Source: Ruegeria sp. PrR005
GTDB lineage: Bacteria > Pseudomonadota > Alphaproteobacteria > Rhodobacterales > Rhodobacteraceae
DNA: 64,000 nt
Direction: 5' to 3'
NCBI RefSeq assembly: GCF_010500245.1
Contig: NZ_JAAGOX010000032.1
Coordinates: forward strand, 186,001 to 250,000
Position 1 is the first letter of the stretch. Each line of letters begins with the position of its first letter. Positions 1-64,000 of this stretch are shown one piece after another. The position numbers were made by a program, and so were the translations under genes. The notes under the pieces were generated by a model. It made no database searches and was not told where the DNA came from. It saw only the letters and a program-made list of their open reading frames with translations.

Positions 1-133
1 CGCCCATGCCCGGCATCTCGATCTTGATCACCTCGGCGCCCAGATCAGCCAGCATCGAGGTGCAGAATGGCCCCGACATGACCCGTGACAGGTCCAGTAC
101 GCGAATGCCGCTGAGGATGCCCTGGTTGCTCAT
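1..133 (-). CDS. CoA-transferase family III (CaiB/BaiF), 5' part only
   Basis: This is the first 44 codons of a gene that runs off the left edge of the window. The translation begins [20 protein letters not shown] and continues with [19 protein letters not shown]. This is the N-terminal nucleotide-fold signature of formyl-CoA/carnitine CoA-transferase (class III) enzymes: hydrophobic strand, G-P-x-C/A-x-x-x-LADLGA-V-IKIE. The family moves CoA between an acyl-CoA donor and a carboxylic acid and would act in the cytoplasm. The ATG overlaps the stop of the upstream quinone-reductase-like gene (ATGA, 130-133), so the two are probably translationally coupled in one IclR-headed operon. The substrate cannot be told from this fragment, and catalytic Asp is outside the window. 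Confidence 0.85.
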
Positions 134-1119
134 GCCCATGCGCCTTTGCTTGCGTCGGCGTTCAGAACCGCCTTGCCCTGAATGCGCCTGTTGGCCAGAT
201 CATCCAGCGCCTCGGGCAGATTGCCGATAGAGTGGCGTTCATCGACCAGCGGATTGATATGCCCTTCGGCAATCAGCCCTTCGAGTTTCGTCTGAAGTCC
301 AGCAAGCAGGGCTGCGTCGGTGTCGTGATTCCAGTAGACCCCGATGGCGGAGGCGCGTTTCAACAAGAGACGGTGCGGCGCTAGTTTCTGCATCGCACCA
401 GAAGAAAAGCCGACGATCAAGTAACGCCCGTCATGGGCGATGCAGCGCAGGCTGTTTTCTCCGATCTCTCCCCCGACCGGATCGAGGATCACATTGGCGC
501 CCCTGCCGCCGGTGATGGACTTGACCTGATCCACCCAGTCGCTGTCGCGGTAGCACACAAGGTGGTGTGCCCCATGCGCCTTTGCGGTCTCAAGTTTCTC
601 CTGCGACCCGGCGGTTGCGATAATGGTTGCGCCGTTGGCCGCCGCAATCTCGACCGCGGCAAGCCCGACACCTCCGGCTGCGGCGTGGATCATCACGGTG
701 TCGGCCGGTGTCAGTCGGGCGCAGGTGTCCAACGCGACCAGCGCTGTTGTATAAGAGACAGGAAGAGCCGCAGCCTGGGACAGGCTAAACCCCTCCGGAA
801 CCCGGATGGCCATGTCCTGGCGCACCAGCGCGTATTCGGCAAACCCGCCCCACAGGACCTTGCTGGCGACCGCGTCACCGGGCTTGAACGCGCTGCCTTC
901 GGGGGCGTCTTCGACGATCCCGGCAAGCTCCTGTCCGACAACAAAGGGGCGCGGAGGGCGGACCTGGTATGTGTCCGCGACCATCAGGAGGTCTGAGTAG
1001 TTGAGGGCCGCATGGGAGACGCGCACCAGAAGATGGTCTGCATCCCGCTTTGGGAGAGCAATCTCTTTGACGTCCAGATGCTCCAATCCCGGAGACGGGC
1101 CCGATACCCAGGCTTTCAT
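130..1119 (-). CDS. Zinc-independent MDR-family NAD(P)H:quinone oxidoreductase / alcohol dehydrogenase-like
   Basis: A 329-residue medium-chain dehydrogenase/reductase. The N-terminal GroES-like half (about residues 1-120) contains NYSDLLM and a VGQELAG segment. The Rossmann half carries [14 protein letters not shown], the NADPH-binding loop typical of zeta-crystallin/quinone reductases, and later ILDPVGG. The zinc-ligand Cys/His pattern of classical alcohol dehydrogenases is absent, which points to the zinc-free quinone reductase/enoyl reductase branch. It sits between an iclR gene (4-bp ATGA overlap at 1116-1119) and a CoA-transferase (overlap at 130-133), so it likely serves in acyl-CoA catabolism, for instance reducing an unsaturated intermediate. 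That role is inference; the fold assignment is firm. Confidence 0.85.
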
Positions 1120-1940
1120 TGCGATCCATCCTTTGGTTGGCTGGCGGCGCTATCCGCAGACAAAAGCGCGTTCACGCGCAGGCACGCTGCCTTGAGCAGC
1201 TCACCGGACCGTTTCACCACGTCAGGCGTGGCGCGCGGGGTCGGGATGGCGATTGCCAGGCTGCCTGCGGGGCAACCGTTGCTCCAGGAGAAGGCGGCAC
1301 CAATCCCGGTCACCCCTTCGTAGGTTTCGCCATAGGACACCACGTATCCGGTCTTTTCCGCCAAAGCGATATTCTGGCGCAGCGCCACTGGATCGACCAG
1401 CGTGCGATCGGTGATCGGGGCGAGTTGCCGCGACAGGTAGCGGTCGCGCTCGGCCTCGTCCAAAAGGACCAGAACCGCCCGGGGTGCTGCACCGGCATGG
1501 AGCGGGAAGATACTGCCGATCTGTTCGAAAACGCGCAGCCCTTCGCGGGTGCTTTCAATCTGGTCGACGCAGCGCACAGCGCCACCAGCGCCGACCACGG
1601 ATGTCAGGATCACGGTTTCGCGGGTTTCAAAGGACAGCTGCTCAAGAACTGGGCGGCAAAGCCCACGAATGTCGAAAAGCGCCGAGGCACGCCGCCCCAG
1701 ATCAATCGCGGCCGGTCCGAGCGAATAGCGGTTCCGTTCGGCCAGCAGGGTGAGAAAGCCCCTGTCGGCCAAAAACTTTACAAGACGGCTGACCGTTGAT
1801 TTTGGCATCCCTGTCGCCTCGGCGATTTCGCCTTGGGACCAAGTTGGCGCATCCATCTGGAAAAGGTCCAGAATCTGAAGGGTTTTTTGGACCAGGCCTA
1901 CGCCGGGCGGGGCTGGTGTATCTTTTGTAACTGCGTTCAT
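1116..1940 (-). CDS. IclR-family transcriptional regulator
   Basis: A 274-residue regulator. The winged helix-turn-helix occupies about residues 15-75 (SQGEIAEATGMPKSTVSRLV). The IclR effector-binding domain follows, with the characteristic G-YG-S-EETYEGVTGIGAAF stretch near the C terminus. I chose the ATG at 1940 (MNAVTKD) because the longer reading frame adds an unrelated 44-residue leader running through the divergent promoter. It heads the minus-strand operon with the quinone reductase and CoA-transferase and diverges from dctP (81 bp between start codons). That is the usual arrangement for an IclR protein controlling both itself and an uptake operon. Candidate operator repeats lie at 1945-1978. 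The inducer is unknown, probably a substrate of the TRAP system or its CoA thioester. Confidence 0.88.
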   Translation of the reverse strand: MNAVTKDTPAPPGVGLVQKTLQILDLFQMDAPTWSQGEIAEATGMPKSTVSRLVKFLADRGFLTLLAERNRYSLGPAAIDLGRRASALFDIRGLCRPVLEQLSFETRETVILTSVVGAGGAVRCVDQIESTREGLRVFEQIGSIFPLHAGAAPRAVLVLLDEAERDRYLSRQLAPITDRTLVDPVALRQNIALAEKTGYVVSYGETYEGVTGIGAAFSWSNGCPAGSLAIAIPTPRATPDVVKRSGELLKAACLRVNALLSADSAASQPKDGSQ

Positions 1941-1944
1941 GTCC

Positions 1945-1978
1945 CAATATATATTGAATAGTCTCAAAATATGGAATA
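1945..1978. promoter_or_regulatory. Candidate IclR operator in the iclR-dctP divergent promoter
   Basis: A perfect 12-bp palindrome CAATATATATTG (1945-1956) lies five bases upstream of the iclR start. It is followed by a direct repeat TATTGAATA (1952-1960) and TATGGAATA (1970-1978), offset by 18 bp. The block is AT-rich within a GC-rich neighbourhood. A position overlapping the iclR leader and 40-75 bp upstream of dctP suits a divergently acting IclR dimer pair. No experimental motif for this IclR member is known to me, so this is a pattern-based suggestion. Confidence 0.35.
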
Positions 1979-2020
1979 CCCTAAATGCCAAGATCAGGGA
2001 AATCCACTGGGAGGATAGTG

Positions 2021-3031
2021 ATGAACCCGATGAAGAGACTGTTCGTTGCGGGCATTGCCGCAACTCTTTCATTTGTGGGCGCGGTGACTGGTGCTTCGGC
2101 TGAGAACGTTCTCAAGCTGGCGACCTTTGTTCCACCGGTCTATGTCCTGCACGAGCCCATCTTCGAAAAGCTCGCTACCGATCTGGAGGCGGCGACCGGT
2201 GGGTCGACCCGTATCGAAATCTACCCTTCGGGCGAACTGGGGCAGGGCCCGGTGGAGCAATACAAGCGTGCCGTTTCCCGCATCGCCGAGATCGCCTATG
2301 GTCTGCCGGGGTATACGTCTTCGATCTTTCCCAAGACGCTTCTGATCGAACTGCCGGGCGTGACCGACGGACACGAGGACGCGACGCGCAAGTTGTGGAA
2401 GGTGATGGACAAGCACCTGCGCGACGAGTTCAAGAAGACCGTGCCGCTTGCACTGTTCGTGACGCCGCCTGCGGTGCTCATGATGCGCGACAAGCCGATC
2501 CATTCACTGTCGGACCTTGAAGGGTTGAAGATCCGGGTTTCGTCCTCATCGGCCGCCGCCGTGATCGAATCCTACGGCGCCACCCCGGTGCCGATGCCTG
2601 CCAACAAGGTCTATACCGCGATGAGCACGGGTGTCGTCGACGGCGCGCTGATGGGCACGGATTCACTTTTGATCTTCAAGCTGATCGAGACGACCAATTT
2701 CGTGACCACGAATATCCCGCAGATGCCGACGACCATTTTCCTGGTTGCCAATGAAGAGGCCCTGAATGAGCTGAGCGCAGAGGATCGCAAGGCGCTGGAC
2801 GATCTGACCGGTCTCGACATTTCGCTGCGTTCGGCGGATGGGCTGGCAAAGTTCGGCGAGATCGCCATGGGCAAATTCGCCGCCAAAGAGGGTAGCGAGA
2901 CCATCGTCCTTTCGCAGGAAGAGCGTGAGAAATTCGATGCCAAGGCCGCCGCGGCTGTCGAGAAACTGCTGGCCGAATTCGACGCCTTGGGCATCCCTGC
3001 GACCGAAGTAGTCGGCGATATGAAAATGTGA
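2021..3031 (+). CDS. dctP: TRAP transporter solute-binding protein (DctP type)
   Basis: A 336-residue periplasmic solute-binding protein with a Sec signal peptide: MNPMKRLF, a hydrophobic core, then cleavage near GASA|EN at about residue 28. The mature protein shows TRAP-binding-protein features: IEIYPSGELGQ near the N terminus, LKIRVSSSSAAAVIESYGATPVPMPANKVYTAM in the middle, and GVVDGALMGTDS. The invariant ligand arginine is probably the R of KIRV. The start at 2021 is preceded by GGAGGA at 2009-2014; the upstream frame extension lacks a signal peptide. It is followed by dctQ and dctM in the usual order. TRAP systems take up C4-dicarboxylates, keto acids or similar organic acids with a sodium gradient; the exact ligand is not readable here. 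Confidence 0.92.
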   Translation: MNPMKRLFVAGIAATLSFVGAVTGASAENVLKLATFVPPVYVLHEPIFEKLATDLEAATGGSTRIEIYPSGELGQGPVEQYKRAVSRIAEIAYGLPGYTSSIFPKTLLIELPGVTDGHEDATRKLWKVMDKHLRDEFKKTVPLALFVTPPAVLMMRDKPIHSLSDLEGLKIRVSSSSAAAVIESYGATPVPMPANKVYTAMSTGVVDGALMGTDSLLIFKLIETTNFVTTNIPQMPTTIFLVANEEALNELSAEDRKALDDLTGLDISLRSADGLAKFGEIAMGKFAAKEGSETIVLSQEEREKFDAKAAAAVEKLLAEFDALGIPATEVVGDMKM

Positions 3032-3040
3032 ACTGGCACA

Positions 3041-3064
3041 GCGCCCCCGCCTTGCCGGGGGCGC
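3041..3064 (+). terminator. Intercistronic hairpin between dctP and dctQ
   Basis: GCGCCCCCG (3041-3049), a six-base loop CCTTGC, then CGGGGGCGC (3056-3064) form a perfect 9-bp GC stem ten bases after the dctP stop. No T-run follows, so it is more likely a partial terminator or 3'-end stabiliser that raises the amount of binding protein over the membrane subunits than a full stop. Confidence 0.6.
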
Positions 3065-3083
3065 GCAAGTTTGGCAGGTGGAC

Positions 3084-3587
3084 ATGAACAGGCTCATTGA
3101 CCGGGTCGCGATGGTCATGGGAATTCTCGGCGGCGTGGTCCTGTTCGGCCTCGTCTTCCTGACATTCTCGGACGTGATCCTGCGATACTTCTTTTCGGCG
3201 CCTCTGCGGGGGCGGCAGGACATCGTCGAAATCGGAATGGTTGTGACCTTGATGCTTGCCGCGCCCTATGCATGGCGCACCGCAAGTCACATCAGTGTCG
3301 ATCTCTATGACGGCATTCCCTTCAGACCCCTGGAAGTGCTGCGGCGGCTGCTGGTCAAGCTGTCGGTCGCTGCGGTCTCTGGGCTGATTGCCTGGCGGTC
3401 GCTCGAAGCGGCAGAAGATGCCGCGTTGTTCAACGAGGCGACGAACATGATCGGGATTCCCCACCTTCCCTTCATCCGGCTGATCACCGCGATTACCGTT
3501 TTGCATCTGGTGATCCTGATCGCGGAGACCTGGGACGACGTGAAGGAGGCCACGACAGGCGGACAGGCAGGCGGGTACGAATCATGA
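3084..3587 (+). CDS. dctQ: TRAP transporter small membrane subunit (DctQ type)
   Basis: A 167-residue integral membrane protein with four predicted hydrophobic helices, the DctQ hallmark. It contains FSDVILRYFFSAPLRGRQDIVE after the first helix and WRTASHISVDLYDGIP between helices two and three, both typical of the family. A GTG six bases upstream (3078) is possible, but the ATG at 3084 has AGG five bases before it and gives a standard N terminus. The stop overlaps the dctM start as ATGA (3584-3587), so the two membrane subunits should be made together. It joins DctM in the inner membrane to form the sodium-coupled importer fed by DctP. Confidence 0.9.
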   Translation: MNRLIDRVAMVMGILGGVVLFGLVFLTFSDVILRYFFSAPLRGRQDIVEIGMVVTLMLAAPYAWRTASHISVDLYDGIPFRPLEVLRRLLVKLSVAAVSGLIAWRSLEAAEDAALFNEATNMIGIPHLPFIRLITAITVLHLVILIAETWDDVKEATTGGQAGGYES

Positions 3588-4915
3588 CCCCGATCGCAAC
3601 AGGATTTGCCGGCCTGGCATTGCTGCTGGTCCTGATGGCGCTGCGGGTGCCCGTGGCTTTCGCCATGATCGTGTCCGGGCTGGCGGGCATCACGATGCTG
3701 AATTCTTGGTCCGCCGCCACAGCCACCCTGTTCACGGAAACCTGGGGAACGCTCACCTATGTCGAGCTGACGGTCATTCCGCTCTTCGTTCTGATGGGGA
3801 ACATCGCCAGCGCGTCGGGCATGAGCCGTGATCTCTATAACATGGCCTACGCATGGATCGGTCATTTCCGGGGGGGGCTGGCACATGCGACGATCCTGGG
3901 ATGTACCGGGTTTGCTGCCCTGTCCGGTTCCTCGGTCGCTTCGGCTCTGACGCTGGGCCGCGTGGCCCTGCCCGAAATGAAGCGGTTCGGTTACGACGCC
4001 AAGTTCGGCGCGGGCGCAGTTGCGGCTGGCGGAACGCTTGGCATCCTGATCCCGCCGTCCACGGGGTTCATCATCTACGCGATCCTGACTGAGGAAAGCA
4101 TCGGACGCTTGTTTCTTGCGGGTGTGATCCCGGGCCTGATCCTGTCGGGCGGTTTCATGCTGACGATCTGGGTGCTGACGCTGATTCGCCCGTCCATCGG
4201 GCCCGCAGGCGAGCGGTTCGGGCTGGCCGAACGGTTCAGGTACCTGTTGCGCGGCACCGCGATCCTGTTGATCATTGTTCTGTCCATTGGGGGCATCTAT
4301 GGCGGGATATTCACCCCGGTCGAGGCGGCGGCGGTCGGCGCGACGCTGGCGCTGGTTTTTTCGCTTCCGCGCAAGCAGTTCACCCTCAAGGCCCTGGTCG
4401 ATGCAATCCTGAGTACGGTCGCCACCAGCGCCATGATCTATTTCATCATCATCGGCGCCAGCGTCTTTTCGCCGTTCCTTGCCTTGACCCGGATCCCTGA
4501 TGCACTGGCCGACGGGCTTGTGGAACTGGCCTTGCACCCGCTGGTTCTGCTGGCGCTGATACTTGCGGTTTTCATCATGCTTGGCACGTTTCTGGATGGG
4601 TTCGCAATGATGGTTCTTGTGCTGCCCATCGTTCTACCGATCATCCAGCAATCCGGCATCGCCGAGCTGCTGGGCATTGCCTCGCAATCCGACCTGATCA
4701 TCTGGTTCGGCGTGATCATGGTGATCGTGCTTGAGATGGCGCTGATCAGCCCCCCGGTGGGCATGAACGTCTTTGTCGTTAAGAGCGTTTCGGACGCATC
4801 GATGAGCGAGATTTACCGCGGCATCATGCCATTCTGGGTCACCATGCTCGCCTGCCTGATCGTCGTCACGGCCTTTCCGTCTCTGGCTCTCTATTTGCCG
4901 GGCACCATGCGCTAG
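3584..4915 (+). CDS. dctM: TRAP transporter large membrane subunit (DctM type)
   Basis: A 443-residue polytopic permease with about 12 hydrophobic segments. Family motifs are visible: VELTVIPLFVLMGNIASASG near residue 65, GCTGFAALSGSSVASALTLG near 115, AAGGTLGILIPPSTGFIIYAI near 155, and a mirrored second half with LGTFLDGFAMMVLVLPIVLP and ISPPVGMNVFVVKSV. These correspond to the two inverted-repeat ion- and substrate-binding halves of DctM/SiaM. It is the transporting subunit of the dctPQM set and is translationally coupled to dctQ. Length and motif content are normal. Confidence 0.93.
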   Translation: MTPIATGFAGLALLLVLMALRVPVAFAMIVSGLAGITMLNSWSAATATLFTETWGTLTYVELTVIPLFVLMGNIASASGMSRDLYNMAYAWIGHFRGGLAHATILGCTGFAALSGSSVASALTLGRVALPEMKRFGYDAKFGAGAVAAGGTLGILIPPSTGFIIYAILTEESIGRLFLAGVIPGLILSGGFMLTIWVLTLIRPSIGPAGERFGLAERFRYLLRGTAILLIIVLSIGGIYGGIFTPVEAAAVGATLALVFSLPRKQFTLKALVDAILSTVATSAMIYFIIIGASVFSPFLALTRIPDALADGLVELALHPLVLLALILAVFIMLGTFLDGFAMMVLVLPIVLPIIQQSGIAELLGIASQSDLIIWFGVIMVIVLEMALISPPVGMNVFVVKSVSDASMSEIYRGIMPFWVTMLACLIVVTAFPSLALYLPGTMR

Positions 4916-5243
4916 CCGGATGCCGTGCGACAGAGCCGGATACCGAGCGAGGTTTTGCGGTGGATTTCAAGGTTTGATCCAATGGTCGATCGAATGAACC
5001 GGTTGAGGGTGCTTTCCCGAAGGATCACGCTGGCTGCTAGGGGTCGAAGGCGGAGACGTAACCAGCGGGCAAGGGCATTTTGATGGGCGCTCGACCCCGT
5101 ATTCGCTGCAACTTTGAAATTGGTTTCAGCGCGAACTGGCGCACGCGAAAGACTTGCGGGACAGGGAAAACCTTGTTCTGAATACGGATATCCTGCGCCG
5201 CAGGATCGGCGGATCGAGCCAGGATAATGGAAAGGGTATTAGG
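4916..5243. promoter_or_regulatory. 328-bp intergenic region with two inverted repeats
   Basis: No convincing gene lies here; the in-frame upstream extension of the M81 gene has no ribosome-binding site or family match. Two symmetrical elements stand out. One is TGAAA-TTGG-TTTCA (5115-5128). The other is ATCCTGCG-C-CGCAGGAT (5190-5206), an 8-bp perfect inverted repeat around one central base, ending 37 bases before the next start codon. They are candidate operators for the downstream M81/ABC/M20 block. The regulator is unknown. Confidence 0.35.
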
Positions 5244-6692
5244 ATGAAGGTGTTTATTGCGGGCCTTGCGACGGAGACCAACAGCTTCTCTCCGATCCCA
5301 ACGGGAACCCTTGCCTTTCAGGACAGTTTCGTCAGCCGCAAGGCGACGGCGGAACCGGCCAATCTGTTTTCGGCGCCGTTGCATGAGTGGCGCCAGATGG
5401 CAGAGGCGCGGGGGTGGGAGGTGATCGAAAGCCTTGCCGCCTTTGCCCAGCCTGCCGGGCCGACCATACGCGGGACATATGAATATTTTCGGGACGAAAT
5501 CCTTGATGACCTCCGCGAGGCGGCGCCAGACATCGCGCTGTTTTCGATGCATGGTGCGATGATCGCCGAAGGTTATGACGATTGCGAGGGCGATCTGTTG
5601 ACCCATGCCCGCGCGATCCTGGGTGACAAGGCGGTGATCGGGCTGGAAATCGACCCGCACAACCATCTGACACAGGATATGCTGGACGCGGCCGACCTGA
5701 TCATCTGCTACAAGGAATATCCGCATACGGACAGCCCCGACCGGGCGCGCGAGTTGTTCGCGCTGGCAGCCGATACGGTCGAAGGCAAGATCAAACCCGT
5801 GATGCGGGACTACGATTGCCGGATGATCACGATGTTTCACACCACGCGCGCACCGATGCGCGGCTTTGTCGACGAGATGCAGGCGAACGAAGGCAAGGAT
5901 GGTGTCTTGTCTCTGTCGCTGTCGCACGGGTTCCCTTGGGGCGATTGTGAAAGAGTGGGCGCACGTATGCTGGCGATAACCGATGGCGACGCGGGCAAGG
6001 CCCAAGCAATTGCGCGTGCTTTCGGCGAAAAACTCTGGTCCTTGCGTGAAGGTGTACGGGTGAACTGGCCGTCGATTGGCGGCGCGCTGGACAAGGCGCA
6101 GGCGGCAGCGGAAACTCCGGTTGTGGTGGCGGACTTTGCCGACAATGCCGGCGGAGGCGCTCCTGCGGATTCCACCTTTGTCCTGCAAGAGGTCCTGGCG
6201 CGCGGGCTGACGGATGTGGTGATCGGCATTTTCTGGGATCCGGTCGTCGTTCGGATGTGCATGGATTCCGGTGTCGGCGCGACGATGCAGGTCAGGTTGG
6301 GCGGCAAGATTGGGCCGATGTCCGGTGATCCTGTCGACCTGACGGTGACCGTGCGGGGCATCAAGGAGAACATGCACCAGATGATGGGTCAGACCAGAAT
6401 GCCGATGGGTAACGGTGTGTGGCTTGAATCGAATGGCGTTCACATGGTGCTGAGCGACAAGCGGACTCAGGCCTTTCATCCGATCGGTTTCACCGACCTC
6501 GGGCTTGACCTGTCAAAGATGAAGATTGTTGTGGTGAAATCGTCGCAGCATTTCCACGCTGGTTTTGCGCCGATCGCATCGGAAGTGATCTATATTTCCG
6601 GTCCCGGCGCGATTACTCCGGACTATGCAAACATCCCCTATACCAAACGTCACGGGGGATACTGGCCCAAGGTCGAAGACCCCTTTCGCTGA
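5244..6692 (+). CDS. M81 family metallopeptidase, MlrC-like
   Basis: A 482-residue protein that starts MKVFIAGLATETNSFSPIPTG, the classic N terminus of the MlrC/DUF1485 family. A probable zinc-site segment is SMHGAMIAEGYDDCEGDLL, with D-H-N at IDPHNHLT further on. A second conserved block is DFADNAGGGAPADSTFVLQEVL. The C-terminal MlrC_C domain ends at KSSQHFHAGFAPIASEVIYI-GPGA. Microcystinase C (MlrC) is the named family member and cleaves linear peptides; most family members in marine bacteria have other, unknown amide substrates. I set the start at 5244 on family similarity, with AAAGGG 11-16 bases upstream. It precedes a dipeptide-type ABC importer and two M20 hydrolases, suggesting joint use of an imported peptide-like or amide compound. 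Confidence 0.85.
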   Translation: MKVFIAGLATETNSFSPIPTGTLAFQDSFVSRKATAEPANLFSAPLHEWRQMAEARGWEVIESLAAFAQPAGPTIRGTYEYFRDEILDDLREAAPDIALFSMHGAMIAEGYDDCEGDLLTHARAILGDKAVIGLEIDPHNHLTQDMLDAADLIICYKEYPHTDSPDRARELFALAADTVEGKIKPVMRDYDCRMITMFHTTRAPMRGFVDEMQANEGKDGVLSLSLSHGFPWGDCERVGARMLAITDGDAGKAQAIARAFGEKLWSLREGVRVNWPSIGGALDKAQAAAETPVVVADFADNAGGGAPADSTFVLQEVLARGLTDVVIGIFWDPVVVRMCMDSGVGATMQVRLGGKIGPMSGDPVDLTVTVRGIKENMHQMMGQTRMPMGNGVWLESNGVHMVLSDKRTQAFHPIGFTDLGLDLSKMKIVVVKSSQHFHAGFAPIASEVIYISGPGAITPDYANIPYTKRHGGYWPKVEDPFR

Positions 6693-6713
6693 TTCCTTTC
6701 CAACCGGCTCTGG

Positions 6714-6731
6714 CCCAATCGGATTATTGGG
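6714..6731 (+). terminator. Hairpin after the M81 gene
   Basis: CCCAAT (6714-6719), loop CGGATT, ATTGGG (6726-6731) lies 22 bases after the M81 stop and well before the next start (6897). The stem is short and the following bases are only moderately T-rich, so a weak terminator or a regulatory palindrome are both possible. Confidence 0.35.
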
Positions 6732-6896
6732 TTCTCAGGAGGTTTGCCTTTGAAAAGGTGGACTTTTCTTGCGTATCGGTTTGCTATTTGAACCGACGGT
6801 GGCCTTTTTTCCGAAATCCTTTGACTCGTACAAGCGGCGCCTCAATGATCGAGTCAGCGCATCAAAATTGCGTGTTAAAACTACAGGGAGCAAACA

Positions 6897-8492
6897 ATGT
6901 TCAAAACCGCACGACGCGGCCTGATCAAGGGTGCCGTTGCCGCGATGGTGATGAGCCTGGGGTTGAGTGCCTCAGGAACATTCGCCCAGGCTGAGACTAC
7001 CCTGAAGGTCGTTCCGCATTCGGACCTGAAGATTCTCGACCCGATCTGGACCACTGCCTATATCTCGCGCAACCACGGCTACATGATCTATGACACGCTG
7101 TTTGCGCTGGACGAATCCGGTAATATCCAACCGCAAATGGTGGATACGGTCACAACATCCGACGATGGGCTTACCATCACCATGACCCTGCGCGATGGTC
7201 TTTCGTGGCACGATGGCGCTCCGGTGACGGCGGCGGACTGCGTCGCCTCGATCAAGCGCTGGGGCTCCAAGGACGCCATGGGTCAGAAGATGATGAGTTT
7301 CGTCGACTCGCTTGAGGCGACGGATGACAAGACCATTACCTTCAAGCTCAACTCGCAGACCGGTCTTGTGACGCTGGCGTTGGCCAAGCCCAGTTCGAAC
7401 GTCCCGTTCATGATGCCCGAGCGTGTCGCCAATACGCCGTCGTCCGAGCAGATCTCGGAGTTCATCGGGTCAGGCCCCTTTGTGTTCAATCAGGAAGCCT
7501 GGGAGCCCGGCACCAAGATCGTCTATGACAAGTTCGCGGCCTATGTTCCACGCTCGGAACCGGCCTCGGGTCTAGCGGGCGGCAAGATCGCCAAGGTTGA
7601 CCGGGTCGAGTGGCTGCCGATCCGTGACCAGCAACAGGCGGTCAACGCGCTGAAGGCAGGCGAACTCGACTATATCGAAGGGCTGCCACACGATCTGCTG
7701 CCTCTGGTCGAGGGTGACGAGAACATCAAGCTTGTCGACTTCAACCCGGCTGGCAACCAGTTCACCTTCCGGTTCAATGTTTTGCACCCTCCGTTCGACA
7801 ATCCGAAGATGCGGCAGGCTCTGCTCTATGCGCTGAACCAGGAGGATTTCCTGCAAGCCCAGATCGGCAATGCCGACTACTACAAGGCGTGCAAGGCAAT
7901 GTTCGGGTGCGGCATGCCGTTCGAGACGATGGCCCATATGGATGGCCTATTGGAATCGAACTTTGACAAGGCGCGCGAACTGATCGCGGAATCGGGCTAT
8001 AATGGCGAACCGATCCTGCTGATGCACTCGACCGACCTTGCGGTTCTCACCAACCTTGCGCCGGTGGCCAAGGATCTGATGGAAGCCGTCGGCCTGAATG
8101 TCGACATGCAGTCGATGGACTGGCAGACGCTGGTGGCGCGCCGCTCCAAGAAGGATCTGCCTGCCGATGGCGGCTGGAACGCCTTCATCACCTCGTGGAC
8201 TGCGGGTGACCTGTTCAACCCGGTGGCTATGGCCTTCCTCAACTCGTCGTGTGACAAGGCCCTCTTTGGCTGGCCCTGCGACGAGAAGATCGAGGGGCTG
8301 CGCGATGCCTTTGCGCGTGCGACCACCAAGGAAGAGCAGCTGAAGATCGTCGAGGATGTCCAGGGTGCTTGGCTCGAGTATCCGACCCATATTCACCTGG
8401 GTCAGTGGAACCAGGCCACAGCGACACGGTCGAACGTCGATGGTGTTCTGCCCACTGGCGCGGCGGTGTTCTGGAACATCTCGAAGAACTGA
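6897..8492 (+). CDS. ABC transporter peptide-type solute-binding protein (SBP_bac_5)
   Basis: A 531-residue binding protein of the DppA/OppA class. The N terminus MFKTARRGLIKGAVAAM has a twin-arginine-like RRGLIK followed by a hydrophobic core and AQA|ET cleavage near residue 32, so export may use Tat rather than Sec. Mature features include LKILDPIWTTAYISRNHGYMIYDTLF near the N terminus, TLRDGLSWHDGAPVTAADCV-S-KRW, which is the family PROSITE-like block, and FRFNVLHPPFDNPKMRQALLYALN. A strong AGGGAG precedes the ATG. It is followed by two permeases and a fused double ATPase. Ligands of this class include di/oligopeptides, but also opines, nickel and glutathione; the two M20 amidohydrolases downstream favour an amide-linked compound. 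Confidence 0.9.
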   Translation: MFKTARRGLIKGAVAAMVMSLGLSASGTFAQAETTLKVVPHSDLKILDPIWTTAYISRNHGYMIYDTLFALDESGNIQPQMVDTVTTSDDGLTITMTLRDGLSWHDGAPVTAADCVASIKRWGSKDAMGQKMMSFVDSLEATDDKTITFKLNSQTGLVTLALAKPSSNVPFMMPERVANTPSSEQISEFIGSGPFVFNQEAWEPGTKIVYDKFAAYVPRSEPASGLAGGKIAKVDRVEWLPIRDQQQAVNALKAGELDYIEGLPHDLLPLVEGDENIKLVDFNPAGNQFTFRFNVLHPPFDNPKMRQALLYALNQEDFLQAQIGNADYYKACKAMFGCGMPFETMAHMDGLLESNFDKARELIAESGYNGEPILLMHSTDLAVLTNLAPVAKDLMEAVGLNVDMQSMDWQTLVARRSKKDLPADGGWNAFITSWTAGDLFNPVAMAFLNSSCDKALFGWPCDEKIEGLRDAFARATTKEEQLKIVEDVQGAWLEYPTHIHLGQWNQATATRSNVDGVLPTGAAVFWNISKN

Positions 8493-8503
8493 CAAAAGCG
8501 GAA

Positions 8504-8530
8504 CTGCGCGGCAGCCCGGCTGCCGCGCAG
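8504..8530 (+). terminator. Intercistronic hairpin between binding protein and permease genes
   Basis: CTGCGCGGCAGC (8504-8515), loop CCG, GCTGCCGCGCAG (8519-8530) make a perfect 12-bp stem 11 bases after the binding-protein stop. There is no T-run, so it probably protects the upstream mRNA or terminates partially. This mirrors the hairpin between dctP and dctQ. Confidence 0.65.
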
Positions 8531-8562
8531 ACCATTTCGCCGCGTAAAAGAGTCGGAGTCCC

Positions 8563-9504
8563 ATGCTCAGCTATCTTCTTCGCCGATTGATCGCGACCAT
8601 TCCGGTCATGTTGCTTGTCGCAGTTTTCGTTTTCATGCTGTTGCGTCTGACGCCTGGCGATCCTGCTGCGATCATTGCAGGCGACTATGCAAATGATGCT
8701 CAAATCGCCGAGATTCGGACCAAGTTGGGACTGGACAAGCCGCTGCCCGTTCAATTCATGGTCTGGCTTGGGAATATGTTCCAAGGCGATTTTGGCGAAA
8801 GCTTCTTTTACAAGAAACAAGTTGGAGAACTGATCGCGGCGCGGCTGGAGCCAACCCTGTCCTTGTCCCTACTGACCATCATTCTGACCGTCTGTATCGC
8901 TGTCCCGTTGGGCACGTTGGCGGCCTATCGCCAAGGCAGCTGGCTTGACCGAGGCATCATGGGATTTTCGGTTTTGGGCTTTTCGCTGCCGGTCTTTGTT
9001 ATCGGCTACATGCTGATCTACCTGTTTTCGATCAAGCTTGGCTGGCTGCCGGTACAGGGGTATCAACGCATCTCCGACGGGGTTGGCGGATGGTTGCTTC
9101 GACTGATCCTGCCTTCGATCGCGCTGTCGGTAATTTTCGTGGCGTTCATCGCCCGGATGACGCGGACCAGTGTGCTCGAAGTTCTCGGTGAGGATTATAT
9201 TCGCACGGCGCGGGCCAAAGGGCAGACAGAAACCAGGGTGCTCATGCGCCACGCGGTGCGAAATGCAGCGGTGCCTATCGTCACCGTGATCGGTCTTTCC
9301 TTTGCGATCTTGATTGGCGGCGTGGTCGTCACCGAATCCGTCTTTAACCTGCCCGGTCTTGGTCTGTTGACGGTCGAAGCTGTGCTTGCCCGGGACTTTC
9401 CGACCATCCAGGCCGTTATCCTCCTGTTCTCCTTCATCTATGTGCTGATCAATCTTCTGATTGACGTCAGCTATACCGTTCTAGACCCGAGGATCCGTTA
9501 CTGA
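8563..9504 (+). CDS. ABC transporter permease, DppB type
   Basis: A 313-residue inner-membrane permease. It begins MLSYLLRRLIATIPVMLLVAVFVF with LRLTPGDPAAI, the standard N-terminal signature of DppB/OppB/GsiC proteins. The EAA coupling loop reads RTARAKGQTETRVLMRHAVRNA around residue 210. About six transmembrane segments are evident, with a long periplasmic region between the first and second (KLGLDKPLPVQF). The stop overlaps the next start by one base (TGATG, 9502-9506). It pairs with the DppC-type permease. Confidence 0.92.
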   Translation: MLSYLLRRLIATIPVMLLVAVFVFMLLRLTPGDPAAIIAGDYANDAQIAEIRTKLGLDKPLPVQFMVWLGNMFQGDFGESFFYKKQVGELIAARLEPTLSLSLLTIILTVCIAVPLGTLAAYRQGSWLDRGIMGFSVLGFSLPVFVIGYMLIYLFSIKLGWLPVQGYQRISDGVGGWLLRLILPSIALSVIFVAFIARMTRTSVLEVLGEDYIRTARAKGQTETRVLMRHAVRNAAVPIVTVIGLSFAILIGGVVVTESVFNLPGLGLLTVEAVLARDFPTIQAVILLFSFIYVLINLLIDVSYTVLDPRIRY

Positions 9505-10403
9505 TGTCGACTGCCGCGATTTCCCCCGGTCGCCAGACCCTGCGCCGAATGCTGGCCAACCCTTCGGTGATCATCGGCGGCGTGCTGGTCCTTGCCGTTG
9601 TTTTGTTGGGGCTGCTGGCACCCGTACTGGGCACCCGCGACCCGGCCGATATTTCTCCCAAGGACCGAAACCAGCCGCCGGGGTACGAGACCACGGTGCG
9701 CGACCATTCGGGCAAGAAGGTGCCGGTTGTCTATCGGCTGGGTTCTGACACGCTGGGTCGCGACGTTTACAGCCGTATCATCTACGGGGCGCGGATTTCA
9801 CTGGTCGTGGGTGTCTCGGTCGCCACGATCTCGATCGTGATCGGCATGGCGATCGGTGTGCTGGCCGGTTATGTCCGATGGCTTGACGGGATCATCATGC
9901 GGGTCATGGACGGGTTGATGGCCATCCCCGCGATCCTTCTTGCCATTGCGGTCGTTTCCCTGTTCAGTGCTGGTCTGACCAGCGTGATCATCGCCATCGT
10001 CGTGCCAGAGGTTCCGCGCGTGGTGCGCCTTGTCCGCTCCATTGTGCTGTCCATCCGCGAAGAACCCTATGTCGAGGCCGCGATCACCGCGGGCACCCGC
10101 ACCCCGGTTCTGCTGGTGCGCCATATCTTGCCCAACACCATCGCGCCGCTGATCGTGCAGGGCACGTTTATCGTGGCATCTGCGATTATCGTCGAGGCGA
10201 TCCTGTCTTTCCTCGGCATCGGCATCCCGCCCGAGATTCCGACCTGGGGCAACATCATGGCCGAGGGCCGAGCGGTGTTTCAGCTTTTCCCGCACAATAT
10301 CTTCTATCCCGGTCTGGTGCTGGCTCTGACCGTTCTTGCGGTCAACATGCTGGGCGACGGTCTGCGCGACACGCTCGACCCGCGCTTTGCAAAACGGTTG
10401 TGA
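9504..10403 (+). CDS. ABC transporter permease, DppC type
   Basis: A 299-residue permease with the DppC/OppC plan. It has an N-terminal hydrophobic segment (VIIGGVLVLAVVLLGLLAP) and a periplasmic linker containing HPFGTDxLGRD-like RLGSDTLGRDVYSRIIYGARISL, then five further membrane helices. The EAA loop is EAAITAGTRTPVLLVRHILPNTIAPLIV near residue 195. Its stop overlaps the upstream GTG option of the ATPase gene. It forms the transmembrane pore with the DppB-type subunit. Confidence 0.92.
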   Translation: MSTAAISPGRQTLRRMLANPSVIIGGVLVLAVVLLGLLAPVLGTRDPADISPKDRNQPPGYETTVRDHSGKKVPVVYRLGSDTLGRDVYSRIIYGARISLVVGVSVATISIVIGMAIGVLAGYVRWLDGIIMRVMDGLMAIPAILLAIAVVSLFSAGLTSVIIAIVVPEVPRVVRLVRSIVLSIREEPYVEAAITAGTRTPVLLVRHILPNTIAPLIVQGTFIVASAIIVEAILSFLGIGIPPEIPTWGNIMAEGRAVFQLFPHNIFYPGLVLALTVLAVNMLGDGLRDTLDPRFAKRL

Positions 10404-10417
10404 GAAGGGCGCAGGAA

Positions 10418-12040
10418 ATGGAACAGCAAAACGTCCTTGAGGTTCGCAACCTGAGCGTCAGCCTGCCGAAAAACGCAGACCGACCCAATGCGGTTGAAAA
10501 CATCAGCTTTACAGTCGCCCCGGGCGAGATCGTCTGTGTCGTGGGCGAAAGCGGATCGGGCAAATCGGTTACCGCCTCGGCTGTCATGGGGTTGCTGCCA
10601 GCGGCCCTGAAGCCGTCAACGGGCGAGACGCTCCTGCAAGGCGAGGATACACTTCAGGCCAACGCGAACCGGCTTCGCGACCTGCGCGGCACTCGCATGG
10701 CGATGATCTTTCAAGAGCCGATGACCGCGCTCAACCCCGTGACCCGGGTGGGCGAACAGATATCCGAAGTGCTTGAGATCCACACTGATCTTTCCGCCGC
10801 TGATCGGCGCAAGCGTGCCATCGAGATCATGGAGGCGGTACACCTGCCTGACCCTGAAAAGATGGTCGACAGCTTCCCGCATCAACTTTCGGGCGGGCAG
10901 CGTCAACGGATCATGATCGCGATGGCGCTGGTGCTTGACCCTGCGCTGTTGATTGCGGATGAACCCACGACGGCGCTGGATGTGACGACTCAGGCGCAGA
11001 TCCTCAAACTGATCAAAGAGATGCAGGAGCGGCGCGGAACCGGCGTTCTGTTCATCACCCATGACTTTGGCGTGGTGGCGGAAATCGCCGACCGCATTGT
11101 CGTCATGCAAAACGGCCGGGTGGTCGAATATGGCGACCGCGATGATGTTCTGCGCCGACCCAAGGAACCCTACACTCAGATGCTGATGGCCTCGGTGCCG
11201 TCCATGACGCCGCCGGATCGGATGCCGCGGACCGGGAAAAACGCGATCGAGGTAAGCAACCTCAACAAGATCTATGGCCGTACCGGCTGGCTGTCCAAGG
11301 ACCGGATTGTGCATGCGGCCTCAAATGTCGACCTGCATGTCCGCAGGGGCGAGACCCTGGGCATCGTGGGTGAATCCGGGTCGGGCAAATCCACCGTCGC
11401 GCGCTGCATCGCCCGATTGATCGACCCGACATCGGGCACCATCAGCTTGCATGGCACCGATATTGGCACCCTGCCTCAGGCCAAATTGCGCCCGCATCGC
11501 CGCAAGGTGCAGATCGTATTCCAGGATCCTTACCGGTCGCTCAATCCGCGCCGCACCATCGGGCAGTCGCTGGTCGAAGCGCCGGTGAATTTCGGCGTGC
11601 CGATTGATCAGGCGCTGAAAACGGCGCGCGACCTGATGGAGCTGGTCGGGCTGTCGGGGGACGCGCTGGAACGTTACCCGCACCAGTTCTCGGGTGGTCA
11701 GCGACAGCGTATCTGCATCGCCCGGGCGCTGGCCGTGGAACCCGACGTGCTGATCGCGGACGAGGCGGTTTCAGCTCTCGATGTCTCGGTTCAGGCACAG
11801 GTGCTTGAATTGCTCGATGACATCCGCGAGCGTTATGACCTTGCCATGCTCTTCATCACTCACGATTTGCGCGTCGCTGCTCAGATCTGCGACCGCCTGA
11901 TCGTGATGAAAAAGGGCGTTGTTGTGGAACAGGGCCCGACGAAAGAGGTCTATTCCAACCCGCAACACGACTATACCCGGCTGTTGCTCGACGCAGCGCC
12001 AGGGCGCGACGTCACCTTTGGTTCTGATACCGCTGCCTGA
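10418..12040 (+). CDS. Fused DppD-DppF type ABC ATPase (two nucleotide-binding domains)
   Basis: A 540-residue protein made of two complete ABC domains in tandem. The first has Walker [10 protein letters not shown], signature [15 protein letters not shown] and Walker [13 protein letters not shown]. The second has [24 protein letters not shown] and [12 protein letters not shown]. In E. coli these are the separate proteins DppD and DppF; fusion forms such as GsiA/YejF are well known. The Walker B of the second domain is followed by E-A-V rather than E-P-T/V, a minor variant. I chose ATG 10418, with AAGGG 8 bases upstream, over the GTG at 10400 that overlaps the permease stop. It energises the upstream importer. 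Confidence 0.92.
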
Positions 12041-12071
12041 GACCAGGCAGGGTTACGAAAAGGAAAACCAC

Positions 12072-13241
12072 ATGGGCATTCTTCCTGTCATCGAACAAAG
12101 CAAGGCCGAGTTGGAGGCGATCTTCAAGGATCTGCATGCCCACCCTGAGATTGGATTCACCGAAACCCGCACCGCTGGTGTGGTGGCCGAAAAGCTCCGT
12201 GCATATGGGGTGGACGAGGTGCACGAGGGCATCGGCAAGACGGGTGTTGTCGCACTCATCAAGGGCAAGGGCGGCGGTAACCGCCGCGTCGGCCTGCGGG
12301 CGGACATGGATGCGCTGCCGATCCACGAGGAATCCGGGCTCGATTATTCGTCGCAGAACCCCGGCGTCATGCATGCCTGCGGTCATGACGCTCATACCAC
12401 GATGTTGTTGGGCGCGGCCAAGCACCTTGCCGAGACCCGCGATTTCGACGGCACCGCTGTCCTGATCTTTCAGCCTGCCGAAGAGGGGCTGGGCGGCGCG
12501 CGCGGCATGCTGGCCGATGGGTTGTTCGAGAAGTTTCCCTGCGACGAGGTTTACGGCCTGCATAACTGGCCCAGTGGCCAGCCACGCAAATTCGGTATCG
12601 TCAAGGGTGCCGCGATGGCCGGATCGAGCTTTTTCGACATCAAGATCAAGGGCAAGGGCAGTCACGGCGCCATGCCGCATGAATCGCGGGATCCGCTCAT
12701 TATCGCGTCGTCGCTGGTGGGCGACATCCAGACCATCGTGTCGCGCAATGTGCGCGCGCTCGACGCCTGCGTCGTCTCGGTCACGCAGATCCATGCCGGA
12801 TCGGCCTATAACGTGGTGCCTGACACGGCAACGCTGGCCGGTACCATCCGGTATTTCAAGGACGAGGTCTGCGAATTGGCGGAGCGCCGGATGAAAGAGC
12901 TCTGCGATGGTTTTGCGCTGGCCTATGGGGTCGAAATCGACCTGCACCTGCGCAACGTCTTCAACGTGCTGCAAAACGATTCTGACCTGTCCGATGCCTA
13001 TATGGAAGCCGCAGGGGATATCGTTGGCGCCGAGAACGTCGTTGAGCGCGACGAGCCGGTGACAGGGTCCGAGGATTTCGCCGACATGCTGCGTGTGGTG
13101 CCCGGAGCCTATTGCACGCTGGGTCATGCAGGTACGGTTGCTGTTCATAACCCGAAATTCGTGATCGACACCGGCATCCTGCCGGTTGGGGCGTCTATCA
13201 TGGCGCGCGTGCTGGAACGCCGCCTGCCGTTGGCTGGATAA
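12072..13241 (+). CDS. M20D amidohydrolase (hippurate hydrolase/N-acyl-amino acid hydrolase-like)
   Basis: A 389-residue M20D peptidase-family enzyme. The metal-binding motifs GLRADMDALPIHEESGLDY and MHACGHDAHTTMLLG, the catalytic glutamate in QPAEEGLGGARGML, and EDFADM near the C terminus are intact. The dimerisation insert (GSHGAMPHESRDPLIIA) lies in the middle. Such enzymes remove an acyl group from N-acyl or aminoacyl substrates, for example hippurate, N-acetyl amino acids or IAA-amino acids. The gene follows the ABC ATPase by 31 bp and is probably co-transcribed, so it likely acts in the cytoplasm on the imported compound. The start at 12072 is supported by AAAAGGAAAA upstream and the family N terminus. 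Confidence 0.9.
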   Translation: MGILPVIEQSKAELEAIFKDLHAHPEIGFTETRTAGVVAEKLRAYGVDEVHEGIGKTGVVALIKGKGGGNRRVGLRADMDALPIHEESGLDYSSQNPGVMHACGHDAHTTMLLGAAKHLAETRDFDGTAVLIFQPAEEGLGGARGMLADGLFEKFPCDEVYGLHNWPSGQPRKFGIVKGAAMAGSSFFDIKIKGKGSHGAMPHESRDPLIIASSLVGDIQTIVSRNVRALDACVVSVTQIHAGSAYNVVPDTATLAGTIRYFKDEVCELAERRMKELCDGFALAYGVEIDLHLRNVFNVLQNDSDLSDAYMEAAGDIVGAENVVERDEPVTGSEDFADMLRVVPGAYCTLGHAGTVAVHNPKFVIDTGILPVGASIMARVLERRLPLAG

Positions 13242-13245
13242 ACAT

Positions 13246-14376
13246 ATGTCCTTTCTGGATCTGCCTTTTGACACCGACACGATGGTGGCGGGCCTGCGCC
13301 CCTGGATCGAATGCGAAAGCCCCACGTTTGATGCCAGCGCAGTAAACCGCATGATGGATCTGGCCGCCTATGACCTGGCCGGTCTCGGCACGGTCGAGCG
13401 CATTCCAGGCCGGTTGGGGTTCGGCGGCAGTCTACGGGTACGCCTGCCGCATCCGGATGCGGGCAAGCCGGGCATCCTGATCTCGGGTCACATGGATACG
13501 GTCCACCCGGTCGGGACGTTGAACAAACTGCCGTTCCGGCGCGAGGGAAACCTGTGCTATGGCCCAGGTATTCAGGACATGAAGGGCGGCAATTTCTGCG
13601 CGGTCGAGGCACTGCGCCAACTGGCCGGTGCGGGCATGCAGACGCCGCTGCCCGTGACGGTTCTTTTTACCCCGGACGAAGAGGTCGGCACCCCGTCGAC
13701 CCGCGAGTTGATCGAGGCGGAAGCCGCACGCAATCGGTATGTCCTGGTTCCTGAACCCGCTCGCGACGATGGCGGCGCAGTCGTCGGCCGTTACGCCATC
13801 GCGCGCTTCAATCTGGAAACAGTGGGCCGTCCCAGCCATGCCGGTGCAAGACTGGCCGAAGGCCGGTCTGCAATTGCCGCGATGGCGCGCAAGATCCTTG
13901 AGGTCGAGGCGATGACCGGCCCCGATTGCACGTTCAGCGTCGGCGTGATCCATGCCGGGCAATGGGTCAACTGCGTATCCTCGGCCTGTCAGGCCGAAGC
14001 GCTCAGCATGGCCAAACGGCAAGAGGATCTGGACAACGGCGTCGCACGGATGCTGGCCCTCTCTGGCGAGGAGAATGGGGTTGAGTTCCGCGTCACCCGT
14101 GGTGTCACCCGCCCTGTCTGGGAACCCGATCAGCCCGGCACGATGGCGATGTTCGAAATCGCGCGCGAGATTGCGCAAGAGCTGGGATTTGATCTGACAG
14201 CGGCCAGCGCAGGCGGCGGATCGGACGGGAATTTCACCGGTGCGATGGGTATTCCCACGCTCGATTCCATCGGCGTGCGCGGCAAGGGGCTGCATACGCT
14301 GAACGAACATATCGAGGTCGACAGCCTGCCCGAGCGTGCCCGGCTGATCGCCGGGCTTCTCATGCGTCTGTCCTGA
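13246..14376 (+). CDS. M20 family peptidase, carboxypeptidase G2/ArgE-like
   Basis: A 376-residue M20A/C-type dinuclear zinc hydrolase. Visible motifs are ILISGHMDTVHPVGT (first metal His/Asp), YGPGIQDMKGGNFCAVEAL (bridging Asp), TPDEEVGTPSTRELIE (catalytic Glu pair) and SAGGGSDGNFTGAMGIPTLD near the C terminus. It is closer to glutamate carboxypeptidase/carboxypeptidase G2 than to the preceding M20D gene, so the operon holds two different amide-cleaving activities. Only four bases separate it from the previous stop. It likely releases a C-terminal or side-chain amino acid from the substrate delivered by the ABC system; the substrate is unknown. Confidence 0.9.
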   Translation: MSFLDLPFDTDTMVAGLRPWIECESPTFDASAVNRMMDLAAYDLAGLGTVERIPGRLGFGGSLRVRLPHPDAGKPGILISGHMDTVHPVGTLNKLPFRREGNLCYGPGIQDMKGGNFCAVEALRQLAGAGMQTPLPVTVLFTPDEEVGTPSTRELIEAEAARNRYVLVPEPARDDGGAVVGRYAIARFNLETVGRPSHAGARLAEGRSAIAAMARKILEVEAMTGPDCTFSVGVIHAGQWVNCVSSACQAEALSMAKRQEDLDNGVARMLALSGEENGVEFRVTRGVTRPVWEPDQPGTMAMFEIAREIAQELGFDLTAASAGGGSDGNFTGAMGIPTLDSIGVRGKGLHTLNEHIEVDSLPERARLIAGLLMRLS

Positions 14377-14389
14377 ACCAACCGCGACG

Positions 14390-14415
14390 AAAAAACCCGG
14401 GCCAAAGGGCCCGGG
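14390..14415 (-). terminator. Intrinsic terminator for amt (probably bidirectional)
   Basis: CCCGGGCC (14396-14403), loop AAAG, GGCCCGGG (14408-14415) form an 8-bp stem. On the minus strand it is followed by a run of six T (complement of 14390-14395), an ideal terminator for amt. Read on the plus strand it could also end the M20 operon. Confidence 0.8.
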
Positions 14416-14445
14416 CAAGGTCTCACGCCAGGTGAGGAAGGAAGC

Positions 14446-15768
14446 TTAGGATTTCGAGAACTCGGGATAGGCTTCCATGCCCAGTTCGGCCATGTCGAGC
14501 CCGTTGATCTCGTCCTCGGAGGAGACACGAATTCCCATCACGGTCTTGAGCACGAACCAGAGCACGCCCGAGACAACGAAGGTGAAGGCGCCGACGACGA
14601 CGATGGAGTAGAGCTGGGTGCCCAGGCTCGCATCGCCATTGGTAAGAACCACGGCGATTGTGCCCCAGATGCCCGCCATCAGGTGAACCGGGATCGCGCC
14701 GACAACGTCGTCGATCTTGACGCGGTCGAGGAAAGGCACAGCGAAGACCACGATCACCCCACCTACGGCGCCGATCAGGGTAGCAGCACCCAGGCCGGGG
14801 GTCAGCGGCTCGGCAGTGATCGACACCAGGCCAGCCAGCGCGCCGTTCAGCACCATGGTCAGGTCGACCTTTTTGTACATCAGCTGGGTCAGGATCAGGG
14901 CCGCGATGGCGCCACCCGCTGCTGCGGTGTTGGTGTTTGCGAAAATCCGGCTGATGTCAGCGACGTTGCCTGCTGTGTCCATATAGAGCTGCGAACCGCC
15001 GTTGAAACCGAACCAGCCCATCCACAGAATGAACGTACCCAGCGTGGCGAGCGGCAGGTTCGAACCCATGATCGGGATCACACGACCGTCCTTGTACTTG
15101 CCGATGCGGGGGCCAAGGATCAGCGCGCCAGCAAGTGCCGCCCAACCACCGACCGAGTGAACCACGGTCGAACCGGCGAAATCGAGGAACCCGGCTGCAT
15201 CCAGGAAACCGCCGCCCCATTTCCACGACGCCTGGATCGGGTAGATCAGGCCGGTCAGCACGACGACAAAGATCAGGAAGGGCCAGAGCTTGATCCGTTC
15301 CGCCAAGGTGCCCGACACGATCGAGGCGGTCGTGGCGCAGAACATCAGCTGAAAGAAGAAGTCAGAACCAACGCTGGCATAGGTCAGGTCGGTTTCGGTA
15401 TCGGCCAGCCCGACCGGCTCCATCGCCGCCATCGAGAAGGCGCCCAGCACACCGTCGATGCTCCAGCCGTCGCCGGGATACATCAGGTTGTAGCCGACGG
15501 CGTAATACATCAGCGCCGCGATCGAGAAGAGCGCGATGTTCTTGGTCAGCTGCATGGTCACGTTCTTTTGCCGTACCAGCCCGGCCTCGAGCATGGTGAA
15601 ACCGGCTGCCATCCACATCACCAGGAACCCGGTGACCAGGAACATGAAAGTGGTAAAGATATAGCCGATTTCCTCGTTCGGCGGCGTAACATCGGCCTCT
15701 TGGGCCAGTCCCAGCGTCGGCAACGCGATCAACGCGGCGGCCGGAAGAAGTGTCTTGCTTAGCGTCAT
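14446..15768 (-). CDS. amt: Ammonium transporter Amt
   Basis: A 440-residue Amt/MEP/Rh channel with an N-terminal signal sequence (MTLSKTLLPAAALIALPTLG, cleavage near LAQ|E), as in many proteobacterial Amt proteins. About 11 transmembrane helices follow. Conserved blocks include WMAAGFTMLEAGLVR, DFAGSTVVHSVGGWAALAGALILGPR, which carries the channel histidine region, and FNGGSQLY. It imports ammonium through the inner membrane and is gated by trimeric PII. Upstream ATGs at 15789 and 15807 are alternatives; I prefer 15768, which has AAGG five bases ahead and leaves a clean signal peptide. It lies directly downstream of glnK in the standard glnK-amt operon. Confidence 0.95.
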   Translation of the reverse strand: MTLSKTLLPAAALIALPTLGLAQEADVTPPNEEIGYIFTTFMFLVTGFLVMWMAAGFTMLEAGLVRQKNVTMQLTKNIALFSIAALMYYAVGYNLMYPGDGWSIDGVLGAFSMAAMEPVGLADTETDLTYASVGSDFFFQLMFCATTASIVSGTLAERIKLWPFLIFVVVLTGLIYPIQASWKWGGGFLDAAGFLDFAGSTVVHSVGGWAALAGALILGPRIGKYKDGRVIPIMGSNLPLATLGTFILWMGWFGFNGGSQLYMDTAGNVADISRIFANTNTAAAGGAIAALILTQLMYKKVDLTMVLNGALAGLVSITAEPLTPGLGAATLIGAVGGVIVVFAVPFLDRVKIDDVVGAIPVHLMAGIWGTIAVVLTNGDASLGTQLYSIVVVGAFTFVVSGVLWFVLKTVMGIRVSSEDEINGLDMAELGMEAYPEFSKS

Positions 15769-15803
15769 AGCCTTGGTTTCCTTGAACATGTCTGAGGCGC
15801 CGA

Positions 15804-16142
15804 TCACAGCGCGTCCTCGTCGGTTTCACCGGTGCGCACGCGCAGGGCCTGTGCCACGTCGACGACGAAAATCTTGCCGTCACCAATCTTGCCGGTGCGG
15901 GCCGTGTTCGCGATCGTTTCGACGATCTGGTCGACAACCTGATCCGAGACGACCAGTTCCAGCTTGATCTTGGGTACGAAATTCACGGTGTATTCCGCGC
16001 CGCGATAGATTTCGGTGTGACCGGACTGGGCGCCAAACCCCTTGATCTCGGTCACCATCATGCCGCGCACCCCGGCATCGGTCAGGGCCTGCCTGACTTC
16101 CTCCAGCTTGAACGGCTTGATCGTTGCTATGATCAGTTTCAC
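15804..16142 (-). CDS. glnK: Nitrogen regulatory protein PII (GlnK/GlnB type)
   Basis: A 112-residue PII signalling protein. The T-loop is conserved with Tyr51 in the RGAEY motif, the residue uridylylated by GlnD. The 2-oxoglutarate/ATP sites fit the family (IKPFKLEEVRQAL at the start, GFGAQSGHTEIY before Tyr51, TGKIGDGKIFV near residue 85). Residues 38-40 are AQS where E. coli GlnB has RQK, a small change at the base of the T-loop. Position upstream of amt marks it as the GlnK-type paralogue that binds and closes Amt when nitrogen is sufficient. Transcription is probably nitrogen-controlled. Confidence 0.95.
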   Translation of the reverse strand: MKLIIATIKPFKLEEVRQALTDAGVRGMMVTEIKGFGAQSGHTEIYRGAEYTVNFVPKIKLELVVSDQVVDQIVETIANTARTGKIGDGKIFVVDVAQALRVRTGETDEDAL

Positions 16143-16257
16143 GTCTTTCCCCTTCGTTCAGCCGGTGGCTCCGGCACTTTGCACATGCAGAAAGACCGGT
16201 TCAGGCCCTGTAACGAAGGGTTTTGCGCAAGTTTTGGCTGGAAATTCAGGGATGAGC

Positions 16258-16275
16258 GCACAAATTTTGCACAAA
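16258..16275 (-). promoter_or_regulatory. Repeated TTTGTGC element upstream of glnK
   Basis: On the minus strand, TTTGTGC occurs twice (complements of 16258-16264 and 16269-16275), 11 bp apart, so both lie on the same face of the helix. It is 115-135 bp upstream of the glnK start in an AT-rich tract that may also hold the promoter of the divergent penicillin-binding protein gene. A role as an activator site, for example for NtrC, is only a guess because the classical inverted NtrC consensus is not seen. Confidence 0.25.
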
Positions 16276-16395
16276 AAAACAAAAACGATAAAAAATTAAG
16301 CAATGCCAAAAAGGGGAATATCGGGAAATTCGCACCTCTACATGGACCGCGCGAGGCGCTATTGTGCGATCCAAGAAAAATCGGGCAGATCTGGC

Positions 16396-18540
16396 ATGAC
16401 GGATTCCAAGCGGCGCAAATCGGGTTTAATCGCCGACAAACGGTATGGCGCAAAGAGCAAGTCCCCGGCCCCGGCAAAACCGCGCGGCGCTGGCGGGAAA
16501 CCGGCGCCGAAACGAAAGTCGAAACCGCCCAGGCGTTCGGGTGGCAACGTCATCACCCGTTTCTTTGGCTGGATCTTCGGTCTGGTCTGGGGGCTGATCT
16601 GGCGTACCGGTATGATCGTGGTGCTGCTGGTCGGATTGGCCGTCGCCCTGATCTATTCCACCTTACCGGATGTCAGCGCTCTGCTCGATGGGCGTGCCCG
16701 CGGGTCGGTCACACTGATGGACCGGGACGGCAAGGTGTTTGCCTGGCGCGGTGATCAGTTCGGAGGGGTCATCACGACCGATACCGTTTCGCCGCACCTC
16801 AAGAACGCGGTTCTCGCGACCGAGGACAAGCGCTTCTACTATCATTTCGGCGTCAGCCCGCGCGGCGTGGCAAGCGCCGTGCGCATCAACCTGCGCGAGG
16901 GGCGGGGGCCGTTGTCGGGTCATGGCGGTTCGACCATCACCCAGCAGACGGCCAAGCTTTTGTGTCTGGGTGTGCCCTATGATCCAGCTGTCTGGAAATC
17001 CGAAGCAGAATACGAATCCGACTGTAGGCAGGGATCGTTGTGGCGCAAGATCAAGGAAGCCGTCTTTGCCATGGCGATGGAGGCCAAATACAGCAAGGAC
17101 GAAATCCTCAACATCTATCTGAACCGGGCCTTTCTTGGAGCGGGCGCGCGCGGGTTCGAAGCGGCCAGCCAGCGCTATTTCGGCAAATCCGCTGCGCAGG
17201 TAAACCCGTCCGAGGCCGCAATGCTGGCTGGCCTACTGGTGGCGCCGACGCGCTATGCGCCGACCAATAGCCTTAAACGCTCGCAGGAGCGGGCTCAGGT
17301 CGTGCTGGGGTTGATGGAAGAGCAGGGCTATCTGACCGCTGACCAGGCGCAGGCGGCCCGGGCCAATCCTGCGCTTTTGTCCGAAGCGGCGGCGGCGCAG
17401 GCGGGCGGGTATTTTGCCGACTGGGTGATGAGCGAGCTGCCGGACTATTTTGGCGGCAATACCACCGAGGACGTGATCATCAAGACCACGCTCGACCAGC
17501 GAATCCAGACCTCGGCCGAAGAGGCGATGCGCTTCATCTTCCAGGAAAAGGTGCGCGACGGGTCCAAGGCGCAGGCCGCCATTGTCGTCATGTCTGCCGA
17601 CGGAGCCGTGCGTGCGATGGTGGGCGGCCGCGATACCCGTGTGACAGGCGCGTTCAACCGGGCGACCCAGGCGGCCCGGCAGACCGGATCGTCCTTCAAG
17701 CCTTTTGTCTATGCCACCGCGCTGGAGATGGGGCATTCGCCGCTCGATACGGTGGTGGATGAACCCTATTGCATCAACATCCCCGGATCGGGGCAGTGGT
17801 GCCCAAAGAACTATACCAACAAGTATTACGGCCGGGTCACGCTGGCGCAGGCGCTGAAGGATTCTCTGAACGTCCCCGCCGTCAAGGTGGCCGAGGCGAT
17901 GGGTCTCAACAATGTCCGCCGTGTGGCCAGCGACTTTGGCATCGAAAGCGATCTCGCCGCCGGACCGGCATTGGCGCTGGGCGCCTCGGAAAGCTCTCTG
18001 CTGGAAATGACAGGGGCCTATGCGGGTATTCTGAACGGCGGTTCCTCGGTAGAGCCTTACGGCTTGACCGAGTTGCGCCTTCAAGGCGAAAACGAGGTTT
18101 TGATGGGCACGGGAACCGGTATCGGCGAACGTGTGATCAACGCCGAGGCGGCGGGACAACTGATCTGGATGATGGAGAAAGTGATCTCAGAAGGGTCCGG
18201 TCGGCGTGCGGCGCTGCCCGGCTGGCAAGCGGCCGGCAAGACCGGCACGACCCAGGCGGCACGCGATGCCTGGTTTATCGGGTTTACCGCCGATTACGTC
18301 GCCGGGGTCTGGATGGGATACGACGACAACACGCCGCTCAGTGGCGTGACCGGTGGCGGCCTGCCAGCCGAGATCTGGCACGAAACCATGATCCGGGTAC
18401 ACGAAGGCATGACGCCAAAACCGTTGCCGATGCAGGCGCCGCGCCAGCCGGTGGTTGTCGCAAAGCCGAAACCCAAAAAACCGCAAGGCGGTCTGGGTCA
18501 GGCGGTCGACAAGCTGTTGAAGGATCTGTTTGGCAACTGA
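16396..18540 (+). CDS. Class A penicillin-binding protein (PBP1-type transglycosylase/transpeptidase)
   Basis: A bifunctional peptidoglycan synthase, 714 residues from the ATG I prefer. A basic Lys/Arg/Pro-rich cytoplasmic tail comes first, then a membrane anchor at about residues 60-90. The GT51 glycosyltransferase domain has catalytic Glu143 in EDKRFYYHFG and GGSTITQQ. The transpeptidase domain has SxxK at Ser432-Lys435 (TGSSFKPF), SLN and Lys615-TGTT. It polymerises and cross-links lipid II glycan chains in the periplasm. Upstream ATGs at 16303 and 16342 would lengthen the tail; none has a strong ribosome-binding site, so the start is uncertain. It is a single-gene unit followed by a hairpin. 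Confidence 0.93.
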   Translation: MTDSKRRKSGLIADKRYGAKSKSPAPAKPRGAGGKPAPKRKSKPPRRSGGNVITRFFGWIFGLVWGLIWRTGMIVVLLVGLAVALIYSTLPDVSALLDGRARGSVTLMDRDGKVFAWRGDQFGGVITTDTVSPHLKNAVLATEDKRFYYHFGVSPRGVASAVRINLREGRGPLSGHGGSTITQQTAKLLCLGVPYDPAVWKSEAEYESDCRQGSLWRKIKEAVFAMAMEAKYSKDEILNIYLNRAFLGAGARGFEAASQRYFGKSAAQVNPSEAAMLAGLLVAPTRYAPTNSLKRSQERAQVVLGLMEEQGYLTADQAQAARANPALLSEAAAAQAGGYFADWVMSELPDYFGGNTTEDVIIKTTLDQRIQTSAEEAMRFIFQEKVRDGSKAQAAIVVMSADGAVRAMVGGRDTRVTGAFNRATQAARQTGSSFKPFVYATALEMGHSPLDTVVDEPYCINIPGSGQWCPKNYTNKYYGRVTLAQALKDSLNVPAVKVAEAMGLNNVRRVASDFGIESDLAAGPALALGASESSLLEMTGAYAGILNGGSSVEPYGLTELRLQGENEVLMGTGTGIGERVINAEAAGQLIWMMEKVISEGSGRRAALPGWQAAGKTGTTQAARDAWFIGFTADYVAGVWMGYDDNTPLSGVTGGGLPAEIWHETMIRVHEGMTPKPLPMQAPRQPVVVAKPKPKKPQGGLGQAVDKLLKDLFGN

Positions 18541-18559
18541 CCGCCCTGAAAAGGGCGGT
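18540..18559. terminator. Hairpin between convergent PBP and mlaC genes
   Basis: ACCGCCCT (18540-18547), tetraloop GAAA, AGGGCGGT (18552-18559) overlap the last base of the PBP stop codon. The stem is symmetric and can serve both convergent genes. T-runs are weak on either side, so termination efficiency is uncertain. Confidence 0.7.
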
Positions 18560-18570
18560 CTTGCGCAGTA

Positions 18571-19179
18571 TTATCCGGCCGACGCCAGGTCGCTGATAAC
18601 CGCGTCGATATTGCCCTTGCGTCGATCCAGCATCGAACCGATTTCAGTGCGTTCGGTCAAGAGCAGGTTCACCCCTTCGATGAACATGTTGAAAAACTTG
18701 CTCTTGCCAGATTTGTCCGACACCAGGAATGTTACGTCAAACGGCGCTTGTCCCTGCAACTTGACCTTTGTGCGGACTTCATAGCCCGCCTTGATCTTGC
18801 GTGCGGCCTGCACCGTGACAGAGCCGCCGATGAACTCCCGGAACCGTTTGCCGTACTTGCGTGCGATGTAGCCCTGGAACGCGTTGGTGAAGTTCTTCAA
18901 CTGCGCCGGCGTAGCCGAACGCGCATCGGGGCCAAGCGCATAGCGTGCCATGATCGGAACGTCGCCATAGCGAATAAAGATCCGCTCGAAATCCTTGATC
19001 ATCGCACTTTCGGATTTGCCCGATGCGATCACCTTGTTGATCTCGGTCACAACCTCATTCACCAGCGACGAGGCGCTCGCCTCGGTCAAGGCGAAGGCCG
19101 GGACAGGCAGGGACAGCGCGGTCAGGCCAGCCGCCAAGGTGGTCGCAAAACTACGGCGGGAGAAAAGCTTACTCGGCAT
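18571..19179 (-). CDS. mlaC: MlaC/Ttg2D phospholipid-binding periplasmic protein
   Basis: A 202-residue protein of the MlaC/Ttg2D family. It has an export signal that reads KLFSRRSFATTLAAG with cleavage near AFA|LT; SRRSF is a good twin-arginine motif. The mature part contains IMARYALGPDARSATPAQLKNFTNAFQGYIARKYG and AGYEVRTKVKLQG, typical of the domain that carries a phospholipid between the outer-membrane MlaA complex and the inner-membrane MlaFEDB transporter. The start at 19179 overlaps the end of mlaA by 11 bp; an ATG at 19191 would add four residues. In this window mlaA-mlaC stand alone, without mlaFED. Confidence 0.9.
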   Translation of the reverse strand: MPSKLFSRRSFATTLAAGLTALSLPVPAFALTEASASSLVNEVVTEINKVIASGKSESAMIKDFERIFIRYGDVPIMARYALGPDARSATPAQLKNFTNAFQGYIARKYGKRFREFIGGSVTVQAARKIKAGYEVRTKVKLQGQAPFDVTFLVSDKSGKSKFFNMFIEGVNLLLTERTEIGSMLDRRKGNIDAVISDLASAG

Positions 19180-19984
19180 AGGGGTCCTCATACGGGTCAG
19201 CCAGATCGGGCGCGACCGGTGTTCCGGTATCGGAATAAGGGTCACTGTACAGGCCCAGATAAGCATCTTCGTCGTCAGTTGCCAGTTCGAACCGGCGGTT
19301 TTGCAGGTAGATCAGGCGCAGCTGGGCGTAACTGTCCGAACTATCGTAGAGAATCGAATCGACCGTATCGGAATACAGGCCGCGATCCCCGAGCCGACGG
19401 ACGATTTCCGCATAAACCCCGAGATTGTTGATCGGTCTGGTCGGTGCAAAGTCGATCGGATTGGTGAACAGGTTCACAAAGACGCCAACCGCGTCCCGGG
19501 TGGTGGACGGGCCGTACAAGGGCAATTCCAGATAGGGTCCCTCGGCAAAGCCCCAGACGTGCAAGGTTTCGCCGAAATCGGTATCGGCACGTGGAATCTC
19601 AAAATCGCTCGCCGGATCGGCGAGGCCAGCAAAGCCCACGGTCGAGTTCACGACAAATCGGAACAGCGTGGTTCCCGCCTCTTTCGGCTTGCCCTGCAAC
19701 AAGTAGTCGACCATTTGCCCCGGCAGAGACAGGTTCTCGGCGAACATGTTGAAGGAGTTCACCATCGGTCGTGGAATGATGGTGACATACCCCTTGGCGG
19801 CCGGGCGAAAGAATGCTCTGTCGACACCACGATTGAAGTTGTGAATTGCGCGGTTGGTGTTTTCATACGGGTCGTGGATGCGACCTCCGGCATCCGGTGC
19901 GGGGTTCGAATCCGCACAGGCGGTCAGCGTCACCAACAATGGAACTGCAAGAAGCTTGAGCATTATTCGGGAGAACTTGGTCAT
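19169..19984 (-). CDS. mlaA: MlaA/VacJ outer-membrane lipoprotein
   Basis: A 271-residue lipoprotein. The signal peptide ends in the lipobox LTAC, placing the lipidated Cys at about residue 23, and D follows two residues later. Family blocks include DPYENTNRAIHNFNRGVDRAFFRP, the VacJ N-terminal signature, NFFNN-like VNSFNMFAENLSLPGQMVDYLLQGK, and GVFVNLFTNPID. MlaA forms a ring-like pore that removes mislocalised phospholipids from the outer leaflet of the outer membrane and hands them to MlaC. The C-terminal tail is rich in Asp/Tyr/Pro repeats (YSDPYSDTGTP, YEDPYAE), an unusual low-complexity end. It is co-transcribed with mlaC. Confidence 0.92.
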   Translation of the reverse strand: MTKFSRIMLKLLAVPLLVTLTACADSNPAPDAGGRIHDPYENTNRAIHNFNRGVDRAFFRPAAKGYVTIIPRPMVNSFNMFAENLSLPGQMVDYLLQGKPKEAGTTLFRFVVNSTVGFAGLADPASDFEIPRADTDFGETLHVWGFAEGPYLELPLYGPSTTRDAVGVFVNLFTNPIDFAPTRPINNLGVYAEIVRRLGDRGLYSDTVDSILYDSSDSYAQLRLIYLQNRRFELATDDEDAYLGLYSDPYSDTGTPVAPDLADPYEDPYAE

Positions 19985-20183
19985 GATGGTCTCGGAGATG
20001 CCAAAGCCGCCTGTCAGAGTCGAGGTCTGTAATCCAAAGGAGTGAACTTAAGGTTTGCGCAGATACATTGAAAACACATAGGCTATCTTTTCCGAATATG
20101 AAACAGCGACGCATTTAACTCGTAGGGCGGCTCGCGTAAAGAAAGCTATGCGCACAGCGACGCGAATTTGAGATCTTGTTCAC

Positions 20184-21917
20184 ATGACTTCTAAATCACA
20201 TCTGCACGGCGCAGAGGAACTTCGAATGGCGCGTAGGCAAAGCCGGGCGCTGTACTGGTTTGTTGCCCTGTTCAGTTTTTTTGCGAATATGTTGATGCTG
20301 ACCGGCCCGCTCTACATGCTTCAGGTCTATGACCGGGTGCTTGGAAGCCGGTCGGAGCAGACCCTGGTCGCCTTGTCGCTGCTTGTCGTGTTCCTTTATG
20401 GCGTCATGGGTATTCTCGACTTTACCCGAGGTCGGGTGATGGCCCGCGCCGGTGCGCGGTTCCAGACGCACCTGGATCACCGGGTTTTCAACGCGATGGT
20501 GAGACGGTCGGCTGTGGCCCAGGATCCGGTTGCGCAAACCGGTCTTGCCGATCTCGAATCGGTGCAACGCTTCATCTCCTCTCCAGTGACGATGTCGCTG
20601 TTCGACCTACCGTGGACGCCGGTGTTCCTTGCCGGTATCGCCATTTTCCATCCCTGGCTTGGCATAATGGCGCTGGCGGGTGGGTTTTTGCTGATTATCA
20701 TTACCCTTCTGAACCAGCTCTTCTCTCGCAAGCCGACTTTTCATGCGGCCATTGCGGCAAACCGGGCCTCGCTGATCGGTGACGAAATCCGCAACGAGGC
20801 GGAAACGATCCAGTCGATGGGAATGCGCGGGGCGGCGTTCGCCCGTTGGAACGGCGCGCGCGAAACCTCGCTTGTCGATGGATTGGTTGCCAGCGACGTT
20901 GTCGGAAGTTTCTCGACCACCACCAAGACTCTGCGGCTATTCCTGCAATCGGCGATGCTGGGACTGGGAGCCTATCTGGTGTTGCTCGGCGAAGTCACAC
21001 CCGGTGCGATGATTGCGGCCTCCATCCTGTTGGGTCGCGCCCTGGCGCCGGTCGAGATGATCGTGAACCAATGGCAGGTCGCGCAGCGCGCCATGAAAGG
21101 CTGGTCGAACCTGGCCGAGCTATTGGAGAAGGTGCCACCAGAGCAGCCGCGCATGCCGTTGCCCAAGCCAAAGGCCAAGCTCGACGTTCAGTCGCTGACC
21201 GTGGTACCGCCCGGGGATACCCGGGCGCAGCTCAAGACCGTCAACTTTTCGGTGCAGCCCGGGCAGGCCGTTGGTGTCATCGGTCCTTCGGGGTCCGGAA
21301 AATCGACGCTGGCCAAGGCACTGACCGGGTTATGGCGCCCGGCGGGTGGAACCGTTCGGCTGGACGGCGCTTCGCTGGACCAATACGATCCGGATGTCTT
21401 GGGTCAGCATATCGGTTACCTGCCGCAGCGGGTACAGCTGTTCGAGGGTACGATCGCCGAGAACATTGCACGCCTTTCCGGAAACCCTGACGCCAAAAAA
21501 GTGGTCGAAGCCGCAAAGAAGGCCGCAGTTCACGACATGATCGTGCAGTTGCCCAATGGTTACGACACCCGCATCTCCTCGGGCGGCGGTCGCCTGTCCG
21601 GTGGCCAGATGCAGCGGGTTGCACTGGCGCGCGCGCTCTACGACGATCCGGTGATCGTCATCCTCGACGAGCCGAACTCCAACCTCGACAATGAGGGGTC
21701 ACAGGCGTTGAACCAGGCGATCAAGCTTCTCAAGGAGGCGGGAAAATCGGTGCTTATCATGGCGCACCGTCCGGCCGCGATTGCGGAATGTGATCTGCTT
21801 CTGGTGCTCGACCATGGTCAGGCCGTGGCCTTTGGTCCAAAGGATCAGGTCCTGAAAGAACGGGTCACAAATCACAAAACCATCCAGCAGGCCAAGGCGC
21901 TGGGAGGCGTGCGATGA
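20184..21917 (+). CDS. Type I secretion system ABC transporter (PrtD-like permease/ATPase)
   Basis: A 577-residue half-transporter. The membrane domain begins [28 protein letters not shown], the signature of PrtD/RsaD-type exporters that lack the N-terminal peptidase-like domain of HlyB. The ATPase domain has Walker [10 protein letters not shown], signature [15 protein letters not shown] and Walker [14 protein letters not shown]. The ATG at 20226 has a better ribosome-binding site (AGAGGA). I kept 20184 because homologues carry an E-L-R-x-A-R-R-x-S-R segment before the first helix. It is followed with overlap by the adaptor gene. No substrate or TolC gene is adjacent. It likely exports a glycine-rich RTX protein from elsewhere. 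Confidence 0.9.
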
Positions 21918-23215
21918 GCGAGAACAGGTTTTCCGCACGTGGGCCCATTGTTTTTGGCATCATCGGCCTGATTATCCTTGTTGGTGGTTTCGGGACATGG
22001 GCGGTGATGAGCCAGATTGCCGGTGCGGTCGTCGCAGGCGGCCGGATCGAGGTCGACCGGAATCGGCAGATCGTGCAGCACCTCGATGGTGGGGTCGTGG
22101 CCGAAATCCAGGTCGACGAGGGCGATACCGTGACCGAAGGACAGGTTCTGATCCGGCTCGACAGCAACCTGCTGAATTCGCAATTGCTGATCACCGAAGG
22201 CCAGCTGTTCGAGTTGATGGCCCGCCGCGGTCGCCTCGAGGCTGAGCGCGACGGCAATGACACCATCACTTTCGAAGATGAACTGCTCGAAGTCGCGACT
22301 GGCCGACCCGAAGTGGCGGAACTCATCGACGGACAAGAACGGCTTTTCCGCGCCCGTCAGGAATCGGTCGACAAGGAAACCGAGCAACTGGAAAAGCGTC
22401 GCGGCCAGATCGGCAACCAGATCGAAGGTATCGTTGCGCAGCAAAAGTCGCGTCGGTCGCAGTTGAAGCTGATCGAAGAGGAATTGGTGAGCCAGCGTTC
22501 GTTGCTGGACAAAGGACTTGCCCAGGCCGCACGGGTTCTCAGCCTTGAACGGACCAAGGCGGATCTTGAAGGGTCGCTTGGTGAGTTGATCGCGGCTCAG
22601 GCGCAGCAAGAAGGCCGGATCACAGAGATCGACATCGAGATTCTGAAACTCGGTACCCGCCAACGGGAAGAAGCGATCACCAGGTTGCGCGACCTTCAGT
22701 ACCGGGAGCTGGAACTCGCCGAACAGCGCCGTTCGTTGCAAGAGCAACTCTCGCGGCTGGATATCAAGGCGCCGGTGTCGGGTATTGTCTACGGATTGCA
22801 GGTTCATACTCCACGTTCGGTCATCCGGCCGGCGGAACCGGTCCTGTTCCTGGTGCCGCAAGACCGCCCGCTTGTCATCGCCGCCCGGGTCGAAACCATT
22901 CACATTGACCAGATCCATGTCGGTCAGCCGGTGATGCTGCGGTTCTCTGCACTCGACCAGCGGCAGACGCCGGAACTGGTCGGCACGGTGAAACAGATAT
23001 CGGCCGACGCTTTTGTGGACGAGGCGAGTCAGGTTTCCTATTACCGCGCCGAAATCGAGTTGAACGAAGGCGAAATCGACAAACTGCCCGAAGGGGCGGT
23101 TCTCATTCCAGGGATGCCGGTCGAGGCGTTTATCCGCACCGCGGACCAGTCCCCGATCTATTATCTGGTCAAACCGCTGGCCGATTATTTCACCAAAGCG
23201 TTCCGCGAAACCTGA
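21914..23215 (+). CDS. Type I secretion HlyD-family periplasmic adaptor
   Basis: A 433-residue membrane-fusion protein. There is one N-terminal membrane helix ([21 protein letters not shown]) and a lipoyl half-motif with [32 protein letters not shown] long coiled-coil hairpin follows (about residues 90-280, rich in Glu/Gln/Arg/Leu), then the second lipoyl half ([23 protein letters not shown]) and a beta-barrel region near GMPVEAFI. It bridges the inner-membrane ABC exporter and an outer-membrane TolC-type channel. The ATG overlaps the ABC gene stop (ATGA, 21914-21917), so the two are coupled. Confidence 0.92.
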
Positions 23216-23289
23216 TCTTTAGACCTTTTCCGCGCGAACGTTCCCGGTTAGCGTCCGCGCGACCGAAAGCCAACAGGAGGATTCCGACC

Positions 23290-23748
23290 ATGGGTATCGA
23301 GGACAAACTGGCCAGTCTGGGTGTGACCCTGCCAAACGCCCCCGCTCCGGCGGCAAACTATGTGCCCTTCGTCAAAATGGGCAACATCGTCTATATCTCT
23401 GGTCAGATCTCGAACGACGAGAATGGCCTGATCGTTGGCAAACTGGGCGAGAATATGGATGTGGCCGCCGGTGCCGCAGCCGCGCGGCGTTGCGCGATCA
23501 ATCTGTTGGCACAGGTCAAGGCCGCTTGCGGTGGCGATCTGGATCAACTCGTCCGTGTCATCAAGCTGACCGGCTTTGTGAACTCCACTGCTGATTTCAC
23601 CAACCAGCCGCAGGTGATCAACGGCGCCTCTGATTTTCTGGTCGAGGCGCTGGGCGATGCCGGGAGGCACTCGCGTTCGGCGGTCAGCGCCGCAGCTCTT
23701 CCCCTGGGTGTCGCGGTCGAGATCGAAGGTATCTTCGAGGTAAAATGA
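23290..23748 (+). CDS. RidA/YjgF-family protein
   Basis: A 152-residue protein of the Rid superfamily (YjgF/YER057c/UK114). It includes GNIVYISGQISNDENGLIVGKLGENMDVAAGAAAARRCAINLL and ends ALPLGVAVEIEGIFEVK. It is longer than the classical 128-residue RidA and begins MGIEDKLASLGVTLPNAPAPAANYVPF, typical of the YjgF-like subgroup (cd02199) rather than of RidA itself. The canonical catalytic Arg of RidA (R105, in the x-R-x-A-V context) may correspond to RSAVSAAALP. The class can hydrolyse reactive enamines/imines; for this subgroup the activity is not established. A strong AGGAGG precedes it, and its end overlaps the next gene (ATGA). Confidence 0.88.
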   Translation: MGIEDKLASLGVTLPNAPAPAANYVPFVKMGNIVYISGQISNDENGLIVGKLGENMDVAAGAAAARRCAINLLAQVKAACGGDLDQLVRVIKLTGFVNSTADFTNQPQVINGASDFLVEALGDAGRHSRSAVSAAALPLGVAVEIEGIFEVK

Positions 23749-24503
23749 CGCCAGCTCTGCCTGCCGCCCTGCTTGGCGCGCCGATTGCACATCGCGGCTT
23801 TCATGACGCTCTTCAGGGCCGGCCCGAAAACAGCCGCGCGGCCATCCGCGCGGCCATCGATGCCGGTTACGCCATTGAGATCGACCTGCAACTGACCGCT
23901 GACGGTCAGGCGATGGTGTTTCACGATTACGACATGCGCAGGCTTACGGGGCGACCCGGTGCCATTCGCCAGATCTCGAGTGCTGATGCCAACAGCATCG
24001 CTTTGCTGCATGGGGATGGCGAGGGTATCCCAACCCTGACCGAAATTCTCGATCTTGTGGCTGGCCGCGCGCCGCTGCTGATCGAGTTGAAGGATCAGGA
24101 TGGCGGGATGGGTCCCGAGATCGGTCTGTTGGAGGAAGCTGCCACCCAAGCCCTGGCCGGGTATCGGGGGCCGGTCGCTGTGATGTCCTTCAACCCATAT
24201 AGCGTGGCCGCCATGGCGCGGCTTGCACCCGAACTGCCGCGCGGATTGGTGACCAGCGCCTATCTCCCGCACGAATGGCCGCTACCCGTCGCGACTTGCG
24301 AGCGTTTGCGCGACATCCCCGACTTCGAGAGTAGCGCCAGCGCATTCATCAGCCATGAGGTCGAAGATCTCACTCGTCCGCGTGTCGCCGAACTCAAGGC
24401 GCGAGGGGTACCGGTGCTGTGCTGGACCGTTCGCTCGGCGATACAGGCCTCCGAGGCGCGGAGCATCGCCGACAATATCACCTTCGAAGGGTACGCGGCT
24501 TGA
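23745..24503 (+). CDS. Glycerophosphodiester phosphodiesterase (UgpQ-like)
   Basis: A 252-residue TIM-barrel phosphodiesterase. The catalytic and metal motifs are present: IAHRGFHD...RPENSRAAI at the N terminus, EIDLQLTADGQAMVFHDYD, and IELKD. It hydrolyses glycerophosphodiesters such as glycerophosphocholine to glycerol-3-phosphate and an alcohol. There is no signal peptide, so it acts in the cytoplasm. It is coupled to the ridA-like gene by a 4-bp overlap and followed 44 bp later by the GNAT gene. The HRG-x-PEN-S variant, with Ser instead of Thr, is common. Confidence 0.92.
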   Translation: MTPALPAALLGAPIAHRGFHDALQGRPENSRAAIRAAIDAGYAIEIDLQLTADGQAMVFHDYDMRRLTGRPGAIRQISSADANSIALLHGDGEGIPTLTEILDLVAGRAPLLIELKDQDGGMGPEIGLLEEAATQALAGYRGPVAVMSFNPYSVAAMARLAPELPRGLVTSAYLPHEWPLPVATCERLRDIPDFESSASAFISHEVEDLTRPRVAELKARGVPVLCWTVRSAIQASEARSIADNITFEGYAA

Positions 24504-24547
24504 TCTTGCCCCCTCTGATCACAGATTGAGGTGGAAAGGGGCGGCGA

Positions 24548-25735
24548 ATGGATCAGGCGCAGATCGAAGTTCGGGTAATGCAATCGCTGGAGGATATTCC
24601 GGCAACCGAGTGGGATTCCTGCGCCTGTCCCGAAACGCAGGATGGCGGTCGCCCGCTCGACCCTTTTACTACCTATCGGTTTCTCCGGGCGCTGGAGGAG
24701 AGCGGTTCGGTCGGGCGAGGCACCGGTTGGCAGCCGCAATATCTGACCGCTTATCTTGATGGCATGATGATCGGCGCGGCACCGATGTACATCAAATCCC
24801 ACAGCCAGGGTGAATACATCTTCGACCACAGCTGGGCCCACGCCTATGAGCGGGCCGGCGGCCACTACTACCCCAAGCTTCAGGTCGCCGTGCCTTTTAC
24901 CCCCGCCTCGGGGCGCAGGCTTCTGGTCCGGCCGGGCTATGAGGAGATCGGCCAGTCGGCTCTGGTTCAGGGTGCGGTTCAACTGGCGGCAAACAACAAC
25001 GTCTCCAGCCTGCACATCACCTTCTGTACGGGGGCCGAGGCAGAGGCCGGCCGCCAGATGGGCCTGATGCACCGTGTGACCCAGCAGTTCCATTGGCTGA
25101 ATGATGGCTATGTCGATTTCAACGGGTTTCTTGCCGCCCTGTCGTCGCGCAAGCGCAAGACGATCCGAAAGGAACGCGCGCAGGCCCAGGCGTTTGGTGG
25201 CCATATCCACGCCCTGACCGGCAACGACCTGCAACCCGAACACTGGGATGCATTCTGGCGCTTTTACCAGGACACTGGTTCGCGCAAATGGGGGTCTCCC
25301 TATCTGACGCGCTCCTTCTTCGACCTTGTGCACGACACGATGGCCGATGACGTTGTTCTGGTCCTGGCCGAGCGGGATGGGCATGCCATCGCGGGGGCGC
25401 TGAACTTCATCGGGCGCGAAACGCTTTTCGGCCGATACTGGGGGTGTACCGAACATCACCCCTGCCTGCATTTCGAACTGTGCTACTATCAGGCCATCGA
25501 CTGGGCCATCACCCATGGCCTGATCCGAGTCGAGGCCGGGGCGCAAGGCGAACACAAGCTGGCGCGCGGGTACCTTCCGACCCGAACCCACAGCTTGCAC
25601 TGGGTCAGCGACCCGGGTTTCGCGAATGCGGTCGCCCGTTATCTCGAGGCCGAGGGTGCTGCGGTCGATGAAGAAATTGAAATCCTGACGGACTATGGCC
25701 CGTTCAGAAAGACGCAAGTGGAGGAACAGCAATGA
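24548..25735 (+). CDS. GNAT-fold acyltransferase of the COG3146/DUF482 family
   Basis: A 395-residue protein of the DUF482 group, related to FemAB/peptidoglycan bridge aminoacyltransferases. Typical landmarks are a conserved [33 protein letters not shown] block near residue 95 and [16 protein letters not shown] near residue 200. [27 protein letters not shown] and [22 protein letters not shown] follow in the C-terminal half. The double-GNAT fold suggests transfer of an acyl or aminoacyl group, but no substrate is established. The gene is widespread in alphaproteobacteria near ridA and glpQ-like genes. Its stop overlaps the dehydratase start. Confidence 0.82.
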
Positions 25736-26025
25736 GCGAACGATTGTCCGAGGAAACCCGCGGGCCGCTGCTGGACCCGCTGCTGGCCAATGGCTGGACC
25801 ATGGTCCAGGGCCGGGACGCGATCACCAAGACCTATTCCTTTGACACGTTTGTCGAGGCGATCGGCTGGATGATGCGGGTTGCGATCTGGGCCGAGAAAT
25901 GGAACCACCATCCCGAGTGGTCGAATGTCTATGGCAAGGTCGTTGTCGTGCTGACCACCCATGACGTGGGCGGCCTCAGTTCGCTTGACGCGAAACTGGC
26001 CCGCAAGATGGACAGCCTCTGTTAG
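25732..26025 (+). CDS. phhB: Pterin-4a-carbinolamine dehydratase
   Basis: A 97-residue protein of the PCD/DCoH family, the normal length. The signature [14 protein letters not shown] with D in TTHDVGGLS matches the family motif [EDK]-x3-H-[HN]-P. It dehydrates 4a-hydroxytetrahydrobiopterin, regenerating the cofactor of aromatic amino acid hydroxylases, and can act in pterin salvage. No phenylalanine hydroxylase gene is adjacent. The start overlaps the upstream GNAT stop (ATGA at 25732-25735). The last bases overlap the convergent MerR gene by 4 bp. Confidence 0.9.
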
Positions 26026-26444
26026 CGCGACGCGCGCTTCCCGCCCCGTGCGGATGTCCGCTCGGCCTGACGCATCAGCTTTTGAAAACTGGGGCAATCC
26101 AGATGTGATGGCGCCGGGCAATCGGCAACATGCCGCAAGGTATCCTGAAGCAATTGCAGGCGCCGGATCTGGCGGCCCAGATCGTCGGCACGCGCGTGCA
26201 GCTCGTCCCGGGGCAGATCGGGGCGTCCGTCGGCACCAAGCATCTGTGCGATCTCGGGCAGGCTGAACCCGGCCGTCTTGCCCATCGAGATAAGGGTCAG
26301 CCGCAACAGGGTCTGCGGCCCGTATTGCCGCCGCAACCCCTTGCGCCCGATAGGTGCGATCAGCCCCTGTTCCTCGTAATAGCGCAGCGTCGAGGGCGGC
26401 ACGCCCGACTGCGCGGCAACCTTGCCGATATCGAGAACTTTCAC
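26022..26444 (-). CDS. MerR-family transcriptional regulator
   Basis: A 140-residue MerR protein. The winged HTH is at residues 2-70 ([26 protein letters not shown], then R-Y-G-P-x-T-L-L-R-L), followed by a long dimerisation helix. The tail has only two Cys in [13 protein letters not shown] (C-x7-C), not the four-Cys iron-sulfur cluster of SoxR. The start is a GTG at 26444; longer ATG versions run through the divergent promoter. It faces an MFS exporter gene across a spacer that contains a SoxR/MerR-type operator, so it probably controls that pump and itself. The inducer is unknown; thiol-reactive or drug-like compounds are plausible. Confidence 0.88.
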
Positions 26445-26446
26445 AC

Positions 26447-26477
26447 TTGACCTCAAGTTGGCTTGAATTCGCAGAGT
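26447..26477 (+). promoter_or_regulatory. SoxR/MerR-type operator-promoter for the MFS gene
   Basis: TTGACC (26447-26452) is a -35-like box overlapped by CCTCAAGTTGGCTTGAAT (26451-26468), whose arms TCAAG and CTTGA flank TTGG. This closely resembles the SoxR-box core CCTCAAGTT/AACTTGAGG. A possible -10 (CAGAGT) starts 19 bp after the -35, the long spacing typical of MerR-activated promoters, but it matches the consensus poorly. The box abuts the merR start codon on the other strand, fitting autoregulation. Confidence 0.6.
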
Positions 26478-26511
26478 GCCCGGAAGATGCGAATGGATCA
26501 AGAGGTCGATC

Positions 26512-27732
26512 ATGAAGTCTCACGTCGAAATCCCCCCTGCCCATGCGGTCTGGCGCAACCGGCGCGCGCAGGCGCTGCTGTTGGCGGCAACGGCGACCAT
26601 CATGGCGAACGCCACGATCAGCCCGGCCTTGCCCGGTCTGGCGCGAGAGTTTGCCGCTCATCCACAAGTCGATTTGTTGACCCGCCTTCTGGTGCCTGCG
26701 CCCTCGCTTGCCGTGGTGCTGGTCGCGCCGCTGGTCGGGGTCCTGTCCGACCGCATCGGGCGGCGTGGTCTGCTGGTCTGGGGCATCGCCCTCTTTGTTC
26801 TGGCGGGCAGTGCCGGGCTGTTGCTGCCGGGGTTGGAAAGCATCCTGATCAGCCGCCTGATTCTGGGCGTCGCGGTGGCCGCGATCATGACCACGCAAAC
26901 CGCGCTGATCGGTGACTACTTCAGCGGTGCGGCACGGGCGGCGCTGACCGGATTGCAGACCTCGGCGCGCAACTTCGGCGGCTTTGTCTTCATTTCGACC
27001 GCAGGGCTGTTGGCGTCGCTCTCACCGCGTTTGCCCTTTGCCATCTATGCTATCCCGGTGCTGATCCTACCCTTTGTCTTGCGCGCCTTGCCGCGTCCGG
27101 TCCGCCGGGTTGCCGCGCAGGGCGGTGAGACCTCGGCGGCAAATGGGCACCGAAACTGGCGGTTGATCCTGACTGGCCTACTGCTGTTTCAGATGGTCAC
27201 AAACATGACCTTCTTCATCATGCCGACGCAGATCCCCTTCTACCTGGACACACTGGGCCATGACAGCGCGGTAATGACCGGCACGGTGCTGGGCCTGCTG
27301 ACACTGGCTGGAGGGCTTGCGGCGCTGGTCTATGGCCGCCTTGCCGTCCGTCTGCAAGTCACGGGGGTCTGGGCGCTGGGATATGGCGCCATGGCAATGG
27401 GCATGGCCGCTATCGGGACAAAGGCAGGGCTGCCTGTGATGCTGGCCGGTGCTGTTGCTATCGGCATCGGTTTCGCCTGGGTATTGCCTGTCTTTGTTAC
27501 CGCAATGCTGGCGATTGCACCGGCACGGCGCCGGGGGGGCGCCGGGGGTCTGCTGACCACCGCCATCTTTCTGGGCCAGGTCCTGTCACCATTCCTGAGC
27601 CTGCCCATCATCGCCGCCATAGGCTTTGACGGGCTCTACCTGGGGGCCGGTGCCCTGCTGGCAACGATCAGCGCGCTGGCGCTGATCGCGGGAATCTTGC
27701 AGCGTATTCGCATTCGCGCCCACGCGGCCTGA
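26512..27732 (+). CDS. MFS transporter, drug-efflux type
   Basis: A 406-residue major facilitator with 12 hydrophobic segments. The loop 2-3 motif A appears as GVLSDRIGRRGLLVWG, and the N-terminal LLLAATATIMANATISPALPGL segment resembles multidrug efflux proteins of the DHA1 group. I chose ATG 26512 because AGAGG lies six bases before it; the longer frame starts inside the operator region. It diverges from the MerR gene and is likely induced by it. It probably exports a small organic compound across the inner membrane; the substrate cannot be assigned. Confidence 0.88.
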   Translation: MKSHVEIPPAHAVWRNRRAQALLLAATATIMANATISPALPGLAREFAAHPQVDLLTRLLVPAPSLAVVLVAPLVGVLSDRIGRRGLLVWGIALFVLAGSAGLLLPGLESILISRLILGVAVAAIMTTQTALIGDYFSGAARAALTGLQTSARNFGGFVFISTAGLLASLSPRLPFAIYAIPVLILPFVLRALPRPVRRVAAQGGETSAANGHRNWRLILTGLLLFQMVTNMTFFIMPTQIPFYLDTLGHDSAVMTGTVLGLLTLAGGLAALVYGRLAVRLQVTGVWALGYGAMAMGMAAIGTKAGLPVMLAGAVAIGIGFAWVLPVFVTAMLAIAPARRRGGAGGLLTTAIFLGQVLSPFLSLPIIAAIGFDGLYLGAGALLATISALALIAGILQRIRIRAHAA

Positions 27733-27736
27733 GGTG

Positions 27737-28222
27737 TCAGATCTGCTCCAGCAGCTCTTCGCCTACGGTCAACTTGCAGGCGCCGGCTTCTTCTTCGAGG
27801 TTCAGAACTTTGACCACCCCGTCCTCTGCCATCAGGGCAAAGCGCTGGCAGCGGTCGTACAGGCCCACCACCGGTGCGCTGAACGCCAGCCCGATGGCCT
27901 TGGTGAACTCTGCCATAGGGTCGGCCAGCATGGTGATCCCGGCCTCGGCGGCGCCGCTCTGCTGACCCCAGGCTGTCATCACGAAGGGGTCATTCACGGA
28001 AACGCAGATCACCTCGTCCACGCCTTTGTCGGCCAAGGCCTGACGCGTACGGATGAAACTGGGCAGATGCGTCATCGAACAGCCACGCGTAAAGGCGCCC
28101 GGCAGGCCGAACATCACCACCTTGCGGCCCTTCAGCTTGGCTCCGAGATCGACCGTCTCGGGGCCCTTCTCGCTGAAGATCATGAACGTTGCGTCCGGCA
28201 GCCTGTCTCCGACTGAAATCAT
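27737..28222 (-). CDS. Peroxiredoxin (Prx5 type)
   Basis: A 161-residue thiol peroxidase. The peroxidatic motif is PGAFTRGCS with Cys48, matching PxxxTxxC, and the active-site Arg is expected in the C-terminal half. MISVGDRLPDATF and VSVNDPFVMTAWG are typical of the Prx5/AHPC-TSA redoxin subgroup common in proteobacteria. It reduces hydrogen peroxide and organic peroxides using glutathione/glutaredoxin or thioredoxin. Most members read GAFTP-x-CS; here Arg-Gly replace Pro-x. It diverges from a ferredoxin-reductase-like gene across about 98 bp and converges on the MFS gene. Confidence 0.92.
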   Translation of the reverse strand: MISVGDRLPDATFMIFSEKGPETVDLGAKLKGRKVVMFGLPGAFTRGCSMTHLPSFIRTRQALADKGVDEVICVSVNDPFVMTAWGQQSGAAEAGITMLADPMAEFTKAIGLAFSAPVVGLYDRCQRFALMAEDGVVKVLNLEEEAGACKLTVGEELLEQI

Positions 28223-28320
28223 CCTTTTGAACCTCGTTGTTGGATTTGCGGAACTCGTCCCTCCGGCATATAGCTGTCAGATATGACAAGGCCATGGGAA
28301 AAAGCGGGGCAGGTAGAGAG

Positions 28321-29532
28321 ATGAGCCATATCGTTGTGATCGGTGCCGGACAGGCCGGGGCGTCTCTGGTGGCGCGGTTGCGCAAGGACGGGTTCGCGGG
28401 CGAGATCACCCTGATCGGCGCCGAGCCGGTGCCGCCCTATCAGCGCCCACCGCTCAGCAAGGCCTATCTGCTGGGCGAGATGGAAAAAGAGCGCCTGTTC
28501 CTGCGGCCCGAGAGTTTCTATGCCGAGCAGACCATCACCCTGCGTCTGAACGCGCGGGTGAGCGCCATCGACCCGGCGGCCAAGACCGTTTCGCTGGGGG
28601 GTGAGGTCATCTCTTACGACCAGCTGGCACTGACCACCGGGTCCGAACCGCGCCGCCTGCCTGACGCCATCGGTGGCGATCTGGCTGGCGTGCATGTGGT
28701 GCGCGATCTGGCCGATATCGACGCGATGGCGCCTGCGGTGACCGAAGGCGCCCGCGCCCTGATCGTGGGCGGCGGCTATATCGGGCTCGAAGCCGCTGCC
28801 GTCTGCGCCAAGCGGGGGGTCCAGGTGACGCTGGTCGAAATGGCCGACCGCATCCTGCAACGGGTCGCGGCACCTGAGACCAGCGCCTACTTCCGCGCGT
28901 TGCACACTGGCCACGGGGTCGATATCCGCGAGGGTGTGGGCCTGACCCGCCTGACCGGAACGCAAGGCCGCGTGAGCGGCGCGGTGCTGACGGACGGAAG
29001 CGAATTGCCGGTCGATTTTGTCGTGGTTGGCGTCGGCATCGCGCCCGCCACCGCCCTGGCCGAGGCCGCGGGCCTGGCGCTGGAAAACGGCATCCGCACC
29101 GATGCGCAGGGCCGCACATCGGACCCGTCGATCTGGGCGGCGGGCGATTGCGCCTCGTTCCCCTACAAGGGCGGGCGCATCCGGCTGGAAAGCGTGCCCA
29201 ACGCCATCGACCAGGCCGAAACCGTGGCGCAGAACATGCTGGGCGCGGGCAAGGATTATGTGGCGCAGCCGTGGTTCTGGTCTGACCAATATGACGTCAA
29301 GTTGCAGATCGCCGGGCTGAACACCGGTTATGACCGCGTGGTGACCCGCCCGGGCGAGGGGCAGACCGTGTCTTTCTGGTACTATACCGGTGATCAGCTG
29401 GTGGCGGTCGACGCCATGAACGACCCGCGCGCCTATATGGTGGGCAAGCGGCTGATCGACAACGGCAAGACTGCCGATCCGGCCATCGTTGCCGACCCGT
29501 CAGCGGATCTGAAACCGCTGCTCAAGGCGTGA
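28321..29532 (+). CDS. FAD-dependent ferredoxin/rubredoxin-type reductase
   Basis: A 403-residue pyridine nucleotide-disulfide family flavoprotein. It has the FAD-binding GAGQAGASLVARLR at the N terminus, TTGSEPRRLP, the NAD-binding GGGYIGLEAAAVCAKRG and the second FAD motif SIWAAGDCASF. The C-terminal domain, with WFWSDQYDVKLQIAGL, is that of putidaredoxin/rhodocoxin reductases and apoptosis-inducing-factor relatives. It passes electrons from NADH to a [2Fe-2S] ferredoxin serving cytochrome P450s or dioxygenases. The start at 28321 gives the standard IVVIGAGQAG N terminus. No ferredoxin or oxygenase lies nearby, so the partner is encoded elsewhere. Confidence 0.9.
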   Translation: MSHIVVIGAGQAGASLVARLRKDGFAGEITLIGAEPVPPYQRPPLSKAYLLGEMEKERLFLRPESFYAEQTITLRLNARVSAIDPAAKTVSLGGEVISYDQLALTTGSEPRRLPDAIGGDLAGVHVVRDLADIDAMAPAVTEGARALIVGGGYIGLEAAAVCAKRGVQVTLVEMADRILQRVAAPETSAYFRALHTGHGVDIREGVGLTRLTGTQGRVSGAVLTDGSELPVDFVVVGVGIAPATALAEAAGLALENGIRTDAQGRTSDPSIWAAGDCASFPYKGGRIRLESVPNAIDQAETVAQNMLGAGKDYVAQPWFWSDQYDVKLQIAGLNTGYDRVVTRPGEGQTVSFWYYTGDQLVAVDAMNDPRAYMVGKRLIDNGKTADPAIVADPSADLKPLLKA

Positions 29533-30089
29533 GGATCATCGCGGGCGCATTCCGGGGCCGGGCGCTGGCCTCGGTCGGCAAGGGCGATGCGGGGGCGCAT
29601 CTGCGCCCTACCACCGACCGCGTCCGCGAAAGCCTGTTCAGCGTGCTCATCCACCTCGATGTGATCGAGGGCGCGCAGGTGCTCGACCTTTTTGCCGGTA
29701 CCGGCGCACTGGGGCTTGAGGCGCTGTCGCGCGGTGCATCCCATGTCACATTCGTCGATGACGGCCGGGTGGCGCAGGGGTTGATCACCAAGAATATCAA
29801 CCTGACCGGCAGCCGCGACCGGACCACGCTGATCCGTCGCGATGCCACCCGCCTCGGCCCCAATCCCGGCGCGCCCTGCGGGCTGATCTTTCTCGACCCG
29901 CCTTACGGCAAGGGGATGGGTGCGCGCGCCCTGTCCGCCGCGCAGGCAGGCGGCTGGGTGGCTGATGACGCCCTGATCGTGTGGGAGGAAAGCGCCCCCA
30001 TGCCCGCGCCCGAGGGGTTCACCCTTCATGATGCGCGCAAATATGGTGATACCCACATCTCCCTGATGTGGCGGGATGTTTCAGGGTGA
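29529..30089 (+). CDS. rsmD: 16S rRNA (guanine-966-N2)-methyltransferase RsmD
   Basis: A 186-residue methyltransferase that begins with a GTG overlapping the previous stop (GTGA, 29529-29532). Family signatures are MRIIAGAFRGRAL, RPTTDRVRESLFS, the SAM motif LDLFAGTGALGLEALSRGA, and the catalytic DPPYGKG. RsmD methylates G966 of 16S rRNA in the 30S particle. Length and motif order are normal. It follows the flavoprotein gene with overlap, so the two are co-transcribed although functionally unrelated. Confidence 0.93.
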   Translation: MRIIAGAFRGRALASVGKGDAGAHLRPTTDRVRESLFSVLIHLDVIEGAQVLDLFAGTGALGLEALSRGASHVTFVDDGRVAQGLITKNINLTGSRDRTTLIRRDATRLGPNPGAPCGLIFLDPPYGKGMGARALSAAQAGGWVADDALIVWEESAPMPAPEGFTLHDARKYGDTHISLMWRDVSG

Positions 30090-30177
30090 AACAGGATCGG
30101 CATGGTGCCGCTTGCCGCTGGTTTGTCCCTACACACCGGCTGCGATAGGCCCCGGTAGGGCAATCTGGAGTACCCCC

Positions 30178-30825
30178 ATGCGACATGAACTGGTGATATT
30201 CGATTGTGACGGGGTTCTGGTGGACAGCGAACCAGCGTCGAACCGGATAATGGCGGATAACCTGACGCGGCATGGGCTGCCTCTGACCGCGGAACAGTCG
30301 ATGGAACTGTTCGTTGGCTGTTCCATGGCCGGTGTAAAGGAAAAGGCAATCAGCCTGGGTGCAGATCTGCCGGACAACTGGGTGGAGCAGGTCTATTCCG
30401 AGGAATATGCCTGTCTTCGAAAGGGTGTGCCGCTGGTGGCTGGTATCCGGGAACTGTTGGCTAGGTTGGACGCCGGAGGTATCAGGTGTTGCGTGGCCTC
30501 CAACGGTAGCGAAGACAAAATGCGCATCACCCTGGGCCAGAACGGACTATGGGAGAGATTTCATCCCAACGCCATGTTTTCAGCGTACAAACTGGGTGTT
30601 TCCAAGCCGGATCCGGGACTGTTTCTGGCTGCCGCCAGCCAGTTCCAAGTGCTGGCAAGGGATTGTGTAGTGATCGAGGACAGCACCAGCGGTGTGACCG
30701 CCGCCATTCGGGCCGGAATGCGCTGCCTTGGCTATGCCGCCCATGACGATGGTGCGCGGCTGCGCGCGTTGGGGGCCGAGGTATTTCGCCACATGGCCGA
30801 GGTTCCGGCGCTTTTGGAGATCTGA
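30178..30825 (+). CDS. HAD-superfamily phosphatase (subfamily IA)
   Basis: A 215-residue HAD hydrolase. Motif I is FDCDGVLVDSE (nucleophile Asp9, acid Asp11), a helical cap follows, motif II is CVASNGS, Lys lies in GVSKPDPGLFL, and motif IV is VVIEDSTSGVTAA. The arrangement matches beta-phosphoglucomutase/sugar-phosphate phosphatases such as YieH or YniC. It dephosphorylates a small phosphate ester in the cytoplasm. The start at 30178 follows GGAG by nine bases. Codon usage is slightly less GC-biased than in the neighbours. Confidence 0.9.
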   Translation: MRHELVIFDCDGVLVDSEPASNRIMADNLTRHGLPLTAEQSMELFVGCSMAGVKEKAISLGADLPDNWVEQVYSEEYACLRKGVPLVAGIRELLARLDAGGIRCCVASNGSEDKMRITLGQNGLWERFHPNAMFSAYKLGVSKPDPGLFLAAASQFQVLARDCVVIEDSTSGVTAAIRAGMRCLGYAAHDDGARLRALGAEVFRHMAEVPALLEI

Positions 30826-31019
30826 TCGGATCGTGCTGGGCTGGATCCATGGACGCAACCATGTCACAGCGACCTTGGTCAGCTGTCACACCTGCCGAGG
30901 TCAAGATTAGTCCCGGGACGGTCGTAACAGCGTGCCTCTGTTCATCGGGGATGCGATACACTGTTGCTGGCACTGTTGCGGGCCGAGACGCAGGAAAAGC
31001 CGAACCCGGAAACCCCGGA
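30826..31019. other. Spacer between convergent genes with nothing recognised
   Basis: Between the HAD gene and the nitrilase gene (convergent) I see no convincing coding sequence, tRNA or strong terminator. Its composition is a little less GC-rich than the surroundings. Confidence 0.5.
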
Positions 31020-31811
31020 TCAATCCCGAGACGGGCAGTCCAGCCGGATCTGGCCACGGTCGCACAGATAGGGCAACCGGGCCTGCGCCGCCGTGATCCG
31101 TGCCTTGTCCAGATCCGCAAACAGAATCTCGGGTCCGTCACCGGCCCGCGCCGCTTCGGTCCCGTTTGGGGCCGCGATCACGCTGTGGCCAAGGTAACGC
31201 AGACCGTTTTCGACCCCGGCGCTGTTGGCATAGGCGAGGTAGACGCCGTTTTCATAGGCCCGGGTCGGGATCATGCGCTCGGCAACCCAGCCCCATTCAG
31301 CGCCCAGAGCGGTCGGAACCAGCACCAATTCGGCGCCCAGACCGGCGACATGCCGGACGGTTTCGGGAAACTCTGCGTCATAGCAGATCAACGTCGCGAT
31401 CCGGAAACCCGCCCATTCGAACAGTTGGCAGCCCGCACCCGCTGAGAATTGCGCACGCTCAAACCCGGGCGGGATTGCCAGTTTGCGATGCTGGCCCAGG
31501 ATCTGACCACCTGGCCCGACGCAGAGAGCCGCGTTGTAGACCTGCCCGTTCTCACGTTCGGCATAACCGCAATGGATCGCAAGCCCATGCGCGCTCGCCA
31601 GCCGTGACAATGTTGCAAGGGTCGGGCCGTCGCGCGGTTCGGCCTGGTCGCTGACATGCGCGCCGATGTTATAACCGCAGGCGAACAGCTCTGGCAGCAG
31701 CACCAGATCCGCGCCTTTGGCCACGATCCCGGGCAGGGCATCCGACAGCCATCCCATACGCGCCCGAACCCCGTCCAGCTCTGCGGGCGGCTGTGCCACG
31801 GCCAATCGCAT
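31020..31811 (-). CDS. Carbon-nitrogen hydrolase (nitrilase superfamily amidase)
   Basis: A 263-residue member of the nitrilase superfamily with the full catalytic triad. Glu41 lies in LLPELFACGYN, Lys110 in QHRKLAIPP and Cys143 in LICYDAEFPE. Most enzymes of this size hydrolyse simple amides or N-carbamoyl compounds. Its ATG is one base from the stop of the upstream creatinase-fold gene, so the two are a coupled pair. A plausible pathway is opening of a guanidino or cyclic substrate by the first enzyme and deamidation or decarbamoylation by this one. That is inference from gene pairing only. Confidence 0.88.
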   Translation of the reverse strand: MRLAVAQPPAELDGVRARMGWLSDALPGIVAKGADLVLLPELFACGYNIGAHVSDQAEPRDGPTLATLSRLASAHGLAIHCGYAERENGQVYNAALCVGPGGQILGQHRKLAIPPGFERAQFSAGAGCQLFEWAGFRIATLICYDAEFPETVRHVAGLGAELVLVPTALGAEWGWVAERMIPTRAYENGVYLAYANSAGVENGLRYLGHSVIAAPNGTEAARAGDGPEILFADLDKARITAAQARLPYLCDRGQIRLDCPSRD

Positions 31812-31812
31812 C

Positions 31813-32970
31813 TTACCCCTCCGTCACCATGATCTCGCGTGGGTAATTGGTCAGGTATTCACAACCGGTTTCGGTCACCACGATACTGTCGCCGATCCGG
31901 CCCGCCGTGACCCCGTCGACCGAGATCCCGCCATCCACCGCAAAGGTCATGCCCGCCTGCAACACGGTCGTATCGCCTTCTTTCAGTTCCGGTGCCTCAA
32001 GGCAGGCAACACCGATTGAGCGACCGGTCCGGTAACCCGTGGCATAGCCGCGTTCCGCGTAGACCGCATTGGCCGCAGCGGCCACATCCTGAGCCAGAAC
32101 GCCGGGGCGGATCGCGGCAATGGCCGCCTGCTGGGCGTCAATCGCCGCCTGTTGCACACGGGCCGCGACATCAGTGATTTCGGCCACGTGGAACATGCGG
32201 TCAAAGCCCAGTTTGTACTGCTTGAACTGGGCCATGTTGCAGAAACAGAAATAGACCGGGTCGGCGCGGTCATAGGTCTTTACCGATGCGCGCCGGTGTA
32301 CCATCGACGTGTCAGAGCCGCTTTGTACAATCTGAAGATTGTGGATCATCGGCGATACGAAGCGCTCCCATCCCCGATCGGTCAGGAACCCGGCGGCCTT
32401 GCGGGTTCCGGTCTCAATGATCTCGAGCGCGCTTTCATATTCCTGCCGACCGATCCGCAAGGAGCAATGGGCCGCAGCCATCATTGCGCCGGCAATCTCG
32501 CCAGCCTGTCGCATCACCTCGATTTCCAGCGGCGATTTGATCATCCGAAAGGCGCCCAGCACCGGGCCGATGTCCTTTAGAGGGACATTTGGATAACGTT
32601 CGTCCAGGTAATTGCGCACCAGCGCCGGGACGTGCTGCCGCTCCACCCAAATCCCGGATGGTTTCTCGGGCAGCGCGCCTGACAAGGCGCGCGCCCAGGT
32701 TCTTTGGCCAGCGTCTTCCCAGGTCCGGACATCCGCGACCCATGTCATCTCGCTCACCATCTCGCTTTCCATCAGCGGGGTGATGATGACCGGGTCACTC
32801 TCTGCCGCCACCACCAGCATGGTGGGCCGCCCGAACTCGATGCCAAGATAGCCCCAGAACCCTGCCAGATAGGCGATCGAACTTTCCTCGGTGAAGACCG
32901 CGTGTGAGATGCCCAGCTCGCGCATACGGTCTTGTAGGCGTGCGGTCCTGAGCCTTGCTTCGTCCAACAT
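31813..32970 (-). CDS. M24/creatinase-fold hydrolase, metal ligands mostly missing
   Basis: A 385-residue protein with the creatinase N domain (residues 1-130) and pita-bread C domain (150-380). The five metal ligands of aminopeptidase P/prolidase are largely lost. The first Asp position is in a FCFCN segment (241-245), the second Asp is retained (Asp257 in FDRMF), the His position is Arg317 (TGRSIG), the first Glu is Asp346 (FAVDGG) and the last Glu is Gly360 (RIGDS). This pattern is that of creatinase and ectoine-hydrolase relatives, which act without metals. His225 (MVHRR) could be the catalytic histidine. A strong ribosome-binding site (GGAGGAGGGA) precedes it. It is coupled to a nitrilase gene. 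Confidence 0.85.
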   Translation of the reverse strand: MLDEARLRTARLQDRMRELGISHAVFTEESSIAYLAGFWGYLGIEFGRPTMLVVAAESDPVIITPLMESEMVSEMTWVADVRTWEDAGQRTWARALSGALPEKPSGIWVERQHVPALVRNYLDERYPNVPLKDIGPVLGAFRMIKSPLEIEVMRQAGEIAGAMMAAAHCSLRIGRQEYESALEIIETGTRKAAGFLTDRGWERFVSPMIHNLQIVQSGSDTSMVHRRASVKTYDRADPVYFCFCNMAQFKQYKLGFDRMFHVAEITDVAARVQQAAIDAQQAAIAAIRPGVLAQDVAAAANAVYAERGYATGYRTGRSIGVACLEAPELKEGDTTVLQAGMTFAVDGGISVDGVTAGRIGDSIVVTETGCEYLTNYPREIMVTEG

Positions 32971-33116
32971 CCCGACCGTCCCTCCTCCGGTTGGTTTCAG
33001 ACCCTTCTTGGATCTGTCTAACCGGACAAAGGTGCAGCAACAGCGCCGGAACCGACCAATAATGTCGGGTTCGGCCCCTTCGCGGCCCTGTCAGGGGAAA
33101 GGTCAGCGAATGGTGC

Positions 33117-33929
33117 TCAAGTGTCGTAGGTCGGGTGAAACTTGCCGCCAGGCGACAGGGTAAAGATGTCGACCCCATCCGCCGTGACCCCGACTGAATG
33201 TTCGAACTGGGCCGACAGCGACTTGTCCCGGGTGACGGCTGTCCAGTCATCGGCCAGCGTCTTGGTTTCGGGGCGGCCGAGGTTCACCATCGGTTCGATG
33301 GTAAAGAACATACCTTCTTCCAGCACCGGACCCGTTCCGGGGCGGCCATAGTGCAGCACGTTGGGCGGTGCGTGGAACACCTGTCCCAGGCCATGCCCGC
33401 AGAAATCGCGCACCACGGACATGCGGTGCGCCTCGACATAGGCCTGAATCGCATGGCCGATATCGCCAAAGGTGTTGCCGGGCTTGACCATCTCGATGCC
33501 CTTGAACAGGGCGTCATGGGTGACCTGGATCAGCCGTTCGGCCTTGCGCGGCAGTTTGCCCGCCACGTACATCCGGCTGGTGTCGCCGAACCAGCCATCG
33601 ACGATCACGGTCACGTCGATGTTCAGGATATCGCCATCGTTCAGCCGCTTGTCGCCGGGAATTCCGTGGCAAACCACATGGTTGACCGAGATACAACTGG
33701 CGTGCTGATAGCCCTTGTAGCCGATGGTCGCCGATTTTGCACCGGCCGCTTCGACCATCTCGGTGATGATGCGGTCGATCTCGCCCGTGGTCTGGCCCGG
33801 AAACACATGCGCGGCTATGTCGTCCAGAATGCGCGCCGCAACCGCCCCTGCGGCATGCATGCCGGCAAAGTCAGCGGGTTCATAGATGCGGATGCCATCC
33901 TTGGTCAGGCGGCCACGATGCTCTTTCAT
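33117..33929 (-). CDS. map: Methionine aminopeptidase type I
   Basis: A 270-residue MetAP with the expected ligands His88, Asp105, Asp116, His179, Glu212 and Glu243. They lie in NHVVCHGIPGD, LNIDVTVIVDGWFGDTSRMY, FCGHGLGQVFH, FFTIEPM and FEHSVGV. It removes the initiator methionine from nascent proteins and is normally essential. I chose the ATG at 33929 (MKEHRGRLTKDGI); the frame extends upstream without family support. It is transcribed with, and 85 bp downstream of, sfsA. Confidence 0.96.
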   Translation of the reverse strand: MKEHRGRLTKDGIRIYEPADFAGMHAAGAVAARILDDIAAHVFPGQTTGEIDRIITEMVEAAGAKSATIGYKGYQHASCISVNHVVCHGIPGDKRLNDGDILNIDVTVIVDGWFGDTSRMYVAGKLPRKAERLIQVTHDALFKGIEMVKPGNTFGDIGHAIQAYVEAHRMSVVRDFCGHGLGQVFHAPPNVLHYGRPGTGPVLEEGMFFTIEPMVNLGRPETKTLADDWTAVTRDKSLSAQFEHSVGVTADGVDIFTLSPGGKFHPTYDT

Positions 33930-34014
33930 CGGTGCGAGGCTCCATCTGTTGCGCGCGGAATCTTGTTTACGCTGCTTGCGCAGAAAGTGCCAGAGGGCGC
34001 GGGGTCGCAATATG

Positions 34015-34707
34015 TCAAAGCATATCGGCGATTTCGACCCCTTGAGGAGAGATATGGGTGGTTATGATCAGCTTTTCCACTCCTTGCGCTTGGGCCATTT
34101 CGAAGGCGCGTGCGTAGGTCGGGTCGATATCGGCGGCCAGGGCGAAGCGGTGGCAGTCGGTGCGCTGTACAAGATAGAGCATGATTGCCCGGTGCCCTTG
34201 CTGTGCCATTTTTGCCAATTCTTCCAAATGTTTGGCCCCGCGTGCCGTGACGCTGTCGGGAAATTCCGCCATGCCGGGTTGGCGAGACAGGGTTACGCTT
34301 TTGACTTCGACATAGGCATCGGGCAGGTCCGGGCTGGACAGCAGAAAGTCGATGCGGCTGTTTGTACCGTATTTCACCTCGGAATTGACCGTTTTGTACA
34401 TGGCCAAAGCGGGTAATGTTCCGTTTTGTAACACCTCGCGCAGGGCGCGATTGGGCACCGAAGTGTCGACACCGGTGAAATTCCCGTCCTCGTGATCGAC
34501 CAGGCGCCAGCCGAATTTCAGCTTTTTCTTTGGGTCGTCATTCGGCTCCAGCCAGATCTTCATTCCCGGTTCGGCCAGCCCCATCATGGACCCTGGATTG
34601 GCGCAATGGGCGGTCACCTCGCGGCCGTCCTCCAGTCGGCAATCGGCGAGAAAGCGTTTGTAGCGGCGGATCAGGCGGGCGGGGACAAGCGGGGTCGCAA
34701 ACTGCAT
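34015..34707 (-). CDS. sfsA: SfsA family protein (sugar fermentation stimulation)
   Basis: A 230-residue SfsA protein. It carries the N-terminal OB-fold-like part (RRYKRFLADCRLEDGREVTAHCANPGSM) and the restriction-endonuclease-like nuclease core (SRIDFLL and YVEVKSVTL) with FPDSVTARGAKHLEEL. The D-x(n)-E-x-K pattern suggests a nuclease fold. E. coli SfsA binds DNA and is reported to affect maltose metabolism, but its real function is unsettled. An ATG at 34719 would add four residues. It sits upstream of map in the same orientation. Confidence 0.93.
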   Translation of the reverse strand: MQFATPLVPARLIRRYKRFLADCRLEDGREVTAHCANPGSMMGLAEPGMKIWLEPNDDPKKKLKFGWRLVDHEDGNFTGVDTSVPNRALREVLQNGTLPALAMYKTVNSEVKYGTNSRIDFLLSSPDLPDAYVEVKSVTLSRQPGMAEFPDSVTARGAKHLEELAKMAQQGHRAIMLYLVQRTDCHRFALAADIDPTYARAFEMAQAQGVEKLIITTHISPQGVEIADML

Positions 34708-34746
34708 GGTCTCTCGCATATCGCAGCCCCGCCCGCTTGCAAAGGG

Positions 34747-35502
34747 TCAGGCCACGCCCGCCATCACCCCGCCATCCACATCCCAGATCGCGCCGGTGAC
34801 CCAGGCGGTATTGTCCGACAGCAGATGCTGAATGGTGGCTGCCACATCTGCCGGTCGGCCGACACGCCCGATCGGGTGAAAGCTGTCAAAGCCACCGGTC
34901 AGTGTCGCCTCGATCTGTTCGGGGTCGATGAAGGCGCCATAGATCGGCGTGACCACCACCGCCGGAGAGACCGCGTTTGCCCGGATGCCATACGGCGCCA
35001 GTTCCATCGCCAGATGCTGGGTCAGCGCGTGCAGACCGGCCTTTGCCATGGAATAGGCCGAGGACGGGGTGGCGCGCACGGCCTGCTTGGCCCACATAGA
35101 GCCGATAGTCACGATCGCGCCGCCGCCATGGGCCACCATGTTGCGGGCAACCGCCTGGGTCAGCAGAAAGGTGGCCCGGTTCAGGTTCATGTAGCGGTCA
35201 TAGTCGGCGGCCTCATGTTCCAGAAACGGTTTCGGCGCAAAGATACCGGCGGCGTTGACCAGACCGTGGATATGGCGGGGTTCTGCACCGATGCGGGTGA
35301 TCAATGCCTCGACAGCGGCGGTATCGTTCAGGTCGGTGCGGATGATGTCTGCCGCCGCGCCAAGCTCGGCCTTGGCCGCCGCGAGCTTGGCCGCAGACGA
35401 TCCGGCCAGCGTGACATGGCCGCCCGCGGCCACGATGCGACGGGCGGTTTCAAGGCCCATGCCGCTGGTGCCGCCGATGATCAGGGTGGTTTTTTCGTTC
35501 AT
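34747..35502 (-). CDS. Short-chain dehydrogenase/reductase
   Basis: A 251-residue classical SDR. The cofactor loop is GGTSGMGLETARRIV, the NNAG-equivalent is VNAAG, the catalytic Ser lies in VTIGSMWA, and Tyr-x3-Lys is in AYSMAKAGL. The adenine-binding Asp reads IRTDLND. Ser in AGSSAAKL after the second strand is consistent with NADP(H) preference, but this is not decisive. The gene diverges from a tetR gene, and both share the operator-bearing spacer 35503-35611. It likely acts on a small carbonyl or alcohol compound that is also the TetR inducer. Confidence 0.9.
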   Translation of the reverse strand: MNEKTTLIIGGTSGMGLETARRIVAAGGHVTLAGSSAAKLAAAKAELGAAADIIRTDLNDTAAVEALITRIGAEPRHIHGLVNAAGIFAPKPFLEHEAADYDRYMNLNRATFLLTQAVARNMVAHGGGAIVTIGSMWAKQAVRATPSSAYSMAKAGLHALTQHLAMELAPYGIRANAVSPAVVVTPIYGAFIDPEQIEATLTGGFDSFHPIGRVGRPADVAATIQHLLSDNTAWVTGAIWDVDGGVMAGVA

Positions 35503-35514
35503 GAGATGATTCCC

Positions 35515-35534
35515 TATCTACTGATAGGTAGATA
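35515..35534. promoter_or_regulatory. TetR-type operator 1 (SDR/tetR spacer)
   Basis: TATCTAC (35515-35521), a six-base spacer, GTAGATA (35528-35534) is a perfect inverted repeat 12 bases upstream of the SDR start codon. It is well placed for repression of the SDR gene by the divergent TetR protein. Confidence 0.65.
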
Positions 35535-35564
35535 AATTGACATTGGCACGGGCAATTGCAATCC

Positions 35565-35582
35565 CTATCTATAGGTAGGTAG
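35565..35582. promoter_or_regulatory. TetR-type operator 2 (SDR/tetR spacer)
   Basis: CTATCTATAGGTAG (35565-35578) is palindromic except for one pair and is extended by a further GTAG (35579-35582). It shares the CCCTATCTA core with operator 1, 50 bp away, and lies about 30 bp upstream of the tetR start, fitting autoregulation. Confidence 0.6.
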
Positions 35583-35611
35583 AAATATTCCGATCACGAG
35601 AGCGCGAGCAG

Positions 35612-36160
35612 ATGAGCCAACCCGACACGGTGACCCGCATTCTGGACAGTGCCGAGCGACTGGCGCGGCAGGGCGGCTATAACGCCTTCAGCTTTCGCCA
35701 GATCGCCGCCGAAATCGGCGTGAAACCGGCCAGCATCCACTATCACTTTGCCACCAAGGAGGATCTGGGGGCCGCTCTGGCGGAACGCTATGCCGACAGG
35801 TTCCTCAAGGCGCTGGGCGACCCCGAGGAAGGAGACCCATCGCAATTGCTGCTGCGTTATATCGACGCCTATCGCGCGGCGCTGGTCACGGACGAACTGA
35901 TGTGCCTGTGCGGCATGTTCGGGGCCGAGATCGGCTCGCTGCCGGACCCCGTGGCGCGGCAGACGCGCGGGTTCTTTGAGCGCAATCTGGCATGGCTGGA
36001 ACGCGTTTTTGCCCGCGCGAACAGGGCTGCGCCGGACAGTTCCGCCGCGCGGACCATCGCCACGCTCGAAGGTGGGATGATCCTGGCGCGCGCCATGGGC
36101 GACATGGCGCTGTTTGACAAAAGTGTCCGCGCGCTGAGCGCGGAAATGCAGGTGGAGTGA
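35612..36160 (+). CDS. TetR-family transcriptional regulator
   Basis: A 182-residue repressor. The N-terminal HTH (residues 8-55) reads RILDSAERLARQGGYNAFSFRQIAAEIGVKPASIHYHFATKEDL, the usual TetR pattern with H-Y-H-F in the recognition helix end. The C-terminal domain is all-helical and contains LMCLCGMFGAEIGSLP, a Cys-bearing segment that could line the ligand pocket. It diverges from the SDR gene and two matching inverted repeats lie between them. The inducer is unknown. Confidence 0.9.
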   Translation: MSQPDTVTRILDSAERLARQGGYNAFSFRQIAAEIGVKPASIHYHFATKEDLGAALAERYADRFLKALGDPEEGDPSQLLLRYIDAYRAALVTDELMCLCGMFGAEIGSLPDPVARQTRGFFERNLAWLERVFARANRAAPDSSAARTIATLEGGMILARAMGDMALFDKSVRALSAEMQVE

Positions 36161-36227
36161 CGCTGCTCTCTTGCAGGCGGGCACAGGACCGATATTTTCG
36201 GTTCACAATTCAGGGAAAGGGCCCATC

Positions 36228-36950
36228 ATGCCAAACCCAACTGCCGCCATGCTGGTCATCGGGGACGAGATCCTGTCGGGCCGCACCCGCGACGCCAATA
36301 TGTACCATCTGGCCGGGGAACTGACCAAGCACGGGATCGACCTGAAAGAGGTGCGCGTCGTCAGCGACGACGCCCCCACCATCGAGGCGGCGGTCAGGGC
36401 CCTGTCCGACGGGTTCGATCATGTGTTCACCAGCGGTGGCATCGGACCCACCCATGACGACATCACCGCCGACTGCATCGCCCGTGCCTTTGGCGACCAT
36501 ATCGATATCCGGGCCGATGCGCGCGCCCTGCTTGAGGCGCATTACCAGCGCACCGGGCTGGAGCTGAACGCCGCGCGCCTGCGCATGGCCCGCATTCCGG
36601 ATAGCGCCACGTTGATCGACAACCCGGTCAGCACCGCGCCGGGGTTCACCATCCGCAACGTACATGTGATGGCGGGTGTGCCCAGCGTGTTCCAGGCGAT
36701 GGTGGCGAGCGTCCTGCCGACACTGACCGGAGGTCAGCCGCTGTTGTCGCAGACCCTGCGCATCGACCGGGGTGAAGGCGACATCGCCGAGACGCTGAGC
36801 CAATTGGCGGCGGATTTTCCGGACCTGTCCATCGGGTGCTATCCGTTCCAGATCAACGGGGCGTTTGGCGCCAACGTGGTGGTGCGCGGCACCGATGGCG
36901 CCCGGGTCGATGCCGCGGTGACCCGGCTGGCGCGGGAGACCGCGCAATGA
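36228..36950 (+). CDS. CinA N-terminal-like molybdopterin-binding domain protein
   Basis: A 240-residue protein of the MoaB/MogA-fold part of CinA (COG1058). It carries MLVIGDEILSGRTRDANMYHLAGELTKHGIDLKEVRVVSDD, FTSGGIGPTHDDITADCIARAFG and NPVSTAPGFTIRNVHVMAGVPSVF. Related enzymes have ADP-ribose pyrophosphatase activity. This one lacks the C-terminal nicotinamide-nucleotide amidase domain of full-length CinA. AGGGAAAGGG precedes the start. It is the first gene of a four-gene run with 4-bp overlaps through the OmpA-like gene. Confidence 0.9.
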   Translation: MPNPTAAMLVIGDEILSGRTRDANMYHLAGELTKHGIDLKEVRVVSDDAPTIEAAVRALSDGFDHVFTSGGIGPTHDDITADCIARAFGDHIDIRADARALLEAHYQRTGLELNAARLRMARIPDSATLIDNPVSTAPGFTIRNVHVMAGVPSVFQAMVASVLPTLTGGQPLLSQTLRIDRGEGDIAETLSQLAADFPDLSIGCYPFQINGAFGANVVVRGTDGARVDAAVTRLARETAQ

Positions 36951-37672
36951 CGCCTGACTGGTTCGCGGTGGTGGATGCCACCTGGCCCGCTGCGGGTCGC
37001 GAGACGCGCGGGAACCTGTTGCTGCGCGAGGGGCGCGGTGGGGGCAAGCGGGTCTCGGCCGCCTCGGCGCTGGGCCCGGTCAGCGGGAATGAGATCGACG
37101 CGGCCGAGGCGGCGATGCGCGCGAGGGGCGAGCAGCCGCTGTTTCAGTTGCGGCCCGGGGATGAGGCGCTGGACGCGGAACTGGCCAGGCGTGGCTATGA
37201 CGTCATCGACCCGGTCAATATCTATTCCATCGCAGCCGAGCGGCTGACCGATATCCCGATCCCGCGCGTGACCGTCTTTACCCTGTGGGAACCGCTGGCC
37301 ATCATGCGCGAGCTGTGGGCGCAGGGCGGGATCGGACCCGGACGGCTGGCGGTGATGGACCGGGTCACCGGGCCCAAGACCGGCCTGCTGATGCGGCATC
37401 AGGACAAGCCGGGCGGGGTGGCGTTTGTCGCGATCCATGATGGTATCGCCATGCTGCATGCGCTGGAAATTCCGCCACACCAACGCCGCCAGGGCCTGGG
37501 CCAATGGGCGATGCGCGGCGCGGCCTTTTGGGCGATGGACAACGGCGCGAACACGCTTAGCGTGGTCTGCACCAAGGCGAACGAGGGCGCCAACGCGCTC
37601 TATCGCTCTCTGGGCATGGAGATTGTCGGAGAGTATCACTATCGCCTTTTGGAGGAGAAAGAGACCACATGA
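36947..37672 (+). CDS. GNAT-family N-acetyltransferase
   Basis: A 241-residue acetyltransferase. The C-terminal half carries the acetyl-CoA motif A as MLHALEIPPHQRRQGLGQWAMRGAAFWAMDNGANTLSVVC (R/Q-x-x-G-x-G/A) and motif B as NEGANALYRSLGMEIVGEYHYRL. The N-terminal 100 residues are less conserved and may bind the acceptor. It is coupled to the CinA-like gene by ATGA (36947-36950) and to the AhpD-like gene at its end. The acceptor is unknown. Confidence 0.85.
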   Translation: MTPDWFAVVDATWPAAGRETRGNLLLREGRGGGKRVSAASALGPVSGNEIDAAEAAMRARGEQPLFQLRPGDEALDAELARRGYDVIDPVNIYSIAAERLTDIPIPRVTVFTLWEPLAIMRELWAQGGIGPGRLAVMDRVTGPKTGLLMRHQDKPGGVAFVAIHDGIAMLHALEIPPHQRRQGLGQWAMRGAAFWAMDNGANTLSVVCTKANEGANALYRSLGMEIVGEYHYRLLEEKETT

Positions 37673-38241
37673 CCGACCAGACCCGCCCCACCGCGCTGGA
37701 CCTGCCGATGGTGGACCCGCTGCCACCTGAGACGCAGAAGTATTTCGACATCTGCGTCGAGAAGCTGGGCATGGTGCCCAATGTGCTGAGGGCCAACGCG
37801 TTCGATATCGCCAAGCTGAACGCCTTTACCGCCATGTATAACGACCTGATGCTGGCACCCAGCGGCCTGAGCAAGCTGGAGCGTGAGATGATCGCGGTGG
37901 TGGTCTCGGCGATCAACAAGTGTTTCTATTGTCTGGTGGCGCATGGTGCGGCGGTGCGGCAGTTGTCGGGCGATCCCAAGCTGGGAGAGATGCTGGTGAT
38001 GAACTATCGCGTGGCGCCGCTGGATGCGCGTCAGCGGGCGATGCTGGATTTCGCCGCCAAGATGACCACCGCCAGCGCGGAAATCGAGGAAGAGCATCGT
38101 CAGGCCCTGCGCGATGTGGGTTTCAGCGACCGCGACATCTGGGACATCGCCAATGTGGCCGGGTTCTTCAACATGTCGAACCGGGTGGCCAGCGCCACGG
38201 CCATGGTGCCCAACGACGAGTATCATTCGCAATTCCGATGA
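37669..38241 (+). CDS. Peroxidase-related AhpD/carboxymuconolactone decarboxylase-fold protein
   Basis: A 190-residue protein of the uncharacterised peroxidase-related family (TIGR01926-like). The redox motif is C85-F-Y-C88-L-V-A-H92, the AhpD CxxC-x3-H arrangement that supports thiol-dependent peroxidase activity. ARQRAMLDFAAKMT and ERDIWDIANVAGFFNMSNRVA-like segments agree with the family. Likely an alkylhydroperoxidase accessory or general thiol redox protein in the cytoplasm. It overlaps neighbours on both sides (37669-37672 and 38238-38241). Confidence 0.88.
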   Translation: MTDQTRPTALDLPMVDPLPPETQKYFDICVEKLGMVPNVLRANAFDIAKLNAFTAMYNDLMLAPSGLSKLEREMIAVVVSAINKCFYCLVAHGAAVRQLSGDPKLGEMLVMNYRVAPLDARQRAMLDFAAKMTTASAEIEEEHRQALRDVGFSDRDIWDIANVAGFFNMSNRVASATAMVPNDEYHSQFR

Positions 38242-39158
38242 TCCGCTGGCTCGCCCTCTGCGCGGCGCTTGCCGCGTCTCCGGCATTGGCGCAGGAGTTT
38301 GACCTGAGCCTGCCGCAGGGCAGCCGCCAGTTGACCGAGCGCATTCGCGTGCTCGACAGCTATGACCTGCCGACGGGTGTTTGGGCGAACGGTGTTCTGC
38401 CGGTTCAGGCCCTGGAGGGCCGGGTCGAGAAACGAAGCTGGCGGATCAGCGTCGGGTCGAAGACCACGCTCCAGATTCTGGCGCCGTTGCGCGACCAGAT
38501 CCTGGAGGCGGATTTTGACGTGCTGCTCGACTGTGCCGCGCAGACCTGCGGCGGGTTCGACTTCCGCTTTGCAACCGAGGTGATCCCAAGCCCCGACATG
38601 TATGTCGCCGTGCGCGATTTCCGGTTTCTTTCGGCCGTGCGGGGGGACGAGGCGCTGAGCCTGCTGGTCAGCCGCAATCCGCCCGATGCCTATGTGCAGC
38701 TGATCCGGGTGTTCCCGACCGCCGCGCCGGAGGCCGAGGATGAAACCATCGTCGCGCCGACACAGGCACAAGGTCCGGCGCCGATAGACATGCTGGGGCG
38801 ACTCCAGTCCCGTGGCCGGGTCATCCTGTCGGGTCTCGATTTCGGCACCGGGGCCGGTGCATTGGGCGAAGGTCCGTTTGACGTGCTGGGCGAGCTGGCG
38901 CAGATACTTGCGGCTGATCCGGCCCTGCATCTGGCGCTGGTGGGGCACACGGACAATGTAGGTAGCCTCGATTCCAACATCGACCTCAGCCGTCGCCGGG
39001 CCGAGGCGGTGCGCGACCGTCTGGTCGAGCAGTATGGCATCGCGCCCGACCGGCTTGAGGCGCAGGGGGCGGGGTATCTCGCGCCGATTGCAAGCAACCT
39101 TACCGCTGAGGGTCGCGACGCCAACCGCCGGGTCGAGGCGGTACTGCTGGCACACTAG
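38238..39158 (+). CDS. OmpA-like periplasmic/outer-membrane protein
   Basis: A 306-residue exported protein. It has a Sec signal (MIRWLALCAALAASPALA|QE) and a unique N-terminal domain of about 150 residues containing a Cys pair (DCAAQTCGGFDF). The C-terminal OmpA domain holds LALVGHTDNVGSLDSNIDLSRRRAEAVRDRLV and GYLAPIASNLTAEGRDANRRVE. The OmpA domain binds the diaminopimelate of peptidoglycan. There is no N-terminal beta-barrel, so it probably tethers an unknown domain to the cell wall. The start overlaps the previous stop. Confidence 0.9.
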   Translation: MIRWLALCAALAASPALAQEFDLSLPQGSRQLTERIRVLDSYDLPTGVWANGVLPVQALEGRVEKRSWRISVGSKTTLQILAPLRDQILEADFDVLLDCAAQTCGGFDFRFATEVIPSPDMYVAVRDFRFLSAVRGDEALSLLVSRNPPDAYVQLIRVFPTAAPEAEDETIVAPTQAQGPAPIDMLGRLQSRGRVILSGLDFGTGAGALGEGPFDVLGELAQILAADPALHLALVGHTDNVGSLDSNIDLSRRRAEAVRDRLVEQYGIAPDRLEAQGAGYLAPIASNLTAEGRDANRRVEAVLLAH

Positions 39159-39159
39159 G

Positions 39160-40020
39160 TTACTGGGCGATCAGCCGGGGCCAGAGCGCGGCATTGCGGC
39201 GGGCAAAGGCACCCAGATGGCCGATGTCGCGCAGCCCGTGTTCCTTTGGCCGCAACAGGTGCCGCCGCGCGGTGTCGCCATAAAGGTCAGCCAGACGCCA
39301 GACACAGGCAGGCGGGATCGTATCGTCATCCGCGCAGGCAAAGAGGTCGACCCGCGCGCCCGCGCGGCCCCAATCGGGTTTTGGCAGGCGGTGGCCGGTT
39401 TCAGGCAGATAGGCGCCGGGCGTGGTGCACCAGCGCCGCCATTCCCAATAGACGCCGGGCGGCAGGTCGGTCCCAAAACCGATCGCGCGGCCCGGCAGAT
39501 AGCCCAATGTCTTGACCAGCAGCGGTGCGTGGCCGAACCAGAACAGCCGCGCCAGCGCCTGATAGGGCCAGGGGTGATCCGAATGATGCACCAGCCCGGA
39601 ACAGACGCAGATCATGCGCGCGATGGGCTCGATCCCCGGTTGCAGCGGCCCCAGCATGGCGCCGACGGAATGGCCGATCACCCAGAGCGGCAGATCGGGA
39701 AACCGGCGTTGCATCTCGGCATAGGCGGCGGGCATGTCAATGAGCGCCCAGTCGGACATGGTGGCAGTCGAGGCCCCAAGCGGCCCGGTCAGCGAATGGC
39801 CGAAATCGCGATAATCATAGGTCAGGCAGGCCATACCGCGTTCGGCCGCAAGCCAGGTGGCGAAATGCTGGTAATACTCGCGCGGCACCCCGGTGGCGCT
39901 GTTGATCACAACTGCAACACGGGGCGTACCCGCCGGGAGATAGAGCCGCGCCGAAAGTTGCGCCGATCCGGATGGAAAATGAAAATCTTCGACCCCGACA
40001 GATGTCTGCATATCCAGCAT
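39160..40020 (-). CDS. Alpha/beta hydrolase
   Basis: A 286-residue hydrolase fold protein with nucleophile elbow GHSVGAM. It resembles the YheT/serine aminopeptidase-like group through TYDYRDFGHS and an acid in ACADDDTIPP, with a C-terminal catalytic His probably in GHLGAF. There is no signal peptide. It diverges from a tetR gene across an 83-bp spacer with two operators, so it is probably repressed by that TetR and induced by an ester- or lactone-like compound. It converges on the OmpA-like gene with no terminator visible. Confidence 0.87.
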   Translation of the reverse strand: MLDMQTSVGVEDFHFPSGSAQLSARLYLPAGTPRVAVVINSATGVPREYYQHFATWLAAERGMACLTYDYRDFGHSLTGPLGASTATMSDWALIDMPAAYAEMQRRFPDLPLWVIGHSVGAMLGPLQPGIEPIARMICVCSGLVHHSDHPWPYQALARLFWFGHAPLLVKTLGYLPGRAIGFGTDLPPGVYWEWRRWCTTPGAYLPETGHRLPKPDWGRAGARVDLFACADDDTIPPACVWRLADLYGDTARRHLLRPKEHGLRDIGHLGAFARRNAALWPRLIAQ

Positions 40021-40038
40021 TTAGACCTCCAGATTTCC

Positions 40039-40081
40039 TAGACCGATTGGTCTATTCCTCATGTCTGGACCAATCGGTCTA
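40039..40081. promoter_or_regulatory. Pair of TAGACC-N4-GGTCTA operators (hydrolase/tetR spacer)
   Basis: Site 1 is TAGACC-GATT-GGTCTA (40039-40054) and site 2 is TGGACC-AATC-GGTCTA (40066-40081). The sites are 27 bp apart, their arms are nearly identical and their four-base centres are reverse complements. They lie between the divergent hydrolase and tetR genes. The form is close to boxes known for the LmrA/YxaF and NemR groups of TetR repressors (TAGAC half-sites). Confidence 0.7.
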
Positions 40082-40103
40082 GAGCTGTCAATATCCCCGT
40101 CAA

Positions 40104-40661
40104 ATGACCCAACGTCCGCTTCCGACCAAAGATCGCCTGATCCGCACCGCCGCCCAGCTGTTCCAGCGCCGGGGGTATCACGGTGTTGGATTGTCCGAGC
40201 TGCTGACCGAGGCCGAGGCGCCCAAGGGCTCGCTCTATCACCACTTTCCGAACGGCAAGTCCGACCTGGCGCTGGCGTCGGCGACCTGGGCCTCGGACGA
40301 GATGCTGCGGCTGATCGCGGCCTCGTTCGAACCGGCCGAGAGCTTTCATGCCGGGATGCAGGTATTGTGTGGCAAGGTTGCAAAACTGTTCGACAAATCG
40401 GGTCAGTGGGATGGCTGCCCGATCTCGTCGACCCTGTTCGAAGGCCCGGACAATGCCGCGTTTCGCGCCCATGCCCGCCACCTGTTCGAAGGTTGGATCG
40501 CCGAGGGGGCGCATCACGCAAGGCGCTTTGGGCTGGGTGATCCACAAAAGACCGCCGAGACCATGTTCATCCTGCTGCAAGGTGGCTGGATGCTGGCCCG
40601 CGCCCGGCAATCCTCGGACGTGCTGCGCCGTTTGCCCGAGATGCTGCCGCGCGTGGATTAG
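40104..40661 (+). CDS. TetR-family regulator of the LmrA/YxaF group
   Basis: A 185-residue repressor. The HTH reads RLIRTAAQLFQRRGYHGVGLSELLTEAEAPKGSLYHHFPNGKSDLA. The PKGSLYHHFPxGK ending is characteristic of the LmrA/YxaF/AcuR-like subgroup. The C-terminal domain carries KSGQWDGCPISSTLFEG, with a Cys at the usual ligand-sensing position of this group. It diverges from the alpha/beta hydrolase and is followed by a convergent protease gene overlapping by 4 bp. Confidence 0.9.
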   Translation: MTQRPLPTKDRLIRTAAQLFQRRGYHGVGLSELLTEAEAPKGSLYHHFPNGKSDLALASATWASDEMLRLIAASFEPAESFHAGMQVLCGKVAKLFDKSGQWDGCPISSTLFEGPDNAAFRAHARHLFEGWIAEGAHHARRFGLGDPQKTAETMFILLQGGWMLARARQSSDVLRRLPEMLPRVD

Positions 40662-41509
40662 AGCCTGTTGGTGCTGAACGTGTCGCAGCTTGCGACCCGG
40701 CCGCTATCAAAGCCGCGTTCGAACCAGGATGCCCGCTGCCCCGACGTGCCGTGGGTAAAGGTATGCGGTTGCGGCACCCGGCCCGCCTGCCGTTGCAGCC
40801 GGTCGTCGCCGATCATCCGGGCGGCGTTCAGCGCTTCTTCCAGATCGCCGCGTTCCATCAGGCCCCGGACCGAGCGGGCCCAGACCCCCGACAGGCAATC
40901 GGCCTGCAATTCCAGCCGCACGGTCAGTGCGTTGGCCTCGACCTGCGAGGATTGCCGCCGGGCCTGATCCACCTGGCCCAGAATACCCAGCTGGTTCTGC
41001 ACGTGATGGGCCACCTCGTGCGCGATCACATAGGCGGCGGCAAAATCGCCGCCCGCCTGGAGCCGCCGGGAAAGTGTGACAAAGAAATCGGTGTCGAGAT
41101 AGGCCTTTTGATCGGCGGGACAGTAGAACGGCCCGGTGGCGCCCGAGGCGCCGCCACAGGAGCTGGAGGTGACCTGAGAGAACAGCACCAGCGTCGGCGG
41201 GATGTAGTCGCGGCCCAACTGATCGCGGAACACGGTGCCCCAGACATCCTCGGTCGTGGCGAGAACACGCGAGACAAATTCGCCCGCTTGCCGCTCTTCG
41301 GCGGTCAGTTCCTTGGGCGCGCTCTGGCTCGGGCCAGGCTGTTCGGTCAGAAACGGGGTGACGTCGATGCCGGTAAAGGCGCCGATCACCAAAAGCAGCA
41401 GAACCCCGCCGATACCCAGCCCGCGCCCGCCGATGGCCATGCCGCCGCGGCCGCGTTGCGCGCGGCGATCCTCGACATTCCTGCTGCCGCGCACCCCTCT
41501 CAACCGCAT
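40658..41509 (-). CDS. Neutral zinc metallopeptidase (YpfJ family)
   Basis: A 283-residue YpfJ/zn-peptidase family protein. An N-terminal basic segment is followed by one membrane helix ([16 protein letters not shown]), then a periplasmic domain with HEVAHHVQ (HExxH plus following His) and a late Glu/Asp. [29 protein letters not shown] is reminiscent of the family signature. I start at [16 protein letters not shown] (41509), the conserved N terminus; upstream codons lie in the promoter region of the riboswitch gene. The biological role of YpfJ is unknown. Confidence 0.88.
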   Translation of the reverse strand: [283 protein letters not shown]

Positions 41510-41595
41510 GATGATCACCTTTTGAAATCTGACTATCCGATACCGATACCAGCAACTTGTCGCAGGGAGAAAAATTCTGGCATGGATACCCCAGC

Positions 41596-41624
41596 TTGAC
41601 ACCGGCCCAGAACAAACGCTACCG
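41596..41624 (+). promoter_or_regulatory. Promoter candidate for the B12-controlled gene
   Basis: A consensus -35 TTGACA (41596-41601) is followed 17 bp later by CTACCG (41619-41624), a weak -10. Transcription would begin near 41631, exactly where the riboswitch fold begins. The -10 is poor, so this is a suggestion. Confidence 0.4.
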
Positions 41625-41630
41625 CTGGCG

Positions 41631-41815
41631 TGATGGTTCCCGAGCCGGAAATCGACTCGGGATGAAAAGGGAACACGGTGCGGTCAGCTGGCAACAGAGG
41701 GCCAATACCGGGACTGCCCCCGCAACTGTAGGCGGAGAGCGAAGCCGAAACACCACTGGCCGCAAGGCCGGGAAGGTCGGCAACGCAGCGACCCGCGAGT
41801 CAGGAGACCTGCCAT
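41631..41815 (+). ncRNA. Cobalamin riboswitch aptamer
   Basis: All landmarks of the AdoCbl-type riboswitch are in order: GGTTCCCGAG..CTCGGGA (about 41635-41662), AAAAGGGAACACGGTGCGG (about 41665-41683), ACTGCCCCCGCAACTGTA (about 41713-41730), CACCACTGG (41751-41759), GGCCGCAAGGCC and the terminal B12 box AGTCAGGAGACCTGCC (41798-41813). It binds cobalamin and lowers expression of the gene that starts at 41915. The boundaries are approximate to a few bases. Confidence 0.95.
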
Positions 41816-41860
41816 CGGCATTGTTACTCGAACCCGGGCGGGGTGTCCGGGAGGGACAGA

Positions 41861-41913
41861 AGCGCCTTTCTCGGCCGTCTCTCCATCACCCTTGCTCTTG
41901 CGCGGAGGGCGCT
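41861..41913 (+). promoter_or_regulatory. Shine-Dalgarno sequestering helix (riboswitch expression platform)
   Basis: AGCGCCTTTC (41861-41870) can pair along its full length with GGAGGGCGCT (41904-41913), allowing two G-U pairs. The second strand contains the ribosome-binding GGAGG just before the ATG at 41915. This is what a translational OFF switch needs: when B12 is bound the helix should form and block initiation. No U-rich intrinsic terminator is seen between the aptamer and the gene. Confidence 0.65.
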
Positions 41914-41914
41914 G

Positions 41915-42334
41915 ATGATCTGGACGACCGAGACCCACCAATTTTCTGTTACCCTGTGCCGGCGCACGGGCAAACCCTGTCCGGCCCTGTCGGCCCTGGC
42001 CCAGAATCTGGCCCGAGCGATGCAGAAGGCAGAGCCGGTCACCGGGCAGGATTTCGAAATCGAAGGCGAATGCGCGCTGGCCGCCTGTGGCGAAGGGTGC
42101 CAGTCGCTCTATTCCGCGTCGCACAGCCGTATCCGCATTTTCTGCGGCGTTGGTGAGACGGCCGATTTCGGCTGGTTCGACCGGTTGGCGGATGCGCTGA
42201 TGGAGCCGGGCGAGCAAGTCTTCGTCAACGACAGCAGGCCGCTGCCTTGTGCCATGGCAGAGGCGCGGCGCATCGCGCAAATCCCGGTTGGAAACGGCAC
42301 CGCCACGAGGGAAGAGCGCCGGGCCTTTAACTGA
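41915..42334 (+). CDS. Small Cys-rich protein under B12 riboswitch control (possibly DUF1636/ferredoxin-like)
   Basis: A 139-residue protein I do not recognise with certainty. Cysteines lie at 15, 22, 53, 58 and 62 (CRRTGKPC, then CALAACGEGC), with one more near 121. They resemble the thioredoxin-fold (2Fe-2S) or metal-binding DUF1636 group found beside cobalamin genes. The frame extends upstream but the ATG at 41915 is the one overlapped by the SD-sequestering helix. It ends converging on the phosphatase gene with an 8-bp overlap. It may help in cobalt handling or in a B12-replacing reaction; no biochemical role is shown. Confidence 0.7.
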   Translation: MIWTTETHQFSVTLCRRTGKPCPALSALAQNLARAMQKAEPVTGQDFEIEGECALAACGEGCQSLYSASHSRIRIFCGVGETADFGWFDRLADALMEPGEQVFVNDSRPLPCAMAEARRIAQIPVGNGTATREERRAFN

Positions 42335-42821
42335 CGGTTTGACCGGCCTTGGCCCAGGACAGCTGCTCGTCGGTTTCGACGGCGCAGGGGCGGACGGCGC
42401 GCAGATGCTTCAGCGCGGCGTCCGGTTTTTCGCCGGTTTCGATCATCAGCCGCAGGGCCGCCATGCCCGAGCGTCCGCAGCCTCCCAGGCAGTGGATCAA
42501 GACGCGCCCGCCGCCGCGCAGAGCGTGGCGGGCCGAGGCGCTGGCCGCGGCCCATTTCGCCTCGATCTCTCGGCTGGGGGTTCCAAAATCTTCGACCGGC
42601 AAGTGAACCCATCGGCTGGCGCGGCTCTGGATATCGGCGCCGAAGTTGTGCGCGCCGTGCTGCATCATCTCGACCTCGGTGGTCATCGAAATGACCAGCC
42701 CCGGTGCCCAGGACCCGATAAGATCCAGATCGCCGACATAGTCGCCAGAGCGGCCAGGCAGCTGGCAGATCGCCAACGTACCGCCGCCGACTTGCAGCGC
42801 ATAAAGCACCAGCTGCGCCAT
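42327..42821 (-). CDS. Dual-specificity/tyrosine phosphatase-like protein
   Basis: A 164-residue cysteine phosphatase fold. The P-loop is His110-Cys111-LGGCG-Arg117-Ser118 (HCxxxxxRS). The general acid is probably Asp78 in the WVHLPVEDFGTP loop. These are the core elements of DSP/PTP enzymes, and prokaryotic members of this size are often annotated as protein-tyrosine phosphatases. There is a second Cys (115) inside the P-loop, which could form a regulatory disulfide. The ATG at 42821 has GGGAGGGGAG upstream. The substrate is unknown. Confidence 0.85.
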   Translation of the reverse strand: MAQLVLYALQVGGGTLAICQLPGRSGDYVGDLDLIGSWAPGLVISMTTEVEMMQHGAHNFGADIQSRASRWVHLPVEDFGTPSREIEAKWAAASASARHALRGGGRVLIHCLGGCGRSGMAALRLMIETGEKPDAALKHLRAVRPCAVETDEQLSWAKAGQTVS

Positions 42822-42952
42822 CTGCGGTCTCCCCTCCCGAATACACCGCGCCACAGGGCGCACCCATTCCGCCCTGTCGGTAGAATGCCCCCTGACGCGG
42901 CCGTATCGCAAGCCAAGATACCCGCGCGCGGGAAAACAGCACTGGACCTGTG

Positions 42953-43939
42953 TCACCGGTTGTCGATGCGCACCTCGATCTGGCTTGGGCTCAGCCCCTG
43001 AACCCCCAGCAGATGCGCGACCGGAATGCCGTTGATCAGAACCAGGGTGCCGGATTCGTCGTCAAGCTCTTGCAGGCTGACCGGAGAGGTGCCGTTGGAT
43101 CCGGGTCGCAGCAGTTCGGCGTCGCCTTGCACGCTCAGCGCATCCTGTCCGGCGATGAAATCCGTGATGGTGATCAGATCGTAACCATCCACGACGCCGC
43201 TATAGGTCTCGATCACCACCTGGTCGGCGCCAGCGCCGGTGGTGACAAGGTCGCCCTCGTCCACGATCAGCGTGTCCTGGCCAGAGCCGCCCTTGACGGT
43301 GTCCGCTGTCCCCAAATCGCGGGCATCGTCCACCGAGACGATAAAGTCGTCGCCCTGCTGGCCATTGATCAGGTTGGCGCCGAAATTGTCCGAGATCGCG
43401 TCGTCACCTGCGCCGCCCGCAACTGTGTCATTGCCCTGTTCCAGATCGTCGCCGCGCACCGGCGCGTCGCCGACGGAAATGGCATCCTCGGGATCGGGAA
43501 AGCTCTGTTCATCATCGTCCCGGTGGATCACGCGCGTGTCGGTGCCATAGACATCGTCGCCCGATCCCAGATTGACGTTATCCGCGCCGGTCCCGGACAG
43601 AACCATGTCGTCGCCATCGCCGGTCTCGATCTTGTTGTCGCCCTGAAGCAGCACCACCACATCGTCGCCCGCGCGGGTGTCCAGGTTCTGTGCGCCAGAG
43701 ACGAAGTCGATATCTCCAAGGATCGCATCGGCCTCGGCCTGGGTTATCTCGCCTTCTGCTACCAGATCGGTGAGGCCTTCGGAGATGCCGGGGCGGAAAC
43801 CCTGGTCAAAGACCAGGTCGTCGTCGTCGGAGGTGATGCGGGGACCGGCCGCGACGGCTGCATCATCGTCATCGCCATCGTTCAGCAACAGCGCGGTCAG
43901 GCCGACGCCGAGCCCAACCAGCGCAAGGATTCCCAGCAT
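42953..43939 (-). CDS. Membrane-anchored RTX-like calcium-binding protein
   Basis: A 328-residue protein. A single N-terminal hydrophobic helix (MLGILALVGLGVGLTALLL) is followed by an extremely acidic stretch (NDGDDDD) and then RTX-like nonapeptide repeats of the form GDGDDMVLSG-GADNVNLGSGDDVY and GGAGDDAISDN, over about residues 85-240. Such beta-rolls fold with calcium. The C terminus (DLITITDFIAGQDALSV and PSQIEVRI) resembles the end region of Roseobacter RTX/VCBS proteins. The anchor suggests it is displayed on the cell side rather than released, unlike typical type I substrates. The role is unknown, perhaps calcium-dependent adhesion. Confidence 0.8.
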   Translation of the reverse strand: MLGILALVGLGVGLTALLLNDGDDDDAAVAAGPRITSDDDDLVFDQGFRPGISEGLTDLVAEGEITQAEADAILGDIDFVSGAQNLDTRAGDDVVVLLQGDNKIETGDGDDMVLSGTGADNVNLGSGDDVYGTDTRVIHRDDDEQSFPDPEDAISVGDAPVRGDDLEQGNDTVAGGAGDDAISDNFGANLINGQQGDDFIVSVDDARDLGTADTVKGGSGQDTLIVDEGDLVTTGAGADQVVIETYSGVVDGYDLITITDFIAGQDALSVQGDAELLRPGSNGTSPVSLQELDDESGTLVLINGIPVAHLLGVQGLSPSQIEVRIDNR

Positions 43940-44143
43940 AATCAGATACCTCTACAAGATAACCCTGTTACCGCGAGGCGTAGAACTGCCCACAGAGTCG
44001 GTCAATGGGAACAAGAGGGGCATTGATGCCCCGATGGGCCCTATCAATGCACGCAAGGGAAACAATCACGCAAGCGGTGGACCTTCGCCGCGCTGCCCGG
44101 TACCGTCTGCGCACGTAGAATCCAGTCCCGATGAAAGCTGCCA
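43940..44143. promoter_or_regulatory. Divergent promoter region RTX-like gene/dnaX with a palindrome
   Basis: The 204-bp spacer holds GGGGCAT-TG-ATGCCCC (44017-44032), a 7-bp perfect inverted repeat with a two-base centre, 112 bp upstream of dnaX. No SRP (4.5S) RNA, which often precedes dnaX, is recognisable. Otherwise nothing is assigned. Confidence 0.35.
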
Positions 44144-45889
44144 ATGTCCGACGCCTCTCCGACCGCCTATCAGGTGCTGGCCCGCAAGTACCGGCCCGAA
44201 ACCTTTGCCGATCTGGTGGGGCAGGATGCGATGGTGCGGACGCTGAAAAACGCGTTTGCGGCCGACCGGATCGCGCAGGCGTTTATCATGACCGGCATCC
44301 GGGGCACCGGCAAGACGACCACCGCGCGGATCATCGCCAAGGGAATGAACTGTATCGGCCCAGATGGGAATGGCGGCCCCACCACCGAGCCTTGCGGCAA
44401 ATGTGAGCATTGCGTCGCCATCATGGAAGGCCGCCATGTCGACGTGATGGAGATGGACGCCGCCAGCCGTACCGGTGTGAACGACATTCGCGAGATCATC
44501 GACAGTGTCCGCTATCGTGCCGCCAGCGCGCGCTACAAGATCTATATCATCGACGAGGTTCACATGCTGTCGACGAGCGCGTTCAACGCGCTCTTGAAGA
44601 CGCTGGAGGAACCGCCGGCGCATGTGAAGTTCATCTTTGCCACCACCGAGATCCGCAAGGTGCCGGTGACGGTGCTGAGCCGTTGTCAGCGGTTTGACCT
44701 GCGCCGGATCGAACCCGAGGACATGATCGCGCTGATGCGCCGGATCGCCGATGCCGAAGGCGCGCAGATCGCCGAGGATGCGCTGGCGCTGATCGTGCGC
44801 GCGGCGGAAGGGTCGGCGCGGGATGCGACCTCGCTTCTGGACCAGGCGATCAGCCATGGCGCGGGCGAGACCAGCGCCGAACAGGTGCGCGCGATGCTGG
44901 GGCTGGCCGACCGTGGCCGGGTGCTGGACCTGATGGACATGATCCTGCGCGGCGATGCGGGCGCGGCCCTGACCGAGCTGGGCGCACAGTATGCCGAAGG
45001 TGCGGACCCGATGGCGGTGCTGCGCGACCTGGCCGAGATCACCCATTGGGTATCGGTGGTCAAGATCACGCCGGATGCTGCCGAGGACCCGACCGTATCG
45101 CCCGACGAACGCGCGCGCGGTCAGCAGATGGCGGATGCGCTGCCGATGCGGGTGCTGACCCGGATGTGGCAGATGCTGCTGAAGGCACTGGAAGAGGTGG
45201 CCGCCGCCCCCAACGCGATGATGGCCGCGGAAATGGCGGTGATCCGGCTGACCCATGTGGCCGACCTGCCCAGCCCCGAAGAACTGATCAAGCGGTTGCA
45301 GGACGCGCCGCCGACGCCGAACCCCGGCGGAGGGGCGCGCGGCGGTCAGGCCGCCCCGATCTCCAACGGGGTGAGCGCCAGCTATGCACCGGCCCCGCGC
45401 GGCGGCGGCGGTGGGCCTGTTGCGGCGCTGGCGCAGGATGCGCAAACCGCGCTGGCGCGGTTTCCCACGTTTGAACATGTGGTCGAGCTGATCCGGGCCA
45501 ATCGCGACGGCAAGCTGTTGGCGGATATCGAGATGGATCTGCGGCTGGTCAGCTATCAGCCCGGTCGGATCGAGTTCGAGCCGACCGAGCGCGCGCCCGC
45601 CGATCTGGCGCAGCGGTTGGGCAGTGCGCTGCAACGCTGGACCGGCAATCGCTGGGCGGTGAGCGTGGTGGCGCAGGGTGGCGGCAAGACCATTGACGAG
45701 GTCCGCAACGCCGAGAAATACGCGCTGGAGGAAAAGGCGCGGGAACATCCGCTGGTGCAGGCCGTGCTGGCGCAGTTTCCCAAGGCGCGGATCACCCATA
45801 TCGAGACCCCGGAACAGCGCGCCGCCAAGGTGGTTACCGAGGCGCTGCCCGAGGTCGAGGATGAATGGGATCCGTTCGAGGACGGCTAA
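44144..45889 (+). CDS. dnaX: DNA polymerase III subunit gamma/tau
   Basis: A 581-residue clamp-loader ATPase. Walker A is GIRGTGKTT (51-59), zinc ligands are Cys70, 84, 87 and 90, Walker B is IIDEVH (135-140), and sensor I is FATTEIRKVPVTVLSRCQRFD. Domain III follows, then a Gly/Pro-rich linker (NPGGGARGGQAAPISN, PAPRGGGGGPV) and the tau-specific C-terminal domain that binds polymerase alpha. It loads the beta clamp and couples leading and lagging synthesis. No frameshift signal for gamma is obvious. Alphaproteobacterial dnaX is often followed by ybaB-recR; here a convergent GNAT gene follows. Confidence 0.96.
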   Translation: MSDASPTAYQVLARKYRPETFADLVGQDAMVRTLKNAFAADRIAQAFIMTGIRGTGKTTTARIIAKGMNCIGPDGNGGPTTEPCGKCEHCVAIMEGRHVDVMEMDAASRTGVNDIREIIDSVRYRAASARYKIYIIDEVHMLSTSAFNALLKTLEEPPAHVKFIFATTEIRKVPVTVLSRCQRFDLRRIEPEDMIALMRRIADAEGAQIAEDALALIVRAAEGSARDATSLLDQAISHGAGETSAEQVRAMLGLADRGRVLDLMDMILRGDAGAALTELGAQYAEGADPMAVLRDLAEITHWVSVVKITPDAAEDPTVSPDERARGQQMADALPMRVLTRMWQMLLKALEEVAAAPNAMMAAEMAVIRLTHVADLPSPEELIKRLQDAPPTPNPGGGARGGQAAPISNGVSASYAPAPRGGGGGPVAALAQDAQTALARFPTFEHVVELIRANRDGKLLADIEMDLRLVSYQPGRIEFEPTERAPADLAQRLGSALQRWTGNRWAVSVVAQGGGKTIDEVRNAEKYALEEKAREHPLVQAVLAQFPKARITHIETPEQRAAKVVTEALPEVEDEWDPFEDG

Positions 45890-45905
45890 GCGCCGGAGAC
45901 GCGCC

Positions 45906-46376
45906 TCAGGCGAGGGCCTTTTGCATGGTGATCGAGGTGGGCCGGTCGTAACCGGGATGTGCGGACTCTCCGGTCTTTACGAATCCCAGCCGGGCAAAGG
46001 CGGCATGGTTTTCCACCAGTTCGACCCGGGTTTCCAGCTCGACAACCGGCAGGCCCAGCGCGCGGGCGCGGACCTCGGCCTGGGTCACCAGCCGGCGCGC
46101 CAGACCCTGGCCGCGCATAGACGCATCAACTGCCAGCTTGCCGAGATAGAGCCGCCCCGGTTTGGCCGTCAGGAAAACCACCGCGAGCGGCGGTGTGCCC
46201 AGCGCCCAGATTTCGTGCCGTGCCGCATGATCCGCGACCGTCTTTTCGGTCAGCCGGTGCATTGACGAGGGCGGGTCGATCCGACCATCCATGAAGGCGA
46301 AGCTGCCCCGGATCAGGGACAGGACCGCCCCGATCTGCGGGCTGTCCGGAGTGATTTGATAGGGGGCGAGGGTCAC
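45906..46376 (-). CDS. GNAT-family N-acetyltransferase
   Basis: A 156-residue acetyltransferase starting with GTG (46376) that overlaps the upstream stop (GTGA). Motif A is LGKLAVDASMRGQGLARRLVTQAEVRARALGLPVVELETR and motif B is HAAFARLGFVKTGESAHPGYDRPTSI; these define the acetyl-CoA site. The acceptor is unknown. It follows the MnmC2-like oxidase gene with translational coupling; the same pairing occurs in other Rhodobacteraceae as far as I recall. It converges on dnaX 16 bp away. Confidence 0.86.
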   Translation of the reverse strand: MTLAPYQITPDSPQIGAVLSLIRGSFAFMDGRIDPPSSMHRLTEKTVADHAARHEIWALGTPPLAVVFLTAKPGRLYLGKLAVDASMRGQGLARRLVTQAEVRARALGLPVVELETRVELVENHAAFARLGFVKTGESAHPGYDRPTSITMQKALA

Positions 46377-47416
46377 AGCGAAGCCTCCGGGCGGAAATCC
46401 TCGGGGATATGGTCGCGCCCCTCCAGCACCAGTTCGGCCATCACCTGGGCCACCTTGGGCGCCATGCCAAAGCCGATCTTGAACCCGCCATTGGCGATGA
46501 ACTGGCCGGGATAGAGCGGATGCGCCCCCAGCATCGGCGCACGCGAGCGCGAGCGCGGGCGCACGTCAGCCCAGCGCTCGATCACCTCGGCCCCGTGCAA
46601 CAGCGGCACCGCCTGCACCGCGCGGTCCAGAACCGCGTCCAGTGCCGCATCCGTGCTGGTCGGGTCGTCATAGTCGCGTTCAGAGGTGGAGCCGATTGCC
46701 AGCGTGCCATCCGCATGGGGCACGATATGCACCGTATCGGCAAAGAGCTGCGGCGCCTGCCGCCCGGCATCGAACCGCAAGAGCGCGGCCTGGCCCTTTA
46801 CCCCGGTGCCCACGGTGCGCCCGTGCGCGCGGTTCAGCTCTTGCAGCCCGGCGATGCCGGTGGCGTGGATCACCTGTCCCCGGTCGGGCGCCTCGGCCAG
46901 CACCTTGACTCCGCGCACCGCCAGCGCGGCGACCAGCGCGGCGCAGGCGCGGCGCGGGTGCATCCGGGCGCTGAGCGTATCCTGCACCACCAGCCCGGTG
47001 GGCGAGGGCGGGCACCAGCCGCCCATCTCGCCAACCGGACAGACCCGCCATTCGGCTCGCCCCTGCCACAGGCTGCGGGCCTTCTCTGCCCGCTCATGCG
47101 CCAGAGCCACGGCGCGGTCATCGGCCAGCGGCTGGATGCGCCCGGTGCGGCCATAGCCGGGGGACACGCCGCCTGCGCCCTCGACCCCGGTCCAGAACCC
47201 TTCCGCCATGATCAGGCTGTCGAACTGGAACGCCTTCTTGGCGTTCCAGTTTTCCGGCACATGCGGGGCCAGCGCGCCAACCAAGCCGCCCGAGGACCCG
47301 GCCCCCGGTCCGAACGGATCGACCACATGCACCCGCGCCCCGCGCGACACGCAGGCCCATGCGATGGAGAGGCCGAATATCCCCGCCCCGCGTATCGTCA
47401 CATCGGCCATTGCCAT
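46373..47416 (-). CDS. FAD-dependent oxidase, MnmC2-like stand-alone domain
   Basis: A 347-residue DAO-family flavoprotein. It has an N-terminal GAGIFGLSIAWACVSRGARVHVVD dinucleotide fold, GSSGGLVGALAPHVPENW, a substrate domain in the middle, and a C-terminal FAD motif (GQFIANGGFKIGFG). LAPHVPENWNAKKAFQFDSL matches the C-terminal oxidase half of bifunctional MnmC, which removes a carboxymethyl group from cmnm5(s2)U34 of tRNA. It is divergent from the mnmD gene (50 bp apart) that encodes the other half. Glycine-oxidase-like activity is an alternative. The start at 47416 has AAAGGGA 12-18 bases upstream. Confidence 0.78.
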   Translation of the reverse strand: MAMADVTIRGAGIFGLSIAWACVSRGARVHVVDPFGPGAGSSGGLVGALAPHVPENWNAKKAFQFDSLIMAEGFWTGVEGAGGVSPGYGRTGRIQPLADDRAVALAHERAEKARSLWQGRAEWRVCPVGEMGGWCPPSPTGLVVQDTLSARMHPRRACAALVAALAVRGVKVLAEAPDRGQVIHATGIAGLQELNRAHGRTVGTGVKGQAALLRFDAGRQAPQLFADTVHIVPHADGTLAIGSTSERDYDDPTSTDAALDAVLDRAVQAVPLLHGAEVIERWADVRPRSRSRAPMLGAHPLYPGQFIANGGFKIGFGMAPKVAQVMAELVLEGRDHIPEDFRPEASL

Positions 47417-47465
47417 CGCCCGTCCCTTTCGCCAGTGTCGCGCCGATTTCGTAGGGGATATTCGC

Positions 47466-48131
47466 ATGGTTGACCAGCAGGCGAAACTGAGCTGGACCGA
47501 GGACCGGGTGCCGGTGTCGGAGCAGTTCGACGACCCCTATTTCTCGCTTCAGAACGGGTTGGAGGAAACGCGGCATGTGTTTCTGGCGGGTAATGACCTG
47601 CCAGCACGGTTCGCGCCGGGCTTTCATATTGCAGAGCTGGGGTTCGGGACCGGCCTCAACATGCTGACCGTCTGGTCGGAATGGGAGCGTGCGGGGCGAG
47701 CCGACCCGTTGCGCTTTACCAGTTTCGAAGCCTTCCCGATGGCGGTCGCTGATCAGGCCCGGGCGCTGGCGGTGTTTCCCGAACTCGCGCCCTGGGCGAC
47801 GCGGTTTCTGGAAGCGTGGAAAGGCGGCACTTGCGATCTGGGTACCCTGCACCTGACGGTTGTTGAAGGCGATGCGCGCCGGACGCTGCCCGGTTGGGAC
47901 GGCGTTGCCGACGCCTGGTTTCTGGACGGGTTTTCCCCGGCCAAGAATCCGGAGCTCTGGGGAAAGGAATTGCTGACCCATGTCGCAAACCACACAGCGC
48001 CGGGGGGTACTGTTGCGACATATACGGCGGCAGGATTCGTTCGGCGCGGATTGGAGGCGGCGGGGTTCACCGTGACCCGCAGCCCAGGATACGGGCGGAA
48101 ACGTCACATGACACAAGGTCTGAAGGCATGA
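47466..48131 (+). CDS. mnmD: tRNA (mnm5s2U34) methyltransferase MnmD (N-terminal half of MnmC)
   Basis: A 221-residue DUF752-type methyltransferase. It has LSWTEDRVPVSEQFDDPYFSLQNGLEETRHVFLAGNDLPARF, the SAM-binding LGFGTGLNMLTVW and DAWFLDGFSPAKNPELWG. These are exactly the signatures of the MnmC methylase domain, which converts nm5(s2)U34 to mnm5(s2)U34 in tRNA. In E. coli this domain is fused to the FAD oxidase; here it is separate. It overlaps the downstream transporter start by 4 bp (ATGA, 48128-48131). Confidence 0.93.
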   Translation: MVDQQAKLSWTEDRVPVSEQFDDPYFSLQNGLEETRHVFLAGNDLPARFAPGFHIAELGFGTGLNMLTVWSEWERAGRADPLRFTSFEAFPMAVADQARALAVFPELAPWATRFLEAWKGGTCDLGTLHLTVVEGDARRTLPGWDGVADAWFLDGFSPAKNPELWGKELLTHVANHTAPGGTVATYTAAGFVRRGLEAAGFTVTRSPGYGRKRHMTQGLKA

Positions 48132-49033
48132 CAGCGGCAACGATGCGGGTACAACAGAACAACATTCCCGCAGGCATCGCGCTGATGCTGGCGGCGACGG
48201 TGGTGTTCGCGCTGCAAGACGGGATCTCGCGCCATCTGGCGTCGAGCTACAACACCTACATGGTGGTGATGATCCGCTACTGGTTCTTTGCCGCCTTTGT
48301 CATCGCCCTGGCGGCGCGGTCGCGCGGCGGTCTGCGCGCGGCGGTGCGGACCGGCCAACCTGGAATGCAGATTTTTCGCGGCCTGCTGCTGGCCGGTGAA
48401 ATCTGTGTCGCGGTTTTCGGCTTTACCGTGCTGGGCCTGATCGAGAGCATGGCGGTCTTTATCTGCTATCCGCTGTTGGTGGCGGCCCTGTCCGGGCCGG
48501 TTCTGGGCGAAAAGGTCGGCTGGCGGCGGTGGAGCGCCATCGGTGTCGGGCTGGTCGGCGTGCTGATCATCCTTCAGCCGGGCATGGGGGTGTTCAACCC
48601 CTGGGCCATCGTGCCGCTGATCTCGGCCTTCATGTTCGCACTTTACGGCCTGCTGACCCGCTATGTCGCGCGGCAGGACAGTACCGCGACCAGTTTCTTT
48701 TGGACCGGCACCGTGGGCGCGGTCGCCATGACGGCTGTCGGCCTGTGGTTCTGGGAGCCGATGAGTGCCGCCGATTGGCGTTGGATGGCGGTTCTTTGCG
48801 TTACCGGTGCCCTGGGCCACTGGTTGCTGATCAAGTGCTACGAGATGGCCGAGGCCAGCGCGGTGCAGCCCTTTGCCTATTTCCACCTGATGTGGACCTC
48901 GATCCTGGGGATCACGATCTTTGGCGAGACCCTGCGCAGCGCCGTGATCATCGGCGCCACGCTGATCGTCGCCGCGGGCCTGTTCACCCTATGGCGCGAA
49001 CGCGCGCAGCGTCGCGCCGGCAAGCTCGGCTGA
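48128..49033 (+). CDS. DMT-superfamily EamA-type transporter
   Basis: A 301-residue protein with ten hydrophobic segments in two EamA repeats (first near MLAATVVFALQDGISRHL, second near ISAFMFALYGLLTRY). Characteristic loops are VMIRYWFFAAF and KVGWRRWSAIGVGLVGVLIIL. EamA transporters usually export metabolites or amino acid derivatives. The substrate is unknown. The 3' end overlaps the convergent lytic transglycosylase gene by 45 bp. It is translationally coupled to mnmD. Confidence 0.9.
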   Translation: MTAATMRVQQNNIPAGIALMLAATVVFALQDGISRHLASSYNTYMVVMIRYWFFAAFVIALAARSRGGLRAAVRTGQPGMQIFRGLLLAGEICVAVFGFTVLGLIESMAVFICYPLLVAALSGPVLGEKVGWRRWSAIGVGLVGVLIILQPGMGVFNPWAIVPLISAFMFALYGLLTRYVARQDSTATSFFWTGTVGAVAMTAVGLWFWEPMSAADWRWMAVLCVTGALGHWLLIKCYEMAEASAVQPFAYFHLMWTSILGITIFGETLRSAVIIGATLIVAAGLFTLWRERAQRRAGKLG

Positions 49034-50962
49034 GAAGGGGATCGGCAGCGGCTCCTGCCCCAGCCGGGCGCGGTAGACCGGCAGGCTTTCGGTGACCCGC
49101 ATGATGTAATTGCGGGTTTCTTCGAAGGGGATGTGCTCGATCCAGTCGACAATGTCGGGGGTACCGCTGCGCGGGTCGCCGAACCGCTCCATCCAGCTGA
49201 TGGGACGATTGGGACCGGCGTTGTAACCTGCGGCCATCATCACCACGTTGCCGTCGAAATCGCCCGCCAGCCCGGCCAGGTAGTTGGCCCCCAGCTTGGC
49301 ATTGTATTGCCAGTCCCGGGTCAGGCTGTCGGTCGAGTGCCCGCCCAGAATGCCCAGGCCATCGGCCACCAGCCGCGCGGTCGCAGGCATCACCTGCATC
49401 AGCCCACGTGCGCCTGCGCCGCTGATCACCACCGGATCGAACTCGCTTTCCCGGCGGGCGATGGACAGGACCATTTCCGGCGCCATGGGCAGTTTCAGGT
49501 CAGCCACCGGATGCAGCGGGTAATAGGCCCCGGCCAGCACCACCCCTTCTTGCGCCTTGCGCTTGGCGATCATCAGCGCCAGATGCGGCTCGCCCATGTC
49601 CATCGCCATCTCGGCCAGTTGCGAGGCCTGTTGCTGGTCCAGGCTCTCGGCCAGGTGGGTCAGGAAGCGTTCGGCAAGGTCCAGTTCCCCCGCCCGAAGC
49701 AACAGCAAACCAGCCTCCAGCACGCTGGACGTCATGAACGGCGCATCGCGCCAGGGCGGGTTCTTTGGCGGTGTCCTGAGCGTCGGGTCAAAAGGCCGCC
49801 CGATCCGTTCGGCTGCCAACAGGCCATAGAACGAGGTCTGGTTTTCGGCCCCGATCGCATAAGCGGCATGCGCCTTGTCCGCCTCGCCCAGCGCCGCATA
49901 GGCACGGCCCAGCCAATAGCCCGACCGCCCCTTGGAAATCGGCGATGTCACCGCCGCATCGAAGCGCTGGAAATGCGCGACGGCCGTGGTGGGATCGTTC
50001 AGCTTGGCCAGCGCGATATAGCCCGCGATCCATTCCAGTTCGGCATAGGTGTATCCCATCTCGGGGGTCATGAAATGCAGCGCCGCCACCTTGTAAGCCT
50101 GCTCGTTGCGATCCTGACGCATCAGCAGCCGGGCAAGCCGGGCGCGGGCGTTGCCCCATTTGCCGGGTTCGCCCAGCGCGGCTGCACTGGTGGACCGTTC
50201 CAACATCAGCTCGATGGCGCTGTCGTCCAGTTCCTTTCGGTCGCGCCAGACAAACCGGTCATGGGCCAGCCCCGGCGCATCGGCCAGACTTGCCGGGACG
50301 GCCGCAATCAACGTATCCACCCCGGGCTCCATATCCTTGAGCGCGATGCGGGCCGCCGCCAGTTTGCGGTGATCCTCGTCCACCAGGGACCGCATCTGAC
50401 GGGCGCTGATCGTGTAGCCCTCCCACAGCATGCGGTCCAGACGCGCCTCGTGATGCGGTCGCAAAAGCTTGCCGAAGTTCTCGACAAAATCCTTCTGCAA
50501 TCCGGCCCCCATCGGCAGGGTGCGCCAGGCCTTGACAAGTTCGGCCTCGGCATCGCCGCGCTGTCCCTTGGCGATCAGGGCAACCGCGTAGTTCAGAACG
50601 CCTTCGGGACTTTGCGGCGGCAGACCTGCGTAGAATTTCAGCACGCGGTCGGGATCTGCGTTGGTGAACTGCGGCTCGGACTGCTTGCGCAGATAATCCA
50701 TGCCGGGCCAGTCCGCGCGCCTTTCGGCAAAAACCAGCGCATCGCCATCGGTGCCATAGCTGCGGCGCAACCAATGCCAGACGATCAGATCCCGCGACAC
50801 CGAGCCACGCGCGCCCGCGATCTCCAGCGCCTCGGTCCAGTTTTCGTCGCGCATCTCGCGCAGTGCTGCGCGCAGATTCGCCGCCGCATCCGCCCAAACC
50901 GGGGCCGTAAAGGCGAAACACCAGAAAATCATGGCCGCCAAGGCGGTCGGAAGACGGGTCAT
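48989..50962 (-). CDS. Soluble lytic murein transglycosylase (Slt70-like)
   Basis: A 657-residue exported enzyme. A signal peptide (RLPTALAAMIFWCFAFTAPVWA|DA) is followed by a long superhelical U-domain of alpha hairpins (about residues 30-480). The SLT goose-lysozyme domain has catalytic Glu in SIARRESEFDPVVIS, GARGLMQVMPATA and LGANYLAGLAGDF, NVVMMAAGYNAGP. It cleaves glycan strands to form 1,6-anhydromuropeptides in the periplasm. I start at MTRLPTALAAM (50962); ATGs at 50971 and 50986 add a few residues before the signal. Unusually it shares 45 bp with the convergent EamA gene. Confidence 0.92.
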   Translation of the reverse strand: MTRLPTALAAMIFWCFAFTAPVWADAAANLRAALREMRDENWTEALEIAGARGSVSRDLIVWHWLRRSYGTDGDALVFAERRADWPGMDYLRKQSEPQFTNADPDRVLKFYAGLPPQSPEGVLNYAVALIAKGQRGDAEAELVKAWRTLPMGAGLQKDFVENFGKLLRPHHEARLDRMLWEGYTISARQMRSLVDEDHRKLAAARIALKDMEPGVDTLIAAVPASLADAPGLAHDRFVWRDRKELDDSAIELMLERSTSAAALGEPGKWGNARARLARLLMRQDRNEQAYKVAALHFMTPEMGYTYAELEWIAGYIALAKLNDPTTAVAHFQRFDAAVTSPISKGRSGYWLGRAYAALGEADKAHAAYAIGAENQTSFYGLLAAERIGRPFDPTLRTPPKNPPWRDAPFMTSSVLEAGLLLLRAGELDLAERFLTHLAESLDQQQASQLAEMAMDMGEPHLALMIAKRKAQEGVVLAGAYYPLHPVADLKLPMAPEMVLSIARRESEFDPVVISGAGARGLMQVMPATARLVADGLGILGGHSTDSLTRDWQYNAKLGANYLAGLAGDFDGNVVMMAAGYNAGPNRPISWMERFGDPRSGTPDIVDWIEHIPFEETRNYIMRVTESLPVYRARLGQEPLPIPFSAELAGATLRAFAP

Positions 50963-51100
50963 CCCTTGCATTTCCTGTCGAACCAAGGCTAGAGCCTTTC
51001 ACGTTAAACCTTGCGCGGACGGGATCAAATCACATTCCCGCCCGCGCGGACAACCGGCGGGCAATTGCCCGTTTGCCATGCAATCTAGGGAGCATTTTCC

Positions 51101-51973
51101 ATGTTCAAAGGCTCGATGCCTGCACTCGTCACCCCGTTCCGCAACGGCGAGCTGGACCTGGACACGCTCAAACGTCTGGTCGAGTGGCAGATCGGCGAAG
51201 GATCGACCGGTCTGGTTCCCGTTGGCACCACCGGAGAAAGCCCGACGCTGACACATGAGGAACACGAAACCGTCGTGGCCGAAGTGGTCAAGGCCGCCGC
51301 CGGTCGTGTGCCGGTGATCGCGGGTGCGGGGTCGAACAACACGGTCGAGGCGATCCGCTTTGTCCAGTTCGCGGAAAAGGTCGGCGCCGACGCGGCCCTG
51401 GTGGTGACACCCTATTACAACAAGCCGACCGCACGCGGGCTGATCGCGCATTTCACCGCGCTGCACGATTGCGCCAATATCCCGATCATCATCTACAATA
51501 TCCCCGGCCGCTCGGTCATCGACATGAAACCTGCGACCATGGGCGCGCTGTCCAGGCTGCCGCGCATTGTGGGCGTCAAGGATGCCACCGGCGATCTGGC
51601 CCGGGTCAGCCAGCAGCGTGCCGCCTGCGGCCCGGACTTCATCCAGCTCTCGGGCGAGGATGCCACCGCGCTCGGCTTCAACGCGCATGGCGGGGTGGGC
51701 TGTATTTCGGTCACCGCCAACGTGGCGCCGCGGCTCTGTGCCGAGTTCCAGCAGGCCACCCTTGCCGGTGACTATGCCAAGGCGCTCGACTATCAGGATC
51801 GGCTGATGCCCCTGCACGAGGCGATCTTTATCGAGCCGGGTCTGGTCGGCGCCAAATATGCCCTGTCGAAACTGGGCCTGTGCAGCGAAGAGGTCCGCTC
51901 GCCCCTGACCGGTCTCGAAGACAACACCAAGGCCGCCATCGACGCGGCGATGAAGCACGCCGGGCTGCTTTAA
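51101..51973 (+). CDS. dapA: 4-hydroxy-tetrahydrodipicolinate synthase
   Basis: A 290-residue class I aldolase. Catalytic residues are Lys160 (Schiff base, in VGVKDATGD), Tyr132 (YNIPGR), Thr44 and Tyr106 (TPYYNKPT), in the positions expected from the E. coli enzyme. It condenses pyruvate and aspartate semialdehyde, the first step toward meso-diaminopimelate and lysine. GGGAG precedes the ATG. It diverges from slt across 138 bp, so wall recycling and precursor synthesis genes share a promoter region. A terminator follows. Confidence 0.96.
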
Positions 51974-51980
51974 AAGCCGG

Positions 51981-52012
51981 AAAAAAACCGGCGCCCTATC
52001 CCTGGGCGCCGG
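51981..52012. terminator. Bidirectional terminator between dapA and soeC
   Basis: CCGGCGCCC (51988-51996), loop TATCCCT, GGGCGCCGG (52004-52012) form a 9-bp stem. On the minus strand a run of seven T follows (complement of 51981-51987), an ideal terminator for the tauR-xsc-pta-soeABC transcript. On the plus strand it lies 14 bases after dapA. Confidence 0.85.
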
Positions 52013-52065
52013 ACTACTGCTTCTTTCTGGTCAAAAATACTCAAATCGAGGCGTTGCCGTGCAGG

Positions 52066-52953
52066 CTAACGTTTGCCGTAGTAGAGCCCGACCACATGTT
52101 CCGCCTGCGCAAAGAACAGCCAGCGCGACGTGGCGATGCCGATCAAATGCGCGATCACGGCGAGCAGGGCGAGCAGATGTTTGATCACCACGTCATGCAT
52201 CGGCACCAGCAACAGCGCCAGCGGCAGGACAAAGCCAAAGCCCAAGGCCAGCATCCGCAGCTTTGCCGCGTGTTTGCGGCCGACGACATGCACGAATTCG
52301 CGCAGCAGATAGTTGGATCCGGTATGCGGCGGCTCAAAGGCGCGCACCTTGCCGCGCGATCCCAACCCGGTCGCGGTTCCGATATTCGTGCCGGAGTTGG
52401 CCAGCGCGGTGTCGCCCTGTTTCCAATAGGCCAGTTGCACCGCACCCGCGATCAGCAGCAGTACGATCGCGGTAGTGTTCTGGCCGGCCAGCAGCGCGCC
52501 GCCGGCAAGGCTGAAGGACAGGAACATCGCCGGTGTCAGGTTCATGTTCCAGCGCGGAATGGTCTTGAGCTGGGCATAGATCATCGACGTGGTGAACACC
52601 GTGAAAAGCGACAGCGCCGCGCCCAGCCAGCCAAGCAGACCCCAGCGCTGGTCCATAAAGATCACGCCGATGGCATAGATCCCCATGAGGATCAGCGCCG
52701 CGACCGCAGAGCAGCCTTCGCGGCTGAGCCAGCTTGTCCGCCACTGGCTGAACGCCTTCCAGGCGCGCTCGGGGTGGCCGAGGTGGAATGTCGAGGCCAG
52801 AAGCCCGCCGACGGCCAGACCGAAGGCAATGGCGAAGAAGACAAAGGCCACCCAACCGGATACGTCGGGCAGGCCAAGGCCGAGAAAGGCCAGCAGGCCA
52901 AAGCCCAGTCCGGACAGGGTGGTAAAGAGGATGACGGAAGGAGCGGGATGCAT
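52066..52953 (-). CDS. soeC: Sulfite dehydrogenase membrane anchor subunit (DmsC/NrfD-type)
   Basis: A 295-residue membrane protein of the DmsC family with eight predicted helices (first at VILFTTLSGLGFGLLAFLGLGLP). It anchors the catalytic AB dimer on the cytoplasmic face and passes electrons to quinone; DmsC-type anchors carry no haem. Context (soeA, soeB, pta, xsc, tauR) identifies it as SoeC rather than a DMSO reductase anchor. It starts on the base where soeB ends (52953). A strong terminator lies 54 bp downstream. Confidence 0.88.
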   Translation of the reverse strand: MHPAPSVILFTTLSGLGFGLLAFLGLGLPDVSGWVAFVFFAIAFGLAVGGLLASTFHLGHPERAWKAFSQWRTSWLSREGCSAVAALILMGIYAIGVIFMDQRWGLLGWLGAALSLFTVFTTSMIYAQLKTIPRWNMNLTPAMFLSFSLAGGALLAGQNTTAIVLLLIAGAVQLAYWKQGDTALANSGTNIGTATGLGSRGKVRAFEPPHTGSNYLLREFVHVVGRKHAAKLRMLALGFGFVLPLALLLVPMHDVVIKHLLALLAVIAHLIGIATSRWLFFAQAEHVVGLYYGKR

Positions 52954-53702
52954 CAGAGTTTCTCCAGGGCCTTGTCGAGCCAGGCGATGAACCCTTTGGG
53001 TTCTTCGGCCACCGGCGCCAGCAGCGGCGCCAGGATGTCGGTCTGATCCTCGATCCTGTCCTTGGGCCGGGGCGGCAGGTACTTGTTGACGGGCTTGGTG
53101 CCCATTTCCGGCATCAGGTCCATGCCACCGCGTTCGGCCACCAGTTGCGACACCTCGCTGTCCGGGTCGCCCAGATCGCCGAAATGGCGCGCACCTGCCG
53201 GGCAGGTGCGCACACAGGACGGCACCCGGTCCACCTCGGGCAGGTTGTCGTTATAGATGCGGTCGACGCAGAGGGTGCATTTCTTCATCACCCCTTCGGC
53301 AAGATCCAGTTCGCGCGCGCCATAGGGGCAGGCCCAGGCGCAGAGGCCGCAACCGATACAGTCGCTTTCGTTGACCAGCACGATCCCGTCCTCGGAGCGT
53401 TTATAGCTGGCGCCGGTCGGGCAGACGGTGACACAGGGCGCGTCCTCGCAATGCAGGCAGGATTTTGGGAAATGGATCAGCTGGGCGTGCCCCTCGGGCG
53501 GCTGCACCTCGTAGGAATGCACCCGGTTCAGGAATGTGCCCGAGGGATCGGCCCCATAGGGGTTCTGATCGCTGAGCGGCGCGCCGTAGTTCTCGGTGTT
53601 CCAGCCTTTGCAGGAGATCACGCAGGCATGGCAGCCGACACAGGTATCGAGGTCGATGACCAGACCCATCTTGCGGTCGGTGGATTGGGGGAGTTGGGTC
53701 AT
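52953..53702 (-). CDS. soeB: Sulfite dehydrogenase iron-sulfur subunit (DmsB-like)
   Basis: A 249-residue electron-transfer protein with four [4Fe-4S] Cys clusters. The first runs C21-x2-C24-x2-C27-x3-C31; others are SCLHCEDAPCVTVCP, CIGCGLCAWACP and CTLCVDRI...SCVRTCPAG. The arrangement matches DmsB/PsrB/SoeB. There is no Tat signal. It wires the molybdenum site of SoeA to the quinone-reactive SoeC. The gene overlaps soeA (53699-53702) and touches soeC by one base. Confidence 0.9.
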   Translation of the reverse strand: MTQLPQSTDRKMGLVIDLDTCVGCHACVISCKGWNTENYGAPLSDQNPYGADPSGTFLNRVHSYEVQPPEGHAQLIHFPKSCLHCEDAPCVTVCPTGASYKRSEDGIVLVNESDCIGCGLCAWACPYGARELDLAEGVMKKCTLCVDRIYNDNLPEVDRVPSCVRTCPAGARHFGDLGDPDSEVSQLVAERGGMDLMPEMGTKPVNKYLPPRPKDRIEDQTDILAPLLAPVAEEPKGFIAWLDKALEKL

Positions 53703-56524
53703 TCACCTACCTTCCAAGCCAGGGTTTTTGGGCCGGTTCCGACCGGCGACTTGATCGGGTCGAAGGCCGGTTGGCTCTCGGTCATTTCCTCGGGGCCCGC
53801 CACCTTTTCGATTTTCACCTTGAGGTCGAACCAGGCCGCCTGACCGGTCACCGGGTCGGAGTTGGCCCAGCGCAGCCCGTCGCCCTTGGGCGGCAGCAAC
53901 TCGTGGATCAGGTGGTTGAGCAGGAAGCCCTTGGTGGCCTCGGGCGCGTCCGGTTCCAGCGCCCAGGCGCCTTTGCGCTTGCCGATCGCGTTCCAGGTCC
54001 AGACGGTGTTGTCATTGAGCGCGGCCATCTCCATCACCGGCACCACGATCTGACCATGGGGTGAGGTGACCCGCGCCCAATCGCCATCCTCAAGCCCCTG
54101 CTCGCGCATGATTTTTGTCGGGACATAAAGCGGGTTACGCCCGTGCAGCTGCCGCAGCCAGGCGTTCTGGGTGCCCCAGGAATGGTACATGGCCATGGGA
54201 CGCTGGGTCAGGGCGTTGACGGTGTAGCCCTCGTTACCGTGCTGATCGGTCTCGTACCAGATCGGCAGCGGGTCCAGCCGCTGGCTGATCCGGGCGCGCA
54301 GGTGATCCGGTGGCTGGCGCTCGCCATGGCCTTCGGCCGCCAGTTGGAACTGGCGCATGGGTTCGGAATAGAGCTGGAACAGGTAGGGTTGCGGGCTGTC
54401 GTAGAGACCCATGCCCACGGCCCAGTCCTGATAGGCCGCGTTCCAGGGTTTGTAGTATCGCGCCGCGTCCGGCACGTGTTCGACAAAGAAACCGCCGTTC
54501 TCGATATAGCGGTCGAGCTGATCGGGATTGACCTCGCCGCGCCCGGCCTTGTCGCCCGCCGCGCCCCGGAAACCGGCCAGCGGGCCGATGCCGGGTTTGC
54601 GTTGGTGATTGACGATGTAATCGGCGTAATCGGTGTATTTCGCCGCGCCGTCCTCGTTGGTGAATCCGGGCAGTTTCAGCTTGTTGGCCAGTTGCACCAG
54701 CACCGTCTGGAAGCCGCGCACATCGCGGTCGGGTTCGATCACCGGCCAGCGGATCGCGTCCGCCGCGCCGTCCGCCTCGCAGATCGGACGGTCGAGCAGC
54801 GAGATACAGTCGTGCCGTTCCAGATAGGTCGTGTCGGGCAGGATCAGGTCGGCATAGGCAACCATCTCGGAGGAATAGGCATCGGAATAGATGATCCGCG
54901 GGATGACGTAGTCGCCGCTCTCATCCTTGTCCGTCAGCATGTCGATCACGCCGCGCGTGTTCATGGTCGAGTTCCACGACATGTTCGCCATATACATGAA
55001 CAGCGTGTCGATCTTGTAGGGATCGCCGGCATGTGCGTTTGAGATCACCATATGCATAAGCCCATGAGAAGACATGGGGTTTTCCCAGGTGAACGCCTTG
55101 TCGATGCGGGCCGGGCTGCCGTCGGGTTTGAGCGCCAGATCCTCGGGTCCGCGCACGAAGCCCAGGTGCGGGCCGTCGAGCGGGGCGCCCGGCGTGGCCT
55201 TGCAGTGGGGTTTGGGGTGCGCCTCGACCGGCTTGGGATAGGGCGGTTTGAAGCGGAAGCCGCCGGGCACTTCGACCGTGCCCAAAAGAATCTGCAACAG
55301 GTGCAACGCGCGGCAGGTCTGGAAGCCGTTGGCATGGGCCGAGATGCCGCGCATGGAGTGGAAGGAGACCGGGCGGCCCTTCATCAACTTGTGGGTCTCG
55401 CCCCGGAAATCTGTCCATTCCTGTTCGATCTCGAACGCTTCGTCAAAGGCGACGCGGGCGATCTCGGCGGCCAGCGCGCGGATGCGCGCGGCGGGGATGC
55501 CGCAGCGGTCGGCCACCGCCTCGGGTGTGTACTCCTCGGACAGGTAGCGATTGACCGTTTTGTACATCACCGTGTGGCAGGTTTGGCCGTTTTGTACATG
55601 GGTTCCGGTCAGGTCCGGGCGCACGCCGGGACGGTCGAAGGGGGCCAGTTCGCCGGTCGCGCGGTCGATCACCAGCACCTTGCCGTCCGCGTCGCGCAAC
55701 AGCAGGCCGTGGTCGTCGGCGCCTGGGTTCTCGATCATCAGACAGGGCGCGTTAGTGTAGCGCGCGAGATAGTCGAGGTCGATCTTGCCCGCCTTCATCA
55801 GCACATGGATCAACGACAGGATCAGCAGCCCGTCGGTGCCGGGCGTGATCCCATACCAGTCGTCGGCCACCGCGTTATAGCCCGAGCGGATCGGGTTGAC
55901 GCCGACCACCCGCGCGCCGCGCGCCTTGATCTTGCCGATGCCCATCTTGATCGGGTTGCTGTCATGGTCCTCGGCCACGCCGAAGAGAATGAACAGCTTG
56001 GTATGATCCCAGTCGGGCTGGCCGAATTCCCAGAACGCGCCGCCCATCGTGTAGATGCCCGCCGCCGCCATGTTGACCGAGCAGAAGCCGCCATGCGCGG
56101 CATAGTTTGGGGTACCGAAATTCTGTGCCCAGAAGCTGGTGAAGCTTTGCGACTGGTCGCGTCCGGTGAAGAAGGCCAGTTTCGAAGGGTCGGTTTCGCG
56201 GATCGGTTTCAGCCAGCCGGTGGCGATTTCCAGCGCCTCGTCCCAGCTGATCTCCTGGAACTCGCCCGAGCCGCGCGGACCGACCCGTTTGAGTGGCGCG
56301 CGCAGGCGCGAGGGGGCGTTGACCTGCATGATCCCGGCAGAGCCCTTGGCACAGAGCACGCCCTTGTTCACCGGGTGGTCGCGGTTGCCCTCGATATAGG
56401 CGACCTTGCCATTTTTCATGTGCACGTTGATGCCGCAGCGGCAGGCGCACATGTAGCACGTGGTTTTTCGCACCTCGTCGGAAACCTTGGGCGAGGTGTC
56501 GAGCTTTGGCTGCTGGTGGATCAT
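53699..56524 (-). CDS. soeA: Cytoplasmic sulfite dehydrogenase molybdopterin subunit
   Basis: A 941-residue Mo-bis-MGD enzyme. The FS0 cluster ligands are Cys23, 26, 30 and 58 (C-x2-C-x3-C-x27-C), and the probable molybdenum ligand is Cys148 in HGGFCSVNMA. DMSO reductase proper uses Ser at that place, so Cys points to the PsrA/SoeA/formate dehydrogenase-like branch. The N terminus MIHQQPKLDTSPKVSDE has no twin-arginine signal, as expected for cytoplasmic SoeA. It oxidises sulfite to sulfate. Start 56524 has AGGGAA upstream. Its position behind xsc-pta, where sulfite is produced, supports the assignment strongly. Generic annotation as a DMSO reductase family protein is less specific. Confidence 0.88.
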   Translation of the reverse strand: MIHQQPKLDTSPKVSDEVRKTTCYMCACRCGINVHMKNGKVAYIEGNRDHPVNKGVLCAKGSAGIMQVNAPSRLRAPLKRVGPRGSGEFQEISWDEALEIATGWLKPIRETDPSKLAFFTGRDQSQSFTSFWAQNFGTPNYAAHGGFCSVNMAAAGIYTMGGAFWEFGQPDWDHTKLFILFGVAEDHDSNPIKMGIGKIKARGARVVGVNPIRSGYNAVADDWYGITPGTDGLLILSLIHVLMKAGKIDLDYLARYTNAPCLMIENPGADDHGLLLRDADGKVLVIDRATGELAPFDRPGVRPDLTGTHVQNGQTCHTVMYKTVNRYLSEEYTPEAVADRCGIPAARIRALAAEIARVAFDEAFEIEQEWTDFRGETHKLMKGRPVSFHSMRGISAHANGFQTCRALHLLQILLGTVEVPGGFRFKPPYPKPVEAHPKPHCKATPGAPLDGPHLGFVRGPEDLALKPDGSPARIDKAFTWENPMSSHGLMHMVISNAHAGDPYKIDTLFMYMANMSWNSTMNTRGVIDMLTDKDESGDYVIPRIIYSDAYSSEMVAYADLILPDTTYLERHDCISLLDRPICEADGAADAIRWPVIEPDRDVRGFQTVLVQLANKLKLPGFTNEDGAAKYTDYADYIVNHQRKPGIGPLAGFRGAAGDKAGRGEVNPDQLDRYIENGGFFVEHVPDAARYYKPWNAAYQDWAVGMGLYDSPQPYLFQLYSEPMRQFQLAAEGHGERQPPDHLRARISQRLDPLPIWYETDQHGNEGYTVNALTQRPMAMYHSWGTQNAWLRQLHGRNPLYVPTKIMREQGLEDGDWARVTSPHGQIVVPVMEMAALNDNTVWTWNAIGKRKGAWALEPDAPEATKGFLLNHLIHELLPPKGDGLRWANSDPVTGQAAWFDLKVKIEKVAGPEEMTESQPAFDPIKSPVGTGPKTLAWKVGE

Positions 56525-56652
56525 TCGGGTTTCCCTGTTCTGTCGTTCCACACGCTAGGGCAGATCACCCCTTCCGGCGACAATTTTCTTGCAAATTCAA
56601 ACTTCACGAAACCCTTTTCCGCAAAACTGCAATTCTGGGTGGTGTTGTTCTT

Positions 56653-57666
56653 TCATTGCGCCTGCGCCAGGGCTTGCAGAACCGTGACGGCGATCATCTG
56701 GGTGACATCACCGGCAACGCAGCCGCGCGACAGGTCGTTGGCCGGTTTTGCCAATCCTTGCAGAACCGGACCGATAGCCGTGTATCCGCCAAGGCGCTGG
56801 GTGATCTTGTAGCCGATATTGCCCGCGTCGAGATTGGGGAAGATCATCACGTTGGCCTGCCCGGCCACATGCGAGCCCGGCGCCTTGGACGCGCCGACCG
56901 AGGGCACAAAGGCGGCGTCGAATTGCAATTCGCCATCGGCCTCCAGTTCGGGATGATCCGTGCGCAACCGGGTCAGCGCATCGGTGACCTTGGTGACGTT
57001 GGGGTGTCGCGCGCTGCCCATGGTGGAGAAGGACAGCATGGCGATCTTCGGTTCCTGTCGCAGCAGCGCCCGGCACGAGGCGGAGGAGGCGGCGGCAATG
57101 GCCGCCAGTTCCGCGGACGACGGGTCGATCACTAGCCCGCTGTCTGAATAGAGCATCGCGCGGGCGTGGGCGGTGGCGCCTTCGGGCGGGTACATCAGGA
57201 AGAAGCTGGAGACCATCGCGGCACCGGGCGCCGCGCCGATCACCTGGATCGCGGTGCGCACCACGTCCGAGGTGGTGGCAACCGCGCCTCCGACCGTGCC
57301 CGCCGCGTGACCGGCGCGCACCAGCATGGAGGCATAGACAAGCGGGGTGCGGACGGCGGCAAGCGCGTCGGCCTCGCTGACGCCCTTGTGCCGCCTGAGG
57401 TCGTGATAGGCGGCGGCGAACCCGTCGGTCAGCGGCGAGGTGTCGGGATCGTGGATGGACAGGCCATCACCTTCGGCCGCGCCCTGCGCTTGAAGCTCGG
57501 TCTGGATCGCGGCGGTCTGCCCGACGAGGATCACATCCGCGATCCCCGCCGCACGGGCCGCCAGCGCCCCCGCGACAACGCGGGGATCGCTGCCTTCGCT
57601 CAGCGCGACGGTGGCGCGCCGGGCCGGGGGTTCAGACAGCAGAAGATCAATTGGCGTTCGTGTCAT
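56653..57666 (-). CDS. pta: Phosphate acetyltransferase
   Basis: A 337-residue short-form Pta (phosphotransacetylase domain only). Family signatures are VALSEGSDPRVVAGALAARAAGIADVILVGQ, VGGAVATTSDVVRTAIQVIG, FFLMYPPEG and KAPGSHVAGQANVMIFPNLDAGNIGYKITQRLGG. It converts acetyl phosphate from Xsc to acetyl-CoA. It lies 20 bp behind xsc. A longer frame upstream is an artefact overlapping xsc. The genome may contain another pta elsewhere; this one belongs to sulfonate metabolism. Confidence 0.94.
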   Translation of the reverse strand: MTRTPIDLLLSEPPARRATVALSEGSDPRVVAGALAARAAGIADVILVGQTAAIQTELQAQGAAEGDGLSIHDPDTSPLTDGFAAAYHDLRRHKGVSEADALAAVRTPLVYASMLVRAGHAAGTVGGAVATTSDVVRTAIQVIGAAPGAAMVSSFFLMYPPEGATAHARAMLYSDSGLVIDPSSAELAAIAAASSASCRALLRQEPKIAMLSFSTMGSARHPNVTKVTDALTRLRTDHPELEADGELQFDAAFVPSVGASKAPGSHVAGQANVMIFPNLDAGNIGYKITQRLGGYTAIGPVLQGLAKPANDLSRGCVAGDVTQMIAVTVLQALAQAQ

Positions 57667-57686
57667 CACCCGGGGCCCTGTTGCGC

Positions 57687-59462
57687 TCAGACCTGCTGAG
57701 GCCGCATGTCGGCCTTGTCGATGCCTGCGACGCGAACCGGTTTCTTCATGGCGTCGCGGCGGAAGGGTTCGCCGAGCTCCTGGTTGATCATGGCCTCGAT
57801 CAGGGTGGTCTTGCCTGCCTTCTGATCTTCGATGGCCTTGGCCAGGGCGGCGGTCAGCTCGTCCATGGTGTGGGCCACGATGCCTTGCAGGCCGCAGGCC
57901 TTGGCGATGCCTGCATAGCTGACCTGCTCGTCCAGTTCGGTGCCGACGAAGTTGTCGTCGAACCACAGGGTCGAGTTGCGCTTTTCCGCGCCCCACTGGT
58001 AGTTGCGGAACACGACCTGGGTGACGGCGGGCCATTCGCCGCGACCGATGGCGGTCAGTTCGTTGACCGCGATGCCAAAGGCACCATCGCCAGAGAAGCC
58101 GACAACAGGAACGTCGGGGCAGCCGATCTTGGCGCCGACAACCGCGGGCAGACCGTAACCGCAGGGGCCGAAGAGGCCGGGGGCCAGGTATTTGCGACCT
58201 TCGTCAAAGTCGGGATAGGCGTTGCCGATGGCGCAGTTGTTGCCGATGTCCGAGGAGATGATCGCCTCGCGCGGGAGCGCCGCCTGGATCGCGCGCCATG
58301 CCATGCGGGGGCTCATCCATTCTGGCTTGGCGGCGCGGGCGCGCTCGTTCCAGGTGGTGCCCGGATCGTCATCCTCGTGGGTCATCGACGAGAGCTGCTG
58401 GGCCCATGCCGATTTGGTCTGGGCGATACGGTCCTTGCGCGCGGCGCGGCCTTCGTCACCGGCGGTGTCGCTGAGCTGGGCCAGGATGCCCCGGGCCACC
58501 TTGGCCGCGTCCCCGATGATGCCGACCGAGACCTTTTTGGTCAGGCCGATGCGGTCGGGGTTGATGTCGACCTGGATGATCTTGGCATCTGCGGGCCAGT
58601 ATTCCATGCCGTAGCCCGGCAGGGTCGAGAACGGGTTCAGACGGGTGCCGAGGCAGAGCACCACGTCGGCGGACTTGATCAGTTCCATCGCCGCCTTGGA
58701 GCCGTTGTAGCCCAGCGGCCCGGCAAAGAGCGGGTGCGAGCCGGGGAAGGCATCGTTGTGCTGGTAACCGACGCAGACCGGGGCATCGAGACGCTCTGCC
58801 AGGTCCTTGGAGGCGGCGATGCCGCCCTTGGACAGCACCACGCCGGCACCGTTCAGGATCACCGGGTTCTTGGCGTTCGACAGCAGCTCGGCCGCTTGCG
58901 CCACCGCCTGTTCGCCGCCCGAGGGGCGTTCGAATTCGATGATGGCGGGGAGCTGGATGTCGACGACCTGGGTCCACATGTCCCGCGGAATGTTGATCTG
59001 GGCCGGGGCGCTGGCGCGCTTGGCGTTCATGATCACGCGGTTCAGAACCTCGGCCACGCGGGTGGGGTCGCGGACCTCTTCCTGGTATGCGACCATGTCC
59101 TCGAACAGTTTCATCTGCTCGACTTCCTGGAAGCCACCCTGGCCGATGGTCTTGTTGGCCGCCTGCGGGGTGACCAGCAAGAGCGGCGTGTGGTTCCAGT
59201 AGGCGGTTTTGACAGCGGTGACGAAGTTGGTGATGCCCGGACCGTTCTGGGCGATCATCATCGACATCTTGCCGGTGGCGCGGGTATAGCCGTCGGCCAT
59301 CATGCCGGCGCTGCCTTCGTGTGCGCAATCCCAGAAGGTGATGCCTGCGGCCGGGAAAATGTCCGAGATCGGCATCATGGCCGAACCGATGATCCCGAAC
59401 GCATGCTCGATCCCATGCATCTGAAGGGTTTTGACGAAAGCTTCCTCGGTCGTCATTTTCAT
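57687..59462 (-). CDS. xsc: Sulfoacetaldehyde acetyltransferase
   Basis: A 591-residue thiamine-diphosphate enzyme of the Xsc family (EC 2.3.3.15), the usual length. It begins MKMTTEEAFVKTLQMHGIEHAFGIIGSAMMPISDIFP, which distinguishes it from acetolactate synthase. The ThDP motif is GDGAFGIAVNELTAIGRGEWPAVTQVVFRN. It splits sulfoacetaldehyde with phosphate into acetyl phosphate and sulfite. I start at 59462 with GGAG nine bases before. It follows tauR by 114 bp and precedes pta, the classical taurine/isethionate/cysteate convergence point of C2-sulfonate degradation. Confidence 0.96.
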   Translation of the reverse strand: MKMTTEEAFVKTLQMHGIEHAFGIIGSAMMPISDIFPAAGITFWDCAHEGSAGMMADGYTRATGKMSMMIAQNGPGITNFVTAVKTAYWNHTPLLLVTPQAANKTIGQGGFQEVEQMKLFEDMVAYQEEVRDPTRVAEVLNRVIMNAKRASAPAQINIPRDMWTQVVDIQLPAIIEFERPSGGEQAVAQAAELLSNAKNPVILNGAGVVLSKGGIAASKDLAERLDAPVCVGYQHNDAFPGSHPLFAGPLGYNGSKAAMELIKSADVVLCLGTRLNPFSTLPGYGMEYWPADAKIIQVDINPDRIGLTKKVSVGIIGDAAKVARGILAQLSDTAGDEGRAARKDRIAQTKSAWAQQLSSMTHEDDDPGTTWNERARAAKPEWMSPRMAWRAIQAALPREAIISSDIGNNCAIGNAYPDFDEGRKYLAPGLFGPCGYGLPAVVGAKIGCPDVPVVGFSGDGAFGIAVNELTAIGRGEWPAVTQVVFRNYQWGAEKRNSTLWFDDNFVGTELDEQVSYAGIAKACGLQGIVAHTMDELTAALAKAIEDQKAGKTTLIEAMINQELGEPFRRDAMKKPVRVAGIDKADMRPQQV

Positions 59463-59556
59463 AAGAACGCACTCCATGCGATTGACAGGGGCCAGTGTCC
59501 TTCCGGGCATCGGCGGATTGGAGTCAGGTTTAGGCGCAAGGGTAAGGTGGGCGTTA

Positions 59557-59570
59557 GGGCCAGACGGCCC
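59557..59570 (-). terminator. Small hairpin between tauR and xsc
   Basis: GGGCC-AGAC-GGCCC (59557-59570, plus-strand reading) is a 5-bp stem six bases after the tauR stop. It lacks a T-run and may only reduce read-through or protect an RNA end. Confidence 0.3.
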
Positions 59571-59576
59571 GGCAAC

Positions 59577-61055
59577 TTAATGCCAGTTGGGTCCGGCGTG
59601 ACGCTCTATGGCGCGGGCGATGCGCTCGATACCCGGCGCGATGCGGTCCGTCTGGATCGAAGAATAGCCGAGCCGGTAATAGTTCGTCGGTCTGTCCGAG
59701 CCGGAAAAGAAGGTGGTGCCCGGTTCGATATGAACGCTTTCGCCGCGCAGCGACATGGCCAGCGCGCCGCAATCCACCCCGACGGGCGCCTGCATCCACA
59801 GCGACGAGCCACCATAAACACCGCGCCCGGCAATGGTCAGACCGTTTTCCGCGATGGCGCGTTCGATCTCGCGCCGCCGTTGCAGCAGCACCGAGGACAT
59901 GCGCCGGATCTGGGTGTCGTAATGGCCGAGCGACAGGAAATAGGCGGCCGTGCGCTGGATATGTCCGGGCGGGTGGCGCAGCACCAGCGCGCGCAGCGCG
60001 CGCGCCTCGCGGATGAACGGCTCAGATCCCACCATGTAGCCCAGCCGCAGCCCCGGAAAGAGCGATTTCGAGAAGCTGCCGACATAGATCACGCGCCCGT
60101 CGCTATCGAAGGATTTCAGCGCGGGAGAGGGCGACCCCAGAAAGGCCAGTTCAAACTCGTAATCATCCTCGACGATCATCGCGTCGATTTCGCGGGCGCG
60201 TTCCAGCAGCCGGTGCCGCCGCGAAACCGGCATGGTGGCGGTGGTCGGGCTCTGATGGCTGGGCGTGGTAAAGATCACGTCGGTATCGTCGGGGATCTCC
60301 TCGGGCGGGAGACCGTCGAGATCGACCCGGATTGGAACCAGATTGCAGCGCGACTGGATCAGCAATTCGCGCAGGGCATAATAACAGGGATCCTCGATCG
60401 CGGCCTTGCGGCGCCGGTTCAGCAGCACCCGCGCCGCCAGCCAGAGCGCATTCTGGGCGCCGAGTGTGATCAGGATCTCTTCGGGCCGGGCCGAGATGCC
60501 GCGCCGGGGCAGGGTGTGGCGGGCGATGAACTCGATCAGCAGCGGATCGTCCTGGTCCACGTAATCGGCGGTGAGCGAGGCGAAATCCTTTTGCCCCAGT
60601 GCGCGCACGGCGCAAAGCCGCCAGTTGGCGTGATCGAACAGGGTCGGATCGGCCTGACCATAGATGAACGGATAACGGTAGCTGCGCCAGTCCGCCGGTT
60701 TCTGAAGCGTGTCGCCGCCGGTGAACTTGCGCGCGATGGCGCGGTTCCAATCGACGGTTTCCTGGTCGCGCAGGGGGGGCGCGTAGCTGGGCGGGATCGG
60801 GGCGTTTTCGGACACGAAATAACCCGAGCGCCCGCGGGAGGTGAGATAATCGTTGGCCAGAAGCTCGGTATAGGCCAGCGTCACCGTGATCCGGCTGACG
60901 CCAAGATGGGTGGCCAGCCGCCGCGACGAGGGCAGTTTCTCTCCCATGTGGAAGCGGCCCGACAGGATGCCCTCGGCGATCATCTGCTGGATCTGTGCCT
61001 GCAAGGTGCCCTGGGCGCCCTGCTTGAGAAAGAAGGTTTCGACGGGAATGGCCAT
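59577..61055 (-). CDS. tauR: TauR, MocR-family regulator of taurine/sulfonate metabolism
   Basis: A 492-residue MocR/GntR protein. The N-terminal winged helix (residues 12-80) contains EGILSGRFHMGEKLPSSRRLATHLGVSRITVTLAYTELLANDYL. The C-terminal aminotransferase-like domain has PLP lysine Lys330 (GSFSKSLFPGLRLGYMVG), Asp/Tyr in VEDDYEFELAFLG and IEDPCYYAL. TauR proteins sense taurine via PLP and activate transport and degradation genes. Two direct repeats TTGGACTTAT lie immediately upstream. It is first in the same-strand series tauR-xsc-pta-soeABC. Confidence 0.92.
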   Translation of the reverse strand: MAIPVETFFLKQGAQGTLQAQIQQMIAEGILSGRFHMGEKLPSSRRLATHLGVSRITVTLAYTELLANDYLTSRGRSGYFVSENAPIPPSYAPPLRDQETVDWNRAIARKFTGGDTLQKPADWRSYRYPFIYGQADPTLFDHANWRLCAVRALGQKDFASLTADYVDQDDPLLIEFIARHTLPRRGISARPEEILITLGAQNALWLAARVLLNRRRKAAIEDPCYYALRELLIQSRCNLVPIRVDLDGLPPEEIPDDTDVIFTTPSHQSPTTATMPVSRRHRLLERAREIDAMIVEDDYEFELAFLGSPSPALKSFDSDGRVIYVGSFSKSLFPGLRLGYMVGSEPFIREARALRALVLRHPPGHIQRTAAYFLSLGHYDTQIRRMSSVLLQRRREIERAIAENGLTIAGRGVYGGSSLWMQAPVGVDCGALAMSLRGESVHIEPGTTFFSGSDRPTNYYRLGYSSIQTDRIAPGIERIARAIERHAGPNWH

Positions 61056-61069
61056 GGGGTCAGCCTAGC

Positions 61070-61101
61070 TTGGACTTATGTCAGGTACAATTTGGACTTA
61101 T
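61070..61101 (-). promoter_or_regulatory. TauR-type direct repeats upstream of tauR
   Basis: TTGGACTTAT occurs at 61070-61079 and again at 61092-61101 (plus-strand reading), 22 bp apart, two helical turns, ending 15 bp upstream of the tauR start. The R. capsulatus TauR site is reported as direct repeats of CTGGACYTAA; TGGACTTA here matches that core. This suggests autoregulation and/or activation of the tauR-xsc-pta-soeABC unit. Confidence 0.75.
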
Positions 61102-61204
61102 CGCGGCATAGCAAGCATTTTCCCCTGTTGGCGTCAGGAGTGATATCGAACTGGCCTTATGCCGGTCAGGCAGAAAGGACTTGCGCGACTCAATTATTCT
61201 ATAT

Positions 61205-61220
61205 AACTAGTTTTGTAGTT
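61205..61220. promoter_or_regulatory. Inverted repeat upstream of the ArsR-type gene
   Basis: AACTA-GTTTTG-TAGTT (61205-61220) is a perfect 5-bp inverted repeat in an AT-rich patch, 17 bp upstream of the start at 61238. It may be the operator of the downstream ArsR-type repressor. Confidence 0.45.
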
Positions 61221-61237
61221 TAAATGAGGTGACGACG

Positions 61238-61555
61238 ATGTGGAAAACGGCGGCCGAGGGATTTAACGCCATGGGGTCGGAGGCGCGGTTGAAGGTGCTG
61301 CGCGTGCTGATCCGGGCCGGGCAACCGGGGCTTTCGGTGGGGGAAATTCAGGAACGGACGGGGATTCCAGCCTCGACCCTGGCGCATCATCTGAAGGCGC
61401 TGACCTCAGGCGGCGTGATCGAACAGGAGCGTATCGGGCGGACGACCATAAACCGCGCCTCGTACGAGCGTCTGGATGCGCTGGCACGTTTCATCCTGGC
61501 CGAGTGCTGTGTCGACCAGCAGGCCGGGTCGGAAAAGGAGACCGAAAATGGCTGA
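61238..61555 (+). CDS. ArsR-family (winged-helix) transcriptional regulator
   Basis: A 105-residue HTH protein. It contains ALGSEARLKVLRVLIRAGQPG-like MGSEARLKVLRVLIRA, LSVGEIQERTGIPASTLAHHLKALTSGGVIEQERIGRTTINRAS, the standard ArsR fold. The classic metal-binding ELCVCDL in the recognition helix is not present; a Cys pair is found at the C terminus (AECCVDQQ), so a different thiol/metal site is possible. Start 61238 (MWKTAAEG) has GAGG eight bases ahead; a GTG at 61229 is the alternative. It overlaps the permease gene by 8 bp, so both form one operon. Confidence 0.87.
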   Translation: MWKTAAEGFNAMGSEARLKVLRVLIRAGQPGLSVGEIQERTGIPASTLAHHLKALTSGGVIEQERIGRTTINRASYERLDALARFILAECCVDQQAGSEKETENG

Positions 61556-62579
61556 TATGGCCCATCCCACGACCCAGCCACTGCGCCGCGTCCGGGCGGC
61601 GTTGAAAACCCCTTGGGCGTTGAGCGCGGCGCTGCTTGTGGCGGTTGCGGTGCTGGATCCGCAGAACCTGAGTACCGTTTCGGTGTTTGCAGTGCGGGCT
61701 CTGGGACATACCGCGCAATACATCCTGTTTGCGGTGCTGCTCCTGGCCTATCTCAAGGCGACGGGGGCCGAGGTGCTGGTGGCGCGCGCCTTTGAGGGGC
61801 GCGAGACGCGGATGATCCTGCTGGCGGCCCTGTTCGGGGGGCTGGCACCGTTCTGTTCCTGCGAAGTGATCCCGTTTGTTGCCGGGTTGCTGGCGTTGGG
61901 GGCGCCCTTGTCGGCGGTGATGGCCTTTTGGCTGAGCTCGCCGCTGATTGACCCGCCGACGCTGTTGATCACGGCGGGCGCGCTGGGCTGGCCCTTTGCC
62001 ATTGGCAAGGCGGTGGCGGCGGTGGGGCTGGGCCTGTTCGGCGGGTTCGTGGTGCGGGCGCTGTCGCGGGGCGGTGCGCTGGCCGATCCGCTGCGGGTTT
62101 ACAAGCGGTCTGGTTGCTGCGGCTGCGGCACGCCCAAGCCGGTTGCGCCGGTGTGGCGGTTCTGGACCGAGGCGGAGCGGATCGCCGTGTTTCGCGAGGA
62201 GTTTCTGAGCAACGCGCTGTTCCTGCTGAAATGGCTGGCGCTGGCCTATGTGATCGAGGCGCTGCTGGTTCAGTACGTTCCGGCCGAGGTGATCGCCGGG
62301 CTGGTGGGCGGCGAGGGGCTGTTGCCGATCGTCATCGCGGCGCTGGTGGGCATGCCGGCCTATCTGAACTCGTATGTCGCGCCGCCGTTGCTGGCGGGGC
62401 TGACCGAACAGGGGATGACGGCGGGTGCGGCGATGGCATTCATTGTGGCAGGCGCGGTCAGTTCGGTCCCCGCGATGGCGGCTGTCTGGTCGCTGGTCAA
62501 GCCAAGGGTCTTTGCGCTGTATCTGGGGCTGGGGATCACCGGTGCGGTGATCGCCGGTGTCCTGTTCCAGATGATCTGA
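61548..62579 (+). CDS. DUF318/ArsP-like permease
   Basis: A 343-residue membrane protein with about eight hydrophobic segments. The signature FCSCEVIPF (Cys103, Cys105) in GLAPFCSCEVIPFVAGLL and VGMPAYLNSYVAPPLL in the second half are those of the DUF318 permease group, which includes ArsP (efflux of trivalent organoarsenicals) and SO_0444 (copper/zinc efflux). A cytoplasmic loop holds Cys190, Cys191, Cys193 (SGCCGCGTPK), a probable soft-metal site. Together with the ArsR protein this suggests export of organoarsenicals or a soft metal. AAGGAG precedes the ATG inside the arsR reading frame. Confidence 0.85.
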   Translation: MADMAHPTTQPLRRVRAALKTPWALSAALLVAVAVLDPQNLSTVSVFAVRALGHTAQYILFAVLLLAYLKATGAEVLVARAFEGRETRMILLAALFGGLAPFCSCEVIPFVAGLLALGAPLSAVMAFWLSSPLIDPPTLLITAGALGWPFAIGKAVAAVGLGLFGGFVVRALSRGGALADPLRVYKRSGCCGCGTPKPVAPVWRFWTEAERIAVFREEFLSNALFLLKWLALAYVIEALLVQYVPAEVIAGLVGGEGLLPIVIAALVGMPAYLNSYVAPPLLAGLTEQGMTAGAAMAFIVAGAVSSVPAMAAVWSLVKPRVFALYLGLGITGAVIAGVLFQMI

Positions 62580-62585
62580 GCCCGG

Positions 62586-62978
62586 TTACTGCCCTGCGCA
62601 ATGCTGGGGCAGTTTCAGCCGGTACCGCGCCTCGCGACTGGTGACGTAGACCCGTTTTTCGACACAGGCAGTGGTGGTGATCGCGTTGGCAATCGGCCCA
62701 TCGGTGGTAGAGATCGAGATGGCATTCCCATCGGGCAGCCGGACCGAGACCACGGCGCCCTTGTTCAGGTCACCATTGACAGCCACCGCCGACAGCACGT
62801 CGAGGGTCAGGAACGCCTCGTGCTCGTGCTCTTCCTCGCCCTTGCCGAAGAAGAACAGCGTGAGCAGGATTGCCAGGATCAGAGCCGCCGCCGCCAATAC
62901 GGCGCCGCGGGTCTGGAAGAAGGCATAGACCGATACCGCGCGGTGCGGGCCAAGCAGTTTGGACAGAATATCAAGCAT
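62586..62978 (-). CDS. Small membrane protein of unknown function
   Basis: A 130-residue protein I do not recognise. It has one hydrophobic helix (GAVLAAAALILAILLTLFFF, about residues 25-45). An acidic/His-rich patch (GEEEHEHEAF) follows, then a small beta-rich domain (VLSAVAVNGDLNKGAVVSVRLPDGNAISIS). Cys residues lie near the C terminus in TTACVEKRVYVTS and PQHCAGQ. It looks like a single-pass protein with the C-terminal domain in the periplasm or cytoplasm. It lies 48 bp downstream of trcR in the same direction and may be co-transcribed. Confidence 0.7.
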   Translation of the reverse strand: MLDILSKLLGPHRAVSVYAFFQTRGAVLAAAALILAILLTLFFFGKGEEEHEHEAFLTLDVLSAVAVNGDLNKGAVVSVRLPDGNAISISTTDGPIANAITTTACVEKRVYVTSREARYRLKLPQHCAGQ

Positions 62979-63026
62979 GGGATCTTACAAGCGAGAACCC
63001 CGGCCAGTGGGCCGGGGCATATCGGG

Positions 63027-63803
63027 TCAGTAGCGCGGATCGTCGTCTTCTTCTTCGTCGTGATCGCCGCCCTTGGGCAGGTTGAAGAAGCTGTCGGCAT
63101 CCACGATGGGGCCGTGATCGTCATCGTCGTCATCGCTGGTGTCGATCGGCTCGGAGAGCGAGAAGTTCTCCAGCCCTTCGATGGCGGTGGGGATGCGGGG
63201 CGAGGTTTCCATGCCCAGCGACTGTTCGGTCGAAACCAGCTTGCGGCGCTCGTCGTCGCTCATCACGCCGCCTTCGGCGGCCTTCTTGGCGGCGGCCTTT
63301 TGTACCACCGAGTCCAGTTCGGACTGGCGGCAAAGCCCCAGGGCAACCGGGTCGATGGGCTGCATGTTGGAGATGTTCCAGTGGGTCCGCTCGCGGATCG
63401 ACTGGATCGTCGGCTTGGTGGTGCCGACCAGCTTTGCGATCTGGCCGTCGGAAAGCTCCGGGTGGAACTTGACCAGCCACAGGATCGCGTTCGGGCGGTC
63501 CTGACGCTTGGACAGCGGGGTGTAGCGCGGGCCGCGGCGCTTTTCTTCGCCCGAGGCGGCAGGGTTGAACTTGAGCTTGAGCTTGTGCAGCGGGTTGTTC
63601 TGCGCCTTGTCGATCTCTTCCTGGGTCAGCTGGTTGTTGGCGATCGGGTCAAAGCCCTTGACGCCGACAGCCACGTCGCCATCGGCGATGCCCTGGATCT
63701 CCAGCTCGTGCATGCCGACGAAATCGGCGATCTGCTTGAAGCTGATCGTCGTGTTGTCAACCAGCCAGACGGCGGTCGCCTTGGCCATCAAAGGTTTTGC
63801 CAT
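63027..63803 (-). CDS. trcR: Cell cycle transcriptional regulator TrcR (DUF1013)
   Basis: A 258-residue protein. MAKPLMAKATAVWLVDNTTISFKQIADFVGMHELEIQGIADG is the N terminus, followed by NPLHKLKLKFNP, RRGPRYTPLSKRQDRPNAILWLVKFHPELSDGQIAKLVGTTKPTIQSIRERTHWN with an HTH-like element (about residues 115-140). This is the DUF1013 family, named TrcR, of alphaproteobacteria, linked to cell-cycle control in Rhodobacterales/Caulobacter. The tail (about residues 220-258) is extremely acidic, with DDDDDDHG and DEEEDDDPRY. A strong AAGGAG precedes the start. It binds DNA or RNA polymerase in the cytoplasm; the target genes are unknown here. Confidence 0.88.
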   Translation of the reverse strand: MAKPLMAKATAVWLVDNTTISFKQIADFVGMHELEIQGIADGDVAVGVKGFDPIANNQLTQEEIDKAQNNPLHKLKLKFNPAASGEEKRRGPRYTPLSKRQDRPNAILWLVKFHPELSDGQIAKLVGTTKPTIQSIRERTHWNISNMQPIDPVALGLCRQSELDSVVQKAAAKKAAEGGVMSDDERRKLVSTEQSLGMETSPRIPTAIEGLENFSLSEPIDTSDDDDDDHGPIVDADSFFNLPKGGDHDEEEDDDPRY

Positions 63804-63931
63804 GGCTTGTCTCCTTGCGAATACATCTCTCCCGTCGCCGGAATTCGGCTGCCCCGGGGTCTTGGGGCGGTTTCCGTTGTCGGGGAACTCCGGCTGTATA
63901 TAGTCGGGCCGGGCAGATAAGGAAAGAGCGA

Positions 63932-64000
63932 ATGCGCTGGTTGATTCTGTGGGTTCTGAGCGCTGTTTCGGTGTTGGCCGATGGCGAGAAAGCGGGCCAG
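63932..64000 (+). CDS. Start of an exported protein, probably RNase T2 family
   Basis: The first 23 codons of a gene that continues beyond the window. MRWLILWVLSAVSVLADGEK is a Sec signal peptide with cleavage near LAD. Rhodobacteral RNase T2 proteins often begin with A-D-G-E-K-A-G after the signal, and the sequence here stops at GEKAGQ. AAGGAAAGAG precedes the ATG. It diverges from trcR across 128 bp. The product is inferred only from these few residues. Confidence 0.4.
   Translation, partial: MRWLILWVLSAVSVLADGEKAGQ

Follow-up and report, generated by a model that had tools for sequence, protein, structure and literature searches.

A complete cobalamin riboswitch preceded the gene for a 139-residue, Cys-rich protein (P0001) in Ruegeria sp. 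PrR005 and, judged by sequence comparison, P0001 and its relatives make up a clade that is well supported and divergent within the DUF1636 superfamily. P0001 could belong to the B12 regulon as a single gene and act on cytosolic corrinoid or its cobalt, a role proposed tentatively and somewhat short of probable.

The riboswitch and its gene

The aptamer (41617..41830, + strand) matched RF00174 over all 189 model positions (model 1-189; 123.3 bits against a gathering threshold of 31.5 bits; E 1.8e-30). RF00174 (Cobalamin) was the sole Rfam match at gathering thresholds within the window, which is the whole 64-kb stretch of DNA analysed, from a genome of 5.07 Mb that is 99.94% complete. The aptamer ended 84 nt before the gene, and these 84 nt (expression platform; 41831..41914, +) held, as judged by eye from the leaders of relatives, a hairpin-like stretch with a GCGGGGTG core, a pyrimidine-rich tract and a hairpin, GCGC-GGAGG-GCGC (41900..41912, +), with the Shine-Dalgarno (SD) sequence as its loop. 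The P0001 reading frame (41915..42334, +) started with ATG at 41915, 6 nt 3' of the GGAGG, and its stop codon ended at 42334.

On the 5' side of the riboswitch a putative zinc metallopeptidase gene (Zn_peptidase) lay divergently on the opposite strand, and on the 3' side of P0001 a dual-specificity-phosphatase-like gene was convergent. Beyond the latter came an ORF with RTX repeats and then a gene which, from its sequence, is taken to be dnaX. None of the neighbours adjoining P0001 was a B12 gene, so that its transcript looks monocistronic. The first-pass annotation had described a textbook B12 aptamer ahead of a lone riboswitch-controlled gene without B12 neighbours; both descriptions held, with the claimed aptamer start (41631) falling 14 nt inside the match.

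The RTX-repeat ORF (42953-43939, -; 328 aa) matched RTX calcium-binding repeats with 26.3 bits (cut-off 23), had a hydrophobic N-terminus by eye and showed no link to B12. Elsewhere in the window, an FAD-oxidase-like ORF (46373-47467, -) and a methyltransferase-like ORF (47208-48131, +) were divergent and overlapped as listed; from the ORF list they presumably resemble the halves of MnmC as separate genes.

The P0001 reading frame behaves as a real gene and looks to be under purifying selection, with dN/dS of 0.13-0.40 over ten pairs of five same-genus orthologues (dS 0.41-2.10, some pairs near saturation). P0001 had matches at E <= 0.001 in 46 of 394 genomes of the family, its own genome counted; 17 of the 47 matches in family genomes were left out of the locus survey. 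With at most 10 candidates scored per genome, a 14-row clade profile had matches in at least 6 genomes when 385 from the class were searched, and three of the matching genomes lay beyond the family. Among the named loci found, that of Ruegeria sp. XHP0148 was closest, its protein and P0001 sharing 83% identity. Two Tritonibacter replicons among the plasmid records carried a P0001 relative (37.4%), and none was found in the phage records searched.

Superfamily placement, cysteines and predicted fold

P0001 had no useful match to Pfam, NCBIfam or PADLOC models and none to PF07845 (DUF1636) at E <= 1, the curated cut-off being 31.6 bits; the two PF07845 matches in its own genome were other genes. 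Eight of 14 clade members matched PF07845 at E <= 1 (best 3.7e-5). In profile-profile comparison the clade reached 98.6% against a DUF1636 set of six rows, four of them collected using P0001 itself, and 80.0% (score 35.6, 77 columns; run without a shuffled control) against 30 canonical DUF1636 proteins gathered by PF07845 alone. Homology to DUF1636 was found at the profile level, that is, to the superfamily and not to the family. Six named relatives encoded in ABC-importer operons scored 50.3-108.7 bits, all above the PF07845 cut-off, and bridge the P0001 clade and canonical DUF1636.

In a 50-row tree, 15 proteins of type A and five more divergent proteins formed one clade on a long branch (support 100/99), and 16 canonical DUF1636 rows (every second canonical protein plus L034) formed a separate one (support 100/100). 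A sixth divergent protein, L029, fell outside the type-A clade, and L082 was placed at the clade base. No single branch set type A apart from all other rows, since some of the divergent proteins were placed among its members.

P0001 has seven cysteines (15, 22, 53, 58, 62, 77, 112), five of which lie in residues 15-62, the cluster of five that had been noted at first pass; Cys 15, 22, 58 and 62 were invariant across 14 aligned clade members. Six cysteine positions, C1 to C6, were named across the superfamily. The canonical proteins (n = 30) all had C1, C2, C4 and C5; all except L181 had C6, and all except L187 had no C3. The DUF1636 protein of the own genome at L035 had C1, C2, C4 and C5 and no C6. 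All six positions were occupied in 10 of 13 distinct proteins of the ABC-operon type (exceptions L028, L082 and L084; L083 and L085, copies of L025 and L026, were left out of the cysteine counts). Type A had C2, C3, C5 and C6 in 15/15 proteins, C1 in 2/15 and C4 in 0/15. The canonical register CxxC, CxxxC(xxxC) was absent from type A; in the P0001 clade C-x6-C and C-x3-C replace the usual cysteine set. On the simplest reading of these patterns, the ligand set would have changed through a six-cysteine state, in either direction as the tree is unrooted. The two Cys pairs of P0001 most likely hold a metal or a [2Fe-2S] cluster.

P0001 is probably a small, cytosolic alpha/beta protein, and no signal peptide was seen by eye. 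The AlphaFold2 model of P0001 (mean pLDDT 82.4, pTM 0.74) had strands 2-4 and 8-12, helix 23-39, strands 48-55, 62-69 and 72-77, helix 85-96 and strand 113-119; the model of an ABC-operon relative had mean pLDDT 77.4 and pTM 0.74. The predicted order beta-alpha-beta-beta-beta-alpha would be compatible with thioredoxin-like [2Fe-2S] ferredoxins. Foldseek against the PDB gave no match at E <= 0.001 with either model, and the clade profile hit no PDB sequence at E <= 10. With hhalign, the type-A clade reached 0.2% against 14 PF01257 proteins of relatives (no profile match), and canonical DUF1636 gave a weak match to the same proteins (44%, 41 columns around ECLxxC). The profile and fold matches being absent for type A, a [2Fe-2S] cluster in P0001 is put forward as a hypothesis.

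DUF1636 is a kind of protein already known and experimentally uncharacterised, and the P0001 clade is a distant branch of it. By computation only, PMC4520260 calls it a thioredoxin-like [2Fe-2S] protein, probably of redox homeostasis, and also annotates it as metal-binding; of its function, the two papers found to mention DUF1636, PMC4520260 and PMC12828279, give computed guesses only. The literature searches found nothing on COG5469 and no title or abstract about the P0001 gene.

The first-pass annotation had called P0001 an orphan. That stands as regards Pfam and NCBIfam library models and falls at the profile level, where P0001 belongs to a divergent DUF1636-superfamily clade, so the DUF1636 lead given in the same annotation was correct. 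Its other lead, thioredoxin-like ferredoxins, came out negative in the profile comparison with PF01257 proteins. It had also taken P0001 to have no known function; for DUF1636 the computed assignment above already exists. No characterised homologue was found, nor did the searches find the match to a characterised B12 or cobalt protein that would have counted against a new step in cobalt or cobalamin handling, a step that stays conjectural.

Riboswitches and Shine-Dalgarno hairpins among relatives

RF00174 was found upstream in 28 of an initial set of 29 relatives (L005-L033; exception L021) and in 24/24 scanned loci out of 26 named loci, which lie partly on the same contigs as the first set. 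L084 and L085, outside the riboswitch scan, both carried a GCAACTGT core. Outside the family, riboswitches preceded a clade-like member (L058, genome G540) and L060, and none was found at L061, a canonical-looking DUF1636 gene. P0001 could alternatively be a thiol protein or a cobalt-stress protein with no tie to corrinoid chemistry, its B12 control being leader history only. The conserved Cys pairs would suit such a protein, as would the lack of a characterised relative in the libraries searched (Pfam, NCBIfam, PDB sequences), but the riboswitch in 28/29 relatives over deep divergence, and again before the clade-like member of another family in G540, makes this very improbable.

The own genome had three cobalamin riboswitches: before a run of DUF1636, cobW and cobN genes (L036), before a 56-aa ORF, read here as cbtB, and cbtA (L002, L037), and before P0001. 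Three were also found in each of the same-genus genomes searched (n = 5). Of the DUF1636 genes in the own genome, one lay immediately 5' of cobW-cobN and a second close to cbtA; a 3.3-kb stretch (L035) around the second gave no riboswitch match. The link to cobalt or cobalamin proposed at first pass was supported by the riboswitches of the relatives and by DUF1636 relatives that stand with cobW and cobN or in operons for ABC importers. Genome G091 had two cobalamin riboswitches on one strand (L019/L052), one before a clade member and the other between it and a Peripla_BP_2 binding protein, with an ABC ATPase also on the far side.

The SD hairpin covaried among leaders. In the general form NCGC-GGAGG-GCGN, 42 of 45 distinct leaders retained pair 4 (G-C, U-A, A-U or U-G; L021, L034 and L035 left out); after shuffling of the sides the mean was 25.6 and 42 was reached in 0 of 2000 shuffles, a figure inflated by sequence relatedness. 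Compensated separate changes also occurred at pair 1 (L028), pair 3 (L079) and pair 4 (L084), and pairs 5-7 were no better than chance. The SD was predicted to pair with the upstream pyrimidine-rich tract in 11 of 15 type-A leaders (mean P > 0.5), and the local hairpin was predicted to dominate in 4/15. Two competing SD states would fit translational control. P0001 would be made when cobalamin is scarce; with cobalamin plentiful, the aptamer class and expression platform suggest that the switch would close the SD and turn expression off, probably at translation. Against the translational reading, the account of P. denitrificans cobW and cbtB in a review (PMC8123684) infers control at the level of transcription.

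That the hairpin might be unique to the P0001 gene family was considered and was weakened by L118 (genome G011), where a riboswitch and the same hairpin lay before an unrelated, Cys-poor 100-aa ORF (L118:1081-1380, -) without Pfam match. Immediately after this ORF came a reading frame resembling the BtuF-like L050 protein; the ORF possibly replaces a DUF1636-type gene.

Gene neighbourhoods and the proposed role

Forty distinct loci were compared (18 + 26 named, four shared). The gene lay beside an opposite-strand phosphatase gene and dnaX in 28/40; in 6/40 a DUF1636 gene, an ABC ATPase and a binding protein followed one another in one direction, and 6/40 had other surroundings (L050-L055). The phosphatase gene overlapped the gene end in L038 and L062. 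An intervening ORF was possible in four of the 28 dnaX-type loci (five long-gap loci checked): an unresolved same-strand ORF between gene and phosphatase in L043, L074 and L080, and a long opposite-strand ORF in L041.

The six importer loci had a riboswitch or B12-box core, and their first two genes overlapped as ATGA in 5/5 checked; a scan of four of these loci confirmed FecCD permeases in every one. In L050 a clade member was followed by a Peripla_BP_2 protein, and in G350 by a binding protein. The own genome had no PF01497 (BtuF-type) match, the same control search being positive in 13 of 14 genomes, and no match to the binding protein of one importer. P0001 as a part of BtuFCD in this organism was rejected, since its genome had no PF01497 match. 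P0001 might otherwise be what remains of a lost BtuFCD-type importer, to which it was once an accessory factor. The six named loci, the ATGA overlap and the gene order in G350 argue for this, but P0001 looks under purifying selection and keeps its switch in a genome without a PF01497 match, and 28 of 40 loci adjoin dnaX and not an importer; such a remnant is improbable.

CobN was over the cut-off in 31 of 33 genomes, including all 18 core type-A genomes tested. G153 had no CobN match among the 33 genomes searched, and its clade member L020 (32% identical to P0001; no Pfam model matched) had its own riboswitch; the second of the two G153 riboswitches preceded a TonB receptor, a Peripla_BP_2 protein and FecCD. 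G040 had no CobN over the cut-off, and its clade member, L021, had no riboswitch. Because the own genome had no PF01497 match and G153 none to CobN, neither a BtuF-type importer nor CobN appears to be needed for retention of the clade, which favours work on intracellular corrinoid or cobalt; as regards CobN, the argument depends on a single genome whose clade member has a riboswitch, G153.

These genomes bear on P0001 as a cobalt carrier, its Cys pairs binding Co(II) and passing it from CbtAB to CobW/CobNST, as a low-cobalt back-up of the cobW-adjacent DUF1636 protein. All three riboswitch targets of the own genome would then be cobalt supply, and CobN in 18/18 core type-A genomes and the DUF1636 genes directly before cobW-cobN and near cbtA point the same way. 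Set against this are G153, a genome that has no CobN match and retains a clade member under riboswitch control, and the DUF1636 relatives that open ABC importer operons, and a carrier of this kind is a serious candidate but unlikely.

On the preferred reading, action on cytosolic corrinoid or its cobalt, P0001 would serve the corrinoid or its cobalt once in the cytosol, made or imported alike. For example, it could be an electron donor or hand-off partner in the reduction of Co(III)/Co(II) corrinoid before adenosylation. Since G153 has a riboswitch-bearing relative without a CobN match, the role of P0001 may be limited neither to cobalt insertion nor to import. A narrower version, unlikely as a whole, would make P0001 a stand-alone, B12-repressed redox protein or metal carrier between insertion or import and adenosylation, its cysteines having passed from C1, C2, C4, C5 to C2, C3, C5, C6 through a six-Cys intermediate; the six-cysteine state is still present in ABC-operon relatives. 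CobN in all 18 core type-A genomes, which cobalt chelation also predicts, counts against a corrinoid role. So does CobR, a flavin-dependent corrin reductase already known for the proposed step, the steps of CobR and CobO being those assigned in a review (PMC7242693).

In operons under B12 control, DUF1636 proteins are found alongside the functions of cobalt insertion, cobalt import and corrinoid-type import. In Ruegeria the P0001 gene stands apart from those partners, so that its deletion and its B12 response could be tested with little polar effect. Roseobacters feed B12 to marine algae, and P0001, if it acts on cytosolic corrinoid, would account for a step in their B12 supply.

Compared with known systems, the P0001 locus shares the complete aptamer of RF00174 riboswitches and differs from them in the four-pair SD hairpin before the gene, which is common to most of the superfamily leaders compared. 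Like the thioredoxin-like [2Fe-2S] ferredoxins (PF01257), P0001 has two Cys pairs, the second C-x3-C; unlike them, its first pair is C-x6-C, and neither the clade profile nor the Foldseek searches gave a match to them. With DUF1636 (PF07845) the clade has in common its size, a relationship at the profile level, the cysteines C2 and C5 and in most cases C6, genes often controlled by cobalamin riboswitches, and relatives in B12 gene context. It differs in that P0001 falls below Pfam detection, in having C3 while lacking C4 and mostly C1, and in lying mostly beside dnaX, not next to cobW or an ABC importer.
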